Notes under the pieces: model-generated
What the model was told of the DNA's origin: nothing
The model's input: the letters and a program-made list of their open reading frames with translations, nothing else
The model's database searches: none
In this document: positions 1-64,000 of the stretch, one piece after another
Layout: each line of letters starts with the position of its first letter
How positions within the stretch are numbered: the first letter of the stretch is position 1
Origin: Alphaproteobacteria bacterium
GTDB lineage: Bacteria; Pseudomonadota; Alphaproteobacteria; SMXQ01
Reading direction: 5' to 3'
Assembly: GCA_030831315.1 (NCBI GenBank)
Contig: JAURLI010000015.1
Span: forward strand, 1 to 64,000
DNA: 64,000 nucleotides
Translations under genes and position numbers: made by a program

Positions 1-20
1 TACCATCTGGGAGATAACTC

Positions 21-1109
21 ATGAAAAAAGCAGTCCTGACCCTGCCCGCTCTCGGGCTGGCGATTTTCGCCGGCCTGCCGGCAAGCCCCGCCGTGGCCGA
101 CCCGGTCGCGGAATTCTACAAGGGCAAGCAGATCAAAATGTACATCCGCACCGCGGCGGGAGGCGGTTACGACCTAGATGCTCGCCTCCTGATGCGTCAC
201 ATGCCGCGCCATATTCCCGGTAACCCGTCGGCGCTGAATATCAATATGCCGGGTGGCGGCGGGCTCAAGGCCGCCAACTTCGTCGCCAAGGTGGCGCCGC
301 GCGACGGCACGGTGCTGACCATCGTCGGCGGCACCATCCCGATGTATCAGGGGCTCCAGCTCGGCGGCAAGCTCGAAGCCGACATGAAAGCCTTCAACTG
401 GATCGGGGTGATCTCGACCTCGAACCGGGTACTCGCCGTCTGGCATACGACGCCGGCGAAAACCGTCGCGGACATGAAGAAGCGCACGATCACCATCGGC
501 GCCACCGGCGCCGGCTCGCCCTCGGTGATCCTGCCGGCCGTCCTCAACAACGTGGTCGGCACCAAGCTCAAGATCATCTCGGGCTACAAGGGCGGCACCG
601 AGATCGACGCCGCCATGGAAAAAGGCGAACTCGGGGGCCGCGGTTCCAACCCGTGGTCGAGCTGGGTGTCGAGCGCGCCACGGCTGGTCAAGGAAAAGCT
701 GGTCCGCCCGATGGTCCAGGTCGGGTTCAAGCCGGACCCGCAACTGCCCGGCGTGGTGCCGCTGCTGAAGGATCTCGGCGAGACGCCCGAACAGACTGAA
801 ATTCTGACCTACGCGACCAAGTCGTTCATGACGGGCTTCCCGTTCGCGGCCGCCCAGGGCGTGCCGGCCGACCGGGTCAAGGCGCTGCGTACGGCGTTCG
901 ACGCCACCATGAAGGACAAGGCGTTCCTGGACGAGGCCAAGCGCATGCGTGTCCAGGTGGATCCGACGAGCGGTGTCGAGCTGCAAAAGCTGATCACCGA
1001 TATCGTCGATGTTTCGCCTAAGCTGCGCGAAAAGGTGGTTTCCGCGATCACGCCGCCGGGCGCGTATTACAGCAGGATCAAGCGCCCCAAGGAGAAGAAA
1101 AAGCAGTAA
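21..1109 (+). CDS. Bug/TTT-family periplasmic solute receptor, copy 1
   Basis: The 362-residue product begins with a signal peptide (basic n-region MKKA, hydrophobic stretch, cleavage near AVADP) and continues as a Bug-type tripartite tricarboxylate transporter receptor. Family marks are the AAGGGYD segment near residue 50, the NMPGGGGLKAA loop near 75, and GATGAGSPS near 160. In the family these venus-flytrap proteins bind carboxylates or related anions in the periplasm. It is the first of three tandem paralogues and is very similar to the second along its whole length. No TctA or TctB membrane genes are nearby, so the transporter partner, if any, lies elsewhere. GGGAGA lies just upstream of the ATG. 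The C-terminus is lysine-rich (KEKKKQ), which is odd for a periplasmic protein. The ligand cannot be told from sequence. Confidence 0.9.
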   Translation: MKKAVLTLPALGLAIFAGLPASPAVADPVAEFYKGKQIKMYIRTAAGGGYDLDARLLMRHMPRHIPGNPSALNINMPGGGGLKAANFVAKVAPRDGTVLTIVGGTIPMYQGLQLGGKLEADMKAFNWIGVISTSNRVLAVWHTTPAKTVADMKKRTITIGATGAGSPSVILPAVLNNVVGTKLKIISGYKGGTEIDAAMEKGELGGRGSNPWSSWVSSAPRLVKEKLVRPMVQVGFKPDPQLPGVVPLLKDLGETPEQTEILTYATKSFMTGFPFAAAQGVPADRVKALRTAFDATMKDKAFLDEAKRMRVQVDPTSGVELQKLITDIVDVSPKLREKVVSAITPPGAYYSRIKRPKEKKKQ

Positions 1110-1130
1110 CGACTGCAGCTTTTCAAACGG

Positions 1131-1156
1131 AGAGGCCGGCGCAAGCCGGCCTCTTT
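1131..1156 (+). terminator. Intrinsic terminator after receptor copy 1
   Basis: A perfect 10-bp stem AGAGGCCGGC / GCCGGCCTCT with a GCAA tetraloop, followed by a short T run, lies 22 bp after the stop codon. The same hairpin recurs after copy 2, so the terminator was duplicated together with the gene. Confidence 0.85.
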
Positions 1157-1320
1157 GCTATCGGGCAACCGCAAGGAGCCGGCCGTATCCGTACTTTACC
1201 GTACTTCTCCCGACCCATCAGGTAGGCTAATATCCTTCCATTACGTCCGGCCCGAGCCCGGAACCTGCCGCACGCGGACCAAGGCCCGCGCCACAATGAC
1301 GGCGGACCGGAACGCGACCA

Positions 1321-1380
1321 TCACGCAACGGGTACGGTCGTCACGCAACGGGCGCGGCCATTTCGCAATGGTCGCGCCTT
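1321..1380 (+). repeat. Three imperfect 20-bp tandem repeats upstream of receptor copy 2
   Basis: The units start at 1321, 1341 and 1361. The first two share TCACGCAACGGG and the third is the diverged form TTTCGCAATGG. The array ends directly in front of the ribosome binding site of receptor copy 2. It could bind a regulator or be a remnant of the duplication that made the gene pair. No such array can be seen in front of copy 3. Confidence 0.6.
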
Positions 1381-1394
1381 CTGGGAGATATCAC

Positions 1395-2480
1395 ATGAAA
1401 AAAGCAGTCATGGCATTGCCGGCCCTCGGGCTGGCGGTTTTCGCTGGCCTGCCGGCAGGCACCGCGTCGGCCGACCCGGTCGCGGATTTCTACAAGGGCA
1501 AGCAGGTCAAGATGTACATCCGCACCGCTGCGGGTGGCGGCTACGATCTTGATGCGCGCCTCCTGATGCGTCACATGACGCGCCATATCCCCGGCAACCC
1601 GTCGGCGCTCAACATCAACATGCCGGGCGGCGGCGGGCTCAAGGCCGTCAACTACGTCGCCAAGGTGGCGCCGCGCGACGGCACGGTGCTGACCATCGTC
1701 GGCGGCACCATCCCGATGTATCAGGGGCTCCAGCTCGGCGACAAGCTCACGGCCGACATGAAAGCGTTCAACTGGATCGGGGTGATCTCGACCACGAACC
1801 GGGTGCTGGCCGTCTGGCACACCTCGCCGGCGAAAACCGTCGCAGACATGAAGAAGCGCACGATCACCATCGGCGCTACCGGCGCCGGCTCGCCGTCGGT
1901 GATCCTGCCTGCGGTCCTCAACAACGTGGTCGGCACCAAGCTCAAGATCATCACGGGCTACCAAGGTGGCACCGAGATCGATGCCGCCATGGAAAAGGGC
2001 GAGCTCGAGGGCCGCGGCTCCAACCCGTGGTCGAGCTGGGTGTCGAGCGCGCCACGGCTGGTCCAGGAAAAGCTGGTCCGCCCGATGGTCCAGGTCGGGT
2101 TCAAGGCGGACCCGCAACTGCCCGGCGTCGTGCCGCTGCTCCAGGATCTCGGCGAGACGCCCGAACAGACCGAGATCCTCGTGTATGCAACGAAGGCGTT
2201 CATGACGGGCTTCCCGTTCGCGGCCGCCCAGGGCGTGCCGGCCGACCGGGTCAAGGCACTGCGCGCAGCCTTCGACGCCACCATGAAGGACAAGGCGTTC
2301 CTGGACGAGGCCGCGCGCATGCGTGTCGACGTGGGTCCGACGAGCGGTGTCGAGCTGCAGAAGCTGATCGCCGATATCGTTACTGTCTCACCCGCGCTAC
2401 GTGAAAAGGTGGTTGCGGCGATCACGCCACCCGGTGGGTATTACGGCAAGATCGAGCGCCCCAAGAAGAAGAAGCAGTAA
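1395..2480 (+). CDS. Bug/TTT-family periplasmic solute receptor, copy 2
   Basis: This 361-residue protein is a close paralogue of the preceding gene, with the same signal peptide style (MKKAVMALPALG), the AAGGGYD and NMPGGGG motifs and a lysine-rich end (RPKKKKQ). The ORF track extends to 1155, but the ATG at 1395 is the start. It is preceded by GGGAGATATCAC, matching the leader of copy 1, and it opens the signal peptide. Substitutions relative to copy 1 are scattered rather than clustered, which suggests old duplication with both copies kept under selection, or gene conversion. The role is periplasmic capture of an unknown small anion. It has its own leader and terminator, so the receptors are probably separate transcripts. 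Confidence 0.9.
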   Translation: MKKAVMALPALGLAVFAGLPAGTASADPVADFYKGKQVKMYIRTAAGGGYDLDARLLMRHMTRHIPGNPSALNINMPGGGGLKAVNYVAKVAPRDGTVLTIVGGTIPMYQGLQLGDKLTADMKAFNWIGVISTTNRVLAVWHTSPAKTVADMKKRTITIGATGAGSPSVILPAVLNNVVGTKLKIITGYQGGTEIDAAMEKGELEGRGSNPWSSWVSSAPRLVQEKLVRPMVQVGFKADPQLPGVVPLLQDLGETPEQTEILVYATKAFMTGFPFAAAQGVPADRVKALRAAFDATMKDKAFLDEAARMRVDVGPTSGVELQKLIADIVTVSPALREKVVAAITPPGGYYGKIERPKKKKQ

Positions 2481-2501
2481 GGACGGCAACTTTTCGATCG
2501 G

Positions 2502-2527
2502 AGAGGCCGGCGCAAGCCGGCCTCTTT
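2502..2527 (+). terminator. Intrinsic terminator after receptor copy 2
   Basis: The stem AGAGGCCGGC / GCCGGCCTCT with GCAA loop and trailing Ts is identical to the hairpin after copy 1 and sits at the same distance from the stop codon. Confidence 0.85.
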
Positions 2528-2680
2528 GCTTTCTGCAGACGCTAGGGGCTTTGCGGACGAGGTCCCAAAGTCTAGAATGGACCCACAAAAAGCGGGGTCG
2601 CCCAAACCGCGCGGTTCCGTAATTTCGGCGCCAACGTGCGCCATCAGGCCTGGCGCACCGCGCGCCACTGGGAGGCAAAA

Positions 2681-3784
2681 ATGAAATTCGCGACACTCTC
2701 TGCGTCGGCGCTTGCGCTCGCGCTCACGCCGGCACTGGTAGCCGCCCCCGCTGCGGCCGACCCGGTCGCCGACTTCTACAAGGGCAAGCAGGTCAAGATG
2801 ATCATCCGCACCGCTGCGGGCGGCGGGTACGATCTTTACGCGCGTCTCCTGATGCGTCACATGCCGCGCCATATTCCGGGCACCCCCAGCGCCGTCAACG
2901 TCAACATGCCGGGCGGCGGCGGGCTGAAGGCAGCGAACTACGTCGCCAAGGTCGCGCCCCGCGACGGCACCATCCTCACCATCGTCAGCCAGGCGCTGCC
3001 GATGATCCAGGGCCTCAAGCTCACCAACAAGCTGCAGGCCGACATGAAGGCCTTCAACTGGATCGGCAACATGTCGAAGTCGAACCAGGTGTTCGTCGTG
3101 TGGCACACTTCACCCGCAAAGACCGTGGAAGACCTCAAGGCACGCCGCGTCATCATCGGCGCGACCGGCGCGGGCTCCGCTTCGGTGCAACTGCCCGCCG
3201 TCTACAACAACGTGCTCGGCACCAAGCTCAAGATTATCTACGGCTATGAATCCGGCACCGAGATCAACTTCGCCATGGAAAAGGGCGAACTCGAAGGCCG
3301 CGGCACCAACCCGTGGGCAAGCTGGCTCTCGGCAACGCCGCAACTGGTCGAAAAGAAGCTGATCCGCCCGCTGATCCAGGTCGGCCTCGAAAAGGATCCG
3401 GCGCTGCCCGACGTGGCGCTGCTCAAGGACCTCGGCAAGACGCCCGAGGAAACCGCCATCCTCACCTATATTTCGAAGGCCGTCGCGGTAGGCCGCCCCA
3501 TCGCCGTCGCCCAGGGGGTTCCCGCCGACCGCGTGAAGGCGCTGCGCGTCGCCTACGAAGCGACGCTGAAGGACGCGCAGTTCATGGCGGAGGCCAAGAA
3601 GCAGCGGGCCGACATCGATTCCCAGACGGGCGAGGACCTGCAGAAGCTGGCCGCCGACCTGATCGATATTTCCGACGACTTCCGTATCAAGGTGCTCGGC
3701 GCCATCGACGAAAAGAAGGCAGCCGCCGAAGCGAAAAAGGGATCGGAAAAGAAAAAGAAGAAGAAAAAGAAAAGCGAAAGCTGA
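2681..3784 (+). CDS. Bug/TTT-family periplasmic solute receptor, copy 3
   Basis: The 367-residue product is the most diverged of the three tandem receptors. It keeps the signal peptide, AAGGGYDLYARLL near residue 45, NMPGGGGLKAANYVA and the C-terminal lobe. The track start at 2636 adds an implausible N-terminus. The ATG at 2681 is preceded by GGGAGGCAAAA and starts a clean signal sequence (MKFATLSASALALAL). Changes in the ligand-facing region (SQALPMIQG here, GGTIPMYQG in copies 1 and 2) suggest a different substrate. The last 20 residues are extreme, ending in eight consecutive lysines then SES, from a purine-only tract. This tail is far longer than in the paralogues and is not a family feature. 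Confidence 0.88.
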   Translation: MKFATLSASALALALTPALVAAPAAADPVADFYKGKQVKMIIRTAAGGGYDLYARLLMRHMPRHIPGTPSAVNVNMPGGGGLKAANYVAKVAPRDGTILTIVSQALPMIQGLKLTNKLQADMKAFNWIGNMSKSNQVFVVWHTSPAKTVEDLKARRVIIGATGAGSASVQLPAVYNNVLGTKLKIIYGYESGTEINFAMEKGELEGRGTNPWASWLSATPQLVEKKLIRPLIQVGLEKDPALPDVALLKDLGKTPEETAILTYISKAVAVGRPIAVAQGVPADRVKALRVAYEATLKDAQFMAEAKKQRADIDSQTGEDLQKLAADLIDISDDFRIKVLGAIDEKKAAAEAKKGSEKKKKKKKKSES

Positions 3785-3796
3785 TATCGCGCGACG

Positions 3797-3824
3797 AAAA
3801 GGCCGGCTCTCGCCGGCCTTTTTT
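3797..3824. terminator. Bidirectional terminator between receptor copy 3 and GGT
   Basis: AAAAGGCCGGC / GCCGGCCTTTT forms an 11-bp stem with a four-base loop, with T runs on both strands. It lies between the convergent ends of receptor 3 and the gamma-glutamyltransferase gene and can serve both. Confidence 0.85.
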
Positions 3825-3834
3825 CCAGCAGCGC

Positions 3835-5652
3835 CTAGCGGCCGACGGCGTAACTTTGCATGAAGCGCGAGGTGGCGGCAGCGCGCAGGATACCCCCCTC
3901 GCTCGAACTCATCAGCACGCGGCCCATCGACCAGGCGGGGCTTTCCTCGACCTTGTGGCCGCGCCGGCGCAGCTCGGTGACGGTTGCCGCCGGCGTGCCG
4001 CCCTCAAGCCCGAGATGTCCCGGCACCGCATCGCGCGGCCAGAACGAATTGGGGAAGTGAAGCGTTTCGAAAAGCGGCAGGTCGATCGCTTCCTGCAGGT
4101 TCAGCCCGAAATGCACGTGGCGCAGGAAACAGTAGAGCGGCCACTGGTCCTGCATGTCGCCACCGGGGGTGCCGAAGGCCATGTAGGGGCGCCCGTCCTT
4201 GAGCGCGAAAGACGGTGACAGGGTCGTGCGCGGGCGCTTGCCGGGCGCAAGGCCCGAGGGGTGCGTCTCGTCCAGCCAGAACATCTGCGCCCGGGTGCCG
4301 AGCGGAAAGCCGAGGCCCGGCACCACCGGGGAGCTTTGCAGCCAGGCGCCGGACGGCGTCGCCGAGACGATGTTGCCGAAACGGTCCACCGCCTCGATAT
4401 GCACGGTATCGGAGCGCACGCCCTTCTCGAGCGGTCCCTGGGTATCGAGCGTGCGCCCGGGCTCGCCGCCCGACAGCATTCCCGCGCCCCCCGCACCATC
4501 GCCGGTCAGGATGCGTGCGGCACCAAACCCCGGCACATCGCCCGGCCGCAGGTCCATCGAGGCTTCGGCGCCGACGAGGCGACGGCGCGCGTCGTTATAG
4601 GCATCCGACAGCAGCACATCCATCGGCACGCGGGCGAATTTCGGATCGCCGTAAAACTTTTCGCGGTCGGCGAAGGCGAGCTTCGCGCATTCGATCACGG
4701 TATGGATGAAATCGGGGCCAAGCGGGTCCATCGCGCCGAGGTCGAAGCCCTTGAGCAGCGCAAGCTGCTGCAATGCGACGGGCGCCTGGCTCCACGGCCC
4801 GCACTTCACCACCGAATGACCGCAATAGTCGTAGACGAGCGGGTCTTCGTAAGGGGCGGCAAACTTCGCCATGTCCTCGCCGGTCAACAACCCGCCGTGG
4901 CGTTCGCCGGACGAATCGTAGACGCGGCCCTCGCGGCAGAAGCGGTCCACGGCATCGGCAACGAAGCCTTCGCGCCAGATCTTGCGCGCGCGCGCGATCA
5001 CCTGTTCGCGGCTGCCACCGCCGGTTTCCGCCTCGCGCAACACGCGGGTGTAGGTTTCGGCCAGCTGCGACAGGCGGTAAAGACTGCCCGGTCGCGGCGC
5101 GTCGCCACCCACCAGGTATGTCTCTGCCGAGGTCGTCCATTCGGCGAGGAACACCTCGCGCACCGAGTCGATGGCACCCGCCACCATCGGCGGCACCGGG
5201 TAGCCGTTGGCTGCATAGCCGAGCGCCGGCGCCAGCACATCGGCAAGGGCCAAGGTGCCGTGATCGGCCAGCAGCACCATCCACGAATCGAAAGCGGCCG
5301 GAACGGTCGCCGCCATCAGGCCCGTTCCCGGCACCGTGTCGAAGCCTTCCTTGCGATAGGCATCGATCGTCGCCGCCGCAGGCGCCGGCCCCTGCCCGGC
5401 CAGCGCCGTCACCTTGCCCCCTTCGCGGGAGAACAGCACCGGCACCTCGCCCAGCGGGCCGCACATGTGCGGCTGAACCACCTGCAGGACGAAAGCCGCG
5501 GCGACCACGGCATCGAAGGCATTGCCGCCTTTTTCCATCATGCCCATGCCCGCCTGGGAGGCGAGCCAGTGGCTGGTCGTCACCATGCCGAAGGTGCCCT
5601 TCAGTTCGGGCCGGGTCGTGGGAAAACCGCCAAGGGGCCTGCTATTCGTCAT
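3835..5652 (-). CDS. Gamma-glutamyltransferase family protein
   Basis: This 605-residue Ntn-hydrolase cleaves gamma-glutamyl amide bonds, as in glutathione or gamma-glutamyl peptides, or acts as a related acylase. The family mark at the subunit junction is the nucleophilic threonine in SDTVHIEAVDRFGNIVSATP, near residue 395. Other marks are the N-terminal GGNAFDAVVAAAF and the C-terminal FGTPGGDMQ. No signal peptide is visible, unlike classical periplasmic GGT, so a cytoplasmic location is inferred. The track extends to 6006, but that part crosses the divergent cupin gene. The ATG at 5652 (MTNSRP) gives the usual family N-terminus. It diverges from the cupin gene at 5795 and may be an amidohydrolase for a catabolic substrate rather than a glutathione enzyme. 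Confidence 0.85.
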   Translation of the reverse strand: MTNSRPLGGFPTTRPELKGTFGMVTTSHWLASQAGMGMMEKGGNAFDAVVAAAFVLQVVQPHMCGPLGEVPVLFSREGGKVTALAGQGPAPAAATIDAYRKEGFDTVPGTGLMAATVPAAFDSWMVLLADHGTLALADVLAPALGYAANGYPVPPMVAGAIDSVREVFLAEWTTSAETYLVGGDAPRPGSLYRLSQLAETYTRVLREAETGGGSREQVIARARKIWREGFVADAVDRFCREGRVYDSSGERHGGLLTGEDMAKFAAPYEDPLVYDYCGHSVVKCGPWSQAPVALQQLALLKGFDLGAMDPLGPDFIHTVIECAKLAFADREKFYGDPKFARVPMDVLLSDAYNDARRRLVGAEASMDLRPGDVPGFGAARILTGDGAGGAGMLSGGEPGRTLDTQGPLEKGVRSDTVHIEAVDRFGNIVSATPSGAWLQSSPVVPGLGFPLGTRAQMFWLDETHPSGLAPGKRPRTTLSPSFALKDGRPYMAFGTPGGDMQDQWPLYCFLRHVHFGLNLQEAIDLPLFETLHFPNSFWPRDAVPGHLGLEGGTPAATVTELRRRGHKVEESPAWSMGRVLMSSSEGGILRAAATSRFMQSYAVGR

Positions 5653-5676
5653 GATTTCTGCCTTTCCGGGGCGGCG

Positions 5677-5705
5677 TTGGAATCCGCGGGCCACAATTCT
5701 ATAGT
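5677..5705 (+). promoter_or_regulatory. Predicted sigma70-type promoter for the cupin-DLH pair
   Basis: TTGGAA and TATAGT are separated by exactly 17 bp in the GGT/cupin divergent gap. This leaves a leader of about 80 nt before the cupin ATG at 5795. The prediction is by eye only. Confidence 0.45.
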
Positions 5706-5794
5706 GCAACCAAACGTGCCGACAACGACCGTCGCGATGGCCTTCCATCGGGGTCGCGTTTTGGGATAACCGGCACAGGTCAGGGGGAGAGGAC

Positions 5795-6340
5795 ATGGCC
5801 AATATCATCCGCGAGCCGGAAACCAGCGGCGACACCACGGACACCATCAACTCGAAATCGAGCAAGCTCGACCGCGAGATCGCCAAGCACCGTCCGGCGG
5901 ATTGGAAGAAAAACCCGCAGATTTTCCGCATGCGCTCGAAGCTGCCCAAGCAGGGCCGCGCCGAAGCGCTGCTCGGCGCCACCGACCGCATGTGGCTTGC
6001 CATCAAGACCTATGCCGAGGGCGGCGAGAACACCCTGCACAACCACTCTAACGAAGACCACACCTTCATTGTCCTGCAGGGCAAAGCGCGGTTCTTCGGA
6101 CACAAGGACAAATCGGTCGTGCTGGGCCGCAACGAAGGCATCCTGCTGCCGCGTGGCTCTTACTACCGCTTCCGCACCGAAGGCGACGAGCCGCTGGTGG
6201 TCCTGCGCATGGGCTGCGTCGTCGATGCCGCCGAAAGCCCGTGGCAGCGTTACGCCATGGACGGCACGCGCATCTACGGCAACGACGCCGAGAACAAAAC
6301 CGTGGTCACAGAATTCTTTGATGACCGCATCTACGAATAA
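5795..6340 (+). CDS. Cupin-domain protein A
   Basis: The protein has 181 residues with a single cupin barrel. The metal-binding first motif is HNHSNEDHTFIVLQG (about residues 84-98), with two histidines and a glutamate positioned as in metal cupins, and the second motif is GILLPRGSYYRF. It is clearly homologous to the cupin at 9459-9980, sharing NEDH.FIVL.G and GI.LPR, and may derive from duplication of a cupin/dehydrogenase module. The start has a strong ribosome binding site (GGGGGAGAGG). The dienelactone hydrolase gene follows 28 bp later, probably in one operon. Catalytic or sensor function cannot be assigned; such cupins often work as dioxygenases, isomerases or sugar-acid epimerases. 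Confidence 0.85.
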   Translation: MANIIREPETSGDTTDTINSKSSKLDREIAKHRPADWKKNPQIFRMRSKLPKQGRAEALLGATDRMWLAIKTYAEGGENTLHNHSNEDHTFIVLQGKARFFGHKDKSVVLGRNEGILLPRGSYYRFRTEGDEPLVVLRMGCVVDAAESPWQRYAMDGTRIYGNDAENKTVVTEFFDDRIYE

Positions 6341-6368
6341 CCGAAACTTCTGAACTAGGGATAATCAC

Positions 6369-7127
6369 ATGGCCAAGGCTACGCGTATCGTTTCCATGCA
6401 TTCGGGCTACGAGACCAACGGGGTCTATACCGACGGCTTTCTCGCCCGCCCGTCGTCGGGCACGGGCCTGCCCGGCGTCGTGCTGCTGTCGGGGATGGGC
6501 GGCATGACCTGGACCCAGCGCGAGATCACGCGCCATTTCGCCCGCGCCGGCTTCGTTGCCATGTCACCCGATTTCATGGGCGAATCCCTCGACGGCCACG
6601 CCCAGCGCCTGCGCGCCAAGAATGCGCTCGACGTCGATCATGCGACGAAACAGATCATCGGTGCGGCGGCCTTCCTGCGCGGCCTGCCCTGGGTCGGGCC
6701 CAAGGGCCGTGTCGGCATTCTCGGCTTCTGCCTCGGCGGCGGCCTCGCCATCCTGGCCGCGGCGCGCAGCAAGGAGTTCCAGTCGGCGGTGATCTATCAC
6801 CACAGCCTGTTCCCCGACGAGCGCGAGCTCGACACCTTCGACTGCCCGATGCAATACCACATCGGCACCAACGATCATTCGACGCCCAAGGACGAGATCG
6901 ACGCCTTCAGCGCAGCCATGGCGGCCCGCGGCAAGACGTTCGAACTCAACTGGTACAAGGACATGGAACATTCCTTCGCCCAGATCGCGCCGGACGCGAA
7001 GGTATCGGCGCCGCGCCGCGCGGCGACGGATCTTTCCTACGACCGTTCCTTCGCCTTCTTCCACCGCACGCTCGGCAAGAAGAGCAAGGCGAAAGCCAAG
7101 AAGCCGGCGAAGAAGCGCGCCCGCTAG
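6369..7127 (+). CDS. Dienelactone hydrolase family protein
   Basis: This alpha/beta hydrolase has 252 residues and a cysteine nucleophile in the elbow GFCLGGG (near residue 121), a plausible acid in the NDHSTP loop (near 176) and histidine in DMEHSF (near 207), the DLH triad Cys-Asp-His. Members hydrolyse dienelactones or related cyclic esters in aromatic-ring catabolism, and others are general esterases. The C-terminus carries a tail rich in lysine and alanine (KSKAKAKKPAKKRAR) not expected in the family. Its TAG stop lies inside the palindrome CTAG that also supplies the stop of the convergent SDR gene. It follows the cupin gene in the same direction. Confidence 0.85.
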   Translation: MAKATRIVSMHSGYETNGVYTDGFLARPSSGTGLPGVVLLSGMGGMTWTQREITRHFARAGFVAMSPDFMGESLDGHAQRLRAKNALDVDHATKQIIGAAAFLRGLPWVGPKGRVGILGFCLGGGLAILAAARSKEFQSAVIYHHSLFPDERELDTFDCPMQYHIGTNDHSTPKDEIDAFSAAMAARGKTFELNWYKDMEHSFAQIAPDAKVSAPRRAATDLSYDRSFAFFHRTLGKKSKAKAKKPAKKRAR

Positions 7128-7912
7128 GCGGGAAGATCGGCGGTCGTGCCCTTGAAGGCGAGATAGCCGCCGTCGATCAGGAGATCCATGCCGGTGCAGA
7201 ACGACGCCTCGTCGGACGCGAGGTAGACCGCGCCCGAGGCGATCTCATCCACGCGGCCCGGGCGGCGCGTCAGGTAGAAGCGCCCGCGGTCGGCTATGGC
7301 TTCTTCCTCGGTCTTGTAGCGCCACATCGAACGCGGCGTGTTGATGGCGCCGGGAGAAATGCTGTTCACCCGGATGTTTTCCGACGCATGGTCGATGGCC
7401 ATGCAGCGCGTCAGTTCGATGATCGCCGCCTTCGACGAACAATAGGCCGAGCGCCGGGGCACGCCGATCTGGCCCAGTTGCGACGCGATGTTGATGACGG
7501 CGCCGCCGCCCGCTTCGCGGATGCGCGGGATCGCGTATTTCGCCATCAGGAAATAGCCGGTCAGGTTGGTGGTGATTTCCTTGGTCCATGCCTCAAGCGG
7601 CAGGTCGACGACGGTGCCGTCGCTGGTGGGGCCGGCGGCGACATTGACCAGCACCGTCGGCCCGCCGAAACGTTCGGCCGCAAGCTGGACCGCGCGCTCG
7701 CATTGGGCGGGGATGGTAACGTCGAGCGGACAGGCTACCGCCTTGCCGCCCGCCACCTGAATGTCGGTGACGGTTTTTTCGGCGCCTTCCAGATTTATGT
7801 CGGCGACGCACACGGCCGCCCCTTCGGCGGCAAAGCGGCGCGCAATCGCTCCGCCGATGGCGCCACCCGCGCCCGTCACCAGCGCAATCTTTCCCTGAAG
7901 CCTTCCCGACAT
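7124..7912 (-). CDS. Short-chain dehydrogenase/reductase A
   Basis: This classical SDR has 262 residues. It has the cofactor-binding TGAGGAIGG near residue 14, a D in VCVADIN suggesting NAD preference, NVAAG in place of the common NNAG, a catalytic Ser in INIASQLG, and YCSSK as the YxxxK motif near residue 157. The C-terminal DGGYLAFKG is typical. It oxidises or reduces an unidentified alcohol or keto substrate. The last 4 bp overlap tail-to-tail with the dienelactone hydrolase gene. Context suggests carboxylic acid or aromatic breakdown, but no substrate is visible. Confidence 0.88.
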   Translation of the reverse strand: MSGRLQGKIALVTGAGGAIGGAIARRFAAEGAAVCVADINLEGAEKTVTDIQVAGGKAVACPLDVTIPAQCERAVQLAAERFGGPTVLVNVAAGPTSDGTVVDLPLEAWTKEITTNLTGYFLMAKYAIPRIREAGGGAVINIASQLGQIGVPRRSAYCSSKAAIIELTRCMAIDHASENIRVNSISPGAINTPRSMWRYKTEEEAIADRGRFYLTRRPGRVDEIASGAVYLASDEASFCTGMDLLIDGGYLAFKGTTADLPA

Positions 7913-8005
7913 GGCATTCCCCCGTTTTTTCGTTCACTGGGGGCAAGTGTCGTCTAAAATCGGCGCAAAATCAAAAGGGCGCCTGCCCCGGGGAGACCAT
8001 TACCG

Positions 8006-8980
8006 ATGAAGATCGTCCTGCACCTGCCGAGCGGCCGGCCCGACATCGCGCCGCTGCAAAAGCGCTTTCCCGAGCACCCCATGGTGGTGACCCGGGACCT
8101 GGCGGCGCTCGCCCGGGAAATCGTCGATGCTGAAATGCTGGTGGCATCGAACCGGCCCTACCTGCCGGACATGGCGCACGCCATCAACGACAACCAGAAG
8201 AAGCTGAAGTGGATCCAGTTCACGACATCGGGGATCGACAAGGCGCTGCGTTCGGGCGGCTTTCCCGACCACGTGATCGTCACCAATTCGGCCGGCCTCG
8301 GCGCGCCGATCCTCGCCGAACATGCCTTTCACCTGTTCATGGCCGTCGGCCGGCGCATCCGCGACACCGAAACCGACCAGCGCAGCCACCTGTGGCGGCG
8401 CGACGACATCGGCCCCACCGTCACCGCCATGACCTTCAAAACGCTGTGCATCATCGGCATGGGCGCCACGGGACAGGAAACGGCGAAACGGGCCAAGGCC
8501 TTCGACATGAAGGTCATCGGCGTCAGCCGCGCCTATGCGCCCGATCATCTGGTGGACGAGGTGTTCCCGCGCGAGCGCGCGAAGGAAGCGCTGGCCCAGT
8601 CGGACTTCATCCTGCTGTCGATGCCTGCCGTCGCCGAAACAAAACACTTCATCAACGACGACACCATCGGCGCGATGAAGAAATCGGCAATCATCGTCAA
8701 CGTCGCGCGCGGCGACCTGATCGACGAGGACGCGCTGATCCGCGCCTGCCGCGAAGGTCGCATCGGCGGCGCCGCCCTCGACGTCACCCAGACCGAGCCG
8801 CTTCCCGCCGACAGCGCGCTGTGGGACACGCCCAATCTCATCCTCACCCCGCATATCGCGGGCACGGGATCGAACAACGCGCGCAGGCTGTTCGACATCA
8901 TCGGTGAAAACATCGAGAACTACGTGGCGGGGCGGCCGCTCACCCGCGTGCTCGACTGGAAGACCATGATGCCCGAATAG
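8006..8980 (+). CDS. D-2-hydroxyacid dehydrogenase family protein A
   Basis: The 324-residue protein has the D-isomer 2-hydroxyacid dehydrogenase fold. It carries the Rossmann motif GMGATG (near residue 152), the substrate-binding arginine in VNVARGDLIDE, the glutamate in TQTEPLP and the histidine in LTPHIAG, so the catalytic set is complete. The family reduces 2-keto acids such as glyoxylate, hydroxypyruvate or branched keto acids with NAD(P)H. It resembles the second dehydrogenase at 10000-10992 (shared LKWIQFTT and MKKSAI..VN segments) but is clearly diverged. The ATG at 8006 follows GGGGAGA. It faces the convergent deaminase gene with a 3-bp gap. Confidence 0.88.
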   Translation: MKIVLHLPSGRPDIAPLQKRFPEHPMVVTRDLAALAREIVDAEMLVASNRPYLPDMAHAINDNQKKLKWIQFTTSGIDKALRSGGFPDHVIVTNSAGLGAPILAEHAFHLFMAVGRRIRDTETDQRSHLWRRDDIGPTVTAMTFKTLCIIGMGATGQETAKRAKAFDMKVIGVSRAYAPDHLVDEVFPRERAKEALAQSDFILLSMPAVAETKHFINDDTIGAMKKSAIIVNVARGDLIDEDALIRACREGRIGGAALDVTQTEPLPADSALWDTPNLILTPHIAGTGSNNARRLFDIIGENIENYVAGRPLTRVLDWKTMMPE

Positions 8981-8983
8981 GGG

Positions 8984-9451
8984 CTAAATCTTCCGGCAGA
9001 GTTGCGGCGCGCCTTCGTCATCGCGCGCGCGGCCATAGACCAGCTTGGAGACACCGGCGAAATAGGCCGCTGCCTCGCACATCGGACAGGCCCGCGATGA
9101 CGAATAGAGAACGGCACCCTTAAGGGTATTGGCGCCGGTGCGCTTGAGGGCGTCGCGGATCGCCAGCAGCTCGGCATGGGCGGTGGGGTCGCGGTCGCGC
9201 AGGACGCGGCTGCCCGCCTTGCCGATGATGCGCGCACCCAGCACCACCACCGCGCCATAGGGCTGGTCGCCCTCGCTGTCGGCATCGTGGCGTTCGCGGA
9301 AGGCGCGCGCCATGAAGGTCGGCGGATTGGGGGTGTCGGGCTGTTCGATGGGCTCGGGGTCGGCCGCAGAGGCGACGCCAACCCCGCCCGAGGCAAACGC
9401 CGCCGCACCGGCGATCAGATGGCGGCGGGAAAAGCTCTCCGGCGTCGTCAT
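8984..9451 (-). CDS. Tat-type exported nucleoside/cytidine deaminase-like protein
   Basis: This 155-residue protein has a zinc deaminase core: the HAE motif in PTAHAELLAIRDAL (near residue 92) and the PCxxC-like SRACPMCEAA (near 120). Those residues bind zinc and carry the proton-shuttling glutamate in guanine, cytosine and tRNA-adenosine deaminases. The N-terminus reads SRRHLIAGAAAFASGG followed by VASAADP, which is a twin-arginine signal with a plausible cleavage site. Export of such a deaminase is unusual because most are cytosolic. It is the third gene of a probable operon (dehydrogenase B, cupin B, deaminase) with a 7-bp gap to cupin B. The substrate is unknown; it might act on a pterin or aminated heterocycle rather than a nucleoside. 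Confidence 0.78.
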   Translation of the reverse strand: MTTPESFSRRHLIAGAAAFASGGVGVASAADPEPIEQPDTPNPPTFMARAFRERHDADSEGDQPYGAVVVLGARIIGKAGSRVLRDRDPTAHAELLAIRDALKRTGANTLKGAVLYSSSRACPMCEAAAYFAGVSKLVYGRARDDEGAPQLCRKI

Positions 9452-9458
9452 GGGCGGC

Positions 9459-9980
9459 TCAGCGGAAGTAGGCGCCCGGCTTGAACACGCAGGGGATCGC
9501 GTTGTTTTCCTTCGAATTGCCGACGAGCGGCGAGCCGTCCTTCAGCACCCGGCCATAGGGGCTTTTCGACGCATCGACGGTGGCGCCGACGCGGATCATC
9601 ACCAGGTTGTCGCAATCGACCGCGGTGAAGGTGTAGAGGCAGTTGCGCGGCAGCATGATGCCTTGGTGCTTCGACACCCGTGTCTTTTCGCCGTTGGGGC
9701 CGACAAATTCCGCCGTACCCGCGAGCACGATGAAGCTGTGGTCCTCGTTGGTGTGGGTGTGCAGAAGGTTTTCGCCATCATTGGGCGAATAGGCGTTGAG
9801 GAACACCGTCAGCCGGTCGGTGTGCGCCATGTAGGTGCGGTCGTTGCCCTGGGCGGGCAGCGGGCATTCCATGGTGAAGACCGTGGGCTTCTTAGCCTCG
9901 GGGTCGAAGCCGATCTTCGACATCACGCGTTCCATCGTGCCTGTCGGCTGGTCGAGAAGGTGATCCGGTGCGGTCTTCAT
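9459..9980 (-). CDS. Cupin-domain protein B
   Basis: The product is a 173-residue single-cupin protein. Motif 1 is HTHTNEDHSFIVLAG and motif 2 is GIMLPRNCLYTF, both matching cupin A gene by gene. The track start at 10076 is too early; the ATG at 9980 (MKTAPDHLL) has GGGAGA upstream and lies 19 bp after the dehydrogenase B stop. It is probably cotranscribed with dehydrogenase B upstream and the deaminase downstream. The repeated pairing of this cupin type with a D-2-hydroxyacid dehydrogenase suggests that both act on one pathway. Enzymatic activity is not assignable. Confidence 0.85.
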   Translation of the reverse strand: MKTAPDHLLDQPTGTMERVMSKIGFDPEAKKPTVFTMECPLPAQGNDRTYMAHTDRLTVFLNAYSPNDGENLLHTHTNEDHSFIVLAGTAEFVGPNGEKTRVSKHQGIMLPRNCLYTFTAVDCDNLVMIRVGATVDASKSPYGRVLKDGSPLVGNSKENNAIPCVFKPGAYFR

Positions 9981-9999
9981 GGTCTGTCTCCCGTTGAAA

Positions 10000-10992
10000 T
10001 CATGTCCCGTCGGGCGTCTTGACGACGTTTCTGAGGGGCTTTCCGTCAAGATACCGGCGCGTATTGTCGCGAACAAGGACCGAAAGCGCCGTCCACTGGT
10101 CGTCGCCGCCCTGGCCGCCGATATGCGGTGTCATCAGGAGGTTCGGAAGCGGCCAGAAGCCGCTGTCGGCGGGCAGCGGTTCGTCCTCGTACACGTCGAG
10201 TGCCGCCCCCCGGATGCCCTTGGCCGCAAGGCAGTCGATCAGCGCGGCTTCATCCACCACCGGGCCGCGGCTGATGTTGACCAGGATGGCGGATTTTTTC
10301 ATCGCGGCCAGCTCCGCCTTGCCGATGAAGCCGCGCGTCGCATTGTCGAGCGGCATCGCCACCATCACCACGTCGGCTTCCGGCAGCACGTCGCGGATAT
10401 TTTCGCGCGCCACCACGCGGTCGATGTGTGCGCTCGCCGGTTCGGCCGCGCGCGTCACGCAGATGACATTCATGTCGAAGGCCTTGGCCTTGCGGGCGAT
10501 GTCCTGGCCGATCTTGCCCATGCCGCAGATCAGGAGCGTCGCGCCCTCGGTCACCTGGATGAAGGGAAACATTTCCTCGCGCGCCCATTCGCGCTTCGCG
10601 CGAAACGGCGCGTAGTCGTGAATGCCGCGCAGCAGGCACAGCATCAGCCCCATCGCATGGCCCGCCAGAATGCGCTGGCGCACATCGCCGATATTGGTGA
10701 CGACCACCTGCGGCGGGATGCCCGCGGCCTCGGCATGATCGGTACCGACGGTGGTGAACTGGATCCACTTCAGGTCCTTGCCGTGGGCGGCAAGGGCGGC
10801 GGCGACTTCGGGCGTAAAAAACGAATCGTTGATGTGCATGACATCGGCGCCGGGCAGCGCCGCGGCAAGTTCGTCCACGGTTTCGGGCTTCACCACCGAG
10901 ACTTCTGGAAAATCGCGCAGGAAGGCCGCATCCACCACATCGTGGTAATCACGGCAGAAACGCACGATCCTGAGCCGGGTCTTGCCCGCCAT
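10000..10992 (-). CDS. D-2-hydroxyacid dehydrogenase family protein B
   Basis: This 330-residue paralogue of dehydrogenase A has GMGKIG in the nucleotide-binding loop (near residue 157), the arginine in VNISRGPVVDE, the glutamate in YEDEPLP and the histidine in MTPHIGG. All expected catalytic residues are present. The N-terminus (RLRIVRFCRDY) is divergent from A. It leads a three-gene operon with cupin B and the Tat-type deaminase. Keto-acid reduction or hydroxyacid oxidation with NAD(H) is established for the family; the substrate is not known. Confidence 0.88.
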   Translation of the reverse strand: MAGKTRLRIVRFCRDYHDVVDAAFLRDFPEVSVVKPETVDELAAALPGADVMHINDSFFTPEVAAALAAHGKDLKWIQFTTVGTDHAEAAGIPPQVVVTNIGDVRQRILAGHAMGLMLCLLRGIHDYAPFRAKREWAREEMFPFIQVTEGATLLICGMGKIGQDIARKAKAFDMNVICVTRAAEPASAHIDRVVARENIRDVLPEADVVMVAMPLDNATRGFIGKAELAAMKKSAILVNISRGPVVDEAALIDCLAAKGIRGAALDVYEDEPLPADSGFWPLPNLLMTPHIGGQGGDDQWTALSVLVRDNTRRYLDGKPLRNVVKTPDGT

Positions 10993-11117
10993 GAACCCCT
11001 CCCTTTTGCCCGTTCGGGCCCTTCCTTTGTTGTTCCATTTCTAGGCCTTGATTAAAGTCAGATCAACGACCGGCAAGACAAGGCCGTGCACCGGCCCCAC
11101 GGGGCCACGGGGGATCC

Positions 11118-12005
11118 ATGACAGAAGGGCCACTTGCCGGAAAATTCGCCATCGTCACCGGCGCCGGGCGCGGCATGGGCCGCGCCATCGCGCTCGGCCT
11201 TGCGCGGGCGGGTGCCGCCGGGGTGTGCGTCACCTCAGGCTCCTCGCCCGATGAAATCGCCGCCACCGCAACCGATATCGACGCCATTGCCGGACGCAAG
11301 GGCACGGGCCTCGCCGTCATCGCCGACGTCGCCGACGCCATGGCCTGCGAAGATGCCGTGGCGCGCGCGGTTGCCGCCTTCGGCGCGCTGCACATCCTCG
11401 TCAACAACGCAGGCCTCGGCATGCGCAATGTCTGCGAAGGCAGCCGCGGCCCCTTCTGGGACTGCATGACGCAGGGCTGGGACCGGCTGATCGCAGTCAA
11501 CGTCAACGGCCCTTTTCACATGGCGAAGCCCGCCGTGGCGCACATGATCGCTGCCGGCTGGGGGCGCATCATCAACGTTTCCAAAAGCGTCGATTCGATG
11601 CACCAGTCGCGCAATTCCCCCTACGGCCCATCGAAGGCGGCGCTGGAGGCGATGACCATCGCCTGGGCGCAGGACCTGCTTGGCACTGGTGTGACCGCCA
11701 ACACGATCCTGCCGGGCGGGCTGACCAACACGACGTTCTCGCGGCCCACTGCCGTCGCCAATGCGCGCAAGAACAACCGCCCGGTGTATGAGCCTGAAGA
11801 CATCGCGCCGCTGGCGGTGGCACTGGCCTCCGACGCGTCCGCGAAATATTCGGGATGCCGCTTCAACGCGCGCGGCTGGCGACCCGATGTCGCAATCGAG
11901 GATGCGCTGGAAGCCTGCCGCACACCGGCGATCTTCCCCAAGCCCCGACGCAAGCGCGACCTGCTGACCGGATGGGAACCGGTATCAGGAGACGCCCCGT
12001 CATGA
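11118..12005 (+). CDS. Short-chain dehydrogenase/reductase B
   Basis: This 295-residue SDR has TGAGRGMG (near residue 15), NNAG in VNNAGLG (near 95), INVSKSVDS around the catalytic serine and YGPSK as YxxxK (near 173). It is longer than the common 250, with an extra C-terminal segment (FPKPRRKRDLLTGW) of unknown role. The stop overlaps the amidase start as ATGA, so the two are translationally coupled and probably serve one degradative step series. The substrate is unknown. Confidence 0.88.
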   Translation: MTEGPLAGKFAIVTGAGRGMGRAIALGLARAGAAGVCVTSGSSPDEIAATATDIDAIAGRKGTGLAVIADVADAMACEDAVARAVAAFGALHILVNNAGLGMRNVCEGSRGPFWDCMTQGWDRLIAVNVNGPFHMAKPAVAHMIAAGWGRIINVSKSVDSMHQSRNSPYGPSKAALEAMTIAWAQDLLGTGVTANTILPGGLTNTTFSRPTAVANARKNNRPVYEPEDIAPLAVALASDASAKYSGCRFNARGWRPDVAIEDALEACRTPAIFPKPRRKRDLLTGWEPVSGDAPS

Positions 12006-13375
12006 GCTACGATCCGCGCGCGCCACGCAAAGCGAGCTTCGCCGAGGCCCGTCGCGCCTTCATTGAGGGCACGTACAGGCCCGGCGATTACCTCGACCGT
12101 TTTCTTGAAACCATCATCGCGCGCGAAGGCATCGTTCGCGCCTTCGCCACCCTCGACCAGTCGGGCGCGCGCGCTGCCGCGGCGGCAAGTGATGCGCGCT
12201 ATCGGGCGCGCGCGCCGCTTTCGCCCATGGACGGGCTGCCCATCGCCTTCAAGGACATCTTCGAGGTCGAGGGCCTGCCCACCACCTGGGGCATTGCCGA
12301 ACGCGGGCATGTGGCATGGCGCGACGCGGCGATCGTGCACGCCCTGCGCAAGGGTGGTGCCGTGATCGTCGGCAAAACGACCCTGCCCGAGCTTGGCTTC
12401 GGCCAGCCCCCCGCCACCTCCAACCCGTGGGACGCGGAACGCTCGGCGGGCGGATCATCGTCCGGATCGGCGGCGGCCGTCGGCGCCGGGTTCATCCCCG
12501 CCGCCATCGGCACCCAGGGCAAGGGGTCGCTGACGCGCCCCGCGAGTTTCTGCGGCGCTTATGCCTTCAAGCCCGGCCACGGCACCATCCATCGCGGCGG
12601 TGACGGCGGCGGGCAGGAAACCAACACCCATGTCGGCGTTCTGGCCCACCGGCTGGAAGACGCGTGGGAAGTGGCGCGCTACCTGTCGGAAAACCCGGGC
12701 CCGCATCCGGGCCATCGCGGCCTCGGCGGGTCGATGGCGCCGCCTGCCCCGCAGATGCCGAAAACGCTGGTGCGCATGACGCGCGCGGGCTGGCCCGCGA
12801 CCGACGAAGCAGCCCGCAAGGCCTTCGACGAGGTCTGCGCCGGGCTGGCGCTCATCGGTGTCGTGATCGAGGAAGCCGAAGACGTCGCCCCCGTGGCCGC
12901 ACTTGCCGCGGGCCTCGATCAGGCGGCGCATGCCCTTGATGTCATTTCCGACTACGAATCGCGCTGGCCGCTGCTGATGTATCTGGAGACGGAAAAATCA
13001 GCGCCCACCGGCGCCTATTCCTCCCGCGTGGTCGAGCGTGGACTGGCGCGCGACAAATGGAGCCGCGCCGAATACGAAGACGCGCTCGCGTTCCGCGACG
13101 ACTGGCGAACGAAACTCGCCGCCTGCCGCGCCGATTCCCGCTTCATCGTCTCGCCTTCGGCCACCGGCGCCGCGCCGCAAGGCACCAATGATACCGGGTC
13201 GTCGGTCTACCAGTGGGGATCGTCGCTCGCGGGCAACCCGGTCGCGAGCCTGCCGCTGATGGCCATCAACGGCCTGCCGCTCGGTCTCGAATTGCAGGGC
13301 TTCATTGGCGAGGACGCGGCATTGATGGCCGCCGCCCGTGCGCTCGACGAGGCTTTTGCCGCCGGGCGCTTCTGA
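12002..13375 (+). CDS. Amidase-signature family protein with an altered signature
   Basis: The 457-residue protein belongs to the amidase signature family, which hydrolyses carboxamides with a Ser-cisSer-Lys triad. The lysine is in IAFKDIFEVEG (near residue 83), the cis-serine in SAGGSSSGSAAAVGAG (near 157) and the nucleophilic serine in GTQGKGSLTRPASFCG (near 181). The last segment departs from the usual GTDTGGSIR: the D becomes Q and the oxyanion GG becomes GK, with R moved by one. The triad itself is kept, so activity is likely, but with altered substrate contacts. The track start at 11855 lies inside the SDR; the ATG at 12002 overlaps the SDR stop. The next gene is convergent and abuts its stop. 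Confidence 0.82.
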   Translation: MSYDPRAPRKASFAEARRAFIEGTYRPGDYLDRFLETIIAREGIVRAFATLDQSGARAAAAASDARYRARAPLSPMDGLPIAFKDIFEVEGLPTTWGIAERGHVAWRDAAIVHALRKGGAVIVGKTTLPELGFGQPPATSNPWDAERSAGGSSSGSAAAVGAGFIPAAIGTQGKGSLTRPASFCGAYAFKPGHGTIHRGGDGGGQETNTHVGVLAHRLEDAWEVARYLSENPGPHPGHRGLGGSMAPPAPQMPKTLVRMTRAGWPATDEAARKAFDEVCAGLALIGVVIEEAEDVAPVAALAAGLDQAAHALDVISDYESRWPLLMYLETEKSAPTGAYSSRVVERGLARDKWSRAEYEDALAFRDDWRTKLAACRADSRFIVSPSATGAAPQGTNDTGSSVYQWGSSLAGNPVASLPLMAINGLPLGLELQGFIGEDAALMAAARALDEAFAAGRF

Positions 13376-14563
13376 CTACTCGACGAAACTTTCGAGAAGT
13401 TCCACCGGATCGCCGTAACGCGAGGCCATATCGACGACATTGGGCGATTGCAGCGCCATCAGGAAACCGTTGTCGATCAGCGTCACGTTGTCGAGCTTCA
13501 CCGTTGTATCGAAGGTGGCAAGATCCTGGTGCAGGTGTGGTTCTTCCCAATGCGGGATCATACGGCGCAGGTAATTCGACGGCTTGGTATAATTGACGCC
13601 CCAGTGCAGCGCACCCGCCGAATTGGAGCCCGCCGGATAGGCGGTAAACCGCGGCGCCTTCGGGTTATGGCCGCAGCCGAGTTCGGTCAGCTTGGCGCCC
13701 ATGATCATCTCGCGCAGGATGTCGGCATCGCGCGACTTGCCGTGGACCTTCACGACTTCGGTGTTCTTCCACTCGATGCCGATCTTCTCGGCAAAGGGCT
13801 TCGGAAAGCCGACCGCCCATTGCGGGTAGAGAATGCCTTCCATGTCGGCGACGGCGCCGGGCACGCGCTTGAAGGCCTCGCGGTCGTAGATGTTGGGGCC
13901 GTGGGCGGGCAGGTAATGGACGTAGCAGCCGGGTTCCTCGGCGATGGTCGAGCCGCGCCAACGGTTGTTGTCGAGCATGTTTGAAACCATTTCCGGCGTG
14001 AAATGGATGGTCACGTCGGAGCCGCGCGGATCGGAAAACGTCATGTCAAAGGACTTGCCGCGCGGAAACAGGGCGGCATTCGCCCGCGTGATCTCTCCGA
14101 CCAGTTCAGGCGGGAAACGGCCCTGGGGTGTGTCGAGCAGGTCGAGGTTTCGGAAATAGGTAATCTTGACCCAGCGCTGGCCCTTTTCGCGGCGCAGCTT
14201 CACGAACAGCGGCGCGTTGACCGACGCGTACCACGTGCCCATGACGAAATCGGCATCCTCGACCAGCGCCTTCGCCTCGGGCGGGCAGTCGGTCAGCTGC
14301 GTCGTCGGCGCCATGAATTCGCGCACCCGCGCCCCGCGCGATGCAGCGATGCCCGAAACCGCATCGACCACGCGCCGGTCGAGGCGCGGATCGGTCAGCA
14401 GCACGACCTTCTCGCCCGGGCGGATGGCGAACACGCGGTTCATGTTGGCGACTGCCTGGAAATGGTGGCGCAGCTTCGTCGAAGCGGTGTCCTCGACCAC
14501 CGGCATCGCCGACGCGGTGGCGGAGGCGAGGATGTCGTCGAGGCCGGGCGGCACATGGGTCAT
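13376..14563 (-). CDS. M29 aminopeptidase-like / NicX-like metalloprotein
   Basis: The 395-residue product resembles proteins of the M29 (aminopeptidase T) superfamily, which also includes 2,5-dihydroxypyridine 5,6-dioxygenase NicX. Supporting marks are ELGCGHNPKA (near residue 290), the HWGVNY segment and HLHQD (near 347). A His in the first and a HxD in the last would match the iron ligands known for NicX. A peptidase assignment is less convincing because the dinuclear ligand pattern of M29 is not clear by eye. The neighbouring amidase and SDR fit degradation of an amide or N-heterocycle, but this is inference. It is convergent with the amidase, stop codon next to stop codon. Confidence 0.62.
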   Translation of the reverse strand: MTHVPPGLDDILASATASAMPVVEDTASTKLRHHFQAVANMNRVFAIRPGEKVVLLTDPRLDRRVVDAVSGIAASRGARVREFMAPTTQLTDCPPEAKALVEDADFVMGTWYASVNAPLFVKLRREKGQRWVKITYFRNLDLLDTPQGRFPPELVGEITRANAALFPRGKSFDMTFSDPRGSDVTIHFTPEMVSNMLDNNRWRGSTIAEEPGCYVHYLPAHGPNIYDREAFKRVPGAVADMEGILYPQWAVGFPKPFAEKIGIEWKNTEVVKVHGKSRDADILREMIMGAKLTELGCGHNPKAPRFTAYPAGSNSAGALHWGVNYTKPSNYLRRMIPHWEEPHLHQDLATFDTTVKLDNVTLIDNGFLMALQSPNVVDMASRYGDPVELLESFVE

Positions 14564-14626
14564 GTTTGGCTCCCCTTTTGTCTTTCGGCAATTCTCCGCC
14601 CGCCCGCAGCCCGGCGCAAGGGGGGC

Positions 14627-15538
14627 TCAGAATACGGAGAAGCCGGTCCGCGTCGTGAACAATTCGAGCGCGCGCACGCCCGCCAGCGAGTTCCCCGTCT
14701 TGTCCAGCGCCGGCGACCATGCCGCAAGGGCAAGACGGCCCGGTATGATGCCGACGATGCCGCCGCCGACACCGCTTTTCGCCGGAATGCCGATCCGGAA
14801 GGCCATGTCTCCGGCCGCATCGTAGGTGCCGCTGGTCTGCATCAGGGCATTGATGCGCTTGGCCTGCGGCGCGGAAACGACCCGCGCGCCATCGCCACCG
14901 CGGCCGCCGCGCGCAAGAAAGGCGATGGCTCGGGCAAGATCGATGCAGCTCATGGCGAGAGCACACTGGTGAAAATACAGGTCGAGCACCGTATCGACAT
15001 CACCATGAAGGTTGCTCTCGGCCTTCAGGAAGTTGGCGAGCGCGCGGTTGCGAAAACCGCTTGCCGCTTCCGAGCGGGCAACCTCCTCGTCATAGGCGAT
15101 GTCCGGGTTACCCGAAAGCTCGCGCACGAACTTGAGAAGCGTTTCCTTGGCGTATGGCCGCGCCGCCATCAGCGCGTCGGTCACGACATGGGCGCCTGCG
15201 TTGATGAACGGATTTCGCGGAATGCCTTTTTCGTATTCAAGCTGAACCAGCGAATTGAAGGCGCTGCCCGACGGCTCCTTGCCCACCCGGCGCCAGAGTT
15301 TTTCGCCGACATAGCCAAGGGCAAGGGTCAGGGTGAAAACCTGCGAGATGCTCTGGATCGAAAACGCTTCGCCCGCATCGCCCGTCGCGTAAAGCTCGCC
15401 ATCGACTGTCAGGACCGCCATGCCGAACTTGTCGCGCGGGACGGAAGCAAGCGCCGGGATATAGTCGGCGACGCGGCCGCGCACGAAAAGCGGCTGCACC
15501 TCCCGCGCTATGCCATCGATAATACGCTGGTAATCCAT
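14627..15538 (-). CDS. glsA: Glutaminase (serine-dependent family) with substituted SxxK lysine
   Basis: This 303-residue protein matches the beta-lactamase-fold glutaminase family that converts glutamine to glutamate and ammonia. Recognisable blocks are FSIQSIS (residues 59-65), VGKEPSGSAFNS, GIPRNPFINAGA, NRALANFLK and the C-terminal KSGVGGGI. The serine of the SxxK catalytic pair is S63, but the partner lysine is replaced by glutamine (SISQ, codon CAG), one base from a lysine codon. The start is ATG at 15538, with AAAGGA upstream, rather than the track start seven codons earlier. It is divergent from the ornithine cyclodeaminase-like gene. It may be inactive, have changed chemistry, or show a base error. 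Confidence 0.85.
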   Translation of the reverse strand: MDYQRIIDGIAREVQPLFVRGRVADYIPALASVPRDKFGMAVLTVDGELYATGDAGEAFSIQSISQVFTLTLALGYVGEKLWRRVGKEPSGSAFNSLVQLEYEKGIPRNPFINAGAHVVTDALMAARPYAKETLLKFVRELSGNPDIAYDEEVARSEAASGFRNRALANFLKAESNLHGDVDTVLDLYFHQCALAMSCIDLARAIAFLARGGRGGDGARVVSAPQAKRINALMQTSGTYDAAGDMAFRIGIPAKSGVGGGIVGIIPGRLALAAWSPALDKTGNSLAGVRALELFTTRTGFSVF

Positions 15539-15626
15539 GCGGTCCGGTCCTTTCATCAACGCTGACGCCGCCCGCCGCGGCCACTATTGTGTCAGAAAAC
15601 ATCACCCTCGGGGAGCGATCCTGCCA

Positions 15627-16628
15627 ATGACCCTGTTTCTCAACGAAAAACACATCACGCAGATGCACGAGGCGGGCCTCGCCACGATGGACGATTACAT
15701 CGCCGCGGTGGAAGCCGCCTACACCGATCAGGGCCGGGGCGATTTCGAAATCCTGCCGCGCACCAACTTCACCGTCGACGTGCCGGGACGCAAGCGTCCG
15801 GGTACGCTCAAGATCGGCGGCGGCTGCCTCAAGGGCGTACGGGTGATGGGTGCCTCCATGTATTCGGGCGGCTACGGCGGCATGAACCTGTGGGTGACGC
15901 TCTATGACTGCGACACCGGCAAGGTCATCGCCATCCTGCACGGCTCCGTCATCGGCAAGATGAAAACCGGCGCGACCTCTGCAATGGCGGCGAAACATCT
16001 TTCGCGCCCCGAAGCGGAGACCGTCGGCATGCTGGGCACGGCGAGCCAGGCGCGCACACAGATCCTCGGCCTTTCGCGGGTGCGCCCGATCAAGCGCCTG
16101 CGCGTGTTCAGCCCCAATGCCGAAAACCGCAAGGCTTTCGCCGACTGGGCCGGGGCCGCCATCCCGGGGCTCGATGCGATCGCCGCCGACAGCGCCGAGA
16201 CCGCCGTGCGCGATGCCGATATCGTCGTCACCGTCACCAATTCCAAGACGCCGATCCTCGAGGCCCAATGGCTCGCGCCGGGAACCCATTGCAACGTCAT
16301 CGGCGCTCATGCGCCGGGCGCGCGCGAGATCGACACGGCGACGCTCAGGCGCGGCCGGGTGATCGTCGATGATCTCGACCAGGCGTTTTACGAAAAGGGC
16401 GAAATCCTCATTCCGCTCAACGCAGGCGAGATCGAACGCGAGCACGTCCTGGGCGCAATCGGCGAGGTGATCGCGGGCAAGGTTGCGGGGCGCACCGGCG
16501 CCGATGAGATCACGATGTTCCTGTCCGGCGGTACCAGCCTCGAATACATGGGGGCCTCGGCCATGCTGGCGGCCAAGGCGAAGGCGGCGGGCATCGGCCA
16601 GGTTCTGGATTACGAGGAAAACCGCTGA
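15627..16628 (+). CDS. Ornithine cyclodeaminase / mu-crystallin family protein
   Basis: The 333-residue NAD(P)-dependent protein has the family blocks GVRVMGASMYSGG (substrate side, near residue 78), HGSVIGKMKTGATSAMAAKHL (near 112) and the dinucleotide loop GMLGTASQA (near 136). Relatives are ornithine cyclodeaminase, alanine dehydrogenase, tauropine or ketimine reductases and mu-crystallin, and sequence alone does not separate these. The ATG at 15627 follows GGGGAGCGAT, and the track start at 15537 is not needed. Together with glutaminase, amidase and GGT it supports nitrogen-compound metabolism in this region. Confidence 0.85.
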   Translation: MTLFLNEKHITQMHEAGLATMDDYIAAVEAAYTDQGRGDFEILPRTNFTVDVPGRKRPGTLKIGGGCLKGVRVMGASMYSGGYGGMNLWVTLYDCDTGKVIAILHGSVIGKMKTGATSAMAAKHLSRPEAETVGMLGTASQARTQILGLSRVRPIKRLRVFSPNAENRKAFADWAGAAIPGLDAIAADSAETAVRDADIVVTVTNSKTPILEAQWLAPGTHCNVIGAHAPGAREIDTATLRRGRVIVDDLDQAFYEKGEILIPLNAGEIEREHVLGAIGEVIAGKVAGRTGADEITMFLSGGTSLEYMGASAMLAAKAKAAGIGQVLDYEENR

Positions 16629-16694
16629 AGCGCCGCCCTTGACCGGCCTCGGCAGCGGGCGGACAATTGTTCGTTCTGCCGATGGAGGCGTCGC

Positions 16695-17480
16695 GTGCCG
16701 CGTATCTTGCGCATCTTCGTGATTGCCGCCTTTCTTGCCGGCGGGGCGTTCCCTTTTCCCTCTTTTGCCCAAGCACAATCGGGCAAGGTCGCCGTCGATC
16801 TGGAACTCATCCTCGCCGCCGACGTCTCGGGTTCGATGGACGAGGAAGAAGCGGCATTGCAGCGGCGTGGCTACCTTGATGCGCTGGCCAATCCGCGCGT
16901 GCTGCGCGCCATCCAGTCGGGACAGCACCGGCGCGTGGCGCTTCTCTATCTTGAATGGGCCGGACCGCACTGGCAGAAGGTCATCGTCAACTGGACGCTG
17001 GTGCATGATGGGCCGTCGCTGCAGGCTTTCGCTTCAGCCATCGCCGAGGAACCCGTGGTGACGGAACGGCGCACGTCGATCTCGGCCGCCATCGACTATT
17101 CCATGGCGCTATTCGCGAAAAGCCCGTTCAAGGGCACGCGGCGGGTCATCGACATTTCCGGCGACGGCCCCAACAACCGCGGCCGCTCCGTGCTGATGGC
17201 CCGCGCCGAAGCGCTGGCGCTGGGCGTCACCATCAACGGCCTGCCCATCATCAACGACCGGCCCAACCCGTGGGGCGGGCCGGGGCCGCGCAATCTCGAC
17301 ATCTATTATCAGGACAACGTCATCGGCGGGCCGGGTGCCTTCATGATCCCGGCACTCAGCTTCCAGAATTTCGGCCAGGCCATCCTCGCCAAGCTGATCC
17401 GCGAGATCGCGGGGCTTCAGGGCCCGGTGCGGGCGCAGGCCGCCGATGTCCTGAACCGCGAATCAGAGCCGGGCGGCTGA
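16695..17480 (+). CDS. DUF1194 secreted von Willebrand A-like protein
   Basis: The 261-residue product has a signal peptide (MPRILRIFVIAAFLAGGAF, cleavage near FAQAQ) and a VWA-like domain with a MIDAS motif DVSGSMDEEE (near residue 42). The rest, including VALLYLEWAG, RTSISAAIDYS and ISGDGPNN, matches DUF1194. It is predicted periplasmic, binding a divalent metal and probably a protein partner; function is unknown. The GTG at 16695 is supported by GGAGG six bases upstream. Its TGA abuts the TGA of the convergent mmsA gene, forming the palindrome TGATCA. Confidence 0.85.
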   Translation: MPRILRIFVIAAFLAGGAFPFPSFAQAQSGKVAVDLELILAADVSGSMDEEEAALQRRGYLDALANPRVLRAIQSGQHRRVALLYLEWAGPHWQKVIVNWTLVHDGPSLQAFASAIAEEPVVTERRTSISAAIDYSMALFAKSPFKGTRRVIDISGDGPNNRGRSVLMARAEALALGVTINGLPIINDRPNPWGGPGPRNLDIYYQDNVIGGPGAFMIPALSFQNFGQAILAKLIREIAGLQGPVRAQAADVLNRESEPGG

Positions 17481-18974
17481 TCACTTCATCGTCGGCATGA
17501 TGTAGTCGGCGCCGGCGCGGATGCTGGCGGGCCAGCGTTCGGTCACGGTCTTGAGGCGCGTGTAAAATCGCACGCCTTCCATGCCGTGGATGTGGTGATC
17601 GCCGAACAGCGAGCGCTTCCAGCCGCCGAAGCTCATGAAGGCCATCGGCACCGGGATCGGCACATTGACGCCGACCATGCCGGCGGCGACGTTCGCGGTG
17701 AAGGCGCGGGCCGCGTCGCCGTCACGGGTGAAGACGGCGGCTCCGTTGCCGAAGGGATGATCGTTGATCAGCTTCAGGCCTTCGTCGAAATCCTTCGCGC
17801 GCACCACCGACAGCACGGGGCCGAAGATTTCATCGCGGTAGATGCTCATGTCCGGGCGCACGCGGTCGAACAGGGTGGCGCCGGTGAAAAAGCCGTCTTC
17901 GAAGCCCTGCAGGACGAGGCCGCGGCCATCGACGACCAGCTCGGCACCTTCGCCCACGCCCGCCGCGATATAGCCTTCGACGCGGGCCTTATGGGCGGCG
18001 GTCACCAGCGGGCCCATTTCGGCCTCGCCATCGGTGCCGGGGCCGACGCGCAAGGCGCGCGCCTTGGGTGCAAGGCGTCTGATCAGGGCATCGCCCGCCG
18101 CGCCCACGGCGACGGCAACGGACACCGCCATGCAGCGCTCGCCCGCCGAACCATAGGCGGCGCCCATCAGCGCATCGGCGGCAAGGTCCATGTCGGCATC
18201 GGGCATCACCAGAAGATGGTTCTTGGCCCCGCCCAGCGCCTGCACGCGCTTGCCCGCAGCCGTGCCCGTGCGCCAGACATGCTCGGCCACCGGCGTCGAG
18301 CCGACGAAGCTGACCGCGCCGATTTCGGGTACTCCAAGCAGCGCATCGACGGCTTCCGCATCGCCGTTGACGACGTTGAGCACGCCCGGCGGCAGGCCCG
18401 CCTCGAATGCCAGTTCGGCGAGCCGCAGCGCCGCCGAGGGCACCTTTTCCGAAGGCTTGAGGATGAAGCAATTGCCCGCCGTCACCGCAATCGGGAACAT
18501 CCACAAGGGCACCATGACCGGAAAGTTGAACGGCGTGATGCCCGCGCAGATGCCTATGGGCTGACGCAGGGACCAGGAATCGATCTCGGTGCCGACGTTC
18601 TCGGCGAACTCGCCCTTGAGAAGATGCGGCATGCCGCAGGCGAACTCGACGACCTCGAGTCCGCGGGTGAGCGAACCCATGGCATCGGACAGCACCTTGC
18701 CGTGCTCGGCGGTGACGAGGCGCGCGATGTCGTCGGCGTGCTTTTCGATCAGTTCCTTGAAACGGAACATGACGCGCGCGCGGCGCACGGGCGGCGTCGC
18801 GGCCCAGGCGGGAAATGCCCGGACGGCCGAGGCGATTGCCGCGGCAACTTCCGTGGCGGAAGCAAGCGGAACCCGCTTCGTCGCCTGTCCCGTCGCCGGG
18901 TCGAAGACGTCGCCGAAACGGCCGGATGTCCCGGCAACGCGGGCACCGTCGATGAAATGCGCGAGATCTTGCAA
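17481..18974 (-). CDS. mmsA: CoA-acylating methylmalonate-semialdehyde dehydrogenase
   Basis: This 497-residue aldehyde dehydrogenase oxidises methylmalonate semialdehyde (valine and myo-inositol breakdown) to propionyl-CoA. It has the characteristic [16 protein letters not shown] block (near residue 145), [34 protein letters not shown] and the active cysteine in [12 protein letters not shown] (near 283). CoA-dependent MMSDHs lack the usual catalytic glutamate of hydrolytic ALDHs, consistent with LGGAKNH here. The start is TTG at 18974, supported by GGGGGAAGG a few bases upstream. Propionyl-CoA made here would feed the B12-dependent methylmalonyl-CoA route, matching the adenosyltransferase later in the window. 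Confidence 0.9.
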
Positions 18975-19014
18975 CAGACCTTCCCCCTGAACGTTCTTGT
19001 TCTTGGGAAGGAAA

Positions 19015-19488
19015 TTAGGCCGAAGGCGGCCGGGGGTCCAGTGGCGCCGCGAGCGCGGCGCCAGACATCAGGTGATTGAGGGCGAAGCGGCGCCAGTCGC
19101 CGTCGGGCGAGGCGCAGACGGCCTCGCCCCCCTGCGCCGAAGCCTTGTGCAGGGTTACGCCGCGAATTCGCCACAGGCGCTTGAAGGTATCGATCTCGAA
19201 GAGCGTGGACCGGTGAAAGCGCTCGACCATGCGCAGGTACATTCTGGGCCGGGCGAAAACCGTGTAAAGGATGAGACCGGCCGCGACGACACCCACCCCG
19301 TATTGCCAGCCAACACCGAAGCCGGCCGCGAGGGCCGCCGCACCGCAGCCGTAGATCCAGCGCGTCTGCTCGGCCTGCACGGCGATCGGGCTGTCGGTAT
19401 GCATCAGGCGGCGGCAGTCGAGATCGACTGTGACCTCGCCCGACCTGATGGCGCGCGACAAAGCCGAAAACAGGTCACGTTCGTCCAA
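19015..19488 (-). CDS. Hypothetical two-helix membrane protein
   Basis: The 157-residue protein has two adjacent hydrophobic segments (around residues 45-80: [18 protein letters not shown] and [16 protein letters not shown]) forming a hairpin, with hydrophilic ends. It is likely an inner-membrane protein. No family was recognised. The start appears to be TTG at 19488 with AAAGAG upstream. It lies between mmsA and the fourth Bug receptor, on the same strand as both. Function cannot be given. Confidence 0.55.
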
Positions 19489-19502
19489 AATGTCTCTTTA
19501 TG

Positions 19503-19538
19503 AAAAACGCCCGGGTCGCCCCGACGGGCGGCCCGGGC
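19503..19538 (-). terminator. Intrinsic terminator after receptor copy 4
   Basis: Read on the minus strand, GCCCGGG pairs with CCCGGGC, with an inner GCCC/GGGC extension, and is followed by GTTTTTC. It lies 13 bp after the stop of the minus-strand Bug receptor, so the hypothetical gene downstream probably has its own promoter. Confidence 0.8.
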
Positions 19539-19550
19539 CGCAGGAAAACT

Positions 19551-20579
19551 TCAGCCCTTGCGTGGCTTCATCGCATCGGATGCAGCCTTGATGATGTCCT
19601 TGGGCTTGGCATAGCTGCGCGCCACGATTTTCGCCACCGATTCGCCCGACTGCGGATCGACGGTCAGCTTCTGCTTGGTCGCTTCGGCAAGGAATTCCTT
19701 GTCCTTCATGGTTTCGTTGAAGGCCTTGCGCAGGAGCGCGATGCGCGCGTCGGGTACGCCCGGCGGCGCGATCACCGGACGGTCCATGCCCTGATAGGCA
19801 AGGGCGAATTCGAGGATGTCGCGGGTACGCTGATCCTTCACGAATTCGATGACCGCGGGAACGTTGGGGAAATCCTTCGAGCGTTCCAGGGCGATCTGGA
19901 CGGGCACCACGACCTTCTTCTGAGGGAACCAGTCGGGCCGGGTCGCACGGATCGAGGTGGTGATGCCGCCGCAACGGCCATGCACTTCGCCGCGTTCCAT
20001 CGCGAGGTAAACGTCGTTGCCGCCCTTGTAGCCCGACACGATCTTGATCTTGGTGCCGAACAGGGAATTGAGCAGGCGCGGCATGGTCTCCATCTGAGAA
20101 CCGGCGCCGGTGCCACCCACGGTGTAGTCGCCCTTGAAAAGGTCCTGCCATTTCGAGACGCCGGATGCCGTCCAAGCGACGCACAGACCATCGGCCGAAT
20201 CCATCGCGCCGATGTAATTGAATTTGGTGCCGTCAAACTTGGCACCCTTGAGGCCGTAAAGCGGCGCGAACACCACCGCCGTATGCACGACGCCGATAAC
20301 CGAACCGTCCTTCGGCGCGGTCGCATAAAGGAAGTTCGACGCCTTGATGCCGCCGGCACCTGGCATGTTCTGCACGATCATGTTCGGTTTGCCGGGAATG
20401 TGGCGATTGACGTGGCGGGCGAAGGAGCGCGCGTAAACCGAATAGCCGCCGCCCGCACCGGCCGAAACGATCAGGGTGACGTTCTTGTCCTTGTAGAAAT
20501 CATCGGCGGATGCCGGCGCCGCGACGATCGCGGCGGCAAGCGCAATGGCGCCTGCAGAGATAACGGAAAATCTGGTCAT
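19551..20579 (-). CDS. Bug/TTT-family periplasmic solute receptor, copy 4
   Basis: The 342-residue product is a Bug receptor with signal peptide (MTRFSVISAGAIALAAAIVAAP, cleavage near ASADD), SAGAGGGYSVYARSFARHV (near residue 40), NMPGAGGIKASNFLYA (near 70) and GGTGAGSQME. It belongs to the same subfamily as the three tandem receptors at 1-3.8 kb but is clearly diverged and lacks the polylysine tail. No TctAB membrane components are adjacent. Four receptors without transport genes in 20 kb suggests either shared use of a distant permease or a sensing role, both known possibilities for Bug proteins. Confidence 0.9.
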   Translation of the reverse strand: MTRFSVISAGAIALAAAIVAAPASADDFYKDKNVTLIVSAGAGGGYSVYARSFARHVNRHIPGKPNMIVQNMPGAGGIKASNFLYATAPKDGSVIGVVHTAVVFAPLYGLKGAKFDGTKFNYIGAMDSADGLCVAWTASGVSKWQDLFKGDYTVGGTGAGSQMETMPRLLNSLFGTKIKIVSGYKGGNDVYLAMERGEVHGRCGGITTSIRATRPDWFPQKKVVVPVQIALERSKDFPNVPAVIEFVKDQRTRDILEFALAYQGMDRPVIAPPGVPDARIALLRKAFNETMKDKEFLAEATKQKLTVDPQSGESVAKIVARSYAKPKDIIKAASDAMKPRKG

Positions 20580-20742
20580 GACGTGGCCTCCCGTGAAATT
20601 GTTGGCCCGCGGGGGTGTCCCGGGGGCTGGCGCAACGGCCGCCCTTGCGGGCGAGGGGTCTGATGCCCAACGATTACCCGTGCCTTGGACGGATTATCCC
20701 CCCGCCTCTCCCGGCGTGGCAAGGGGCGAGCGAAAGGCTATG

Positions 20743-21153
20743 ATGGCCGGCATGGACGCAAGCCGATCTTCCCGCGCTACCCTTGTCGCCTTCGCCTTTT
20801 GCGGCGTTACTGGTGCCGCTTCGGTCATCCTCGGAGCGCTGGCGGCCCACGCCCTTTCGGGACCCTCGGCGCAGAACGCGGCAACGGCATCCCAGTACGC
20901 GCTGTTTCATGCGGTGGCGCTGATGGTGACGGCACTTGCCGCCGATCGTGTCACCGGCATCGCCCGCAAGCTGATGATGACAGCCGAAATCTTTTTTGCT
21001 GCCGGAATCATCCTGTTCTCGGGCGGGCTCTCCGCGTCGGCCTGGGGCATGCCCACAGGAACCGCGCCGTGGGGCGGCATGGCGCTGATCGCCGCATGGC
21101 TCGCCGTCGCGGGCGGCGGCGCAGTGGCGTTGGTATCTGCGAAAAAAATCTAG
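20743..21153 (+). CDS. DUF423 small membrane protein
   Basis: The 136-residue protein has four predicted helices and the DUF423 blocks GALAAHAL (near residue 27), YALFHAVALMVTALAA and LFSGGLSASAWG. It is a widespread inner-membrane family (E. coli YgdD type) with no settled function. The track start at 20545 is too early. The ATG at 20743 is 5 bp after AAAGG; ATGs at 20740 and 20752 are alternatives. Its TAG stop overlaps the stop of the convergent CDGSH gene in CTAG. Confidence 0.82.
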   Translation: MAGMDASRSSRATLVAFAFCGVTGAASVILGALAAHALSGPSAQNAATASQYALFHAVALMVTALAADRVTGIARKLMMTAEIFFAAGIILFSGGLSASAWGMPTGTAPWGGMALIAAWLAVAGGGAVALVSAKKI

Positions 21154-21329
21154 TTCCGGCCGAACAGGCGCGCGAGCCAGCCCTTGCGCGGCGGTGCGCT
21201 GTTCGTCTCGGGCGCAGGCTTCGAATCGCGCATGTCGGTGGCTTGCGCCTCGGGATTGTCGCGGCCGTCGTGGGAACCGTCACACCACGGCATCATCTGC
21301 GAACGGCCGCAATAGCAATGGTTGGGCAT
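21150..21329 (-). CDS. Small CDGSH-type iron-sulfur protein (59 aa, missing from the ORF track)
   Basis: This 59-codon frame fell just under the track cutoff. It reads MPNHCYCGRSQMMPWCDGSH at the N-terminus, giving the CDGSH pattern C-x-C-x2-S-x3-P-x-C-D-G-S-H with the three cysteines (5, 7, 16) and histidine (20) that ligate a 2Fe-2S cluster in mitoNEET-type proteins. The rest is a charged linker ending in an amphipathic KGWLARLFGRN. Bacterial relatives are usually 70-80 residues, so this one is minimal. GAGG sits 4 bp before the ATG. It overlaps DUF423 tail-to-tail by 4 bp. The likely role is electron transfer or cluster handling, which is inference. Confidence 0.85.
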   Translation of the reverse strand: MPNHCYCGRSQMMPWCDGSHDGRDNPEAQATDMRDSKPAPETNSAPPRKGWLARLFGRN

Positions 21330-21385
21330 GATGCCTCGTGCTGCGGATGACGGCTGCTACGCGACTGAACAAGACAAGAAGGGAA

Positions 21386-21472
21386 TGGTGCCCCTGGCCG
21401 GACTCGAACCAGCACGTTGTTGCCAACAACAGATTTTGAGTCTGCCGCGTCTACCAATTCCGCCACAGGGGC
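21386..21472 (-). tRNA. tRNA-Leu(CAA)
   Basis: The minus-strand sequence opens GCCCCTGTGGCGGAATTGG and closes with CAGGGGCACCA, so the acceptor stem, discriminator A and an encoded CCA are all present. The anticodon loop CTCAAAA gives anticodon CAA for UUG codons. The T-arm GCTGG-TTCGAGT-CCGGC and a long variable arm (TGTTG GCAA CAACG) identify a class II leucine tRNA of 87 nt. Confidence 0.95.
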
Positions 21473-21547
21473 ACGGCCCGCGCCGGGGCGCGGGACAGGG
21501 CGCAAGATAGGGGCTTGGCCGGAAAACGGCAACACCCCGCGGGCGGC

Positions 21548-22192
21548 CTAGCTCGCCTTGGCGAAATCGGCCAGAACGGAGGCCTCGAAGGCCTCGACCT
21601 TCTTGACGCTCGGGCGCGCGCGCATGCGCTCGAAATGGGCGCGCACGTTGGCGAACTGCGAGGTGTCCACCCCCAGCTCGCCGGCGCGGCGCACGCACCA
21701 GAAGAAGTGGGCATCGGGCGTCGTGAAATGATCGAAGAAGAACTCGCGGCCCTTCAGCATGTCATCGGCAACGGCAAAATTTTCGTGCAGCACGGCGGTC
21801 GCTTCCTTGACGACGCTCTCTTCGGAACCGGGCGTCGTGCAGACCTTGGCCGGGTTGTTGACCCGCGCCAGGAACGGGTGAATGCCGCCCGAGCACCAGC
21901 TGTGGATCGAAAGCGCCTTCAATTCCTCCCACGGGTCGGAAGGCAGCAGGTTGGCCTTGGGGAAGGTACGCGCGACCCAGGGATGAATGGCGACGTTTTC
22001 GCTGAGCGCCCGCCCATCGACGATCAGCGCCGGCACCTTGTGCTTGGGATTGATCTTCAGGTATTCGGGCGAGAACTGCTGCTTCTTGCGCAGGTTCACC
22101 GTCTGCACTGTGAAATCGGCGCCCGCCTCGGTCAGCGTGACGTAAGGGGCAAGCGCGCAGGTATGCGGCGCGTAATAAAGGACGATGTTCAT
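21548..22192 (-). CDS. Glutathione S-transferase family protein (beta-like)
   Basis: This 214-residue GST starts YYAPHTCALAPYVTLTEAG, similar to beta-class enzymes in which a cysteine near position 11 contacts glutathione. The thioredoxin-fold cis-proline is in KHKVPALI (near residue 53) and the glutathione-contact LSENVAI near 63. An all-alpha C-terminal domain follows. The physiological electrophile is unknown. Single-gene unit on the minus strand downstream of nothing obvious; tRNA-Leu lies after it. Confidence 0.85.
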   Translation of the reverse strand: MNIVLYYAPHTCALAPYVTLTEAGADFTVQTVNLRKKQQFSPEYLKINPKHKVPALIVDGRALSENVAIHPWVARTFPKANLLPSDPWEELKALSIHSWCSGGIHPFLARVNNPAKVCTTPGSEESVVKEATAVLHENFAVADDMLKGREFFFDHFTTPDAHFFWCVRRAGELGVDTSQFANVRAHFERMRARPSVKKVEAFEASVLADFAKAS

Positions 22193-22360
22193 GGCGGTCT
22201 CCCTGTGTCGGCGCCCCGGGGCGCCCCATTATAGCTGCCGCAAGACTAGGGCCTGGGGCGGCGCCGGGCAACTGCCGCCCCCGGGGCATATGGCGAAACC
22301 CGGCGCTGCCCCTTATAAAAGGGTCCGCCAGACCGCCCGCTTCAAAAAAGGAACCCCGCC

Positions 22361-23536
22361 ATGCGGCACAGCGCCGAACGCATTCTCACCACCCACACCG
22401 GCAGCCTGATCCGCCCCGAACGCCTGCTCGACTTCATCGGGCCCATGCAGCGGGGCGGGGCCTTTGACCAAGAGGCCCATGCCCGCTGCCTCGCCGAATG
22501 CGTGGCCGAAGTCGTGCGCGAACAGGTAGACGCCGGCATCGATGTCCCCAGCGACGGCGAGTTCGGCAAGTCCATCAGCTGGTCGCAATATGCGCTCGAA
22601 CGGCTCGGCGGCTTCGAGCGGCGCCCGGCGAAACCCGGCGCCAATCCGTTTGCGCGCGGCGCCGACCGCGAACGCTTCAAGGATTTCTATGCCGAACTCG
22701 ACTCCAAGGAAGGCTACGCGACGGTGTCCGAGGCCGTCTGCGTCGCCCCCATCACCTACCAGGACATGAGCGAGGTTGATCGCGACATCGCCAATTTCAA
22801 GGCAGCCCTGAAGGCCGCCGGCGCTGCCGAGGGTTTCCTGCCGGTCGCGGCACCCGCCAGCGTCGTGCCCGACCGCCGCAACGAATATTACAAGGATGAC
22901 GACACCTGCCTCGAGGCGATCGCCGAGGCGATGCGCACCGAATACAAGGCGATCACCGATGCCGGCCTGATCGTCCAGCTCGACGATGCGCGCACCGCCG
23001 TCACCTACGACCGCATGGTGCCGCCTGCGACGCTTGCGGATTACCGCAACTGGGTCGCGCGCCATGTCGAACTGCTCAACCACGCGCTGCGCGGTATCCC
23101 GCGCGAACAGGTCCGCTATCACGTGTGCTGGGGCAGCTGGCCCGGACCACACACCACCGATGTCCCGCTCGACGACATCATCGACCTGGTGATGAAGCTC
23201 AACGTCGGTGCGCTGGTGATCGAGGGCGCCAATCCCCGCCACGAACACGAATGGCAGGTCTGGGGAAAGGTGAAGTTTCCCGATGACCGCGTTCTGGTCC
23301 ACGGCGTCGTCAGCCACGCCACCAATGTCGTCGAACATCCCGAACTGGTGGCCGAACGGCTTGTCCGCCTCGCCCGGCTGGTCGGCCGCGAGAGGGTGCT
23401 GGCCGGAACCGACTGCGGCTTCGCCCAGGGCCCCTTCTATCGCCGCGTGCACCCCAGCATCATGTGGGCCAAGCTCGGCGCCCTTGTCGAAGGGGCGCGG
23501 ATAGCAAGCCGCGCGCTCTGGGGCAAGGCCGCCTAG
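22361..23536 (+). CDS. Cobalamin-independent methionine synthase (MetE C-terminal) family protein
   Basis: The 391-residue protein corresponds to the C-terminal barrel of MetE alone. It begins ILTTHTGSLIRP, has DGEFGKSISW (near residue 66), a zinc-site HVCWG (near 251) and GTDCGFAQ (near 347), matching the His-Cys-Cys zinc ligands of the family. Such short forms transfer methyl groups from non-folate donors or act in degradation of methylated compounds, and they are not ordinary methionine synthase. A neighbouring TAXI-TRAP transporter starts 170 bp downstream. The substrate is unknown. Confidence 0.82.
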   Translation: MRHSAERILTTHTGSLIRPERLLDFIGPMQRGGAFDQEAHARCLAECVAEVVREQVDAGIDVPSDGEFGKSISWSQYALERLGGFERRPAKPGANPFARGADRERFKDFYAELDSKEGYATVSEAVCVAPITYQDMSEVDRDIANFKAALKAAGAAEGFLPVAAPASVVPDRRNEYYKDDDTCLEAIAEAMRTEYKAITDAGLIVQLDDARTAVTYDRMVPPATLADYRNWVARHVELLNHALRGIPREQVRYHVCWGSWPGPHTTDVPLDDIIDLVMKLNVGALVIEGANPRHEHEWQVWGKVKFPDDRVLVHGVVSHATNVVEHPELVAERLVRLARLVGRERVLAGTDCGFAQGPFYRRVHPSIMWAKLGALVEGARIASRALWGKAA

Positions 23537-23709
23537 GGTTGCAGGCGCCCGCCGGGGGATTGCCCGCGGCGGGGCCAGCGGGCTAGTCTCGGGGTCTCGT
23601 GGCCGAACCCGTCGCCGCCGCGAACCAGAACACCGGAACGACAGGATAAGACGGGCGAAATACAGGACGAACAGCGGCCCGCGGGCCGCGGGCTTCGAAA
23701 GGGGATAAA

Positions 23710-24651
23710 ATGATACGCAAAATGACGGGCATGCTCGCCGCTGCCCTGCTCACCTTCGGCGCCGCCGGCGCTTCCGCCCAGACTGTCGGCATTGCGACAA
23801 CGGCGGGCGGTCTCAATGCCGCGCTTGGCGCCTCGATCGCAGGGGTCGTTTCCTCCAAGTCCGGGCTGCAGATGCGCCCGCAGAAGATGGGCGGCACCCA
23901 GCAGTACATTCCGCTGATCGACGCGGGCAAGGCGGAGTTCGCCCTTGCCAACGTCATGCAGTACTACATGGCGGTATCGGGCACCGGCCTGTCGGAGGGC
24001 AAGAGCTACAAGAACCTGCGTCTCGCCGCGACGCTGATGCCGTTTTACAACGGCATGTTCGTGCGCGTGGGCGGTGGCATCGATAAGCCCGCAGATCTCA
24101 AAGGCAAGCGCGTGCCGTCCGGCTACAAGAGCGCACCGCTGTTCGAAAGCTTCATGACCGAGTTCCTGCGCAACGGCGGCCTGACCTGGAACGACGTCGT
24201 CAAGGTGCCGGTCGTGTCGCTGCCCCAGAGCTGGAACCTGTTCAAGGCCGGCAAGATCGACGTCGCCATCGCCGCCGCCGGCGCAGGCGCGCTCAAGGAC
24301 ATCAAGGCCAGCGCGGGCGACATCAAGTTCGTGCCGCTGAACGACACCAAGGAAATCGTCTCCAACCTGCCGCGCACGCGCATGGAAGTGGTGAAGCCGA
24401 ACGCAAAGTCGGTGGCCCTGAAAGAGCCGACGATGATGAACGTGTACGACTACGTTCTGTTCGTGTCGGCCAAGGCCAGCGACGACGTCGTTTACAAGAT
24501 CGTCAAGTCGCTGCACGAAAACGCAGGCGACCTGCGCAAGAGCAGCGCGGCCTGGAACGACTGGGATCCGGCGACCATCGGCCGCGACCAGAAGCTCGAC
24601 TATCACCCGGGTGCGCTTCGCTACTTCCGCGAAAAAGGCCTGGTAAAGTAA
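23710..24651 (+). CDS. TAXI-family TRAP transporter solute-binding protein
   Basis: The 313-residue periplasmic protein has a signal peptide (MIRKMTGMLAAALLTFGAAGASA) and the TAXI family layout: VGIATTAGGLNAALGA near residue 25, QKMGGTQQYIPLIDAGKAEFALAN near 70, and KPADLKGKRVPSGY near 125. TAXI proteins deliver substrates (often glutamate or other carboxylates) to TRAP permeases. The permease follows 52 bp downstream after a strong hairpin. It is the only receptor in the window adjacent to its own membrane partner. Confidence 0.92.
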   Translation: MIRKMTGMLAAALLTFGAAGASAQTVGIATTAGGLNAALGASIAGVVSSKSGLQMRPQKMGGTQQYIPLIDAGKAEFALANVMQYYMAVSGTGLSEGKSYKNLRLAATLMPFYNGMFVRVGGGIDKPADLKGKRVPSGYKSAPLFESFMTEFLRNGGLTWNDVVKVPVVSLPQSWNLFKAGKIDVAIAAAGAGALKDIKASAGDIKFVPLNDTKEIVSNLPRTRMEVVKPNAKSVALKEPTMMNVYDYVLFVSAKASDDVVYKIVKSLHENAGDLRKSSAAWNDWDPATIGRDQKLDYHPGALRYFREKGLVK

Positions 24652-24664
24652 AGCAAGACGGGAC

Positions 24665-24689
24665 GGGCGCCGGCCTCGCGCCGGCGCCC
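24665..24689 (+). other. Perfect 10-bp hairpin between TRAP receptor and permease genes
   Basis: GGGCGCCGGC and GCCGGCGCCC flank a five-base loop without a T run. In receptor-permease operons such hairpins often stabilise the receptor mRNA or attenuate readthrough, giving more receptor than permease. That role here is inferred. Confidence 0.6.
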
Positions 24690-24703
24690 GCCTCCTCCGC
24701 ATC

Positions 24704-26584
24704 GTGACCACCCCCGAAGAAAATCCCCGGCGCGAACGCGCTGCAGCCCTGCTGGCGATCGCGCTCTGCCTCATCGCCATCGGCATGTCGGCCGAACTGC
24801 CGATCTGGCTGGGCATCGCCATTTATACCGAACAGGCGCTTGCGCTCATCCTCGGCTGCGCGCTCGGCATCCTCTACGTCGGCCTTGGGCGCGGTCCCGT
24901 GGGACCGATCCTTGCCGCGGTTTCCGTGACCGCGTCGGCCGTCCTTGCGTGGCGCTATCCGGAACTGGCATCGGATTTCTATGGCCTGCGTTTCGAGGCG
25001 ATGGCCTTCGGCCTCGTGCTGCTGCCGCTTTTGATCGAAGGCGTGCGGCGGCGCACCGGCTTTGGCCTCGTCGCCGTGACGCTGGTGTTCATCGTCTATG
25101 CGCTGATTGCCGACCTCGTGCCCGGAACCCTGCGCGGACGCGCGATGGATTTCGTCGGCCTGTTTTCCTTCCTCACCGTGGACAACATGGCGCTCTTCGG
25201 CCTGCCGCTGAACATCTCGGCGCTGGTTGTCGTCGCCTTCGTCCTGTTCGGCCAGTTGCTGCTGCGCGCGGGCGGCTCCGACTGGTTCACCGACCTCGCA
25301 ACCAGCATGATGGGGCGCTCGCGCGGCGGCTCGGCCAAGATCGCCGTAATGGCATCGGCGCTGTTCGGCTCCATTTCTGGCAGCGCCGTGTCCAACGTCG
25401 CTTCTACCGGGGTCATCACCATCCCGCTGATGAAGAAGTCCGGCTTCGATGCGCGCTCGGCGGGCGCCTTCGAGGCCGTCGCCTCGACCGGCGGCCAGCT
25501 CATGCCGCCGATCATGGGCGCCGCTGCCTTCCTGATGGCGGAGCTTCTCAACACCTCTTATGGCGAGATCATTCTGGCGGCCCTGATACCAGCCTTTCTG
25601 TTCTATGTCGCGGTGCTGATCCAGGCGGATTTCGAATCGGCGAAGCGCGGCATCGCGCCGGTGCCGCGTGATCAGATCAAGCCGATCGGCCAGGTCCTGC
25701 GCCAGGGCTGGCATTTCATCCTGCCCTTCGCGGTCCTGATCGTCGCACTGTTCGAATTCAACCTGTCGGCGTCGGAAGCGGCACTTCTTGCCGTTATCGT
25801 GCTGTTCGTGCTCGGCCGGTTTTTCGACTACGAAGGGCGGCGCCTCAAGCTCCGCGACCTCGTCCCGGCGCTGGCGGAAACCGGCAAGACCTCGGTCGAG
25901 ATCGTGCTGGTCGGCGCGGTGGCGGGCCTGATCATCGGCATTCTCGAAAACACCGGCCTGTCCTTCGGCCTGACCTTCCTGCTGGTCAAGATCGGAGCCG
26001 GAAGCCTCGCGCCGTTGCTCGTCCTGACCGCGATCATCTGCATCATCCTCGGCATGGGTATGCCGACCACGGGCATCTACCTGCTGGTCGCGGTGCTGGC
26101 AGTGCCGCCGCTCGTCGAGCTCGGCGTCGAACCCATCGCCGCGCACATGTTCGTGCTCTACTTCGGATTGATGTCGATGATTTCGCCGCCCGTCGCCATC
26201 GCCGCCTTCACCGCCGCCGCGATTTCCGGGGCGCGGCCAATGGACACGGCGATGACATCGATGCGGCTCGGCTGGGCCGCCTTCATCGTGCCCTTCCTGT
26301 TCATCAAGTCACCCGCACTTCTGATGCAGGGCGACTGGATTCACATCCTGCTCGACACCACGACGGCGGTCGCCGGCATCTGGCTGGTGAGCGCGGCGCT
26401 GATGGGATGGCTGCGGAAACCGCTCGGCCCCGTCGCCCGCCTCGTCGCCATCACGGCCGGCGCGGCGCTGCTGATACCGCCCGGCGGCGAAGGCCTGTGG
26501 ATCGCGGTCAATGGCGCCGGATTCGCGGCCGGAGCGGCGCTCGTCATCATCGAATTCCGCAAGGCACGCAACGCCGCCTCGTAA
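24704..26584 (+). CDS. TRAP transporter fused permease (small plus large subunit)
   Basis: The 626-residue integral membrane protein has about four N-terminal helices corresponding to the small DctQ-type subunit, then the DctM-type large subunit. The DctM part shows FGSISGSAVSNVASTGVITIP (near 225), STGGQLMPPIMGAAAF (near 265) and ILGMGMPTTGIYLLVA (near 450). It takes up the ligand of the TAXI receptor with sodium or proton symport. The start is GTG at 24704, with no clear ribosome binding site. It forms an operon with the TAXI gene, and possibly with the dioxygenase-like gene 28 bp later. Confidence 0.93.
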   Translation: MTTPEENPRRERAAALLAIALCLIAIGMSAELPIWLGIAIYTEQALALILGCALGILYVGLGRGPVGPILAAVSVTASAVLAWRYPELASDFYGLRFEAMAFGLVLLPLLIEGVRRRTGFGLVAVTLVFIVYALIADLVPGTLRGRAMDFVGLFSFLTVDNMALFGLPLNISALVVVAFVLFGQLLLRAGGSDWFTDLATSMMGRSRGGSAKIAVMASALFGSISGSAVSNVASTGVITIPLMKKSGFDARSAGAFEAVASTGGQLMPPIMGAAAFLMAELLNTSYGEIILAALIPAFLFYVAVLIQADFESAKRGIAPVPRDQIKPIGQVLRQGWHFILPFAVLIVALFEFNLSASEAALLAVIVLFVLGRFFDYEGRRLKLRDLVPALAETGKTSVEIVLVGAVAGLIIGILENTGLSFGLTFLLVKIGAGSLAPLLVLTAIICIILGMGMPTTGIYLLVAVLAVPPLVELGVEPIAAHMFVLYFGLMSMISPPVAIAAFTAAAISGARPMDTAMTSMRLGWAAFIVPFLFIKSPALLMQGDWIHILLDTTTAVAGIWLVSAALMGWLRKPLGPVARLVAITAGAALLIPPGGEGLWIAVNGAGFAAGAALVIIEFRKARNAAS

Positions 26585-26612
26585 GCGAAAAGCGGCGTGC
26601 TATGCTTCGCCC

Positions 26613-26960
26613 ATGAGCACCACCCACGACATTCTCGCCTGGCACGCGCACATCTACTATGACCCGGCGACGACGCGCGGGCGCGCCGAAGTCTTGCGCG
26701 CGAAGATCGCGGACGCCTTCCCGGCGGCGCTGATCGGCAGCTGGCACGACCGCAACGTCGGGCCGCACACGCGGGCAATGTTCCAGATTGCCTTCTCTCA
26801 CGACATGTTCGCCGAAATCGTTCCGTTCCTTGCATTGCATCGCGACAGACTTGCGATACTGGTGCATGCGGATTCGACCGGCGATCACAAGGCCGATCAT
26901 ACGGATCATGCAATCTGGATGGGCGAAGTGCTTCCCGTCAAAACCGCGCAATGGGAATGA
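26613..26960 (+). CDS. DOPA 4,5-dioxygenase family protein
   Basis: The 115-residue protein matches the small DOPA dioxygenase-like family. It has WHAHIYYD (near residue 10) with two histidines, GSWHDRNVGPHTRAMFQIAF (near 47) and LVHADSTGDHKADHTDHAIWMG near the end. These histidines are the presumed metal ligands. In fungi and plants the family opens catechol rings of DOPA, while bacterial members are poorly defined. The start is ATG at 26613 (MSTTHD); the longer track ORF overlaps the permease. It may belong to the TRAP operon. Confidence 0.85.
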   Translation: MSTTHDILAWHAHIYYDPATTRGRAEVLRAKIADAFPAALIGSWHDRNVGPHTRAMFQIAFSHDMFAEIVPFLALHRDRLAILVHADSTGDHKADHTDHAIWMGEVLPVKTAQWE

Positions 26961-27007
26961 AAACCGCGCGCCTTGCTACAAAGTCGTAGTTTTTGTAAAA
27001 TAAGAAA

Positions 27008-27062
27008 AATTCCAAAGCGGCCGCTCGCCGCAAAGAACAGCAAATAAAGCGAATTTGGAATT
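27008..27062. promoter_or_regulatory. 9-bp inverted repeat upstream of the Anbu cluster
   Basis: AATTCCAAA at 27008-27016 is a perfect inverted match to TTTGGAATT at 27054-27062, 37 bp apart in an AT-rich gap. It lies some 50-105 bp before the first gene of the cluster. It could be an operator read by a dimeric regulator or a long leader hairpin; the sequence does not distinguish these. Confidence 0.4.
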
Positions 27063-27113
27063 ACCCGCGAGGAAACGGGGGCCACCGTAACCAGACGAGA
27101 GGCACCTCGAGCA

Positions 27114-28556
27114 ATGGCGTCAGGCAAGTTTTTCGATGAAATGCGCGGCACCGGCGACACGGTGCGCGAGGCCTATGAAACCGTCGAACGCTGGATCAAG
27201 GCGACGCCGCGCCGCCAGCTTATGGCCAAGCGCAAGGAAGCGGAAATCCTGTTCCGCCGCATGGGCATTACCTTCCTTGTCTACGGCACGAGCGAATCGA
27301 CGGAACGGCTGATCCCCTTCGACATCATCCCGCGCGTTCTCACGAGCGACGAATGGTCGATCATAGAAAGCGGTTCACTGCAGCGCGTGCGCGCCATCAA
27401 TGCCTTCCTCAAGGACATCTACCACGGCCAGGAGATCATCCGGGCGGGGCGCATCCCCGAGGAAGCGGTGTTCACCAATCCGAAATACCGGCCGGAGATG
27501 CAGGGCCTCGACGTGCCCGGGGATACCTATATCCACATTACCGGCATCGACCTCGTGCGCGTCGGCGAACGCGATTTCTACGTGCTGGAAGACAACCTGC
27601 GCAATCCGTCAGGCGTCAGCTACATGCTGGAAAACCGCGAAGTGATGATGCGCCTGTTCCCGTCCCTGTTCACGGGCAACCGGATCGCCCCAGTGAACAA
27701 CTACCCGGCATTACTGTTGCAGAACCTTCGCGCGGTCGCGCCAAAGGGCGTGACCCGGCCGACCGTCGCCGTGCTGACGCCAGGCATCTACAATTCCGCC
27801 TACTTCGAACACGTATTCCTCGCCGACGAAATGGGCGTCGAACTGGTCGAGGGCCAGGACCTGTTCGTCAAAGACGATCACGTGTTCATGCGCACGACCC
27901 ACGGCCCTGTTCAGGTCGATGTCATCTACCGGCGTGTCGATGACGATTACCTGGATCCTCTCGCCTTCAACGCCGATTCGATGCTGGGCGTGCCCGGCCT
28001 GCTTGCTGCCTATCGCGCGGGCGGGGTCACGCTGGCGAACGCCATCGGCACCGGCGTCGCCGACGACAAGGCGATGTACACCTACGTGCCGGACATGATC
28101 GATTTCTATCTCGGCGAAAAACCGATTCTCTCCAACGTGCCGACCTGGCAATGCCGCAAGCAGGACGATCTTGCCTATGTGCTCGATCACCTGCATGAAC
28201 TGGTGGTCAAGGAAGTGGGCGGCGCCGGCGGCTACGGGATGCTGGTGGGTCCCGCCGCCAGCAAGGCGGAGATCGCGCACTACCGCGAGCGCGTGATCGA
28301 TGACCCCGCCAACTTCATTGCCCAGCCGACGCTGGCGCTTTCCACCTGCCCGACCTTCACCGAAAGGGGCGTGGCGCCACGCCATGTCGATCTCAGGCCC
28401 TATGTCCTGACCGGCACCAATTCGACCGTGGTGCCGGGTGGACTGACCCGTGTGGCGCTCCGCGAAGGATCGCTCGTCGTCAATTCGTCCCAGGGCGGCG
28501 GCACCAAGGATACCTGGATCCTGCGGCCCGGACGCAGCGCGGGAGGCCGGTCATGA
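27114..28556 (+). CDS. Circularly permuted type 2 ATP-grasp protein of the Anbu cluster
   Basis: The 480-residue protein is a circularly permuted ATP-grasp ligase (DUF404/DUF407). Diagnostic blocks are GITFLVYGTSE, RIIPFDIIPR-like LIPFDIIPRVL (near residue 63), DIYHGQEI (near 103), EDNLRNPSGVSYMLENR (near 160) and KEVGGAGGYGMLVGP (near 365). ATP-grasp enzymes form amide or ester bonds through acyl-phosphate intermediates. Comparative genomics has proposed that this type makes a peptide linked to the Anbu system, but the product is unproven. The stop overlaps the alpha-E gene as ATGA, so they are coupled. Confidence 0.92.
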   Translation: MASGKFFDEMRGTGDTVREAYETVERWIKATPRRQLMAKRKEAEILFRRMGITFLVYGTSESTERLIPFDIIPRVLTSDEWSIIESGSLQRVRAINAFLKDIYHGQEIIRAGRIPEEAVFTNPKYRPEMQGLDVPGDTYIHITGIDLVRVGERDFYVLEDNLRNPSGVSYMLENREVMMRLFPSLFTGNRIAPVNNYPALLLQNLRAVAPKGVTRPTVAVLTPGIYNSAYFEHVFLADEMGVELVEGQDLFVKDDHVFMRTTHGPVQVDVIYRRVDDDYLDPLAFNADSMLGVPGLLAAYRAGGVTLANAIGTGVADDKAMYTYVPDMIDFYLGEKPILSNVPTWQCRKQDDLAYVLDHLHELVVKEVGGAGGYGMLVGPAASKAEIAHYRERVIDDPANFIAQPTLALSTCPTFTERGVAPRHVDLRPYVLTGTNSTVVPGGLTRVALREGSLVVNSSQGGGTKDTWILRPGRSAGGRS

Positions 28557-29506
28557 CCATCGTATTGTCGCGCAGCGCCGACCACCTCTACTGGATGTCG
28601 CGTAACGTGGAGCGCGCCGAAAACACCGCGCGCATTCTCGACGTTTCCGACCGCCTGGGCCTTCTGCCGGCAGGCAACGAAAACGGCGCCGGCAGCGAAT
28701 GGGATGCCGTCCTGCAGATCACCGGCGATGCCAGCGGTTTCCATGCGCGCTTCCCCGAAGCGACGGCGGCCAACGTCATCGCCCATATGACGCTCGACCC
28801 CAATAATCCGTCGAGCATCTATTCCACCATGCGTTCGGCGCGCGAAAATGCCCGGGCCGAACGCGTCGGCATCACCACGGAAATGTGGGAAGCGCTGAAT
28901 TCCACATGGCTGGAGATTTCGCAACTGACCCCGGCGCGGCTGGCCGCGCGCGGCTACCGGAATTTCTTCGACTGGATCAAGGAACGCTCGCACCTGTTCA
29001 GGGGGGCTGCCGTCTCCACCATGCTGCGCGACGAGCGCTATCACTTCCTGCGTCTCGGCACCTTCATCGAACGTGCCGACAACACCGCCCGCATCCTCGA
29101 CGTCAAATACCACATCCTGCTGCCCGACCTTGCCGACGTGGGCGGGGCTGTCGATCACTTCCAGTGGGGCGCGCTGCTCAGGTCCGTTTCGGCCTACCGC
29201 AACTACCACCACGCCTACAAACAGGTGATCACGCCGGTAAATGTCGCGGATCTCCTGATCCTCAACAACCAGTTCCCCCGCTCTCTCCATTCATGCCACA
29301 ACGAAGTGGTTCACCTTCTTGAAGAGGTGTCGGGCCCGCGTGGTGCGGAAGCGGCGCGGCAGGCAGGCGAAATTCACGCCATGCTGCATTACGGCCGGAT
29401 CGAATCGGTGTTTGCCCAGGGGTTGCATGAATTTCTTTCCGACTTCATCGTCCGCAACAATCGCCTGTCTCAGGAGATTCAAGCGGCCTATCTCGTTGCC
29501 CACTGA
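28553..29506 (+). CDS. Alpha-E domain protein of the Anbu cluster
   Basis: This 317-residue, mostly helical protein is DUF403/alpha-E. It starts LSRSADHLYWMSRNVERAEN and carries the second RADNTARILD block near residue 173 and HLLEEVSGPRG near 255. The family has no settled biochemical role. It almost always occurs with the permuted ATP-grasp and a transglutaminase, as here. The ATG overlaps the preceding stop by 4 bp. A role as partner or scaffold for the ligase is inference. Confidence 0.92.
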   Translation: MTIVLSRSADHLYWMSRNVERAENTARILDVSDRLGLLPAGNENGAGSEWDAVLQITGDASGFHARFPEATAANVIAHMTLDPNNPSSIYSTMRSARENARAERVGITTEMWEALNSTWLEISQLTPARLAARGYRNFFDWIKERSHLFRGAAVSTMLRDERYHFLRLGTFIERADNTARILDVKYHILLPDLADVGGAVDHFQWGALLRSVSAYRNYHHAYKQVITPVNVADLLILNNQFPRSLHSCHNEVVHLLEEVSGPRGAEAARQAGEIHAMLHYGRIESVFAQGLHEFLSDFIVRNNRLSQEIQAAYLVAH

Positions 29507-29515
29507 AGGCCTTTC

Positions 29516-30325
29516 ATGCGCCTAGCCATCCACCACGCCACCGAATACCGCTATTCTCAACCCGCCTATTATACGATCCAGTATCTGCGCCTGACGCCGC
29601 CCAGCAACGACAGCCAGACCGTGATCGAGTGGCGCATCCGTGCGCCGGGGCGTATGTCCCAGCAGGTGGACGGCTTCGGCAATATCATGCACGTGCTGGC
29701 CATCGACGGCCTCCATGACGGAATTGCCCTCGCCGTCGAGGGTATCGTCGAATCCCACGACACCATGGGCGTGACGACCACGCTCGACGAGAAGCCACCA
29801 CCCATCCTTTACCTGCGTCCGACCGACCTGACGGCCCCATCGGCCGCCGTCTGCGATTTTGCGGAGCCCCTGCGCGCCCGCGTGACCGGCGACCGCCTCA
29901 ACGGACTGCACGAACTGAGCCGCGCCGTCGCCCGCGCCGTCGCCTACCGGCCGGGCACCACGGATGTCGCCACCACGGCCGATGTCGCCCTCGTCACCGG
30001 TACCGGCGTCTGCCAGGACCAGGCCCATGTCTTTACCGCGGCGGCCCGCCTGCTCGGGGTGCCGACGCGCTATGTTTCGGGCTACGTCCATGTTCACGGC
30101 ACCGGCGCCGACGAAACCGCGTCCCACGCCTGGTCCGAAGCCTGGGTCGACAACCTCGGCTGGGTTGCCTTCGACGTCACCAACGAGATCTGCGCCAACG
30201 ATGCTCATGTGCGTCTCGCCGTCGGGCCGGACTACCTGTCCTGCGCGCCGGTACGCGGCATGCGCAGGGGCGGCGGCAAGGAGGCGCTCTCGGTCAACGT
30301 CAGGGTCGCGACGGCCGATCAATAG
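29516..30325 (+). CDS. Transglutaminase-like cysteine protease of the Anbu cluster
   Basis: The 269-residue protein has an N-terminal beta domain (HATEYRYSQPAYYTIQYLRLTP) and a transglutaminase core. The catalytic triad is visible as Cys in TGVCQDQAH (near residue 165), His in ASHAWSEAWV (near 202) and Asp in VAFDVTNE (near 219). Bacterial members act as proteases or amidases rather than crosslinkers. It follows the alpha-E gene by 9 bp. It could cleave or attach the peptide built by the ATP-grasp protein, which is inference. Confidence 0.92.
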   Translation: MRLAIHHATEYRYSQPAYYTIQYLRLTPPSNDSQTVIEWRIRAPGRMSQQVDGFGNIMHVLAIDGLHDGIALAVEGIVESHDTMGVTTTLDEKPPPILYLRPTDLTAPSAAVCDFAEPLRARVTGDRLNGLHELSRAVARAVAYRPGTTDVATTADVALVTGTGVCQDQAHVFTAAARLLGVPTRYVSGYVHVHGTGADETASHAWSEAWVDNLGWVAFDVTNEICANDAHVRLAVGPDYLSCAPVRGMRRGGGKEALSVNVRVATADQ

Positions 30326-30458
30326 GTATAAACTCGCCCCGGTTTTCGCGCTTTTTGTGGATTTAGCGTTTGGTTTACCGGTGATGTCCTCTACTGTCCC
30401 CCCGGGCTCCTTCAGCCCCCTGCCCGCCAACAGGCAACTTGCCGGAGATTCTTCGCCC

Positions 30459-31190
30459 ATGACTTACGCTGTCGGCTTCCTTCTCGATGAAGGAATGGTT
30501 TTTGCGTCCGATTCGCGCACGAATGCCGGCGTCGATCAGGTATCGACGGCACGCAAGATGACCATTTTCAACAAGCCGGGCGACCGCTTCATGGTGCTGA
30601 TGGGCGCGGGTAACCTCGCCATCACCCAGGCCGTCGTGCGCCTGCTGAACGAGGAACTGGACACCGACGGCCCCAACGATATTTACGCGGCACCAACGAT
30701 GTTCGCCGCCGCCCGCATGGTCGGCGCGGCGCTGCGCAACGTCTACGAGGTGGACGGCGATGCACTCCAATCACAGGGCATCGAATTCAACGCCGCCTTT
30801 ATCTTCGGCGGGCAGATCAACAGCCGCGAACAGCGCCTTTACCAGATCTATTCCGCCGGCAACTTCATCGAGGCGACGGCCGAGGCCCCCTACCTGCAGA
30901 TCGGCGAGACGAAATACGGCAAGCCGATCATCGATCGCACGATCACAAGCGAATCCTCCATGCAGCAGGCGATCAAGTGCGCCATCCTGTCCTTCGATTC
31001 GACGATGCGTTCCAACATTTCCGTCGGCCCGCCGATCGACATTCTTTCCTATACGCGCGACAGCCTGAACGCTGGCATCAAGGTGCAACTGCCCGAGGGC
31101 GACGAGTACCTTGCGAGTATACGCGAATACTGGGGCAGCGCACTGCGTCGCGCCTTCGACGACATGCCCGACCCCGAATGGCTGAAGTAG
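30459..31190 (+). CDS. Anbu, ancestral beta subunit-like proteasome-type protease
   Basis: The 243-residue protein matches Anbu. It starts MTYAVGFLLDEGMVFASDSRTNAGVD, so removal of the initiator Met exposes Thr as the N-terminal nucleophile, as in proteasome subunits. D17 and the SDSRT turn fit the catalytic arrangement, and ARKMTIF supplies the lysine near position 33. The track start at 29964 lies inside the transglutaminase and would bury the nucleophile. The true ATG at 30459 follows CCGGAG. A 133-bp AT-richer gap precedes it, so a separate promoter is possible. Anbu forms ring or helical assemblies; its physiological substrates are not established. Confidence 0.93.
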   Translation: MTYAVGFLLDEGMVFASDSRTNAGVDQVSTARKMTIFNKPGDRFMVLMGAGNLAITQAVVRLLNEELDTDGPNDIYAAPTMFAAARMVGAALRNVYEVDGDALQSQGIEFNAAFIFGGQINSREQRLYQIYSAGNFIEATAEAPYLQIGETKYGKPIIDRTITSESSMQQAIKCAILSFDSTMRSNISVGPPIDILSYTRDSLNAGIKVQLPEGDEYLASIREYWGSALRRAFDDMPDPEWLK

Positions 31191-31200
31191 TTTCCGGCTA

Positions 31201-31782
31201 ATGCTGCGGCGTCTTTACGACTGGACGATGACCCTCGCCCGCCACCGCCAGGCGGACCGCTGGCTGGCGATCGTCAGCTTCATCGAAAGCTCGTGCTTCC
31301 CGATCCCGCCCGACGTGATGCTGATCCCGATGGTGCTGGCTGACCTTGCCCGTGCCTGGCGCATCGCCTTCATCTGCACCATCGCATCCGTGCTCGGCGG
31401 GCTGGCAGGCTACGCCATCGGCGCGCTGCTGTTCGAAACCGTGGGCAAGCCCCTGCTGGCGTTCTACGGCTACGGCGATCAGTTCCAGCACTTCACCACG
31501 CGCTACAACGAATGGGGCGCATGGATCGTCGCCTTCGCGGCGCTGACGCCCTTCCCGTTCAAGGTCATCACCATCGCCTCCGGGGTGGCGGGGCTCGATC
31601 TCGTGGTTTTCACGGTCGCGTCCGTGCTGGCGCGGGGCGCCAGGTTCTATCTGGTGGCCGCCCTCTTGTGGCGCTTCGGCGCGCCCATCCAGGGCTTCAT
31701 CGAGCGCAACCTCGGCATCCTGACCACGGTGTTCTTCGTCCTCTTGATCGGCGGCTTCGCGCTGATCAAATATGTCCTATGA
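31201..31782 (+). CDS. YqaA/DedA-related (SNARE-associated) membrane protein
   Basis: The 193-residue membrane protein has SFIESSCFPIPPDVMLIPMV (near residue 27) and the GGLAGYAIG and FAALTPFPFKVITIASGVAG (near 118) blocks of the YqaA branch of the DedA/VTT superfamily. About five hydrophobic segments are visible. Relatives affect membrane homeostasis and may move lipids. It begins a run of overlapping genes (ATGA with dsbB), starting 10 bp after Anbu, so cotranscription with the Anbu cluster cannot be excluded. Confidence 0.88.
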   Translation: MLRRLYDWTMTLARHRQADRWLAIVSFIESSCFPIPPDVMLIPMVLADLARAWRIAFICTIASVLGGLAGYAIGALLFETVGKPLLAFYGYGDQFQHFTTRYNEWGAWIVAFAALTPFPFKVITIASGVAGLDLVVFTVASVLARGARFYLVAALLWRFGAPIQGFIERNLGILTTVFFVLLIGGFALIKYVL

Positions 31783-32303
31783 GCGCCGGACACCCCCTTC
31801 CCCGCATCGTTTTCGCCACCCTGCTGGCCGCCGCCGTCATCATCCTCGGCACGGCGCTGGCCTCGCAGTATTTCGGCGGCCTCAAGCCCTGTGTGCTGTG
31901 CATCTGGCAACGCTACCCCTACGCCGTGGTCATCGGGCTGGCCGGCCTCGGCTTCGGCCTGTCGCGTGTGCCCGGCATGGGGATAGGGGTGCTGGCGACA
32001 GTCGCCGCCCTGATCACCCTTGCCATGGTCATTGATGCCGGGATCGCCGCCTATCATGTCGGCGTCGAGCAGCACTGGTGGCAGGGTACCTCGGGCTGCA
32101 CCGGCACCACTGGCGCCGCGCGCACTGCCGAGGACCTCGCCCGCCAGCTCAAGGCCACGCCCGTCGTGCGCTGCGACGAGGTGGCGTGGGCCTTCCTCGG
32201 CATCTCCATGGCGGGGTATAATTTCCTCGCCGCCTCCACGCTGGCACTGTTTTCCGGCGCCGCCGCGCGACAGATGTTCATGGCCGCGAAAGGCGCGCGC
32301 TGA
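31779..32303 (+). CDS. dsbB: Disulfide bond formation protein B family
   Basis: The 174-residue membrane protein has about four helices, a first periplasmic cysteine pair KPCVLCIWQRYPY (near residue 38) and a second pair made by the cysteines in TSGCTG (near 105) and VVRCDEV (near 130). That is the DsbB arrangement for passing electrons from DsbA-type oxidases to quinone. The WQRYPY segment is typical of the family. The ATG at 31779 overlaps the YqaA stop, and its stop overlaps the Coq7 start (TGATG). The pairing with a quinone hydroxylase gene is noteworthy because DsbB needs quinone. Confidence 0.88.
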   Translation: MSAGHPLPRIVFATLLAAAVIILGTALASQYFGGLKPCVLCIWQRYPYAVVIGLAGLGFGLSRVPGMGIGVLATVAALITLAMVIDAGIAAYHVGVEQHWWQGTSGCTGTTGAARTAEDLARQLKATPVVRCDEVAWAFLGISMAGYNFLAASTLALFSGAAARQMFMAAKGAR

Positions 32304-32830
32304 TGCCCGACAATGCAACCCCGTCGCCCCGTGTCGCGCGCATGATCCGCGTCGATCAGGCAGGCGAATACGGTGCCGCGCGCATCTATGCGGGCCAGCT
32401 TGCCGTGCTCGGCCGCAGCGCCGATGCCGAGACAATTCGCCGCATGGCGGAAAAGGAGCGCGAGCACCTCGCCGATTTCGACCGCGTGATGACCGAGCGC
32501 CGCGTGCGCCCGACGGCGCTCGCGCCGGTCTGGCACGTGGCCGGGTTCGCGCTGGGTGCGGCGACGGCATTGATGGGGCCAAAGGCGGCGATGGCCTGCA
32601 CCGAAGCGGTCGAGGACGTGATCGTCGAACACTACGCCCGCCAGGAGGCCGAGCTCGGCGGCGACGAGCCGGAGCTTAAGTCGCTGATTGCAAATGCCCG
32701 CCAGGACGAAGCCCATCACGCCGAAGAGGCGGTCAACGCGGGCAGCCGCGAGGCGCCCTGCCACGGGCCGCTGACATCGGCGATCCGCGCGGGCACGCGC
32801 CTCGCCATCTGGCTGTCGGAACGGGTCTAG
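32303..32830 (+). CDS. coq7: Demethoxyubiquinone hydroxylase (Coq7-type)
   Basis: This 175-residue di-iron protein matches Coq7, which hydroxylates demethoxyubiquinone in ubiquinone synthesis. Iron ligands are visible in VDQAGEYGAARIY (Glu near residue 22), EKEREHLADF (ExxH near 53), AVEDVIVEHY (Glu and ExxH near 106) and QDEAHHAEEA (near 139). The length is short, as in bacterial Coq7 proteins. It overlaps dsbB by one base of the start codon. Its TAG stop sits in CTAG shared with the convergent HNH gene. Confidence 0.9.
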   Translation: MPDNATPSPRVARMIRVDQAGEYGAARIYAGQLAVLGRSADAETIRRMAEKEREHLADFDRVMTERRVRPTALAPVWHVAGFALGAATALMGPKAAMACTEAVEDVIVEHYARQEAELGGDEPELKSLIANARQDEAHHAEEAVNAGSREAPCHGPLTSAIRAGTRLAIWLSERV

Positions 32831-33393
32831 TCGGGATCGAGTTCCGAATCCCAGTAGAGATAGTCGCGCCAGCTTTCATGCAGGAAGTTGGGCGGATAGG
32901 AACGGCCGTTGGCCTGCAGCTCCTTGACCGTCGGCTCCTTCGGCGACTGCAATGGAAACATGCCGGCGCGTTTCGGCATCATGCCGCCCTTGCGCAGGTT
33001 GCACGGCTCGCAGGCGGCGACCACGTTCTGCCAGCTGGTTTCGCCGCCGCGCGATTTCGGCACGACATGATCGAAGGTCAGCTGCTCGGTCGAATGATGC
33101 ATGCCGCAGTACTGGCAGGTGAAACGATCGCGCAGGAACACGTTGAAACGCGTGAAGGCCGGACGACGCGAGGCGGGAACGTATTGCTTGAGCGAGATGA
33201 CCGACGGCAGCGCCATCGAAAATGTCGGGCTGCGCACCACGCGGTCATATTCGGAAATGATGTTCACGCGGTCGAGGAACACAGCCTTCACGGCTTCCTG
33301 CCACGGCCACACCGACAGCGGGAAGTAGCTGAGCGGACGGAAGTCCGCGTTCAGCACCAGGGCGGGACAGCTTTGGGGCGATGCAAGCACCAC
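32827..33393 (-). CDS. HNH endonuclease family protein
   Basis: The 188-residue protein has a conserved N-terminal region (LVLNADFRPLSYFPLSVWPW) and an HNH zinc-finger nuclease core: CQYCGMHHS, LTFDHVVPKSRGGETSWQNVVAACEPCN and the two CxxC pairs (near residues 93 and 128). This form is widespread on alphaproteobacterial chromosomes and is not tied to a mobile element here. Its biological role is not known. Upstream is CCGGAA-CGACA-TTCCGG, a small inverted repeat at 33428-33444 that may be a hairpin or operator. Confidence 0.88.
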   Translation of the reverse strand: MVLASPQSCPALVLNADFRPLSYFPLSVWPWQEAVKAVFLDRVNIISEYDRVVRSPTFSMALPSVISLKQYVPASRRPAFTRFNVFLRDRFTCQYCGMHHSTEQLTFDHVVPKSRGGETSWQNVVAACEPCNLRKGGMMPKRAGMFPLQSPKEPTVKELQANGRSYPPNFLHESWRDYLYWDSELDPD

Positions 33394-33491
33394 GGACTCC
33401 TTAAGCTGAACTCCTTACGCGACAGGCCCGGAACGACATTCCGGACCCTCATCATGGGTACAACAGAACCGGCAAACGCGCAAGGAACCGC

Positions 33492-34187
33492 CTAGCGGGC
33501 GATCCCAAGCCTTTGCAGAAACTTGTGAACGAGATCGAGGCCGCGCTCGTCTATGCCGTGGCCAAGGCCCGGCAGCACATGGGCCATGACGTCGATGCCG
33601 TCGGCGAGCAGGGTACGCTCGGCCTCCACCGCCGCATTGGCGGGGACAACCTCGTCGGCTTCTCCGTGCACGATCAGTACCGGCGGATGGCAGGTCATTT
33701 CATCTTCCAGCCGGTTGCGCCCGATCAGCGCCCCGGAAAAGGCGACGATGGCGGCGGGCGAACGGGCGCGGCGCAGGCCGACATGAAGCGCCGTCATGGC
33801 ACCTTGCGAAAAGCCGCCGAGGATGAGCCGCTCGTCGCCGAGCCCGAGATCGGCAAGGGCGCGGTCGATGAAGGGGTCGATATCGGCGCGGGCGCGCTCG
33901 ACGCCCGCATACATCGCCGTGCCTTCGCGGTCCTGCAGCGAAAACCACTGGCGGCCGAACGGCGCCATGTCGCAGGGCTCGGGCCCGTCAGGGGCCATGA
34001 CCCGCAGCACCGGCACCATTTCGCCGAAATAGGGCGCAAGCCCGATCAGGTCCGCGCCATCGGCGCCGAGCCCGTGCAGAAGCACCAGCAGCCACTCTGC
34101 CCGATCCCCTGCGGTGGGCCCGAAGGCGGGGCCCAGCAAGGGCCTCGGTTGTGGTCTCGACGCACTGTCCACGCGTATAACTCCCAT
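33492..34187 (-). CDS. Phospholipase/carboxylesterase family hydrolase
   Basis: The 231-residue alpha/beta hydrolase has LLVLLHGLGADGADL (oxyanion region), the nucleophile elbow GGFSQGAMTAL (near residue 135), Asp in HGEADEVVP (near 185) and His in LPGLGHGID (near 214). This is the esterase family of YtpA/EstB-type carboxylesterases. The track starts at 34325, which would overlap mcd; the ATG at 34187 (MGVIRVDSA) has AAGGAAAG upstream and gives the family length. The substrate is unknown. Confidence 0.85.
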   Translation of the reverse strand: MGVIRVDSASRPQPRPLLGPAFGPTAGDRAEWLLVLLHGLGADGADLIGLAPYFGEMVPVLRVMAPDGPEPCDMAPFGRQWFSLQDREGTAMYAGVERARADIDPFIDRALADLGLGDERLILGGFSQGAMTALHVGLRRARSPAAIVAFSGALIGRNRLEDEMTCHPPVLIVHGEADEVVPANAAVEAERTLLADGIDVMAHVLPGLGHGIDERGLDLVHKFLQRLGIAR

Positions 34188-34272
34188 GCGGGGGCTTTCC
34201 TTGACGCGGCCTCCCCGCCCGGCACATTGTAGCCGCCGAAAAACAAAAACAGCACCGTGGATTGCATTTGTA

Positions 34273-35937
34273 ATGAGCACCGGCACGAGCGATACCGAAG
34301 CCCTTCTGAGCGGCGACCCCGCCATCTACGCCCGCGCGCTGGCGGCGGCGGAAGGCTATCTTGCCCGCGCCCGCGCATCGGTCGCCCGCATCGTCGGCGA
34401 AGCGGGCCGCGACGGGCTTGACCGCCATCAGTTCGCCGCGCACGCGCTCGCCTGGACGGCCACCTATGTCGCGGCGCTGCGCCAGCTCGAGGGCTGGAGA
34501 GAGCGGCTCGACGCCGAGGGCAAGCTGGGCGAATGCGAACAGCTGATCGTGCAGGCCGTGTTCGGCGAATACCTTGCCCAACTGAAGGGCGGTATCGCGC
34601 TCTCACAGGGCGAGATCGCACGGGCAGCCGACATGGGCCTCGACGACAGTGCGCTCGCAGCATTTGACGATTCCGACATCACCCGCCTGATCGCGCGCGG
34701 CAACGCCATCGCCGTGCGCCGGCGCATCGCCGAGCTGGTGGCGGAAGGCCATTACGGCGATTGGGCGCTCGGCGACGAAACGCTGGAACTCGTGCGCGAC
34801 CAGTTCCGCCGCGTCGCCGACGACCTGGTGGCGCCGCACGCCAACGACTGGCACCGCAACAACGACCTGATCCCCGATCATGTGCTGGCGGCATTGGCCG
34901 AGCTCGGCGTCTTTGGCCTGACCGCCCCGGAAGAGCTGGGCGGCCTCGGCATGGGCAAGATCGCACTTGCCGTCGTGACCGAAGAGCTTTCGCGCGGCTA
35001 TCTCGGCGTCGGTTCGCTGCCGACGCGCTCGGAAATCGCCTGCGAACTGATCGGCGCCCACGGCACCGAAGACCAGAAGGCGCGCTTCCTGCCGGGCATT
35101 GCATCGGGAAAGATCATTCCCACCGCCGTCTTCACCGAGCCCAATACCGGATCGGACCTCGGCAGCCTGCGCACCCGCGCGGTGCGTGACGGCAACGTGT
35201 GGCGCGTCACCGGCCAGAAAACCTGGATCACCCACGGCGCGCGCTCGGACCTGATGACCCTGCTTGTGCGCACAAATGCGGACGAGGCCGGCTGGAAGGG
35301 CCTGTCCATGTTCCTCGCCGTCAAGCCGCGCGGCACCGACGACGATCCCTTCCCCGCCCCGGGCATGAGTGGCACGGAAATCGAAGTGCTCGGCTATCGC
35401 GGTATGCGCGAGTTCGAAATCTCCTTCGACGGGTTCGAGGTTGCAGCCGACAATCTTCTGGGTGGGCGCGAGGGCGAAGGCTTCAAGCAACTGATGGCGA
35501 CCTTCGAATCGGCGCGCATCCAGACCGGGGCGCGCGCCGTCGGCGTCGCCCAGAACGCGCTGGAACTGGCCGTCGCCTATGCCAACGACCGCAAGCAGTT
35601 CGGCCGTCCCATTGCCGCCTTCGACCGCATCGCGGGCAAGATCGGCTGGATGGCGGCGGAAGTGATGGCGGCGCGCCAGCTGACCTTTTTCGCGGCGCGC
35701 CAAAAGGACTCGGGCCGGCGCTGCGACATGGAAGCGGGCATGGCCAAGCTGCTGGCCGCCCGCGTCGCCTGGTCCTGCGCCGACAACGGCGTGCAGGTGC
35801 ATGGCGGCAACGGCTACGCGGTCGAATTTCCGGCGAGCCGGCTTCTGGCCGATGCGCGCATTCTGAACATCTTCGAGGGCGCGGCCGAAATTCAGGCCCA
35901 TGTCATTGCCCGTAGCCTGCTGTCGGGGAGCAACTGA
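34273..35937 (+). CDS. mcd: (2S)-methylsuccinyl-CoA dehydrogenase (acyl-CoA dehydrogenase family)
   Basis: This 554-residue FAD protein carries an N-terminal helical extension of about 170 residues before a standard acyl-CoA dehydrogenase core. That size and layout match Mcd of the ethylmalonyl-CoA pathway, which oxidises methylsuccinyl-CoA to mesaconyl-CoA during acetyl-CoA assimilation. The core shows AVFTEPNTGSDLGSLRT (near residue 282), VTGQKTWITHGA (near 310), RKQFGRPIAAFDRIAGK and the C-terminal VQVHGGNGYAVEFPASRL. The ATG at 34273 (MSTGTSD) was preferred to 34114, which extends into the opposite gene. Genes for adenosyltransferase and EtfBA follow, fitting the pathway. A broader acyl-CoA dehydrogenase cannot be excluded. 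Confidence 0.85.
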   Translation: MSTGTSDTEALLSGDPAIYARALAAAEGYLARARASVARIVGEAGRDGLDRHQFAAHALAWTATYVAALRQLEGWRERLDAEGKLGECEQLIVQAVFGEYLAQLKGGIALSQGEIARAADMGLDDSALAAFDDSDITRLIARGNAIAVRRRIAELVAEGHYGDWALGDETLELVRDQFRRVADDLVAPHANDWHRNNDLIPDHVLAALAELGVFGLTAPEELGGLGMGKIALAVVTEELSRGYLGVGSLPTRSEIACELIGAHGTEDQKARFLPGIASGKIIPTAVFTEPNTGSDLGSLRTRAVRDGNVWRVTGQKTWITHGARSDLMTLLVRTNADEAGWKGLSMFLAVKPRGTDDDPFPAPGMSGTEIEVLGYRGMREFEISFDGFEVAADNLLGGREGEGFKQLMATFESARIQTGARAVGVAQNALELAVAYANDRKQFGRPIAAFDRIAGKIGWMAAEVMAARQLTFFAARQKDSGRRCDMEAGMAKLLAARVAWSCADNGVQVHGGNGYAVEFPASRLLADARILNIFEGAAEIQAHVIARSLLSGSN

Positions 35938-36131
35938 TGCAAGGCGTCATGCCCTACCTGATCATCGGCCTCGCCATCGCGGTGGTGATCGTGCTGCTGT
36001 TTGGCATCATCAACATGGTGCGCAAGGACCACAGCCCGCAAACCTCCAACCGGCTGATGCGCTGGCGCGTCGGATTGCAGCTGGGCGCGGTGCTGCTGCT
36101 GATCCTGTTCCTGCTGTTCGGACGCGGCTGA
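35937..36131 (+). CDS. Small twin-transmembrane protein
   Basis: The 64-residue protein has two helices, PYLIIGLAIAVVIVLLFGIIN and VGLQLGAVLLLILFLLF, joined by a basic loop SNRLMRWRV. The loop is reminiscent of HIG1-type mitochondrial and alphaproteobacterial proteins. It overlaps both mcd upstream and the adenosyltransferase downstream by TGATG, so it is translated with them. The same small gene is common at this position in alphaproteobacteria; its role is unknown. Confidence 0.82.
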   Translation: MQGVMPYLIIGLAIAVVIVLLFGIINMVRKDHSPQTSNRLMRWRVGLQLGAVLLLILFLLFGRG

Positions 36132-36706
36132 TGGTCAAGCTGACGAAGATCTACACGCGCGGTGGCGACAGCGGGGAAACCTCGCTTGGCGACGGCGCGC
36201 GCCGTCCCAAGGACGACATCCGCATCGCCGCCTACGGCACCGTCGATGAAGCCAATGCGGTGATCGGCATCGCCCGCCTGCACGTGAGCGGCGCCGAAGC
36301 AGACATGCTGGCCCGCATACAGGACGACCTGTTCGACCTCGGCGCCGACCTGTGCGTGCCCGAACAGGGACGCAAGGGCGAAAGCGCCGGATATGAGGCG
36401 CTGCGCATCAGCGCGAAACAGGTCAAGCGGCTGGAAGACGAGATCGACGCGATGAATGCGCATCTCAAGCCGCTCGAAAGCTTCATCCTGCCCGGCGGCA
36501 GTGCGGCGGCGGCGCACCTGCATCTGGCGCGCACCGTGGCGCGGCGGGCAGAGCGGCTGATGGTGCGCCTTGCCCGCACGGAGCCGGTCAACCCGGAAGC
36601 GATCAAGTACATCAACCGGCTGTCGGACCATCTTTTCGTCATGGCGCGGCACGCCAACCGCGACGGCGCCGACGACGTGCTGTGGCGGCCGGGCGCCAAC
36701 CGCTAG
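36131..36706 (+). CDS. Cob(I)alamin adenosyltransferase, PduO type
   Basis: The 191-residue protein has the PduO-type ATP motif [20 protein letters not shown] (near residue 8), the [11 protein letters not shown] segment (near 37) and the C-terminal [14 protein letters not shown] and [13 protein letters not shown] blocks. It transfers the adenosyl group from ATP to cob(I)alamin, giving adenosylcobalamin. Coupled to mcd, it supplies ethylmalonyl-CoA and methylmalonyl-CoA mutases; NrdJ encoded later in this window also needs the cofactor. The start is ATG at 36131, overlapping the preceding stop. Confidence 0.93.
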
Positions 36707-36734
36707 GGCCCCCGGGGCCTTTCCGGGCGCGGCG

Positions 36735-36761
36735 TTGACCGCCCCTGCCGCCCGCTATACC
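36735..36761 (+). promoter_or_regulatory. Possible promoter for etfBA
   Basis: TTGACC and TATACC lie 15 bp apart in the gap between the adenosyltransferase and etfB. The spacer is shorter than ideal, so this is a weak prediction. Confidence 0.3.
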
Positions 36762-36809
36762 TTGCCCGGCAGACATGAATTCGGCTCAAAACCGGACCAA
36801 GGGAGAACA

Positions 36810-37559
36810 ATGAAAGTCCTTGTCGCGATCAAGCGGGTGATCGATGCCAACGTCAAGGCGCGGGTGCGCCAGGACGGATCGGGCGTCGAAACGACCAACG
36901 TCAAAATGGCCATGAATCCGTTCTGCGAAATCGCAGTCGAGGAAGCCGTGCGCCTGAAGGAAGCGGGCAAGGCGACGGAAACCGTCGTCGTTTCCGCCGG
37001 CGCCCAGCAGACCCAGGAGACGATCCGCACCGCGCTCGCCATCGGCGCCGACCGCGGCATCCACGTTCCCCATGACGGCGCGCTGGAACCGCTTGCCGTC
37101 GCCAAGATGCTGAAGGCGGTCGCCGAACGGGAGCAGCCGGGCCTCGTGCTGCTCGGCAAACAGGCGATCGACGACGACTGCAACCAGACCGGCCAGATGC
37201 TGGCGGCGCTGCTCGGCTGGCCGCAGGCGACGTTTGCCTCGAAGATCGAGATCGACGGCGACAGCGCAACGGTCACGCGCGAGGTGGACGGCGGCCTCGA
37301 GAAGATCGCCGTCAAGATGCCCTGCGTCATCACCGTGGACCTGCGGCTGAACGAACCGCGCTACGCATCGCTTCCCAATATCATGAAGGCCAAGAAGAAG
37401 CCGATCGACCAGATTGCCCTTGCCGATCTCGGCGTCGATCCGGCGCCGCGCCTCAAGGTGCTGAAGGTCGCCGAGCCACCCGCGCGCGGCGGCGGCATCA
37501 AGGTCGAAACCGCGGCCGAACTGGTCGACAAGCTCAAGAACGCGGCGGGGGTGATCTGA
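36810..37559 (+). CDS. etfB: Electron transfer flavoprotein, beta subunit
   Basis: The 249-residue protein starts [19 protein letters not shown] and has [14 protein letters not shown] (near residue 44), [17 protein letters not shown] (AMP-binding side) and the signature [23 protein letters not shown] (near 178). It binds AMP and forms a heterodimer with EtfA, accepting electrons from acyl-CoA dehydrogenases such as Mcd. Preceded by GGGAGAACA. The stop overlaps etfA as TGATG. Confidence 0.95.
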
Positions 37560-38524
37560 TGTCCATCCTGATCGTTGCCGAACACGGCGAAGGCAAGCTC
37601 GCACCCGCGACGCTTTCCACCATTACCGCGGTCCGCGCGCTCTCGGAAAAGGGCGCGGGCGACATTCATGTCCTGATCGCCGGCAAGGATTGCGGCCCGG
37701 CCGCGAACGAAGCGGCGAAATTCGACGGTGTTGCGAAGGTGCTGGCCGCCGATGGCGAGGCTTACGCACATAACCTTGCCGAAAATGCGGCTACGCTGAT
37801 CGCTTCTCTTGCGCCGGGCTACAGCCACGTGCTGGCACCCGCGACGACATTCGGCAAGAACGTCCTGCCGCGTGCCGCAGCGCTCTGCGACAGCCAGCAG
37901 GTTTCCGACGCCATCGAGATCGTCTCGGCCGATACCTTCGTGCGGCCGATCTACGCGGGTAACGCGCTCGCCACCGTGCAGTCGTCGGACGCCATCAAGT
38001 TCATCACCGTGCGCGCCACCGCCTTCGCCAAGGCCGAGGCGGGCAGCGGCACAGCCGCCGTCGAATCTGTGCCGGGGGCTGCCGATTCAGGCCTCGCGCG
38101 CTACATCGGCGCGGAACTGTCGCGTTCCGAACGGCCGGAACTGACCGCCGCGCGCGTGGTCATTTCCGGTGGACGCGGCATGCAGGCGGGCGACAACTTC
38201 CGCATGCTGGAAGAAATCGCCGATATCCTCGGCGCCGCCGTCGGTGCAAGCCGCGCCGCCGTCGATGCCGGTTTCGTGCCCAACGATTTCCAGGTCGGCC
38301 AGACCGGCAAGATCGTGGCGCCCGAGCTTTACATTGCCGTCGGTATTTCCGGCGCCATCCAGCACCTTGCGGGCATGAAAGACAGCAAGGTCATCGTCGC
38401 CATCAACAAGGACGAGGAAGCGCCGATTTTCCAGGTCGCCGATTACGGTATCGTGGGCGATCTGTTCCAGGTGCTGCCCGAGCTCAGGGCGGCGCTCGAA
38501 AAGGCGAAGGCGGGAGCGGCCTGA
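37559..38524 (+). CDS. etfA: Electron transfer flavoprotein, alpha subunit
   Basis: The 321-residue protein binds FAD in its C-terminal half: [14 protein letters not shown] (near residue 200), [23 protein letters not shown] (near 232) and [22 protein letters not shown] (near 280). With EtfB it passes electrons from Mcd and beta-oxidation dehydrogenases to the membrane ETF:quinone oxidoreductase. It is translationally coupled to etfB and followed 13 bp later by the hydroxybutyryl-CoA dehydrogenase gene. Confidence 0.95.
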
Positions 38525-38537
38525 GGGAGCTTCAGTC

Positions 38538-39407
38538 ATGAACAAGGTCGGCATCATCGGTGCGGGCCAGATGGGCGGCGGCATCGCCATCGTCTGCGCG
38601 CTCGCGGGTTTTCCAGTCGAACTGGTCGACCGCGACAAGACACGCCTTGCCGCCACGGCAAAGCGGATCAAGGCGATCCTTGCGCGGCGCATCGAGCGTG
38701 GCCGCATCGACAAGGCCCATGCCGACAAGGCCCAGAAGCTGATCAAGAGCGGCAACGCCATCAAGGCGATGGCCGATTGCGACATCGTGATAGAGGCCGT
38801 GGCCGAAAAAGAAGAGGTCAAGCGCGCCGTGCTGGCCGAACTGGCCCCGCACCTCGGCAAGAACGCGATCATCGCCACCAATACTTCGACGATCTCCATC
38901 ACCCGCCTGGCAGCGGCGACCGATCGCGCCGATCGATTCATCGGCCTGCATTTCATGAACCCGGTCCCGGCGATGAAGCTGGTGGAAATCATCCGCGGCA
39001 TCGCCACCTCGGACGCCACCTTCAAAACTGTGCGCGACTTCACCGTAAAGCTGGGCAAGGAGCCGGTGCGGGTCGAGGACTTCCCCGCCTTCATCGTCCA
39101 TCGCGTTCTCATGCCGATGATCAACGAAGCGATCTACGCCCTGTATGAAGGTGTGGCGACGATGGAATCGATCGACCAGGCGATGCGGCTCGGCGCCAAT
39201 CATCCGATGGGGCCGCTGGAACTCGCCGACTTCATGGGGCTCGATACCTGCCTTCAGGTCATGCAGGCCCTGAATGACGGGCTGGCCGACAGCAAGTACC
39301 GCCCCTGCCCGCTTCTGGTGAAGTACGTCGAGGCCGGCTGGCTCGGCCGCAAGACCGGACGCGGCTTTTACGACTATTCGGGCGAAAAGCCCGTCCCCAC
39401 CCGCTAA
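38538..39407 (+). CDS. hbdA: 3-hydroxybutyryl-CoA dehydrogenase
   Basis: The 289-residue protein has the NAD-binding GAGQMGGGIA (near residue 7), the conserved IATNTSTISITRLA and GLHFMNPVPAMKLVEIIRG with the catalytic histidine (near 139), and a C-terminal dimerisation domain with NHPMGPLELADFMGLD (near 216). It interconverts 3-hydroxybutyryl-CoA and acetoacetyl-CoA, the step that links acetyl-CoA to the ethylmalonyl-CoA pathway or to PHB. Probably cotranscribed with etfBA. GGGAGC precedes the ATG. Confidence 0.93.
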   Translation: MNKVGIIGAGQMGGGIAIVCALAGFPVELVDRDKTRLAATAKRIKAILARRIERGRIDKAHADKAQKLIKSGNAIKAMADCDIVIEAVAEKEEVKRAVLAELAPHLGKNAIIATNTSTISITRLAAATDRADRFIGLHFMNPVPAMKLVEIIRGIATSDATFKTVRDFTVKLGKEPVRVEDFPAFIVHRVLMPMINEAIYALYEGVATMESIDQAMRLGANHPMGPLELADFMGLDTCLQVMQALNDGLADSKYRPCPLLVKYVEAGWLGRKTGRGFYDYSGEKPVPTR

Positions 39408-39410
39408 GAG

Positions 39411-40235
39411 ATGGACGCGCCCGCGATTGCCTTCGGCGGGTCGCTGTCGAATTTCGATGCCCTTAAGACCTTGTTCGCCGAGGCCCGCGCGCTTGGCGTG
39501 CCGCCTGAGCGCATGATCTGCACCGGCGATGTCGTCGGCTACTGCGCCGAACCCGAAGTCTGCGTCCAAATGCTGCGCGATAACCCCGTCGCCACCCTCA
39601 TGGGCAATGTCGAAGAGGCCCTCGGCAACGGGTCCGGGGATTGCGGCTGCAACTTCGTCGAAGGCTCCGCCTGCGATGCGCTGTCGGGACGCTGGTATGC
39701 ATTTGCGCGCGACAATATTTCCGAAGAAAGCCGCGCGTGGATGCGCACCCTGCCGCGCTCCCTCGATCTCGACATCGCGGGCCACCGGGTCCACGTACTG
39801 CACGGCGGCGGGCGGCAGATCAACCGCTATGTCTTTGCCAGCGATACTGCCGCCATCGCCGACGAAACCGCGACCTTGCCTGCGGGCACCATCGTCATCG
39901 CGGGGCATTGCGGCCTACCCTTCACGGCGCGGGCAGCAGGAGTGCTGTGGCACAACCCGGGATCGCTCGGCCTTCCCGCCAACGACGGCACGGCGCGGGT
40001 TTGGTACGCGCTGATCGAAGCGGACGGCGGCGGGCTCCGGATTTCCCACCGCGCCCTCGCCTACGATCACCAGGTCGCCGCAGAAAAAATGCGCAAGGCC
40101 GAATTGCCGGAAGCCTACGCGCGGGCACTCGAAACTGGGCTGTGGCCCGATACCGCCATCCTGCCTGCCGCCGAACGGGCAGTAACGGGAAGGGCGCTGG
40201 CCCCAGCGGGAAGCGTCTGGAGACAGGCGCGCTAG
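39411..40235 (+). CDS. Degenerate calcineurin-like metallophosphoesterase
   Basis: The 274-residue protein follows the layout of a YfcE/diadenosine-tetraphosphatase-like metallophosphoesterase. Motif II CTGDVVGYC (near residue 41), GN in TLMGNVEEAL, HGG in VLHGGGRQ, and AGHCGLPF are visible. The first metal-binding motif (normally DxH) reads FGGSLSNFDA, without Asp or His, and the GNHD/E motif is GNVE. Metal binding at the active site is therefore likely weakened or lost. It starts 3 bp after hbdA. Its TAG stop is inside CTAG, shared with the convergent thioredoxin gene. It may act as a binding protein rather than an enzyme. Confidence 0.75.
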   Translation: MDAPAIAFGGSLSNFDALKTLFAEARALGVPPERMICTGDVVGYCAEPEVCVQMLRDNPVATLMGNVEEALGNGSGDCGCNFVEGSACDALSGRWYAFARDNISEESRAWMRTLPRSLDLDIAGHRVHVLHGGGRQINRYVFASDTAAIADETATLPAGTIVIAGHCGLPFTARAAGVLWHNPGSLGLPANDGTARVWYALIEADGGGLRISHRALAYDHQVAAEKMRKAELPEAYARALETGLWPDTAILPAAERAVTGRALAPAGSVWRQAR

Positions 40236-40807
40236 CGTGCCTTTTTTACGAAATGCTCGATCAGGGCGATCGCCTCGGGCGATGCCCAATCGGCGGGCCT
40301 CTCGAGCCGGCCGACCTCGCGCCCCGCGGCATCGAAAACGATGGTTGTGGGCAAGCCGCGCACCTTGAGCGACCACTGCACCCGGCTCATCGGATCGGTG
40401 TAAAGGGCAAGGTTGCCGAGCCTGAGACCGGCAAGGAAGGGGCCCGCCTTGGTGGCGCCCTCGCGGTCTTCGTTCAGCGCCACGAGGGCAAAGGGCCGCC
40501 CGGCAAAGCGCGCCGCCAGCCGGTCGAGGGACGGCAGTTCATGGACACAGGGCGCACACCAGGTGGCCCAGAAGTTGAGGACCACCACCTTGCCACGGAA
40601 GGCGACCAGCGTGGTTTCCCTGCCCGATGCGTCGAGAAACGCCGGGACGGCCGGGACGCGGGGGTTTCGCTCAAGGCTAAAGTGTTGTATTTCCCCCGTG
40701 ATCCGGGGAGCCGGACCGGTTCTCTCGGCCGGAGACCAGATGACGGCCAGCGCCGTCGCGGCGGCGAGAAGAGCGAGCACGAAAACGCGCGCGGAAGTTC
40801 CGGTCAT
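40232..40807 (-). CDS. TlpA-type thioredoxin-like membrane-anchored protein
   Basis: The 191-residue protein has an N-terminal anchor or signal ([16 protein letters not shown]) and a periplasmic thioredoxin domain. It carries [23 protein letters not shown] with the redox CAPC pair (near residue 83) and the cis-proline in [10 protein letters not shown] (near 148). Such TlpA/ResA-like proteins reduce periplasmic disulfides, for instance during cytochrome c maturation. The ATG at 40807 has GGGGAT upstream; a GTG at 40837 is a possible earlier start. It diverges from argH. Convergent with the phosphoesterase gene, overlapping by 4 bp. Confidence 0.88.
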
Positions 40808-40854
40808 CGACTTTATCCCCGTGTCCTTGGGCAACACACTGTTTAGGGCGTGTC

Positions 40855-42291
40855 ATGGCGAAGAGCAACAAGGCGAAGGCCCGGCAGCCGGCCAACCGGC
40901 TTTGGGGCGGACGGTTCAAGACCGGCCCGGCCGAGGCGATGGAACGCATCAATGCCTCCATCGGCTTCGACCAGCGGCTATGGCGTCAGGACATCACCGC
41001 GTCGCGCGCCCATTGCCGCATGCTGATCAGCCGCAAGATCATTCCCGCCAGGGACGGCAAGGCCATCCTCAAGGGCCTCGATGCCGTATGGAAGGAAATC
41101 GAGAGCGGACGCTTCCATTTCCGCACCGCCCTTGAAGACATCCACATGAACGTCGAGGACCGGCTGACCACGCTGATCGGCGACGCGGGCGGCCGCCTGC
41201 ATACGGCGCGCTCGCGCAACGACCAGGTCGCCACCGATTTCCGCCTGTGGGTACGCGATGCGGTTGACGGCATCGAGGCGCGGCTCGCCGACCTTCAGGC
41301 CGCGCTGATCGGCCGCGCGCGCGAGCATGCGGCGACAATCATGCCGGGATTTACGCACCTGCAGACGGCGCAGCCCGTGACCTTCGGCCATCATCTGCTG
41401 GCCTATGTCGAGATGTTCGGCCGTGACCGCGGCCGGATGCGGGATGCGCGCGCGCGCATGAACGAATGCCCGCTGGGCGCGGCCGCGCTCGCCGGCACGT
41501 CTTTTCCCATCGACCGCAAGATGACGGCGAAGGAACTCGGCTTCGACCGGCCGATGGCGAATTCGCTCGATGCCGTTTCGGACCGCGACTTCGCCCTCGA
41601 ATTCCTGGCTGCCGCCGCGATCGCGTCGGGGCATCTGTCGCGGCTGGCCGAAGAGATGGTCGTGTTTTCGTCGGAGCGGTTTCGCTTCCTGCGCCTGTCG
41701 GATGCCTTTTCCACCGGCTCCTCGATCATGCCGCAGAAGCGCAATCCCGACGGTGCCGAACTGGTGCGCGCCAAGACGGGCCGCGTCATGGGTGCCCTGA
41801 CCGCGCTCAGCGTCGTCATGAAGGGCCTGCCGCTCGCCTATTCGAAGGACATGCAGGAAGACAAGGAACCCGTGTTCGAAGGCGCCGACACGCTGGCGCT
41901 GACGCTCGAAGTCATGACCGGCATGGTCGCCGACATGACGGTGAACGCCGAAGCCATGCGGGCGGCGGCCGATGGCGCGTTTTCGACGGCGACCGACCTC
42001 GCCGACTGGCTCGTGCGCGAAGCGGGGCTGACCTTCCGCCAGGCCCATCACGTGTCGGGGCGCATCGTCCGGCTGGCGGAAGAAAAGAACCTCCGCCTCG
42101 ACCAGGTCAGCCTTGCCGACATGCGGTCGGTGGAGCCGCGCATCACCAAGGATGTGTTTGGCGTGCTCGGCGTCGAGCGTTCGGCCGCAAGCCGTGTCAG
42201 CGAAGGCGGCACGTCGCCCGCGCGCGTGCGCAAGGCCATCGCGGCGGCGGAGAAACGCTATCTCGGCGGACGCCGCAAAAAGGCGCTATAG
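40855..42291 (+). CDS. argH: Argininosuccinate lyase
   Basis: The 478-residue enzyme catalyses the last step of arginine synthesis, argininosuccinate to arginine plus fumarate. It has [47 protein letters not shown] (near residue 114), [12 protein letters not shown] and the superfamily signature [12 protein letters not shown] (near 288). A lysine/serine/glycine-rich N-terminal extension of about 15 residues precedes the family start. It leads the argH-lptM-lysA block. Confidence 0.97.
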
Positions 42292-42298
42292 TCGCGCC

Positions 42299-42487
42299 AT
42301 GTCCGCCCGGCCCGCTCATCAATGCCCCCGCCGGCCTGCGCCCCTGATGCGCGCGGGGCTGGTGGCGTTCGCCCTGGTTGCGGCACTCGCAGCCTGCGGC
42401 AAGAGCGGCCCGCCCGAACCGCCGCCGGGCGGCAAGGACACGCTCAAGCAGACCTACCCCGCGCCTTCCACCTATCCTGCGCCGTAA
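42299..42487 (+). CDS. lptM: Small lipoprotein between argH and lysA (LptM-like)
   Basis: The frame encodes a lipoprotein signal AGLVAFALVAALAAC with lipobox cysteine, followed by GKSGPPEPPPGG and a short tail, about 28 residues after cleavage. A tiny lipoprotein of this style sits between argH and lysA in many proteobacteria; LptM (YifL) stabilises the outer-membrane LPS transporter LptDE in enterobacteria. Assignment rests on position and lipobox, since the family is too short for firm homology. Start may be ATG 42299 (62 aa) or ATG 42347 (46 aa); the former has an AAGG upstream. Confidence 0.75.
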   Translation: MSARPAHQCPRRPAPLMRAGLVAFALVAALAACGKSGPPEPPPGGKDTLKQTYPAPSTYPAP

Positions 42488-42514
42488 CCGGCGCGCTTCT
42501 TCGGTCGGACACAG

Positions 42515-43777
42515 ATGGACCATTTCAACTACCGTGACGGCGCCCTGCATGCCGAGGACGTTCCGCTTTCGCGCATCGCCGAGGCCGTGGGCACCCCCGC
42601 CTATGTCTATTCGCAATCGACGCTGGAGGCGCATTACCGCGCCTTCGCCGAGGCTTTCGCCGGGCAGAAGGCGACCGTGTGCTACGCGGTCAAGGCAAAC
42701 TCGAACCAGGCGGTGATCCGCTTGCTCGCGCGCATGGGCGCCGGTGCCGACGTCTTGAGCGAAGGCGAATTGCGCCGGGCGCTTGGCGCGGGCGTGCCCG
42801 CCGCGAAGATCGTCTTTTCCGGCGTCGGCAAGTCGCGCCATGAAATCGCGCTGGCACTGGAGGCGGGCGTCGGCCAGATCAACATCGAATCGGAACCGGA
42901 ACTGGCGCTGATCTCTGACGTCGCAAGCGCGATGGGCAAGCGCGCCGCCGTGGCGCTGCGCGTCAATCCCGACGTCGATGCCCATACCCACGAGAAAATC
43001 ACGACCGGCCGCAAGGAAAACAAATTCGGCATCGACATCGATCGTGCGCCCGCGATCTATGACCGCGCGGGCAAGATGCCGGGCATCGAAGTCGTCGGCG
43101 TTGCCGTGCATATCGGCTCGCAGCTCACCGACCTGACCCCCTTCCGCGACGCCTTCGCCCTGGTGGCCGAACTGGTCGGGCGGCTACGCGCCGCCGGTCA
43201 CGACATCCGCCGCCTCGATCTCGGCGGCGGCCTCGGCGTGCCCTACCAGGACGAGGTACCGCCCAGCCCGGCCGAATATGCAGCCGTGGTGAAGGATGTG
43301 GCCGGGCCGCTTGGCGTCGAGGTGGTGCTGGAACCCGGCCGCCTGATCACCGCCAACGCGGGCATCCTGCTGACCCGCGTGCTGTTCGTAAAAGAGGGCG
43401 ATTCCAAGACCTTCGTGGTGGTCGACGCGGGCATGAACGACCTTATCCGCCCCACCCTCTACGACGCCTGGCACCGCATCGTGCCGGTCGCAGAACGCCC
43501 GCGCGGCACGCCTGAGCGTCCCGTGGACGTGGTCGGGCCGGTCTGCGAGACGGGCGATATTTTCGCCCGCGATCGCGCCCTGCCCGTGCTAAACTCGGGC
43601 GAACTTCTGGCGGTGCGGTCGGCCGGTGCGTATGGCGCGGTCATGGCCTCGACCTACAACAGTCGCCCGCTGCTGCCCGAAGTGCTGGTGAAAGGCGCAA
43701 GCTTCGCCGTCATTCGGCCCCGACAAACAATAGAAGAACTGATGGGCCTTGATGTGATGCCGGACTGGCTCGCCTGA
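42515..43777 (+). CDS. lysA: Diaminopimelate decarboxylase
   Basis: The 420-residue PLP enzyme decarboxylates meso-diaminopimelate to lysine. The cofactor lysine lies in TVCYAVKANSNQAV (near residue 60), with GEL and GVGKSRHEIALAL in the barrel, HIGSQLTDLTPF (near 190), GGGLGVPY, the glycine-rich EPGRLITANAGILLTRV and the partner-subunit cysteine in GPVCETGDIFARDR (near 346). Alternate catalytic residues look intact. It follows argH and lptM with 27 bp to the latter. Confidence 0.96.
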   Translation: MDHFNYRDGALHAEDVPLSRIAEAVGTPAYVYSQSTLEAHYRAFAEAFAGQKATVCYAVKANSNQAVIRLLARMGAGADVLSEGELRRALGAGVPAAKIVFSGVGKSRHEIALALEAGVGQINIESEPELALISDVASAMGKRAAVALRVNPDVDAHTHEKITTGRKENKFGIDIDRAPAIYDRAGKMPGIEVVGVAVHIGSQLTDLTPFRDAFALVAELVGRLRAAGHDIRRLDLGGGLGVPYQDEVPPSPAEYAAVVKDVAGPLGVEVVLEPGRLITANAGILLTRVLFVKEGDSKTFVVVDAGMNDLIRPTLYDAWHRIVPVAERPRGTPERPVDVVGPVCETGDIFARDRALPVLNSGELLAVRSAGAYGAVMASTYNSRPLLPEVLVKGASFAVIRPRQTIEELMGLDVMPDWLA

Positions 43778-43915
43778 CGCCGAACGTCGTCCGGGCGTCG
43801 GCCGTCCGGAGTCCTCGGGGGAGGCGTTTTGTGGCCGCGGCATCGGCGCGTTGAACGCGCCGGAGAAAGGCAGTCGGCGTTGAAGAGCAGCGAGCCTCGT
43901 TCCCCCGTCAGCGAA

Positions 43916-46495
43916 ATGCCCGACGACACGAAAATTCTTTCCGCGCTCGGTCTTGACCGCAAGCTGTGGCTCGCGCGTTTTGCGCTGGCATGGGAGCGCG
44001 CATGGCCGGCCGCCTGGCCGGCGCTGGGTCTGGGCGGTACATTTCTGGCGCTCGGCCTGTTCGATGTTCTTCCGGTCCTGCCTGCGTGGCTGCACGGTAT
44101 CGTGCTCGCCGCCTTTGCCGGCGGCATCGGCTTTGCGCTGTGGCGCGGCTTTCGCGCTTTCCGTTTTCCCGATGTCCCCGGTGCGCGCCGGCGCATCGAA
44201 AACACGAGCGGCTACAGCCACCGTCCGCTGACCCTTGCCGTCGATGAGCTGGCCGCGGGCGGTTCCGACGCAACCTCGCAGGCACTCTGGCACATTCACC
44301 GCGAACGGGTGCTGGCGCGCATTCGCGCGCTCCGGGTCGGCATTCCTGAACCCGGCCTTGCGCGGATCGACACGCTGGCGCTGCGCGGCGCGCTGATCGT
44401 GGTGCTGGTCGTCGGCACCGTGATCGCCTGGGGCGACGGCCTCAACCGCATCGCGCGCGCCATGACGCCCGGCGTCGGTGCCGCCGCGCGCGGCCCTGCC
44501 AGTGTCGATGTCTGGATCACGCCGCCCGCCTACACGGGCCTGCCGCCCATCTTCCTCAGCGCGGGCAAGGACGATCCGGCGAAAAAGAACCTCGTTCTCG
44601 CCTCCACCGCGAAGAAATCCCCCGCCGACGCGGGCAAGCCGGCTCCCGCCATCGGCGGCAAACCCGCGGCCGATGCCCCGGTGGTGGTGCCCGAGGGCTC
44701 GACCATCCTGGTGCAGCTGTCAGGCGGCTGGGGCACGCCGGCACTGGTGGCGGGCGGGCTCGAAGCCGAATTCAAGCCGGTTGCCGACGGCACCTGGAAG
44801 GGCAGCGCCGTACTGCCGCCGGGCTCGGCCGCCAAGCGGCTGGCGATCCGTCAGGGGGCGGGCGAAGTCGCCGGCTGGGCAATTTCGGTGCGCCCCGATT
44901 CAGTGCCCGAGATTCGCTTTTCCGAAGACCCCAATACGTCCAACCGCGGCGCCATGCGCATCGTCGTCGAGGGCGAGGACGATTACGGTTTCCACCAGGC
45001 GAAGCTCTATCTCAACCGCACCCGCGCGGAAGTCGAAACCGACGAGGACGAAGCGGAAGAGACGGCGCTTGCCAAGTTCAACGCGGCCCACTCCATCGAT
45101 CTGGCCCTGCCCGGCTCGAGCGTGCGCGCCATCCGCGAGACCAGCTACCACGACCTGACGGCGCACCCCTGGGCGGGCATGGAAGTCACCATCCAGGTCG
45201 TCGCCCGCGACGGCGCGGGCCAGCCCGCGGTGACCGATCCCATCGCCATCACCCTGCCCGAGCGCTATTTCCGCAATCCGGTGGCCCGCGCGCTGGTGAT
45301 GCTGCGCAAGCAGCTGGTGCTCGATCCCAACACGCGCGACGACGTCTGGAACGAGCTGGTCAACATCGCCACCATTCCGGGGGCGTTCAACAACGATTCC
45401 GTCGTCATCCTGGCGCTCAGGACGATGACGTCGCGGCTTCGCAACGACGAAGGCCTCGGCGCCATCGAGGACGTCCAGAAGCTGATGTGGGACACCGCGC
45501 TCAGGCTTGAGGACGGGCAGCTGTCGCTTGCCGAAAAGCGCATGCGCGAATTGCAGAAAAAGCTGATGGACGCCCTCAACCGCAAGGACAACGAGGAAAT
45601 CCGCAAGCTGATGCAGGAACTGGAAAAGGCGATGGCCGAGTTCCTGCGCGAAATGATGAAGGGCATGAAGGACATGCCGCAGACGGCACAGCCCTTCGAC
45701 CCCAATACGACGACCCTGTCGCCGCAGGATCTGCAGCGCATGCTGGACCGCGCGCGGGAACTGGCCATGACGGGCAATCTCGACGCCGCGCGCCAGATGC
45801 TGTCGATGCTGCGCGAGATGCTTGAGAACCTGAAGAACGGCCGCTTCGCTCAGCGCGGCCAGCAGCAGGGCAACCAGCAGTCGATGCAGATGCTGCGCGA
45901 CCTGCAGGAGATGATGAAGCGCCAGCAGCAGCTGATGGACGAAACCCATCGCCGCTCGCAGGACGGCTCGCAGCAGGGACGCGGCGACAGCCAGCAGGGC
46001 GCCCAACAGCAGCAGGATCTGCAGAAGCAGTTGCAGGACCTGATGCGCCGCTTCGGCGAGATGATGGGCCAGGTGCCCAAATCGCTGGGTGATGCGGAAC
46101 TGGCGATGCGCGAGGCGCTGGATGAACTGAAAAAGGGCCAGCCCGGCCAGGCGGTGCCGCCGCAGGGCCGCGCGCTCGAGGAAATGCAGCGCGGCGCGGG
46201 CGAGTTGATGCAGCAGATGATGCGCCAGTTCGGCCAGGGCCGCGGGCGCGGTCCCGGTCGCGGGCCGGGGTTCGGCGGCCGCCAGCAGTTCGGCGCCATG
46301 CCCAATTACCTCGATCCGCTCGGCCGCCCGTTGCCCAATACCGGGCAGTCCTCGTCCGACGACGTCGAAATTCCCGACGAATCCGATACCCAGCGCGCGC
46401 GCGAAATCCTCGAGGAACTGCGTCGGCGCGCAGGCGAACTGGGCCGCCCGCTGGTGGAAATGGAATATCTGGAAAGGCTGCTGCGCCGCTTCTGA
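43916..46495 (+). CDS. TIGR02302/DUF4175 family large membrane protein
   Basis: The 859-residue protein has two N-terminal membrane helices (GLGGTFLALGLFDVLPVL and GIVLAAFAGGIGFALW), a third near residue 160, then a long domain of mixed strand and coil. The second half (from about 560) is a glutamine/methionine-rich helical region with many QQQ and MLREM repeats and a GRGRGPGRGPGFGG linker. This matches TIGR02302 in alphaproteobacteria, usually located between lysA and a division or cell-cycle locus. Function is unknown. The start is uncertain: ATG 43916 was chosen; TTG at 43829 has a strong GGGGGAGG and TTG 43880 has AGAAAGG. Confidence 0.85.
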   Translation: MPDDTKILSALGLDRKLWLARFALAWERAWPAAWPALGLGGTFLALGLFDVLPVLPAWLHGIVLAAFAGGIGFALWRGFRAFRFPDVPGARRRIENTSGYSHRPLTLAVDELAAGGSDATSQALWHIHRERVLARIRALRVGIPEPGLARIDTLALRGALIVVLVVGTVIAWGDGLNRIARAMTPGVGAAARGPASVDVWITPPAYTGLPPIFLSAGKDDPAKKNLVLASTAKKSPADAGKPAPAIGGKPAADAPVVVPEGSTILVQLSGGWGTPALVAGGLEAEFKPVADGTWKGSAVLPPGSAAKRLAIRQGAGEVAGWAISVRPDSVPEIRFSEDPNTSNRGAMRIVVEGEDDYGFHQAKLYLNRTRAEVETDEDEAEETALAKFNAAHSIDLALPGSSVRAIRETSYHDLTAHPWAGMEVTIQVVARDGAGQPAVTDPIAITLPERYFRNPVARALVMLRKQLVLDPNTRDDVWNELVNIATIPGAFNNDSVVILALRTMTSRLRNDEGLGAIEDVQKLMWDTALRLEDGQLSLAEKRMRELQKKLMDALNRKDNEEIRKLMQELEKAMAEFLREMMKGMKDMPQTAQPFDPNTTTLSPQDLQRMLDRARELAMTGNLDAARQMLSMLREMLENLKNGRFAQRGQQQGNQQSMQMLRDLQEMMKRQQQLMDETHRRSQDGSQQGRGDSQQGAQQQQDLQKQLQDLMRRFGEMMGQVPKSLGDAELAMREALDELKKGQPGQAVPPQGRALEEMQRGAGELMQQMMRQFGQGRGRGPGRGPGFGGRQQFGAMPNYLDPLGRPLPNTGQSSSDDVEIPDESDTQRAREILEELRRRAGELGRPLVEMEYLERLLRRF

Positions 46496-46499
46496 CCGG

Positions 46500-46526
46500 C
46501 GCGGACCTTTTTAAGTCCGCGTCTTT
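46500..46526 (+). terminator. Hairpin after the DUF4175 gene
   Basis: CGCGGAC and GTCCGCG flank an eight-base loop and are followed by TCTTT, just after the stop codon. It works as a weak to moderate intrinsic terminator and overlaps one unit of the repeated cpdR tail. Confidence 0.5.
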
Positions 46527-46561
46527 CGGCGCAGCTCTCTTTAATCCGCGCCTTTCGGCGC
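46511..46561. repeat. Duplicated 3' end of the cpdR-like gene
   Basis: On the minus strand GCGCCGAAAGGCGCGGATTAA (the real end of the gene) is followed, eight bases later, by GCGCCGAAAGACGCGGACTTAA. The two units of 21 and 22 bp differ at two or three positions. The second includes the stem used in the terminator of the neighbouring gene. Confidence 0.65.
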
Positions 46562-46921
46562 GCGGCCTGCCAGGGTGTCTTCGACCGCGGCGCAAATCTC
46601 ACGCAACGTGAACGGCTTGGCGATGACGCGATGGATCAACTCATCGAGGTTATGTGCGCGCTGGCGCTCGGCCGCGTAGCCCGACATCAGCAGGATTTTC
46701 ATGTCGGGCTTGTCCCGCGCCACCTTGAGGGCAAGCGCGATGCCGTCCATCGCCGGCATGACGATATCGGTCAGCAGCAGATCGAAGGTTTCGCCCTGCA
46801 GGACGTCGAGGGCCTGGAGTCCATCCTCGACCAGCGTGACATCGTGGCCTTCATGGGCAAGGGCGCGGCGAACGAATTCCCGGACCGCACGTTCGTCTTC
46901 GGCGACCAGAATCCGCGCCAT
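46541..46921 (-). CDS. cpdR: CpdR-like single-domain response regulator
   Basis: The 126-residue protein is a lone receiver domain. It has the acidic pair AEDE (near residue 8), the phospho-acceptor aspartate in LLLTDIVMP (near 51), the switch Ser/Thr in LLMSGYA (near 79) and the lysine in VIAKPFTL (near 100). Sequence and size suit CpdR, the cell-cycle regulator that, unphosphorylated, directs ClpXP to its substrates in Caulobacter. A different single-domain receiver is possible. The gene ends in a partially duplicated tail and is followed by an upstream neighbour (zinc-ribbon gene) with only 2 bp between them. Confidence 0.8.
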   Translation of the reverse strand: MARILVAEDERAVREFVRRALAHEGHDVTLVEDGLQALDVLQGETFDLLLTDIVMPAMDGIALALKVARDKPDMKILLMSGYAAERQRAHNLDELIHRVIAKPFTLREICAAVEDTLAGRAPKGAD

Positions 46922-46923
46922 GC

Positions 46924-47664
46924 TCAGCGCCCGTTCGCTATGAAGTCGATATTGAGAACCGTGCCTTCTTTCGCCGGGTTCTCCAGACGCGTGACGAAGG
47001 GCGCCGTTTCACCCGGCAACAGGCGCGCCTGGGCGGTGGCGAAGGACCAGTCGGCGATCACGCTGCCGCGGTCGGTGCGCAATGTCGCCTTGAGGCGTGG
47101 AACATCGCGCACGGCGTCGGAGGTGTTGGTAACCTCGCCCTTGACGATGAGAACGACCGTCTTGCCGTCAAGGTCCTGACGGTGCTCCGTGACCTTTATG
47201 GCCAGACCGGCGCCGGGACGCGGCCCCTCGATGCCGAGAAGGGTATAAAGCCGCTCCGCCGGAGGCCAGGCACGGACGACAGTTTCGCGCGCCAGCACCA
47301 GCGATACCCCAAGCGAGACGATCACCAGCAACAGCAACAGCCAACCCGCGCGGCTGCGACGGCTGCCGGCCTGGGCTTCCTGGGCGCGGTGCTGGGCGGC
47401 GGCGCGGGCAGCGAGGCGCGCGGGCGGCGGCGTCAGACCCGCATCCCCGCCCCCCCGGAGCGGCGGCGGATCGACATCCGGCCCGCCGGCAGCCGTATCG
47501 GGCTCCCCGGCCGGTTCGGGCACGACCAGCTTGGGCAGGTCGTCGGCGGGCATCTGGGTCCAGACATTCGCGCATTTCGTGCACCGCACGCGCCGTCCTT
47601 CCGGGCCGAATTGGGCCGGATCCAGCTTGTAGCGTGTGGAGCACGACGGGCAGGTGATGATCAT
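46924..47664 (-). CDS. MJ0042-type zinc-ribbon membrane protein
   Basis: The 246-residue protein starts MIITCPSCSTRYKLD and carries the full finger CPSC...VRCTKCANVW (near residue 4-30), the MJ0042-type zinc ribbon. A proline/alanine-rich linker (RGGGDAGLTPPPARLAARAAA) leads to one transmembrane helix (AGWLLLLLVIVSLGVSLVLA) and a periplasmic beta domain resembling DUF3426. The track start at 48024 is far upstream in the ftsE region; ATG 47664 begins exactly at the zinc ribbon. It is coupled to the cpdR-like gene. Function is unknown. Confidence 0.87.
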   Translation of the reverse strand: MIITCPSCSTRYKLDPAQFGPEGRRVRCTKCANVWTQMPADDLPKLVVPEPAGEPDTAAGGPDVDPPPLRGGGDAGLTPPPARLAARAAAQHRAQEAQAGSRRSRAGWLLLLLVIVSLGVSLVLARETVVRAWPPAERLYTLLGIEGPRPGAGLAIKVTEHRQDLDGKTVVLIVKGEVTNTSDAVRDVPRLKATLRTDRGSVIADWSFATAQARLLPGETAPFVTRLENPAKEGTVLNIDFIANGR

Positions 47665-47931
47665 CAGATTGTCCTGAGACGCGCGGGGAATTTTTATAGG
47701 CGCAAGTCCTGACTGGCGCAAGCGGGCCTGCCGCCCGTCGGACTTGTTGTAGGCCAATGATACAGGGCCAAGCTGCATTGCCAATATGGCGAGAATGAGA
47801 TTTCCGGCCAATATCGAGCCGGATGGCTGAAATGTTGCCTTTTCGTGCCCGTTTCCCGGCTTCGGTGTATAACTTGGGCGATTTGCGCGGGCATCCCGCG
47901 CGGAACCCGAAGAAATCGACGGAAACCGCAT

Positions 47932-48624
47932 TTGGTTCGCTTTCAGAACGTCGGCATGCGCTACGGACTCGGTCCGGAGGTTCTCCGCGACGTGAGTTTC
48001 CATCTCCCGCCGGGATCGTTCCATTTCCTGTCCGGGGCGTCGGGCGCAGGAAAGTCCTCGCTGCTGAAACTGATGTACCTGGCCTGCCGGCCGTCACGCG
48101 GGCTGATCAGCCTGTTCGATTCCGACATCGCCACCATGCCGCGCCGCGCCCTGCCCGCCGTCCGCCGCCAGATCGGCGTGGTGTTCCAGGACTTCCGGCT
48201 GCTCGACCACATGAACGTCATCGACAACGTCGCTTTGCCGCTGCGCGTCGCAGGAGCGAAACGCACGGAAATCCGCGACCATGCCCGCGAGTTGCTGAAA
48301 TGGGTGGGGCTCGACGATTGCCTCGATGCCCTGCCGCCGACACTTTCGGGCGGCCAGAAACAGCGCGTCGCCATTGCGCGCGCCGTCATTTCAAGGCCGC
48401 TGCTGCTGCTCGCCGACGAGCCGACCGGCAACGTCGATGACACCATAGCCATGCGGCTGCTGCGCCTGTTCGAGGAGCTCAACCGCCTCGGCACCACGGT
48501 GCTGATCGCGACCCATAACGAAAACCTGATCCGCCGCGCGGGCCGCCCGCGCCTGCATCTCTCGGGCGGCGAACTGACCGGCCCCTTCCATGGCGCCGCC
48601 GCCGGCGAAGAAGGGCGCGCGTGA
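47932..48624 (+). CDS. ftsE: Cell division ATP-binding protein FtsE
   Basis: The 230-residue ABC ATPase has VRFQNVGMRYG, Walker A SGASGAGKSSLLKL (near residue 35), the Q-loop VVFQDFRLLDHMNV (near 85), signature LSGGQKQR (near 140) and Walker B LLLADEPTGNVD (near 160). It powers FtsX to activate periplasmic cell-wall hydrolases at the divisome. The track start reaches upstream. The TTG at 47932 gives MVRFQNVG, the usual family N-terminus; GGAAA lies upstream. The ftsX gene overlaps its stop. Confidence 0.93.
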   Translation: MVRFQNVGMRYGLGPEVLRDVSFHLPPGSFHFLSGASGAGKSSLLKLMYLACRPSRGLISLFDSDIATMPRRALPAVRRQIGVVFQDFRLLDHMNVIDNVALPLRVAGAKRTEIRDHARELLKWVGLDDCLDALPPTLSGGQKQRVAIARAVISRPLLLLADEPTGNVDDTIAMRLLRLFEELNRLGTTVLIATHNENLIRRAGRPRLHLSGGELTGPFHGAAAGEEGRA

Positions 48625-49502
48625 TGTTCTGGTCCCACCGCGATCTCGCCCTCGACAGCGACCCGGCACGGCGCTTCCTGCCGTGGCTTCTGGCGATGAT
48701 CGTCTACCTGGCCGGGCTTGCGCTCGCCGGGATGATGAGCCTGTCGGCGGCCGTCGACCGCTGGGACAGCGGCCTGAGCGGGACCCTGACCATCCAGATT
48801 CCGGCCGCCACCCCGGGAAACCGCGATACCGCCCTGCCCAATGCGATGGCTGCCCTGCGCGCCACCCCCGGCATTGAAAGCGCACGCGCGCTCAGTGCCG
48901 AGGAAACCGCGGCGCTGCTCGAACCCTGGCTCGGCAAAAGCGCGCTCAGCCGCGATCTGCCGCTGCCGCGCCTGATCGACGTGCGCCTGCGCAAGAACGC
49001 CGCGCTCGACATCGAGGGCCTGAGCAATCTCGTCAGGGCGGCTGCCCCCGGCGCCATCGTCGATGACCACAAGAAGTCCCTCGACCGCCTGATACACCTT
49101 GCCCGCACGATAGAGGCCGCCGCCATAGCCATCGTCGTCCTGGTGGCCTTCGCCGCCATCGCCACCGTCGTCTTCATCACCCGCACCGGCCTCGCGCTGC
49201 ATGCCAACAACATCGAGCTTCTGCACCTGATCGGCGCCGCCGACGGCTACGTCGCGCGCCAGTTCCAGGGACAGGCACTGGACCTTGCGCTGCGCGGCGG
49301 CGTCATCGGCCTCGCGCTGACCATCGTCACCGTCATCCTGCTCGGCCGTGCGGCAGCGGCGCTGGGCTCGGGCCTGCTGCCGGCGGTTTCGCTCTCGGCC
49401 CTGCAATGGGTCATTCTGGCCGCGGTGCCCGTCGCCATCGGCCTGATCGGCATGATCACCGCCCGCATCACGGTCATGGGCGCCCTGAGGAAACTGCCAT
49501 GA
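48624..49502 (+). CDS. ftsX: Cell division protein FtsX
   Basis: The 292-residue permease has one N-terminal helix (FLPWLLAMIVYLAGLALAGMM), a periplasmic domain (residues 50-170) carrying the FtsE-linked signal, and three C-terminal helices: AAAIAIVVLVAFAAIATVVF, LRGGVIGLALTIVTVILLG and LQWVILAAVPVAIGLIGMI. It belongs to the FtsX branch of ABC3 permeases and works with FtsE in division and envelope biogenesis. The ATG at 48624 overlaps the FtsE stop (TGATG); an in-frame GTG one codon earlier is possible. Confidence 0.92.
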   Translation: MFWSHRDLALDSDPARRFLPWLLAMIVYLAGLALAGMMSLSAAVDRWDSGLSGTLTIQIPAATPGNRDTALPNAMAALRATPGIESARALSAEETAALLEPWLGKSALSRDLPLPRLIDVRLRKNAALDIEGLSNLVRAAAPGAIVDDHKKSLDRLIHLARTIEAAAIAIVVLVAFAAIATVVFITRTGLALHANNIELLHLIGAADGYVARQFQGQALDLALRGGVIGLALTIVTVILLGRAAAALGSGLLPAVSLSALQWVILAAVPVAIGLIGMITARITVMGALRKLP

Positions 49503-50083
49503 GCGCCGGCGAACGGATCTTTCCGGGCTGGGTAACGGCCGCGGGCTTCGCCCTGGTGCTGTGGCTTGCCGGGCTGATCTGGTTCGCCGAAGGCATCCCC
49601 AAGGCCGTCGCCGATCCCGACAGCCAGACCGATGCGGCGGCGGTCCTGACCGGCAGCGCCGGGCGGCTGCGCACCGGGGTCGACCTGCTGGCCCGCAATC
49701 AGGTGAAGAAGGTGTTCGTATCCGGCGTCTATCACGGCGTCGATGTTCAACAGATTCTCCGCCTGGTGCGCCGGCGCGGCTCGGAATTCGACTGCTGCCT
49801 CGTGCTCGGCCACACGGCCGACGACACGCGCGGCAATGCGATGGAAACCGCGCGCTGGATGGCGCTCGAAAAATTCACGTCGCTCAGGCTGGTGACCTCC
49901 AGCTACCACATGCGGCGCTCGCTGCTGGAATTCCGCCGCGCCATGCCGGGCGTGCGCATCGTGCCGCACCCGACATTCCAGGCCGAGTTCAAGGCGCAGG
50001 GCTGGTGGAACTGGCCGGGCACGCTGCAACTGGTCGTCATCGAATACACCAAGTATCTGGTGGCCCTGATGCGCCCGTGGTAA
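49499..50083 (+). CDS. YdcF (DUF218) family protein
   Basis: The 194-residue protein has an N-terminal helix (VTAAGFALVLWLAGLIWFAE) and a DUF218 domain with DAAAVLTGSAGRLRTGVDLL (near residue 42), ILGHTADDTRGNA near 100 and LVTSSYHMRRSLLEFRRAMPG (near 133). DUF218 members include ElyC and SanA, linked to envelope carrier or barrier functions. It overlaps ftsX as ATGA and forms the well-kept alphaproteobacterial series ftsE-ftsX-ydcF-plsC. Its reaction is not known. Confidence 0.9.
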   Translation: MSAGERIFPGWVTAAGFALVLWLAGLIWFAEGIPKAVADPDSQTDAAAVLTGSAGRLRTGVDLLARNQVKKVFVSGVYHGVDVQQILRLVRRRGSEFDCCLVLGHTADDTRGNAMETARWMALEKFTSLRLVTSSYHMRRSLLEFRRAMPGVRIVPHPTFQAEFKAQGWWNWPGTLQLVVIEYTKYLVALMRPW

Positions 50084-50091
50084 GCGAACCC

Positions 50092-50820
50092 ATGATCCTT
50101 CTGCGCTCCATCGTCTTCAACCTGCTGTTCTATGGATGGGCTGCGATCGCCGGTATCCTGCTGCTGCCGACGCTGCTGCTGCCGCGCGACCGCGTGCTCG
50201 ACATCGGCTGCTGGTGGTCGCTGTCGGTGATGCGCCTCGCCCGTGCGGTCTGCGGCATCGACTGGGAAATCCGCGGCCTCGACGCCATTCCCGAGGGCCG
50301 GGTGATCTTCGCCTCCAAGCACCAATCGGCCTGGGACACCTTCCTGTTCCCGGCCCTGTTCGGCCAGCCCGCCGCCGTCGCCAAGGCGGAACTGCGCTAC
50401 CTGCCCTTCTACGGCTGGTACACGAGCCGCGCAGGCACCATCTGGGTCGACCGCAAGGCGGGTTCGGCGGCGATCCGCTCGCTGGTGCGCGGCGCCCATG
50501 AGGCGCTGGCGCGCAACCGTTCCATATTCATCTTCCCCCAGGGCACGCGCACCGCGCCCGGCGACTACAGGCCCTACCAGCCGGGCATCGCCGCGCTCTA
50601 TTCCAGCCTCGACCTGCCGGTGGTTCCGGTCGCGCTCAATTCGGGCCAGTTCTGGGGACGGCGCGCCTTCAACAAGCTGCCCGGCAAGATCATCGTGCAG
50701 TGCCTGCCCGCCATTCCCGCCGGATTGCCGCGCGCCGAATTCATGAAGCGCCTCGAAGCGGTGATCGAGCAAGAAACCACCCGCCTCGAAGCCGCCGCCG
50801 ACACCCGCCCGCAAGGTTGA
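50092..50820 (+). CDS. plsC: 1-acylglycerol-3-phosphate O-acyltransferase (PlsC)
   Basis: The 242-residue acyltransferase has two hydrophobic segments at its N-terminus (SIVFNLLFYGWAAIAGILLLP), the catalytic HX4D motif SKHQSAWDTF (near residue 79), glycerol-phosphate block VDRKAGS and FIFPQGTRTAPG (near 150). The last is the alphaproteobacterial variant with Q for E. It acylates lysophosphatidic acid to phosphatidic acid. The ATG at 50092 is eight bases after the ydcF stop; the track start lies inside ydcF. Confidence 0.93.
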   Translation: MILLRSIVFNLLFYGWAAIAGILLLPTLLLPRDRVLDIGCWWSLSVMRLARAVCGIDWEIRGLDAIPEGRVIFASKHQSAWDTFLFPALFGQPAAVAKAELRYLPFYGWYTSRAGTIWVDRKAGSAAIRSLVRGAHEALARNRSIFIFPQGTRTAPGDYRPYQPGIAALYSSLDLPVVPVALNSGQFWGRRAFNKLPGKIIVQCLPAIPAGLPRAEFMKRLEAVIEQETTRLEAAADTRPQG

Positions 50821-50850
50821 AGCGGACGCCGTCGATCCCGATATCATTGC

Positions 50851-50958
50851 TGTGGATAAGCCTGTGGAAAAGCCCGCGCTCACGCGCCGTGGATTTCGGG
50901 AATAACCCGAATACGCGGCCCGCCCCAAGGGGTTAGGAGGTGGCGCCGATGTGGAAAC
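50851..50958. promoter_or_regulatory. Cluster of DnaA-box-like sites in the nrdJ leader region
   Basis: TGTGGATAA at 50851-50859 is the exact complement of the consensus DnaA box TTATCCACA. TGTGGAAAA at 50863-50871 fits the relaxed box, in the same orientation with one helical turn spacing (12 bp). TGTGGAAAC at 50950-50958 is a third, weaker match. They lie 18 to 125 bp upstream of the predicted nrdJ promoter -35 element. DnaA control of ribonucleotide reductase is known in E. coli; the function here is inferred. Confidence 0.55.
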
Positions 50959-50975
50959 ATAACAAGAACATTCGA

Positions 50976-51004
50976 TTGACGCCCTGCCGGGGGCTTCCTA
51001 GAAT
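50976..51004 (+). promoter_or_regulatory. Predicted sigma70-type promoter of nrdJ
   Basis: TTGACG (50976-50981) and TAGAAT (50999-51004) are separated by 17 bp, the optimal spacing. The likely leader is about 94 nt before the ATG at 51105. No NrdR box or cobalamin riboswitch could be recognised in that leader. Confidence 0.6.
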
Positions 51005-51104
51005 GGCCGTCCTCCGCCCCCGAGGCGTGAGAAAAAATTACGCAATTTCAAAGCGTTGAACAAACCCGGGCGGGCCGACCCGCCCCGGCAGAACGGAGTT
51101 TCCG

Positions 51105-53543
51105 ATGACCGGCGTCGCCCCCATCTCCCAGCAGATCTGGGACATGAAATACCGGCTCAAGAGCCCCACGGGCGAGGCTGTGGACAAGACCGTGTCCGAT
51201 ACCTGGACCCGGGTCGCCGCCGCCCTGGCCGAGGCGGAAACCCCGGAAACCCGCGCCCGCTGGACGGAAGCCTTCACCGGCGTGCTCGACAGCTTCGAAT
51301 TCCTGCCCGCCGGGCGCATCATCGCCGGCGCCGGCACCGGGCGCTCGGTAACGCTGTTCAACTGCTTCGTCATGGGCACCGTGCCCGACGACATGGCCGG
51401 CATCTTCACCCACCTGCGCGAAGCGGCGCTGACCATGCAGCAGGGCGGCGGCATCGGCTACGACTTCTCGACGCTGCGCCCCAAGGGCGCGCCGGTGAAG
51501 GGCGTGGGCGCCGATGCCTCGGGTCCGCTCTCCTTCATGGACGTCTGGGACGCCATGTGCCGCACGATCATGAGCGCGGGCTCGCGCCGCGGCGCCATGA
51601 TGGGCACCCTGCGTTGCGACCATCCCGACATCGAAGCCTTCATCGAGGCCAAGCGCGAACCCGGCCGGCTGCGCATGTTCAACCTGTCGGTGCTGGTGAC
51701 CGATGCGTTCATGGCCGCCGTCAAGGACGATGCGTCGTGGGAACTCAAGTTCGGCGGCACCGTCTATCGCACGGTGCGTGCGCGCGAATTGTGGGACCGG
51801 ATCATGCGCGCGACCTATGCCTATGCCGAGCCGGGCGTCATCTTCATCGACCGCATCAACCGCGCCAACAACCTGCATTACTGCGAAACCATCGCCGCCA
51901 CCAATCCCTGCGGCGAACAGCCGCTGCCGCCTTATGGTGCCTGCCTGCTGGGCTCGTTCAACCTGGCGCGCTTCGTGCGCGAGCCGTTCACCGAGAACGC
52001 CCGCTTCGACATCGAGCGCCTGCGCGAGGTGGTGCCGGTGGCCGTGCGCATGCTGGACAACGCCATCGACGTTTCGCGCTTCCCCCTCGACGCCCAGGCC
52101 CAGGAAGCCCGGGCCAAGCGGCGCATGGGCCTCGGCGTGACCGGCCTCGCCGACGCGCTGATCATGTGCCGGGTGCGCTACGGCTCCGATGAAGCGGTGC
52201 GCCTTGCCTCGCAGTGGATGGCCGAGACCGAACGCGCCGCCTATCTCGCCTCGGCCGAGATCGCCGCCGAAAAGGGTGCCTTCTCGCTCTACGACAAGGA
52301 CGCCTATCTCGCCGGCGAAACCATCGCCCATCTCGATGCCGATGTGCGCGAGGCCATCGCGGCGCACGGCATCCGCAACGCGCTGCTCACCTCGATCGCG
52401 CCGACGGGCACCATCTCGCTGTTCGCCGACAACGTGTCTTCGGGGCTGGAGCCGGTGTTCAGCTTCTCCTACACCCGCCATATCCTGCAGCCCGACGGTT
52501 CGCGCAAGGACGAGGAAGTCTCGGACTACGCCTATCGCCTGTACCGGCGCCTTTTCGGCGAGAACCGGGAACTGCCCTCCTATTTCGTCGATTCCCAGCG
52601 CCTGACGCCGAACGAACATGTCGTCATGCAGGCCGCCATCCAGAAGCACGTCGACAGTTCGATCTCCAAGACCATCAACGTGCCCGCCGACATCGACTTC
52701 GAGCAGTTCAAGGACGTCTACCTCAAGGCTTACGACCTCGGCTGCAAGGGCTGCACCACCTACCGCCCGAACGAGATCACCGGCTCGGTCCTGGAAGTGA
52801 AGCCGAAGGAGAAAGAGGAGGCCGAGGCCCAGCGCAAGCGCGAGGCCGAACGCGCCGCCCTTGAAGCCCGCGCCCGCAGCGAGGCGGAGGAACTTTCCGC
52901 CGCCGACGAAGGCCAGGAAGAACTGCCGCTCGGCGCGCCGCCGGCCCGCCACCGCGATGCCTTCGAGGCGGGCGGCGTCGTCTACATGACGCAGCCGCTC
53001 GATCGTCCGGGCACCCTGCCGGGGCGCACCTACAAGCTGAAATGGCCGGAATCGGACCACGCCATCTACATCACCATCAACGACGTCGTCCAGGACGGGC
53101 GGCGCCGTCCCTTCGAAATCTTCATCAACTCGAAGAACGTCGAGCATTTCGCCTGGACCGTCGGCCTGACGCGCATGATCTCTGCCGTGTTCCGCCGCGG
53201 CGGCGACGTGTCCTTCGTGGTCGAGGAACTGAAAGCCGTGTTCGATCCGCGCGGCGGCCAGTGGATGAACGGCCGCTACGTGCCCTCGCTGCTCGCCGCC
53301 ATCGGCGACGTGATCGAGCATCACCTGATCGATATCGGCTTCATCAAGGGGCGCGAGGATGTCGCCGCGCGGGCGCGCGAAATGGCCAAGGAAAAGATGG
53401 CGGCAGCGGGCGGCGGCAAGTCCGGCGGTGCCATCGGCGGCGGCGGCGCCATGCTGCAGTGCCCGAAATGCGGCGAGGCCGGCATGATCCGCCAGGAAGG
53501 CTGCGACCTGTGCCTGTCCTGCGGCCATTCAAAGTGCGGGTAA
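51105..53543 (+). CDS. nrdJ: Vitamin B12-dependent (class II) ribonucleotide reductase
   Basis: The 812-residue enzyme reduces ribonucleotides using adenosylcobalamin to make the thiyl radical. Visible marks are VTLFNCFVMG (redox cysteine, near residue 86), GGGIGYDFSTLRPKGA (near 122), TNPCGEQPLPPYGACLLGSFNL with the radical cysteine and Glu (near 268), LLTSIAPTGTISL (near 428) and a C-terminal zinc-ribbon or redox tail CPKCGEAGMIRQEGCDLCLSC. A TSCPD domain occupies about residues 640-730. A charged coiled-coil linker (KEKEEAEAQRKREAERAALEARA) precedes it near 570-600. It is the compact type, shorter than the roughly 1200-residue alphaproteobacterial version. It makes deoxynucleotides without oxygen dependence. 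Confidence 0.94.
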   Translation: MTGVAPISQQIWDMKYRLKSPTGEAVDKTVSDTWTRVAAALAEAETPETRARWTEAFTGVLDSFEFLPAGRIIAGAGTGRSVTLFNCFVMGTVPDDMAGIFTHLREAALTMQQGGGIGYDFSTLRPKGAPVKGVGADASGPLSFMDVWDAMCRTIMSAGSRRGAMMGTLRCDHPDIEAFIEAKREPGRLRMFNLSVLVTDAFMAAVKDDASWELKFGGTVYRTVRARELWDRIMRATYAYAEPGVIFIDRINRANNLHYCETIAATNPCGEQPLPPYGACLLGSFNLARFVREPFTENARFDIERLREVVPVAVRMLDNAIDVSRFPLDAQAQEARAKRRMGLGVTGLADALIMCRVRYGSDEAVRLASQWMAETERAAYLASAEIAAEKGAFSLYDKDAYLAGETIAHLDADVREAIAAHGIRNALLTSIAPTGTISLFADNVSSGLEPVFSFSYTRHILQPDGSRKDEEVSDYAYRLYRRLFGENRELPSYFVDSQRLTPNEHVVMQAAIQKHVDSSISKTINVPADIDFEQFKDVYLKAYDLGCKGCTTYRPNEITGSVLEVKPKEKEEAEAQRKREAERAALEARARSEAEELSAADEGQEELPLGAPPARHRDAFEAGGVVYMTQPLDRPGTLPGRTYKLKWPESDHAIYITINDVVQDGRRRPFEIFINSKNVEHFAWTVGLTRMISAVFRRGGDVSFVVEELKAVFDPRGGQWMNGRYVPSLLAAIGDVIEHHLIDIGFIKGREDVAARAREMAKEKMAAAGGGKSGGAIGGGGAMLQCPKCGEAGMIRQEGCDLCLSCGHSKCG

Positions 53544-53547
53544 AGCC

Positions 53548-54102
53548 CTAGCGCCCTTCGCGCACCCGTCTTGCCAGTTCGTGCAGCGGCCCGTCGGGCA
53601 GCCCGAACTCGTCGAGGTGGCGCAGGGTATTTTCCAGATAGTCGACGTTAGTGCCGCCCTGCCCTGAGCTGGCGCGGATGATGCGCGCGGCCTCAATGGG
53701 GGCGATGCGCCCGGCATATTGCGGATGCGCCCGGTCGCAGACGTAGGTTTCCGCCCGCACCCGTTCGCCGCCCGCAAGGCGCAGCTCGACCGTGCGCCGC
53801 AGGTAGACCTCGGTCACCCGCTCGCGGGCATCGAGATAGGCGAGCACCTCTTCCGCCTTGTCCGCCGCCACCCGGTAGGCAAGCCCGCGACAGGCCCCGC
53901 CCCGGTCGAGGCCGAGCACGAGGCCCGGGCGTTCCGCCGTGCCGCGCCAGACCACCGACCATACGCAGAGCGCGCGATGGCGCCCGCCGAGCAGCGCCTG
54001 GCTGCGCGCGGCGAAGGCAAAGCCCGGATTCCACATCAGCGAACCGTAGCCGAAAACCCAGATGTCGCGTTCCGCCATGATGCGGCCATGTTCCCTTTTC
54101 AT
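53548..54102 (-). CDS. Gamma-glutamylcyclotransferase (ChaC family)
   Basis: The 184-residue protein begins with WVFGYGSLMWNPGF, the ChaC glycine loop, and has LGLDRGGACRGLAY, the catalytic Glu region LDARERVTEVYLRR (near residue 95) and TNVDYLENTL. ChaC enzymes break glutathione into 5-oxoproline and Cys-Gly. Alternative ATG at 54078 would give MAERDIWVFG, closer to family starts; neither start has a good ribosome binding site. It ends 4 bp from the convergent nrdJ. The GST, glyoxalase II and GGT genes in this window make glutathione use likely. Confidence 0.9.
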   Translation of the reverse strand: MKREHGRIMAERDIWVFGYGSLMWNPGFAFAARSQALLGGRHRALCVWSVVWRGTAERPGLVLGLDRGGACRGLAYRVAADKAEEVLAYLDARERVTEVYLRRTVELRLAGGERVRAETYVCDRAHPQYAGRIAPIEAARIIRASSGQGGTNVDYLENTLRHLDEFGLPDGPLHELARRVREGR

Positions 54103-54219
54103 CCTTGGCGCAGGATGGCCCGCGCTTTGACGCCCGTGCCATTCCCGCTACAGTGCCAAGTGTAACCAATCGCCGCGCCGCCGTCCCGGCGGCACGCAAT
54201 CGGAACCGGTGCTTCGTTG

Positions 54220-55293
54220 GTGACCAGCCGTCTCAACCTCAAGAGCCTTTCCGGCCGCATCATCTGGGGCGCCTTCGCCTTCGTGCTGCTGGCCATCGGC
54301 GCCATCACCGCGATGTGGTTCGCGGGTGCAGCCCAAGTGCGCGAACAGATCGCGCGCGTCGGCCAGAATTTCGCGGGCGACGGCGGCCAGTTCACGGTGC
54401 AGACGCTGCGCGTCACCGGCTTTCCCTTCGCCTACGAGGCCGAGCTTGGCAACCTGGCACTCGCCGGGCGCGATGCGCGCGGCACATGGGAATGGCGCGC
54501 CGACCGGGCGCGGCTGACGATGTCGCCATGGCTCGGCCGCAATATCGTTTTCGACCTTTCCGGCAACCACCGCCTGCGCACGCGCCTCGGCCGCCTGCCG
54601 CTCGACCTCGAAATCGCGGCGCAGAAGGCCCCCGGCGAAATCCAGCTCGGCAGTGCCGCCGCGCCCGCGCTTTACAAGATCCTGCCCGAAAATATCCGCG
54701 CCAAGGAACTGACCACCGGCGCCGAGATGGCCGCCGACCGCGCGTCGTTCCAGCTCTTCATCTATCCGCCCCAGGAGCGCAAAACCGCCAACAACACCCA
54801 AGCTGCCGCGGGCGTGCTGGTGGAACTGGCGGGCGTCGGTCTGCCGCCGGCCTGGGCGAAGTTCCTCGGCCCCAAGCTGGCCAAGCTGGCGACGGAAATC
54901 CAGGTTCTGGGCGACGTGCCCGTGCCGGTGGACCGGCGCAACATCGCCCGCTTCCGCGAGGCGGGCGGCAGCGTCGAGGTCAAGAGCCTGGCCCTTGAAT
55001 GGGGGCCGGCGCGCATCGACGGCTCAGGCACGCTGACCCTCGATGCAGGGCTGCAGCCGGAGGCCTCCTTCGCCGCGCGCATGACGGGATTTGAGGAAAC
55101 CGCCGACGCGCTGGTGGCGGCGGGCCTGATCCGCGCGCAGGAAGCGCAGGGCGTGAAGCTGCTTCTATCGCTGATGGCGCGCCGTTCGGACCCCGGACGC
55201 GGCGCCGAGATCCGCGTGCCCATCACCATTCAGGACCGCACGGTCTATGTCGGCCCGGCGCGCCTTGCGCGCCTGCCCCAGATCAGGTGGTGA
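54220..55293 (+). CDS. DUF2125 envelope protein
   Basis: The 357-residue protein has an N-terminal transmembrane anchor (IIWGAFAFVLLAIGAITAMWF) followed by a long beta-rich region including VTGFPFAYEAELGNLAL (near residue 65) and SLALEWGPARIDGSGTLTLDA (near 267), typical of DUF2125. It is predicted to be an inner-membrane-anchored periplasmic protein. Its function is unknown. The start is GTG at 54220 (or TTG one codon earlier); both precede the basic SRLNLKSL segment. It converges with tyrC, with a 10-bp gap. Confidence 0.85.
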   Translation: MTSRLNLKSLSGRIIWGAFAFVLLAIGAITAMWFAGAAQVREQIARVGQNFAGDGGQFTVQTLRVTGFPFAYEAELGNLALAGRDARGTWEWRADRARLTMSPWLGRNIVFDLSGNHRLRTRLGRLPLDLEIAAQKAPGEIQLGSAAAPALYKILPENIRAKELTTGAEMAADRASFQLFIYPPQERKTANNTQAAAGVLVELAGVGLPPAWAKFLGPKLAKLATEIQVLGDVPVPVDRRNIARFREAGGSVEVKSLALEWGPARIDGSGTLTLDAGLQPEASFAARMTGFEETADALVAAGLIRAQEAQGVKLLLSLMARRSDPGRGAEIRVPITIQDRTVYVGPARLARLPQIRW

Positions 55294-55303
55294 TCGGCGA
55301 TAA

Positions 55304-56206
55304 CTAAGCCTGTCCGGCCTTGACGATGGAGCGGCGGATGGCGCGGGTACGGGTGAACCAGTCCTCCAGCGCCTTGCCGTCGCCGTAGCGGATGGCGCGC
55401 TGGAGCGAGGTGAGATCCTCGTCGAAGCGGCCGAGCATTTCCAGAACCGCATCCTTGTTGGCAAGGAAGATATCGCGCCACATCACTGGGTCGGACGCCG
55501 CGATGCGTGTGAAGTCGCGGAAGCCGCCGGCGGCGAACTTGATCACTTCCTGCTGCAACGTGTTTTCGAGCTCCGTCGCCGTGCCGACGATGGTGTAGGC
55601 GATCAGGTGCGGCAGGTGAGAGGTGATGGCCAGAACCATGTCGTGATGGCGCGGCTCCATCGTATCCACATCGCTGCCGACCGCCCGCCACAGGGCGGCG
55701 ACGCGGGAAACTGCGGCTTCATCGGTACCGGGAAGCGGCGTGAGAATGCACCAGCGGCCCTCGAACAGTTCGGCAAAGCCCGATTCGGGACCCGATTCCT
55801 CCGTCCCCGCGACGGGATGGGCCGGGACGAGATGCACGCCCGTCGGCAGGTGCGGCAGCACCGCGTCGATCACGCCCTGCTTGACCGAACCGACGTCGCT
55901 GACGATGGCACCGGGCTTGAGGGCAGGCGCGATGGCCTGGGCGATGGCGCCGCTCGCCCCCACGGGTGCTGCGATGACGACAAGATCGGCGCCCGCGGCG
56001 GCCTTGGCGGGATCCATCTCGGCCCGGTCGATGAAGCCGAGCTTGAGCGCGACCTCAAGGGTCTTTTCCGTGCGCGCCGAGCCGACGATTTCATCGGCCA
56101 GATGGTCGCGCTTGATGGCGCGCGCCAATGAGGAGCCGATCAGCCCCAGCCCGATGATGGCGATGCGCCCGAAGCGCGCTTCGGCGGTGATGGGACGATC
56201 AGCCAC
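55304..56206 (-). CDS. tyrC: Prephenate/arogenate dehydrogenase
   Basis: The 300-residue enzyme has the dinucleotide motif GLGLIGSSLARAI (near residue 20), DVGSVKQGV (near 106), HPVAGTEESGPESGFAELFEGR (near 131) and SHLPHLIAYTIV (near 200). These identify the cyclohexadienyl/prephenate dehydrogenase that makes 4-hydroxyphenylpyruvate or tyrosine. The GTG at 56206 is six bases after AGGAAGG and overlaps hisC by 8 bp; the ATG used by the track is 11 codons further upstream. It ends the chorismate mutase-hisC-tyrC operon. Confidence 0.92.
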   Translation of the reverse strand: MADRPITAEARFGRIAIIGLGLIGSSLARAIKRDHLADEIVGSARTEKTLEVALKLGFIDRAEMDPAKAAAGADLVVIAAPVGASGAIAQAIAPALKPGAIVSDVGSVKQGVIDAVLPHLPTGVHLVPAHPVAGTEESGPESGFAELFEGRWCILTPLPGTDEAAVSRVAALWRAVGSDVDTMEPRHHDMVLAITSHLPHLIAYTIVGTATELENTLQQEVIKFAAGGFRDFTRIAASDPVMWRDIFLANKDAVLEMLGRFDEDLTSLQRAIRYGDGKALEDWFTRTRAIRRSIVKAGQA

Positions 56207-57326
56207 GGCGACCTTCCTTTCCCGCCATGAATTCGGCAAGCGCCGAACAGGCCGCGTCGCATTCTTCCGCCAGCCCGACGGTAACGCGCAGGCAATCAGG
56301 CAGGCCGTAGCCGCCCATGCGGCGCACGATGATGCCGCGCGATTTCAGGAAAGCGTCGGCGGCTTCCGCCTGGGCGACGCCGCCCGGAAAGCGCGCCAGA
56401 ACGAAGTTGCCCTGGGACGGCGGGATGACGAGCCCCGCCGCCGTCAGCGCGGCAGTCATGCGCGCGCGCATCCCGGTATTCAGCGCCACGGCACGGTCGA
56501 AATGATCGCGATCGGCGAGCGCCGCGATGGCCGCGGCCTGCGCCGCGGTCGAGACGTTGAACGGCATGCGCAGGCGGTTGAGCACATCGACGATATGCGC
56601 CGGCCCATAGGCCCAGCCGATGCGAAGCCCGCCGAGACCGAAGATCTTCGAAAAGGTGCGCGTCATGATGACGTTGTCGTTTTCGTTCACCAGCGTTACG
56701 CCCGAATCGTAATCATCTGCCGTCACGAACTCGGCATAGGCCGAATCGATGACGAGGATGACACCGTCCGGCAGCCCACGGCGCAGGCGGCGCAATTCAT
56801 CGAGGCCGATGTAGCTGCCCGTCGGGTTGTTCGGGTTGGCGATGTAAACAAGGCGCGTGCGGTTGCCCGCCCGCGCGATCAGCGCGTCGACATCAGTGCG
56901 CAGGTTCTTTTCCGCGACCTTGACCGGCGTGGCGCCGACCGAGCTGGCGGCAATCGGGTAAATGAGGAATCCGTGCTCGGTGTAGAGCACTTCGTCGCCC
57001 TCGCCCGCATAGCCGCGCGCCATCAGGCCCAGAAGCTCGTCCGAGCCCGCGCCGCAGACGATGCGTGCGGGGTCGAGGCCGAAGCGGGTACCGATGGCCT
57101 CGCGAAGGGCTACGGAACCACCGTCCGGGTAACGCGCCAGGGTCTTGGACGCCGCCTCGAAAGCGGCGACGGCCGCGGGCGAAGGCCCGAGCGCGCCTTC
57201 GTTCGACGACAGCTTGATGACGCGGTCCTGACCCGCGATCTTCGACTGGCCGCCCTCGTAGGGCGCGATGTCGAGAACGCCGGGACGCGGCGCAATGGGC
57301 CGGTCGCTGGCTGAAGCGGCAGTCAT
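56199..57326 (-). CDS. hisC: Histidinol-phosphate / aromatic aminotransferase
   Basis: The 375-residue PLP protein has IKLSSNEGALGPSP (near residue 38), GAGSDELLGLMARGYAG, YIANPNNPTGSYI (near 158), DSAYAEF and the cofactor lysine in TRTFSKIFGLGGLRIGW (near 228). HisC transaminates imidazole acetol phosphate, and homologues in this tyrC-linked position also transaminate prephenate or phenylpyruvate. The start is ATG 57326, overlapping the chorismate mutase stop as ATGA; the track start at 57722 lies inside the upstream gene. An aromatic role is likely from context. Confidence 0.92.
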   Translation of the reverse strand: MTAASASDRPIAPRPGVLDIAPYEGGQSKIAGQDRVIKLSSNEGALGPSPAAVAAFEAASKTLARYPDGGSVALREAIGTRFGLDPARIVCGAGSDELLGLMARGYAGEGDEVLYTEHGFLIYPIAASSVGATPVKVAEKNLRTDVDALIARAGNRTRLVYIANPNNPTGSYIGLDELRRLRRGLPDGVILVIDSAYAEFVTADDYDSGVTLVNENDNVIMTRTFSKIFGLGGLRIGWAYGPAHIVDVLNRLRMPFNVSTAAQAAAIAALADRDHFDRAVALNTGMRARMTAALTAAGLVIPPSQGNFVLARFPGGVAQAEAADAFLKSRGIIVRRMGGYGLPDCLRVTVGLAEECDAACSALAEFMAGKEGRRG

Positions 57327-58168
57327 GGTGCTTCGCCCAGGCTGAGCGGCACTGCGTAGGCGCCGATCACCGTCACGTCGCGCGCACTGTCGCCCAGCGC
57401 CGACCTGAGCCGTGCGAGGGCTGCGTCGTCGGACGTCAGGAATCCATCCACTTCGAGCAGGTGCGCGGTGCCGCCGCCGCCATGCCCGGCCGAAAACCGC
57501 AGCACGAGGCCGGCACTTTCGACGGCGCGCGCAAGGGCGGCGCGGCTGACCGATTCGGGCGTTTCGATGACGATCAGCGTGCGATCGTCGCCCGAGGGCT
57601 CCGGCGCCATATCGGCAACCGCAAGGCCCTGGGCGATGCCGCCCTTGGGCTCGAGGCCGGTCGCGACCGGCAGGCGCGCGACCACGCGGGGCGAACCATC
57701 GGCGACGAGACGCGCCCACCACGGGTCGCGTTCTTCGACCGCGGGGAAGGGAACGATGGCGACATGGGCCTTGCCCGCTGCAACCTGGGAAATGGCCTGG
57801 GCCGAACCGGGTGCGCCGTTCATCGGCGTATTCATGCCGTACTGGCCGCGCGCCAGCCCCCAGCAGGTGGGCGCGTTTTCGGGCGCGCTGACGGCGACCG
57901 TGAAGTCGCCCTGCACACGGAGCGCCGCCGACATGATCTCGCGCCAGATGCGGACAAGGGCAAGGGGATCAAAGCCGCCATCCGCCTTGGCCACCAGCCG
58001 GCGCAGGACTTCCGCTTCGCGCCCGGGGCGCAGCATCGGCGCGCCCGCCTGGGCCTTGAGCGGGGCCACTTGGGCCGCGAACTCGGCACGGCGCAAGAGC
58101 AGCGCAATGAGCTGGTCATCGAGGCGGTCGATTTCACCGCGCAGGCTTTCGAGCGTGAGGCCGGTCAT
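57323..58168 (-). CDS. Chorismate mutase with degenerate prephenate dehydratase-like and ACT-like regions
   Basis: The 281-residue protein starts with an AroQ chorismate mutase domain (about residues 1-90: LESLRGEIDRLDDQLIALLLRRAEF and the LRPGREAEVLRRL segment). The middle (about 95-190) has a PDT-like pattern but lacks the normal TRF motif (here DRTLIVIE) and the usual glycine-rich entry. The end (about 200-281) looks like an ACT domain with HLLEVDGFLTSDDAALARLR. A P-protein, normally bifunctional, would thus keep only the mutase activity. It leads the operon with hisC and tyrC. The ATG 58168 fits the family start; the track's extra 31 residues do not. Confidence 0.82.
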   Translation of the reverse strand: MTGLTLESLRGEIDRLDDQLIALLLRRAEFAAQVAPLKAQAGAPMLRPGREAEVLRRLVAKADGGFDPLALVRIWREIMSAALRVQGDFTVAVSAPENAPTCWGLARGQYGMNTPMNGAPGSAQAISQVAAGKAHVAIVPFPAVEERDPWWARLVADGSPRVVARLPVATGLEPKGGIAQGLAVADMAPEPSGDDRTLIVIETPESVSRAALARAVESAGLVLRFSAGHGGGGTAHLLEVDGFLTSDDAALARLRSALGDSARDVTVIGAYAVPLSLGEAP

Positions 58169-58282
58169 GGGTCGCTTTTCCGAACAGGTCAGGGCCACGG
58201 CGCTCGCGCCGGGGCCGCCAAACAGGCCGCTAGTCTTAGCGGCAAGAGCCTGTAAAATCAAAGAGAACGTTGAGTTAACGAT

Positions 58283-58311
58283 TGACGGGCGGGGCGCATC
58301 CGCCTAGCAAT
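58283..58311 (+). promoter_or_regulatory. Possible promoter of metX-metW
   Basis: TTGACG and TAGCAA are 17 bp apart in the divergent region between the chorismate mutase and metX. The -10 element is poor, so the call is weak. Confidence 0.35.
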
Positions 58312-58336
58312 CTGGCCCTTTCGGGGCTAAGGTCCG

Positions 58337-58359
58337 CCGTCCGGCGACCCCCCGGACGG
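58337..58359 (+). other. 8-bp hairpin in the metX leader
   Basis: CCGTCCGG and CCGGACGG flank a seven-base loop within the metX leader. No SAM riboswitch class was recognised around it. It may be a leader structure or chance in GC-rich sequence. Confidence 0.3.
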
Positions 58360-58405
58360 GGTTCGCCCGCGGGACGGGCCCGCAGGCGTGCAAGGATCGT
58401 AAGGT

Positions 58406-59590
58406 ATGGCGAGCGAAGCTGCCCCCGAGGGCGCCCCGGCCAAACGCGCAAACGGACCGGCGTTGACGCCCCAGCAGGTGGTGCTGGCGGCCGATGAGCC
58501 GTTACGCCTCGATTCCGGGGCGACGCTCGGCCCCATCACCGTCGCCTATACGACCCAGGGGCGGCTCAATGCCGACAAATCCAACGCCATCCTGATCTGC
58601 CATGCGCTGACCGGCGACCAGTTCGTCTCGGGCCCCCATCCCACGACCGGCAAGCCCGGCTGGTGGGATACCATGATCGGGCCGGGCCGCCCGCTCGATC
58701 CCGAACGCTATTTCCTGATCTGCTCGAACATCCTCGGCGGCTGCCTCGGCACTACCGGGCCCAAGGACATCAACCCCGCGACGGGCAAGCCGTGGGGCCT
58801 CGATTTCCCGGTCATCACCGTGGGCGACATGGTCAACGTGCAGCGCCTGCTGGTGGACCACCTAGGCATCGGGCAGCTGTTCTGCGTGATCGGCGGATCG
58901 ATGGGCGGCATGCAGGTGCTCGACTGGGCGGTGCGCTATCCGGAACGGGTTTTTTGCGCCATGCCGATCGCCAGCGCCGCGCGCACGTCTGCACAGAACA
59001 TCGCCCATCACGAAGTGGGCCGTCAGGCGGTCATGGCCGATCCCGACTGGTGCGGCGGGCGTTACCTGGAACAGGGCAAGCGGCCGCACCGCGGGCTCGC
59101 CGTGGCGCGCATGGGCGCACATATCACCTATCTCTCGGAATCGGCGCTGACCCGCAAGTTCGGCCGCTCGTTGCAGGCGCGCGAACAGGTGACCTACGGC
59201 TTCGATGCCGACTTCCAGGTGGAAAGCTACCTGCGCCATCAGGGCATCACCTTCGTCGATCGCTTCGATGCCAATTCCTATCTCTACATCACCCGCGCGA
59301 CCGACTACTTCGACCTCGCGCAGGAACATGGCGGCGTGCTGTCCCGCGCCTTCCGCAACACGCCGGTGCGTTTCGGCGTCGTCAGCTTCACCAGCGACTG
59401 GATGTTCCCGACACTGGAAAGCCGTGATCTGGTAAAAGCGCTGAATGCCGTCGGCGCCAATGTCGCCTTCGTCGAAGTCGAAACCGACCAGGGCCATGAC
59501 TCGTTCCTGATGGATATTCCCGACTATCACCGCATCGTCCACGGCTTCCTCGAAGGTGCCGCCGATCACCGGGGGCTGAAAAAGCCATGA
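58406..59590 (+). CDS. metX: Homoserine O-acetyltransferase
   Basis: The 394-residue alpha/beta hydrolase-fold enzyme has [13 protein letters not shown] (near residue 66), [14 protein letters not shown], the nucleophile elbow [15 protein letters not shown] (near 162), [13 protein letters not shown] (Asp near 336) and [10 protein letters not shown] (His near 364). It acylates homoserine in methionine synthesis. An N-terminal extension ([17 protein letters not shown]) is disordered. The stop overlaps metW by 4 bp (ATGA). A homoserine succinyltransferase activity for some MetX proteins is known, so acyl donor is not certain. Confidence 0.95.
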
Positions 59591-60246
59591 CGGGAATATC
59601 TTCCGACAAGCCGGCGCCGCTCATCGGGCGCACGGAATCAGGCTCGGGGCGCATCCGCGTCGATCTGCAACTGATCGCCGATCTCGTTCCGGCCGGCTCG
59701 CGGGTCCTCGACGTCGGCTGCGGCGACGGCTCGCTGCTGCACTACCTGACCAAGTACAAGGGCGTCGATGCGCGCGGCATCGAAATCAGCCGCGACCGCG
59801 TCGCCGCCTGCCTCAACCAGGGGCTTTCGGTCATTCAGGGCGACGCCGAAATGGACCTCGCCGACTATCCCGACGATGCCTTCGACTGCGTGGTGCTGAG
59901 CCAGACCCTGCAGGCCGTCCACGATCCCAAGTGGATGCTGGAACAGCTGTTGCGCATCGGAGGGCTTGCGGTGGTGTCGATCACCAATGCGGGCTACTGG
60001 AAGAACCGTGTCACGTTCATGGTCGAGGGGCGCGAACCTTTCGCCGTTCACCGCGACGAAACCTGGTATGACACGGCCTATATCCATCCCTGCACCATCC
60101 GCGACTTCGTCGACCTGGCGAACGAGATGGATACGCGCATCGAGCGCTGCTTCGCGCTGAACCCGCGCGGCGCCTATCGCGAGATCAACCCGCGCAGCCA
60201 CTGGGCCAACCTCACCGCGGTGCAGGCCGTTTTTCTGCTGAGCTAG
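59587..60246 (+). CDS. metW: Methionine biosynthesis protein MetW
   Basis: The 219-residue protein belongs to the MetW class I methyltransferase-fold family: [17 protein letters not shown] (near residue 36), [27 protein letters not shown] (near 60) and [14 protein letters not shown] (near 96). MetW always pairs with metX and is thought to help it, possibly as a stabilising or regulating partner. It starts in the metX stop. Its last 35 bp overlap tail-to-tail with the next minus-strand gene. Confidence 0.92.
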
Positions 60247-60976
60247 TCACGGCAATCCTGTTGACGTTCCCCGCGGGAACGTAAGCCGTGCGTCGGCGGG
60301 CGCGCTGGGGCGTGCCGCTGACGGCATAGATCTGCTTGGTCGCTTCCATGATGACGACGCCCGCGAAGCGGGGCAGCAGGCGGGTCCCGAGATTCTCCCA
60401 TGCCGTTGCCGCCCCCAGAACCATGCGCGAACGCGATGGCGGCACGAACAAGGCACCTTCGGTCACGGTCGGCGTGAACAGGTTGTCGCGCAACAGCCGC
60501 GAAAGCTGGCGGGCACTATAGGGATGACCATGGGCGAAGGGCGTGCGCTCGACGCGCGCCCAGATGCCGCGCCGGTTCGGCACGACGACAATGACGCGCC
60601 CGGCATCGGCAAGCACCCGCCACACTTCGCGCAGCATGGGGCGAAGGGATTCGGCGTTCTCGACTGCATGGACCAGCAGCACGCGGTCGAAGGCGTTGTC
60701 GGGAAAGGGCAGGTCGAGCTCGTCCACCAGCACGGCGCGATTGGCCGCACCACGCGGCCAGTGCAGGACGCCCTGGCCCATCGGCATGGCGGCCAGCACG
60801 CGCTCGGCCTCCTCGGCGAAGGGACTGAGATAGGGGCCTGCGTAACCAAGCCCCAGCACCCGGCAGCCGCGCACATCGGGCCACATCAGGCGCAGCCGCG
60901 CCCGTACCGTGCGGGCGGCAACGCCGCCCAGGCTGGTCGCATAGAAATCGCGAAGATCGACGACATCGGGCCACAT
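60212..60976 (-). CDS. Class I SAM-dependent methyltransferase (domain 11 type)
   Basis: The 254-residue protein has CRVLGLGYAGPYL as the SAM-binding loop (near residue 37), VLHWPRGAANRAVLVDELDLPFPDNAFDRVLLVHAVE (near 75-110) and RVIVVVPNRRGIWARVE (near 135). It lacks the usual acidic SAM contact typical of enzymes with GxGxG. This family in alphaproteobacteria sits near gloB and metW but its substrate is unknown. Its ATG at 60976 was chosen for the conserved MWPDVVDLRDFYAT start. The C-terminus overlaps metW antisense. Confidence 0.82.
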   Translation of the reverse strand: MWPDVVDLRDFYATSLGGVAARTVRARLRLMWPDVRGCRVLGLGYAGPYLSPFAEEAERVLAAMPMGQGVLHWPRGAANRAVLVDELDLPFPDNAFDRVLLVHAVENAESLRPMLREVWRVLADAGRVIVVVPNRRGIWARVERTPFAHGHPYSARQLSRLLRDNLFTPTVTEGALFVPPSRSRMVLGAATAWENLGTRLLPRFAGVVIMEATKQIYAVSGTPQRARRRTAYVPAGNVNRIAVTSSAEKRPAPR

Positions 60977-61019
60977 GGCGCGGAGCCTAACACGCCGCCG
61001 CGCGCCATGCAGCGCCCCC

Positions 61020-61277
61020 TCATGGCCCCCGGCGCATGCGGGGCGGCAAGCCCTCAAGGATGCGCTCTATCTCCGCCCGGTCGCGGCCGATGGCGTGAAG
61101 GGTCGAAGGGTCGATCTCGGCCAGATCGTTGTAGGCCCGGATGCGATGGCACCATCTGGAAAAACCCGCGGCGGCGCGGCACAAGGTGGAAACACAGGCC
61201 GAGATCGCCATGCGGATGCGACGGCGCGGCTTGGCTGACGGGGCGGCGGCAACTGGCGCGGACATTGGCCTGAACAT
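61020..61277 (-). CDS. DUF1127 small protein
   Basis: The 85-residue protein ends in a DUF1127 segment, HRIRAYNDLAEIDPSTLHAIGRDRAEIERI (residues about 45-75). The family comprises small arginine-rich regulators in alphaproteobacteria that affect carbon use and RNA handling. The ATG 61277 has AAAGGAG upstream; the track start adds 19 residues. The gene diverges from the LysR gene through an AT-rich region. Confidence 0.8.
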   Translation of the reverse strand: MFRPMSAPVAAAPSAKPRRRIRMAISACVSTLCRAAAGFSRWCHRIRAYNDLAEIDPSTLHAIGRDRAEIERILEGLPPRMRRGP

Positions 61278-61330
61278 GGGCGGCTCCTTTCCGGTCGTGT
61301 GTGACCGGAAGAAACCTAGGCCCGCGTGAT

Positions 61331-61380
61331 ACATATGTTAAATATGTTGTTACAGTATATTTCATATGTTTTAGATATGT
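61331..61380. promoter_or_regulatory. AT-rich operator-like region upstream of the LysR gene
   Basis: AAATAT-N11-ATATTT (61340-61362) has the T-N11-A architecture of LysR binding sites. CATATG occurs at 61332-61337 and 61363-61368, 31 bp apart, each followed by TTxxA and a second ATATG. It fits autoregulation of the LysR gene and control of the divergent DUF1127 gene. Direct evidence is absent. Confidence 0.5.
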
Positions 61381-61381
61381 C

Positions 61382-62290
61382 ATGGAACTGCGCCACCTCA
61401 GGTATTTCGTCGCCGTCGCCGAAGAGGGCCACGTCACCCGCGCGGCCGAACGGCTGGGCATCCAGCAGCCGCCGCTGAGCCAGCAGATCCGCGCGATGGA
61501 GGACGAACTCGACGTCCAGCTCTTCCGCCGCAAACCGCGTGGCGTCGAACTGACCGACGCGGGGCGAGCGCTGCTTGCCGATGCGCGGCGCATTCTGGGC
61601 GACGTCGATCAGGCGCTTTCGCGTACGCGGCGCACGGGGCGCGGCGAAGAGGGACGCATCGCCGTCGGCTTCACCAGTTCGGCCCCCTTCCACCCTTTCG
61701 TGCCACGGGTGCTGCGCAATTTCCGCGAGGATTTCCCGCAGGTGGCGATGACGCTGGACGAAGGCGGCACCGCCGATCTCGTCGCCGCGATCCGCTCCGA
61801 ACAAATCGACGCAGCCTTCATCCGCTCGCCGGTGCCCGAAGGCGAGAACATCGCTACCTATGACATTCTCGAAGAACCGATGTGCGTCGCCCTTCCCAAA
61901 TCGCATCGGCTCGCTCGTGGCGCAAAGACGAAGCCCGTGGCGCTCGGCGATCTCGCCGGGGATTCCTTTATCCTCTACCGGCGCGCCTCCGGTCCCGGTC
62001 TCTACGATGGAATCGTCGGCGCCTGTCACGATTCGGGCTTCAACCCGCGTATCGAGCAGGAGGCACCGCGCATCGTCGCCACCCTCAACCTGGTCGCCTC
62101 GGGCCTCGGCGTTACGCTGGTGCCCGAATCGCTCCAGGCGATGCGCCTCGAAGGCATCCGCTACCTGCCGCTGGCAACACGCAGGAAACTGGTGGCCCCG
62201 CTCCGCCTCGCCTGCCGCAGCGTCGATCATTCGGCCGCCGCCAGGCGCTTTGTCGCTGCCGCGCGCAAGGCAGCACGCACGGGCGGTTGA
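61382..62290 (+). CDS. LysR-family transcriptional regulator
   Basis: The 302-residue protein has the HTH MELRHLRYFVAVAEEGHVTRAAERLGIQQPPLSQQIRAMED (residues 1-45) and an effector-binding domain (about 90-290) with GFTSSAPFHPFVP. The ATG 61382 fits the canonical LysR N-terminus; the track start adds 27 residues. It diverges from DUF1127 across an AT-rich operator region. Target genes and effector are unknown; the effector domain resembles aromatic-acid-responsive members. Confidence 0.92.
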   Translation: MELRHLRYFVAVAEEGHVTRAAERLGIQQPPLSQQIRAMEDELDVQLFRRKPRGVELTDAGRALLADARRILGDVDQALSRTRRTGRGEEGRIAVGFTSSAPFHPFVPRVLRNFREDFPQVAMTLDEGGTADLVAAIRSEQIDAAFIRSPVPEGENIATYDILEEPMCVALPKSHRLARGAKTKPVALGDLAGDSFILYRRASGPGLYDGIVGACHDSGFNPRIEQEAPRIVATLNLVASGLGVTLVPESLQAMRLEGIRYLPLATRRKLVAPLRLACRSVDHSAAARRFVAAARKAARTGG

Positions 62291-62336
62291 GGCCGCGGCC
62301 CGCGGGGGCTATCCTCGCTCCCTCAAAGGACAGGAC

Positions 62337-63113
62337 ATGGCCCGGCTGAAAATCCACCGCATACCCGCCCGCAAGGACAACTACCTCTGGCTCGCCCACG
62401 AGCCCGATACCGATACCGTCGCCATCGTCGATCCGGCCGATGCGGAACCGGTCATCGCCAAGTGCGAGGAACTGGGCCTGAGCCTGACCCATATCCTCAA
62501 CACCCATCACCACGGCGATCACACGGGCGGCAACCTGGCGCTGAAGGAATACTTCGACTGCGTCATCATCGGGCCGGCCGCCGACCGCGACCGCATTCCC
62601 GGCATCGACATTCCGGTGGGCGAGGACGACACGGTGGCGCTCGGCACCGAAACGGGGCGCGTCTTCGACGTGCCGGGCCACACGCGCGGGCATATCGCCT
62701 ACTGGTTCGCTTCGTCGGACGCGCTGTTCTGCGGCGATACGCTGTTTGCCATGGGCTGCGGCCGCCTGTTCGAGGGCACGCCCGCGCAGATGTGGGACTC
62801 TCTTTCCAAGTTCGCCGACCTGCCCGACGAAACCCGCGTCTACTGCGCCCATGAATACACCGAGGCCAATGCCCGCTTCGCCCTGACCGTGGACCCCGAT
62901 AATGCGGCGCTGAAAAAGCGCGCCGCCGCCGTCTCGCGCCTGCGCGCCGCGGGCAAGGCCACCGTGCCCTCGACCATGGAAGACGAGCGCGCCACCAATC
63001 CCTTCCTGCGTGCCGAGGAGCCGGGGTTGCAGGAAGCGCTTGGCCTCGTCGGCGCCGATGCGGTCGCCGTCTTTGCCGAGACGCGCCTGCGCAAGGACAA
63101 TTTCAAGGCTTGA
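62337..63113 (+). CDS. gloB: Hydroxyacylglutathione hydrolase (glyoxalase II)
   Basis: The 258-residue metallo-beta-lactamase-fold protein has ILNTHHHGDHTGG (near residue 53), GHTRGHIAYW (near 112), FCGDTLFAMGCGRLFEGT (near 132) and YCAHEYTEANARFA (near 170), the dinuclear site of glyoxalase II. It hydrolyses S-lactoylglutathione to lactate and glutathione. The ATG 62337 has AAAGGA upstream. Fits the glutathione-related genes in this part of the window. Starts 46 bp after the LysR gene. Confidence 0.95.
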   Translation: MARLKIHRIPARKDNYLWLAHEPDTDTVAIVDPADAEPVIAKCEELGLSLTHILNTHHHGDHTGGNLALKEYFDCVIIGPAADRDRIPGIDIPVGEDDTVALGTETGRVFDVPGHTRGHIAYWFASSDALFCGDTLFAMGCGRLFEGTPAQMWDSLSKFADLPDETRVYCAHEYTEANARFALTVDPDNAALKKRAAAVSRLRAAGKATVPSTMEDERATNPFLRAEEPGLQEALGLVGADAVAVFAETRLRKDNFKA

Positions 63114-63155
63114 GCCAACAACGGCGCCGATGGCGCCCATAAGGGAGAACCGTCC

Positions 63156-63749
63156 ATGAAGCTTTACCAGTCCCCCACGTCGCCTTTCGTGCGCATGGCC
63201 CGCGCCACGGCCGAACTGAAAGGGCTCACCAGCCGCATCGAACTGATGGATGCGCGCGCCGACCAGGCCGCCTTCGAGAAGCTCAATCCTCTCAACAAGG
63301 TCCCGACGCTGGTCACCGACGACGGCGAGGTGCTGATCGAATCGCGCCTGATCTGCCAGTACCTCGACGGCCTTGCAGGCGGCCCGCAGCTTTACCCGAA
63401 AGATGACGGCGCCCGCCGCAAGATCCTTCAGCAGGAAGCCCTGATCCACGGGGTCATGGACGCCTCGGTCGCCCGCCGCATGGACCAGCGCAAGCCCGAC
63501 GCGCCTGCCTCCGCCTGGTGGGAGGAGCGCCAGAAGCGCAAGGTGGATATCGGCCTTAACGTCATCGAAAAGGCGCTTGGCGATTACACCGGCAACAACA
63601 CCGTCACTCCGGTGCTGGTGGGCTGCATGTGCCATTTCCTCGACCGTGTCTGCCCCGACGACTGGCGCCAGGGCCGCCCGGGACTGGCCAAGTGGTACGA
63701 GGCCTACCGCAAGGAGCCGCACATGGCCAAAACCGAAGTCAACGAGTAG
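63156..63749 (+). CDS. Glutathione S-transferase family protein
   Basis: The 197-residue GST begins KLYQSPTSPFVRMARATAELKG, matching the YibF/GST-like subgroup, with the cis-proline in NKVPTLV (near residue 51) and ESRLICQYLD contacting the gamma-glutamyl end (near 65). An all-alpha C-terminal domain follows. Substrate unknown. Its GGAGAA precedes the ATG; it lies 43 bp after gloB. Confidence 0.87.
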   Translation: MKLYQSPTSPFVRMARATAELKGLTSRIELMDARADQAAFEKLNPLNKVPTLVTDDGEVLIESRLICQYLDGLAGGPQLYPKDDGARRKILQQEALIHGVMDASVARRMDQRKPDAPASAWWEERQKRKVDIGLNVIEKALGDYTGNNTVTPVLVGCMCHFLDRVCPDDWRQGRPGLAKWYEAYRKEPHMAKTEVNE

Positions 63750-63883
63750 CCCTATCCCGCCCGCTCGCCCGGCCATGCCCCAAGACGAGGCTTGCGCCGG
63801 GCAACGGGATCGGGTGCAATACGCCGGCTTCAGGGCCCGCCCGGAACATCAACGAACAGGGCGGCCCGCACAGGGAGAGTTTC

Positions 63884-64000
63884 ATGCGCACGCCACAGGG
63901 CGCGGCCGGTCAGGCCGCGGGCGAGCCTGCCATCATTCGCAAATATGCAAACCGGCGTCTTTATGACACCTCGCGCGGGCGCTGCGTCACGCTCGCAGAC
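63884..64000 (+). CDS. phaR: Polyhydroxyalkanoate synthesis regulator PhaR, partial
   Basis: The visible 39 residues end with IIRKYANRRLYDTSRGRCVTLAD, the conserved DNA-binding start of PhaR, which represses phasin and PHA genes until it binds PHA granules. The gene continues past the window edge. GGGAGAG precedes the ATG. An alanine/glycine-rich leader of 16 residues precedes the core. Confidence 0.88.
   Translation, partial: MRTPQGAAGQAAGEPAIIRKYANRRLYDTSRGRCVTLAD

Follow-up and report, generated by a model that had tools for sequence, protein, structure and literature searches.

The 64-kb stretch of DNA analyzed here (the window) belongs to an alphaproteobacterial genome (G000; 2.7 Mb, 99% complete) and carries a compact nrdJ gene on the plus strand (51105 to 53543), encoding an adenosylcobalamin-dependent (class II) ribonucleotide reductase (RNR) of 812 amino acids (TIGR02504; E value, 6.7e-177). 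Its 5′ neighbor, a 1-acylglycerol-3-phosphate acyltransferase-like gene of the plsC type (50092 to 50820, plus strand), matches TIGR00530 under the curated cutoff (E value, 4.8e-22) and ends 30 bp before the first of the following features: a perfect DnaA box, TTATCCACA (box 1; 50851 to 50859, minus strand), a second box, TTTTCCACA (box 2; 50863 to 50871, minus strand), a LexA-type direct repeat, AAAC-ATAACAA-GAAC (50955 to 50969, plus strand), and a −35 hexamer, TTGACG (50976 to 50981, plus strand), separated by a 17-bp spacer from a −10 hexamer, TAGAAT (50999 to 51004, plus strand). A sequence-only reading of this DNA had described boxes 1 and 2 as a perfect DnaA box with a second good one 12 bp on, and the hexamers as a near-ideal nrdJ promoter; both descriptions hold. 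Among the nrdJ promoters compared below, TTGA lies 2 to 11 nt past the LexA-type operator in 44 of 90, and the alignment has A/T-rich columns at a distance matching that of the −10 hexamer. No cobalamin riboswitch was found in the nrdJ leader by an Rfam scan, whose sole match in the window was a tRNA, and riboswitch control of nrdJ was dropped on that result.

The double DnaA box

Boxes 1 and 2 stand in tandem, with starts 12 bp apart and a gap of 3 bp. Together they form TTTTCCACAggcTTATCCACA (50851 to 50871), a double DnaA box in the sense of tandem boxes 2 to 3 bp apart of which at least one is near-perfect, at about −160 to −140 from the predicted start. Escherichia coli DnaA needs a double DnaA box in vivo, with a 2- to 3-bp gap at 15 of 16 regions detected by ChIP-seq, nrdA and nrdD included (PMC11317965). 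In the DnaA of G000, the box-reading motifs of domain IV, VARPRQ and GGRDHTTV, are intact and identical to those of E. coli.

By number alone, the boxes are unremarkable: the window holds two matches to TTWTNCACA, where 0.75 are expected, and at least two occurred in 15 of 100 shuffles. That count speaks for functionless chance matches, an explanation to which we give next to no probability. Both matches lie before nrdJ, and a genome-wide scan for TTWTNCACA-N3-TTWTNCACA, with the reversed pattern as the control, returned two perfect copies and one with a single mismatch in G000 (control, 0) and 18 copies in eleven family genomes (control, 0). With only two perfect doubles in the 2.7-Mb genome and none of the reversed pattern, the arrangement goes beyond chance, and its conservation, given below, is far above that of shuffles, permuted 9-mers, and other spacings. 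Neither the 3-bp tandem arrangement nor the conservation of the nrdJ boxes is due to chance.

The two perfect doubles of G000 are found only at nrdJ and at dcd, which encodes dCTP deaminase (NF005734; E value, 3.6e-159); the dcd copy (G000:C4:91646-91666; L131:3147-3167) lies about 100 bp upstream of the gene. A double also precedes dcd in the sister genome G001 and is mostly absent from the dcd promoters of more distant genomes. A chromosomal origin at 50851 was considered and set aside, with only two boxes present in a GC-rich intergenic stretch and a better candidate on contig C80. There, an AT-rich patch (G000:C80:8000-8200; L128:4000-4200), with 38 to 47% GC in a surround of about 70% GC, contains TTATACACA and the one-mismatch double box of the G000 scan, TTATCCACCgatTTATCCACA, and is a candidate chromosomal origin.

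Conservation upstream of nrdJ

Upstream regions of compact nrdJ orthologs from alphaproteobacteria were drawn from two sources and compared. The carriers include Paramagnetospirillum, Zavarzinia, Skermanella, and Pelagibius, with strains named in their records, which leaves the model given below open to testing. In the initial set, TTATCCACA was the most frequent 9-mer before nrdJ, present in 29 of 92 other-genome promoters; among the 1,680 permutations of its letters, the count averaged 0.17 and the runner-up reached 10. Its density in that set was 0.82/kb before nrdJ versus 0.012/kb in the remainder of the same loci. The final set comprised 89 other promoters, strand-corrected and with near-duplicates removed. 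Exact TTATCCACA was found in 31 of these (0.2 in shuffles), TTWTNCACA in 42 (0.6 in shuffles), and the 3-bp double, with its second box, in 19 (0.0 in shuffles); double boxes with gaps of 2, 4, and 6 bp numbered 3, 1, and 3, respectively. The exact box is strongly biased in orientation (28:5). Lack of conservation at orthologous nrdJ genes had been named by the sequence-only reading as evidence against itself; the counts for the exact box and the double point the other way.

The boxes are not universal. Of the sampled family members, the five whose upstream region is complete all have the exact box, and about half of the nrdJ promoters have no TTWTNCACA box; the Rhodobacteraceae genera mostly carry none at nrdJ, as do many other lineages. 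At least 26 changes of the trait are needed on the NrdJ tree, so it has often been lost or gained. Once phylogeny is considered, the presence of DnaA boxes and that of LexA sites at nrdJ are uncorrelated.

The LexA-type operator

A weaker third DnaA box had also been proposed, TGTGGAAAC (50950 to 50958, plus strand), which differs from TTATCCACA, read on the minus strand, by two mismatches. The promoter alignment places it as the conserved 5′ half of a longer element just 5′ of the −35 hexamer, termed element 2 (TGTGGAAACATAACNNGAACAT; window copy TGTGGAAACATAACAAGAACATT, 50950 to 50972), where it overlaps the LexA-type operator. The third box was thus a misreading of the 5′ part of this conserved operator, and a probable second regulator was missed with it. 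Element 2 is found in 29 of the 89 other promoters (0.0 in shuffles), on the coding strand every time. Its core is the direct repeat AAACA-N6-GAACA, and the form RAAC-N7-GAAC occurs in 56 of 90 nrdJ promoters, versus 0 to 6 at each other spacer length between N3 and N13. In an open search of the coding strand for NAAC-N7-GAAC, the first base was A in 41 sites, G in 16, and C or T in none. The window operator, AAAC-N7-GAAC, is one mismatch (A for the first G) from GAAC-N7-GAAC, which is itself found perfect at the nrdJ promoter in 16 genomes.

Alphaproteobacterial LexA binds GTTC-N7-GTTC (PMC3323433), and the Caulobacter site is (T/A)TGTTC-N6-TGTTC (PMC13384398), which in the reverse reading becomes GAACA-N6-GAACA-(A/T). 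Element 2 resembles these operators in being a direct repeat with a 7-bp spacer and matches the reversed Caulobacter form (PMC3323433, PMC13384398); it differs in its first half-site, which here is AAAC rather than GAAC. Among the lexA promoters of relatives, GAAC-N7-GAAC is present in 10 of 10, as GAACTAAACTAGAACA in eight of them, and the repeat is present in some recA promoters. The lexA gene of G000 (G000:C19) has GAACTAAACTAGAACA in its own promoter, and a further exact match precedes a PHP/DNA polymerase III alpha-type (dnaE-type) gene. Because the repeat resembles the alphaproteobacterial LexA motif and its G-form stands at lexA, element 2 is probably a LexA-type operator.

Two side observations concern these motifs elsewhere. 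A perfect LexA-type repeat, GTGGGAACATAACAGGAAC, occurs in L144 and L149 (G006:C12 and G004:C101) and in G002:C65; a Sel1-repeat gene, possibly an unlisted SOS gene, lies downstream of it in G006 and G004. Element 2 also occurs singly, as GTGGAAACATAACGGGAAC, away from nrdJ in L147 (G001:C14:35428-35446), near open reading frames that look by eye like phage packaging genes.

DnaA might act by itself, third box included, as at E. coli nrdAB, with the GAAC repeat belonging to a longer stretch contacted by DnaA or RNA polymerase. The conserved double box would suit this, as would the fact that TGTGGAAAC is one mismatch from TTWTNCACA and starts element 2 in about 20 promoters. The repeat, however, has its spacer fixed at 7 bp and also occurs without TGTGG, and 16 promoters carry the perfect LexA consensus; we regard DnaA acting alone as very unlikely.

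A different possibility is that DnaA acts on the double box while some regulator other than LexA binds element 2 as an AAACA-N6-GAACA site. The A-form predominates at nrdJ (41 of 57 sites) and is absent at lexA or recA (0 of 16), so another factor could read the nrdJ operator. Moreover, the A of the first half-site is fixed in all 30 copies of element 2 (the TGTGG-containing form), and GTGG or GTTG stands just before the repeat in 24 of 41 A-forms versus 0 of 16 G-forms. Against this, the perfect GAAC-N7-GAAC occupies the equivalent promoter position in 16 genomes, and the match extends to the flanking A and W of the Caulobacter LexA consensus (PMC13384398), which makes a regulator other than LexA rather unlikely. 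The A-form and its preceding GTGG or GTTG would also be consistent with an overlapping weak DnaA box, as that A is demanded by the DnaA consensus; our hypothesis is that such a box overlaps the LexA-type operator.

Conversely, LexA (SOS) might be the only regulator of nrdJ, with the double box serving as a DnaA titration or reactivation site of the datA or DARS type that has no effect on the gene. At about 140 to 160 bp upstream of the predicted start, the double box is far for direct contact, and double boxes are also found in E. coli datA and DARS (PMC11317965). Nevertheless, many distant genomes keep the boxes at nrdJ, in one orientation, and the other perfect double of G000 also stands before a gene of deoxynucleoside triphosphate (dNTP) metabolism, dcd. 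LexA as the sole regulator is, in our estimate, unlikely.

Two class II reductases

NrdB was not detected in G000 or in most sampled relatives; its absence from G000 is why the idea that this genome relies mainly on a class I RNR was set aside. G000 also encodes a second NrdJ, a long one of about 1,250 amino acids (NF005736; G000:C45:30155 onward, L138:1850-2156), whose promoter contains an NrdR-like box, CGTCAATATATTGTGT, but lacks DnaA boxes. NrdR-like boxes (ACACWATATATWGTGT) were sought in the long and compact promoter sets, the contrast between the two sets serving as the control. They are present in 10 of 19 long nrdJ promoters at up to 3 mismatches and in 14 of 19 at up to 4; DnaA boxes occur in only a few of those 19. 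Among the compact nrdJ promoters, a single one (L055) has an NrdR-like box at up to 3 mismatches, and NrdR control of the compact gene was rejected with boxes almost absent. These promoters suggest that the two NrdJ paralogs are under different control. Extended to many alphaproteobacteria, such a division could place the long NrdJ under NrdR, responding to nucleotide pools, and the compact one under DnaA and LexA competing at overlapping sites; we consider this broader scheme possible but doubtful.

Discussion

We propose that DnaA and LexA jointly control the compact nrdJ, with 50851 to 51004 forming a compound promoter, and we put the probability of this reading at about 0.68. DnaA control of nrdJ is well supported by sequence. 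Of the earlier proposal that DnaA controls a class II RNR, the part that stands is carried by the double box, its conservation and orientation, domain IV of DnaA, and the double at dcd; the third box, now assigned to a LexA-type operator, no longer contributes. In the proposed mechanism, a DnaA dimer would bind the 3-bp-spaced double box, and the amount and nucleotide state of DnaA would set nrdJ transcription, as at E. coli nrdAB. LexA would bind the (A/G)AACA-N6-GAACA operator, centered near −49 and directly 5′ of the −35 hexamer, and would adjust the promoter after DNA damage. The window form, TGTGGAAACA..., may double as a weak DnaA site, in which case DnaA and LexA could compete. The motifs, their spacing and conservation, and the genes for DnaA and LexA are observed; the direction of regulation, its cell-cycle timing, SOS induction, and the binding of DnaA and LexA at nrdJ are what we infer from them.

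That DnaA regulates nrdAB is established for E. coli and has been proposed for Caulobacter (PMC8203912), where nrdA of Caulobacter crescentus is marked as part of the DnaA regulon (PMC3973325, Table 1). The window resembles E. coli nrdAB (class Ia) in having a 3-bp-gap double box before an RNR gene (nrdA, TTATCCACAaagTTATGCACT; PMC11317965) and in linking, as we propose, the replication initiator to dNTP supply; it differs in the enzyme, which is class II and B12 dependent, in its alphaproteobacterial host, and in the LexA-type operator beside the −35 hexamer. E. coli nrdD, bound by DnaA in ChIP-seq, likewise has a double box before an RNR gene (PMC11317965), but its gap is 2 bp and its enzyme an anaerobic one of class III. 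C. crescentus nrdA shares with the compact nrdJ an alphaproteobacterial host and a place for an RNR gene in the DnaA regulon, listed there (PMC3973325; PMC8203912) and proposed here, but encodes a class I enzyme, whereas G000 has no detectable NrdB and two class II enzymes.

The E. coli uvrB promoter carries a LexA operator. Like the nrdJ promoter, this promoter (DARS1/LexA) brings a LexA operator and DnaA boxes together (DnaA boxes, PMC11317965), but uvrB is a repair gene, and its LexA motif is another one. A search by title and abstract, covering few subscription journals, found no paper on DnaA at a class II RNR or on DnaA or LexA at alphaproteobacterial nrdJ; given that coverage, this is weak evidence of novelty.

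If the proposal is true, DnaA control would span all three RNR classes, with class I known from E. coli and class III supported by ChIP; this would suggest that the initiator stays coupled to dNTP supply regardless of the enzyme used. Through the LexA-type operator, DNA damage would become a further input at the nrdJ promoter, and the difference from the long NrdJ, with its NrdR-like boxes, would help account for the presence of two B12-dependent reductases per genome. The promoter features suggest that, in these bacteria, dNTP supply may be coupled to replication initiation as well as to DNA repair.
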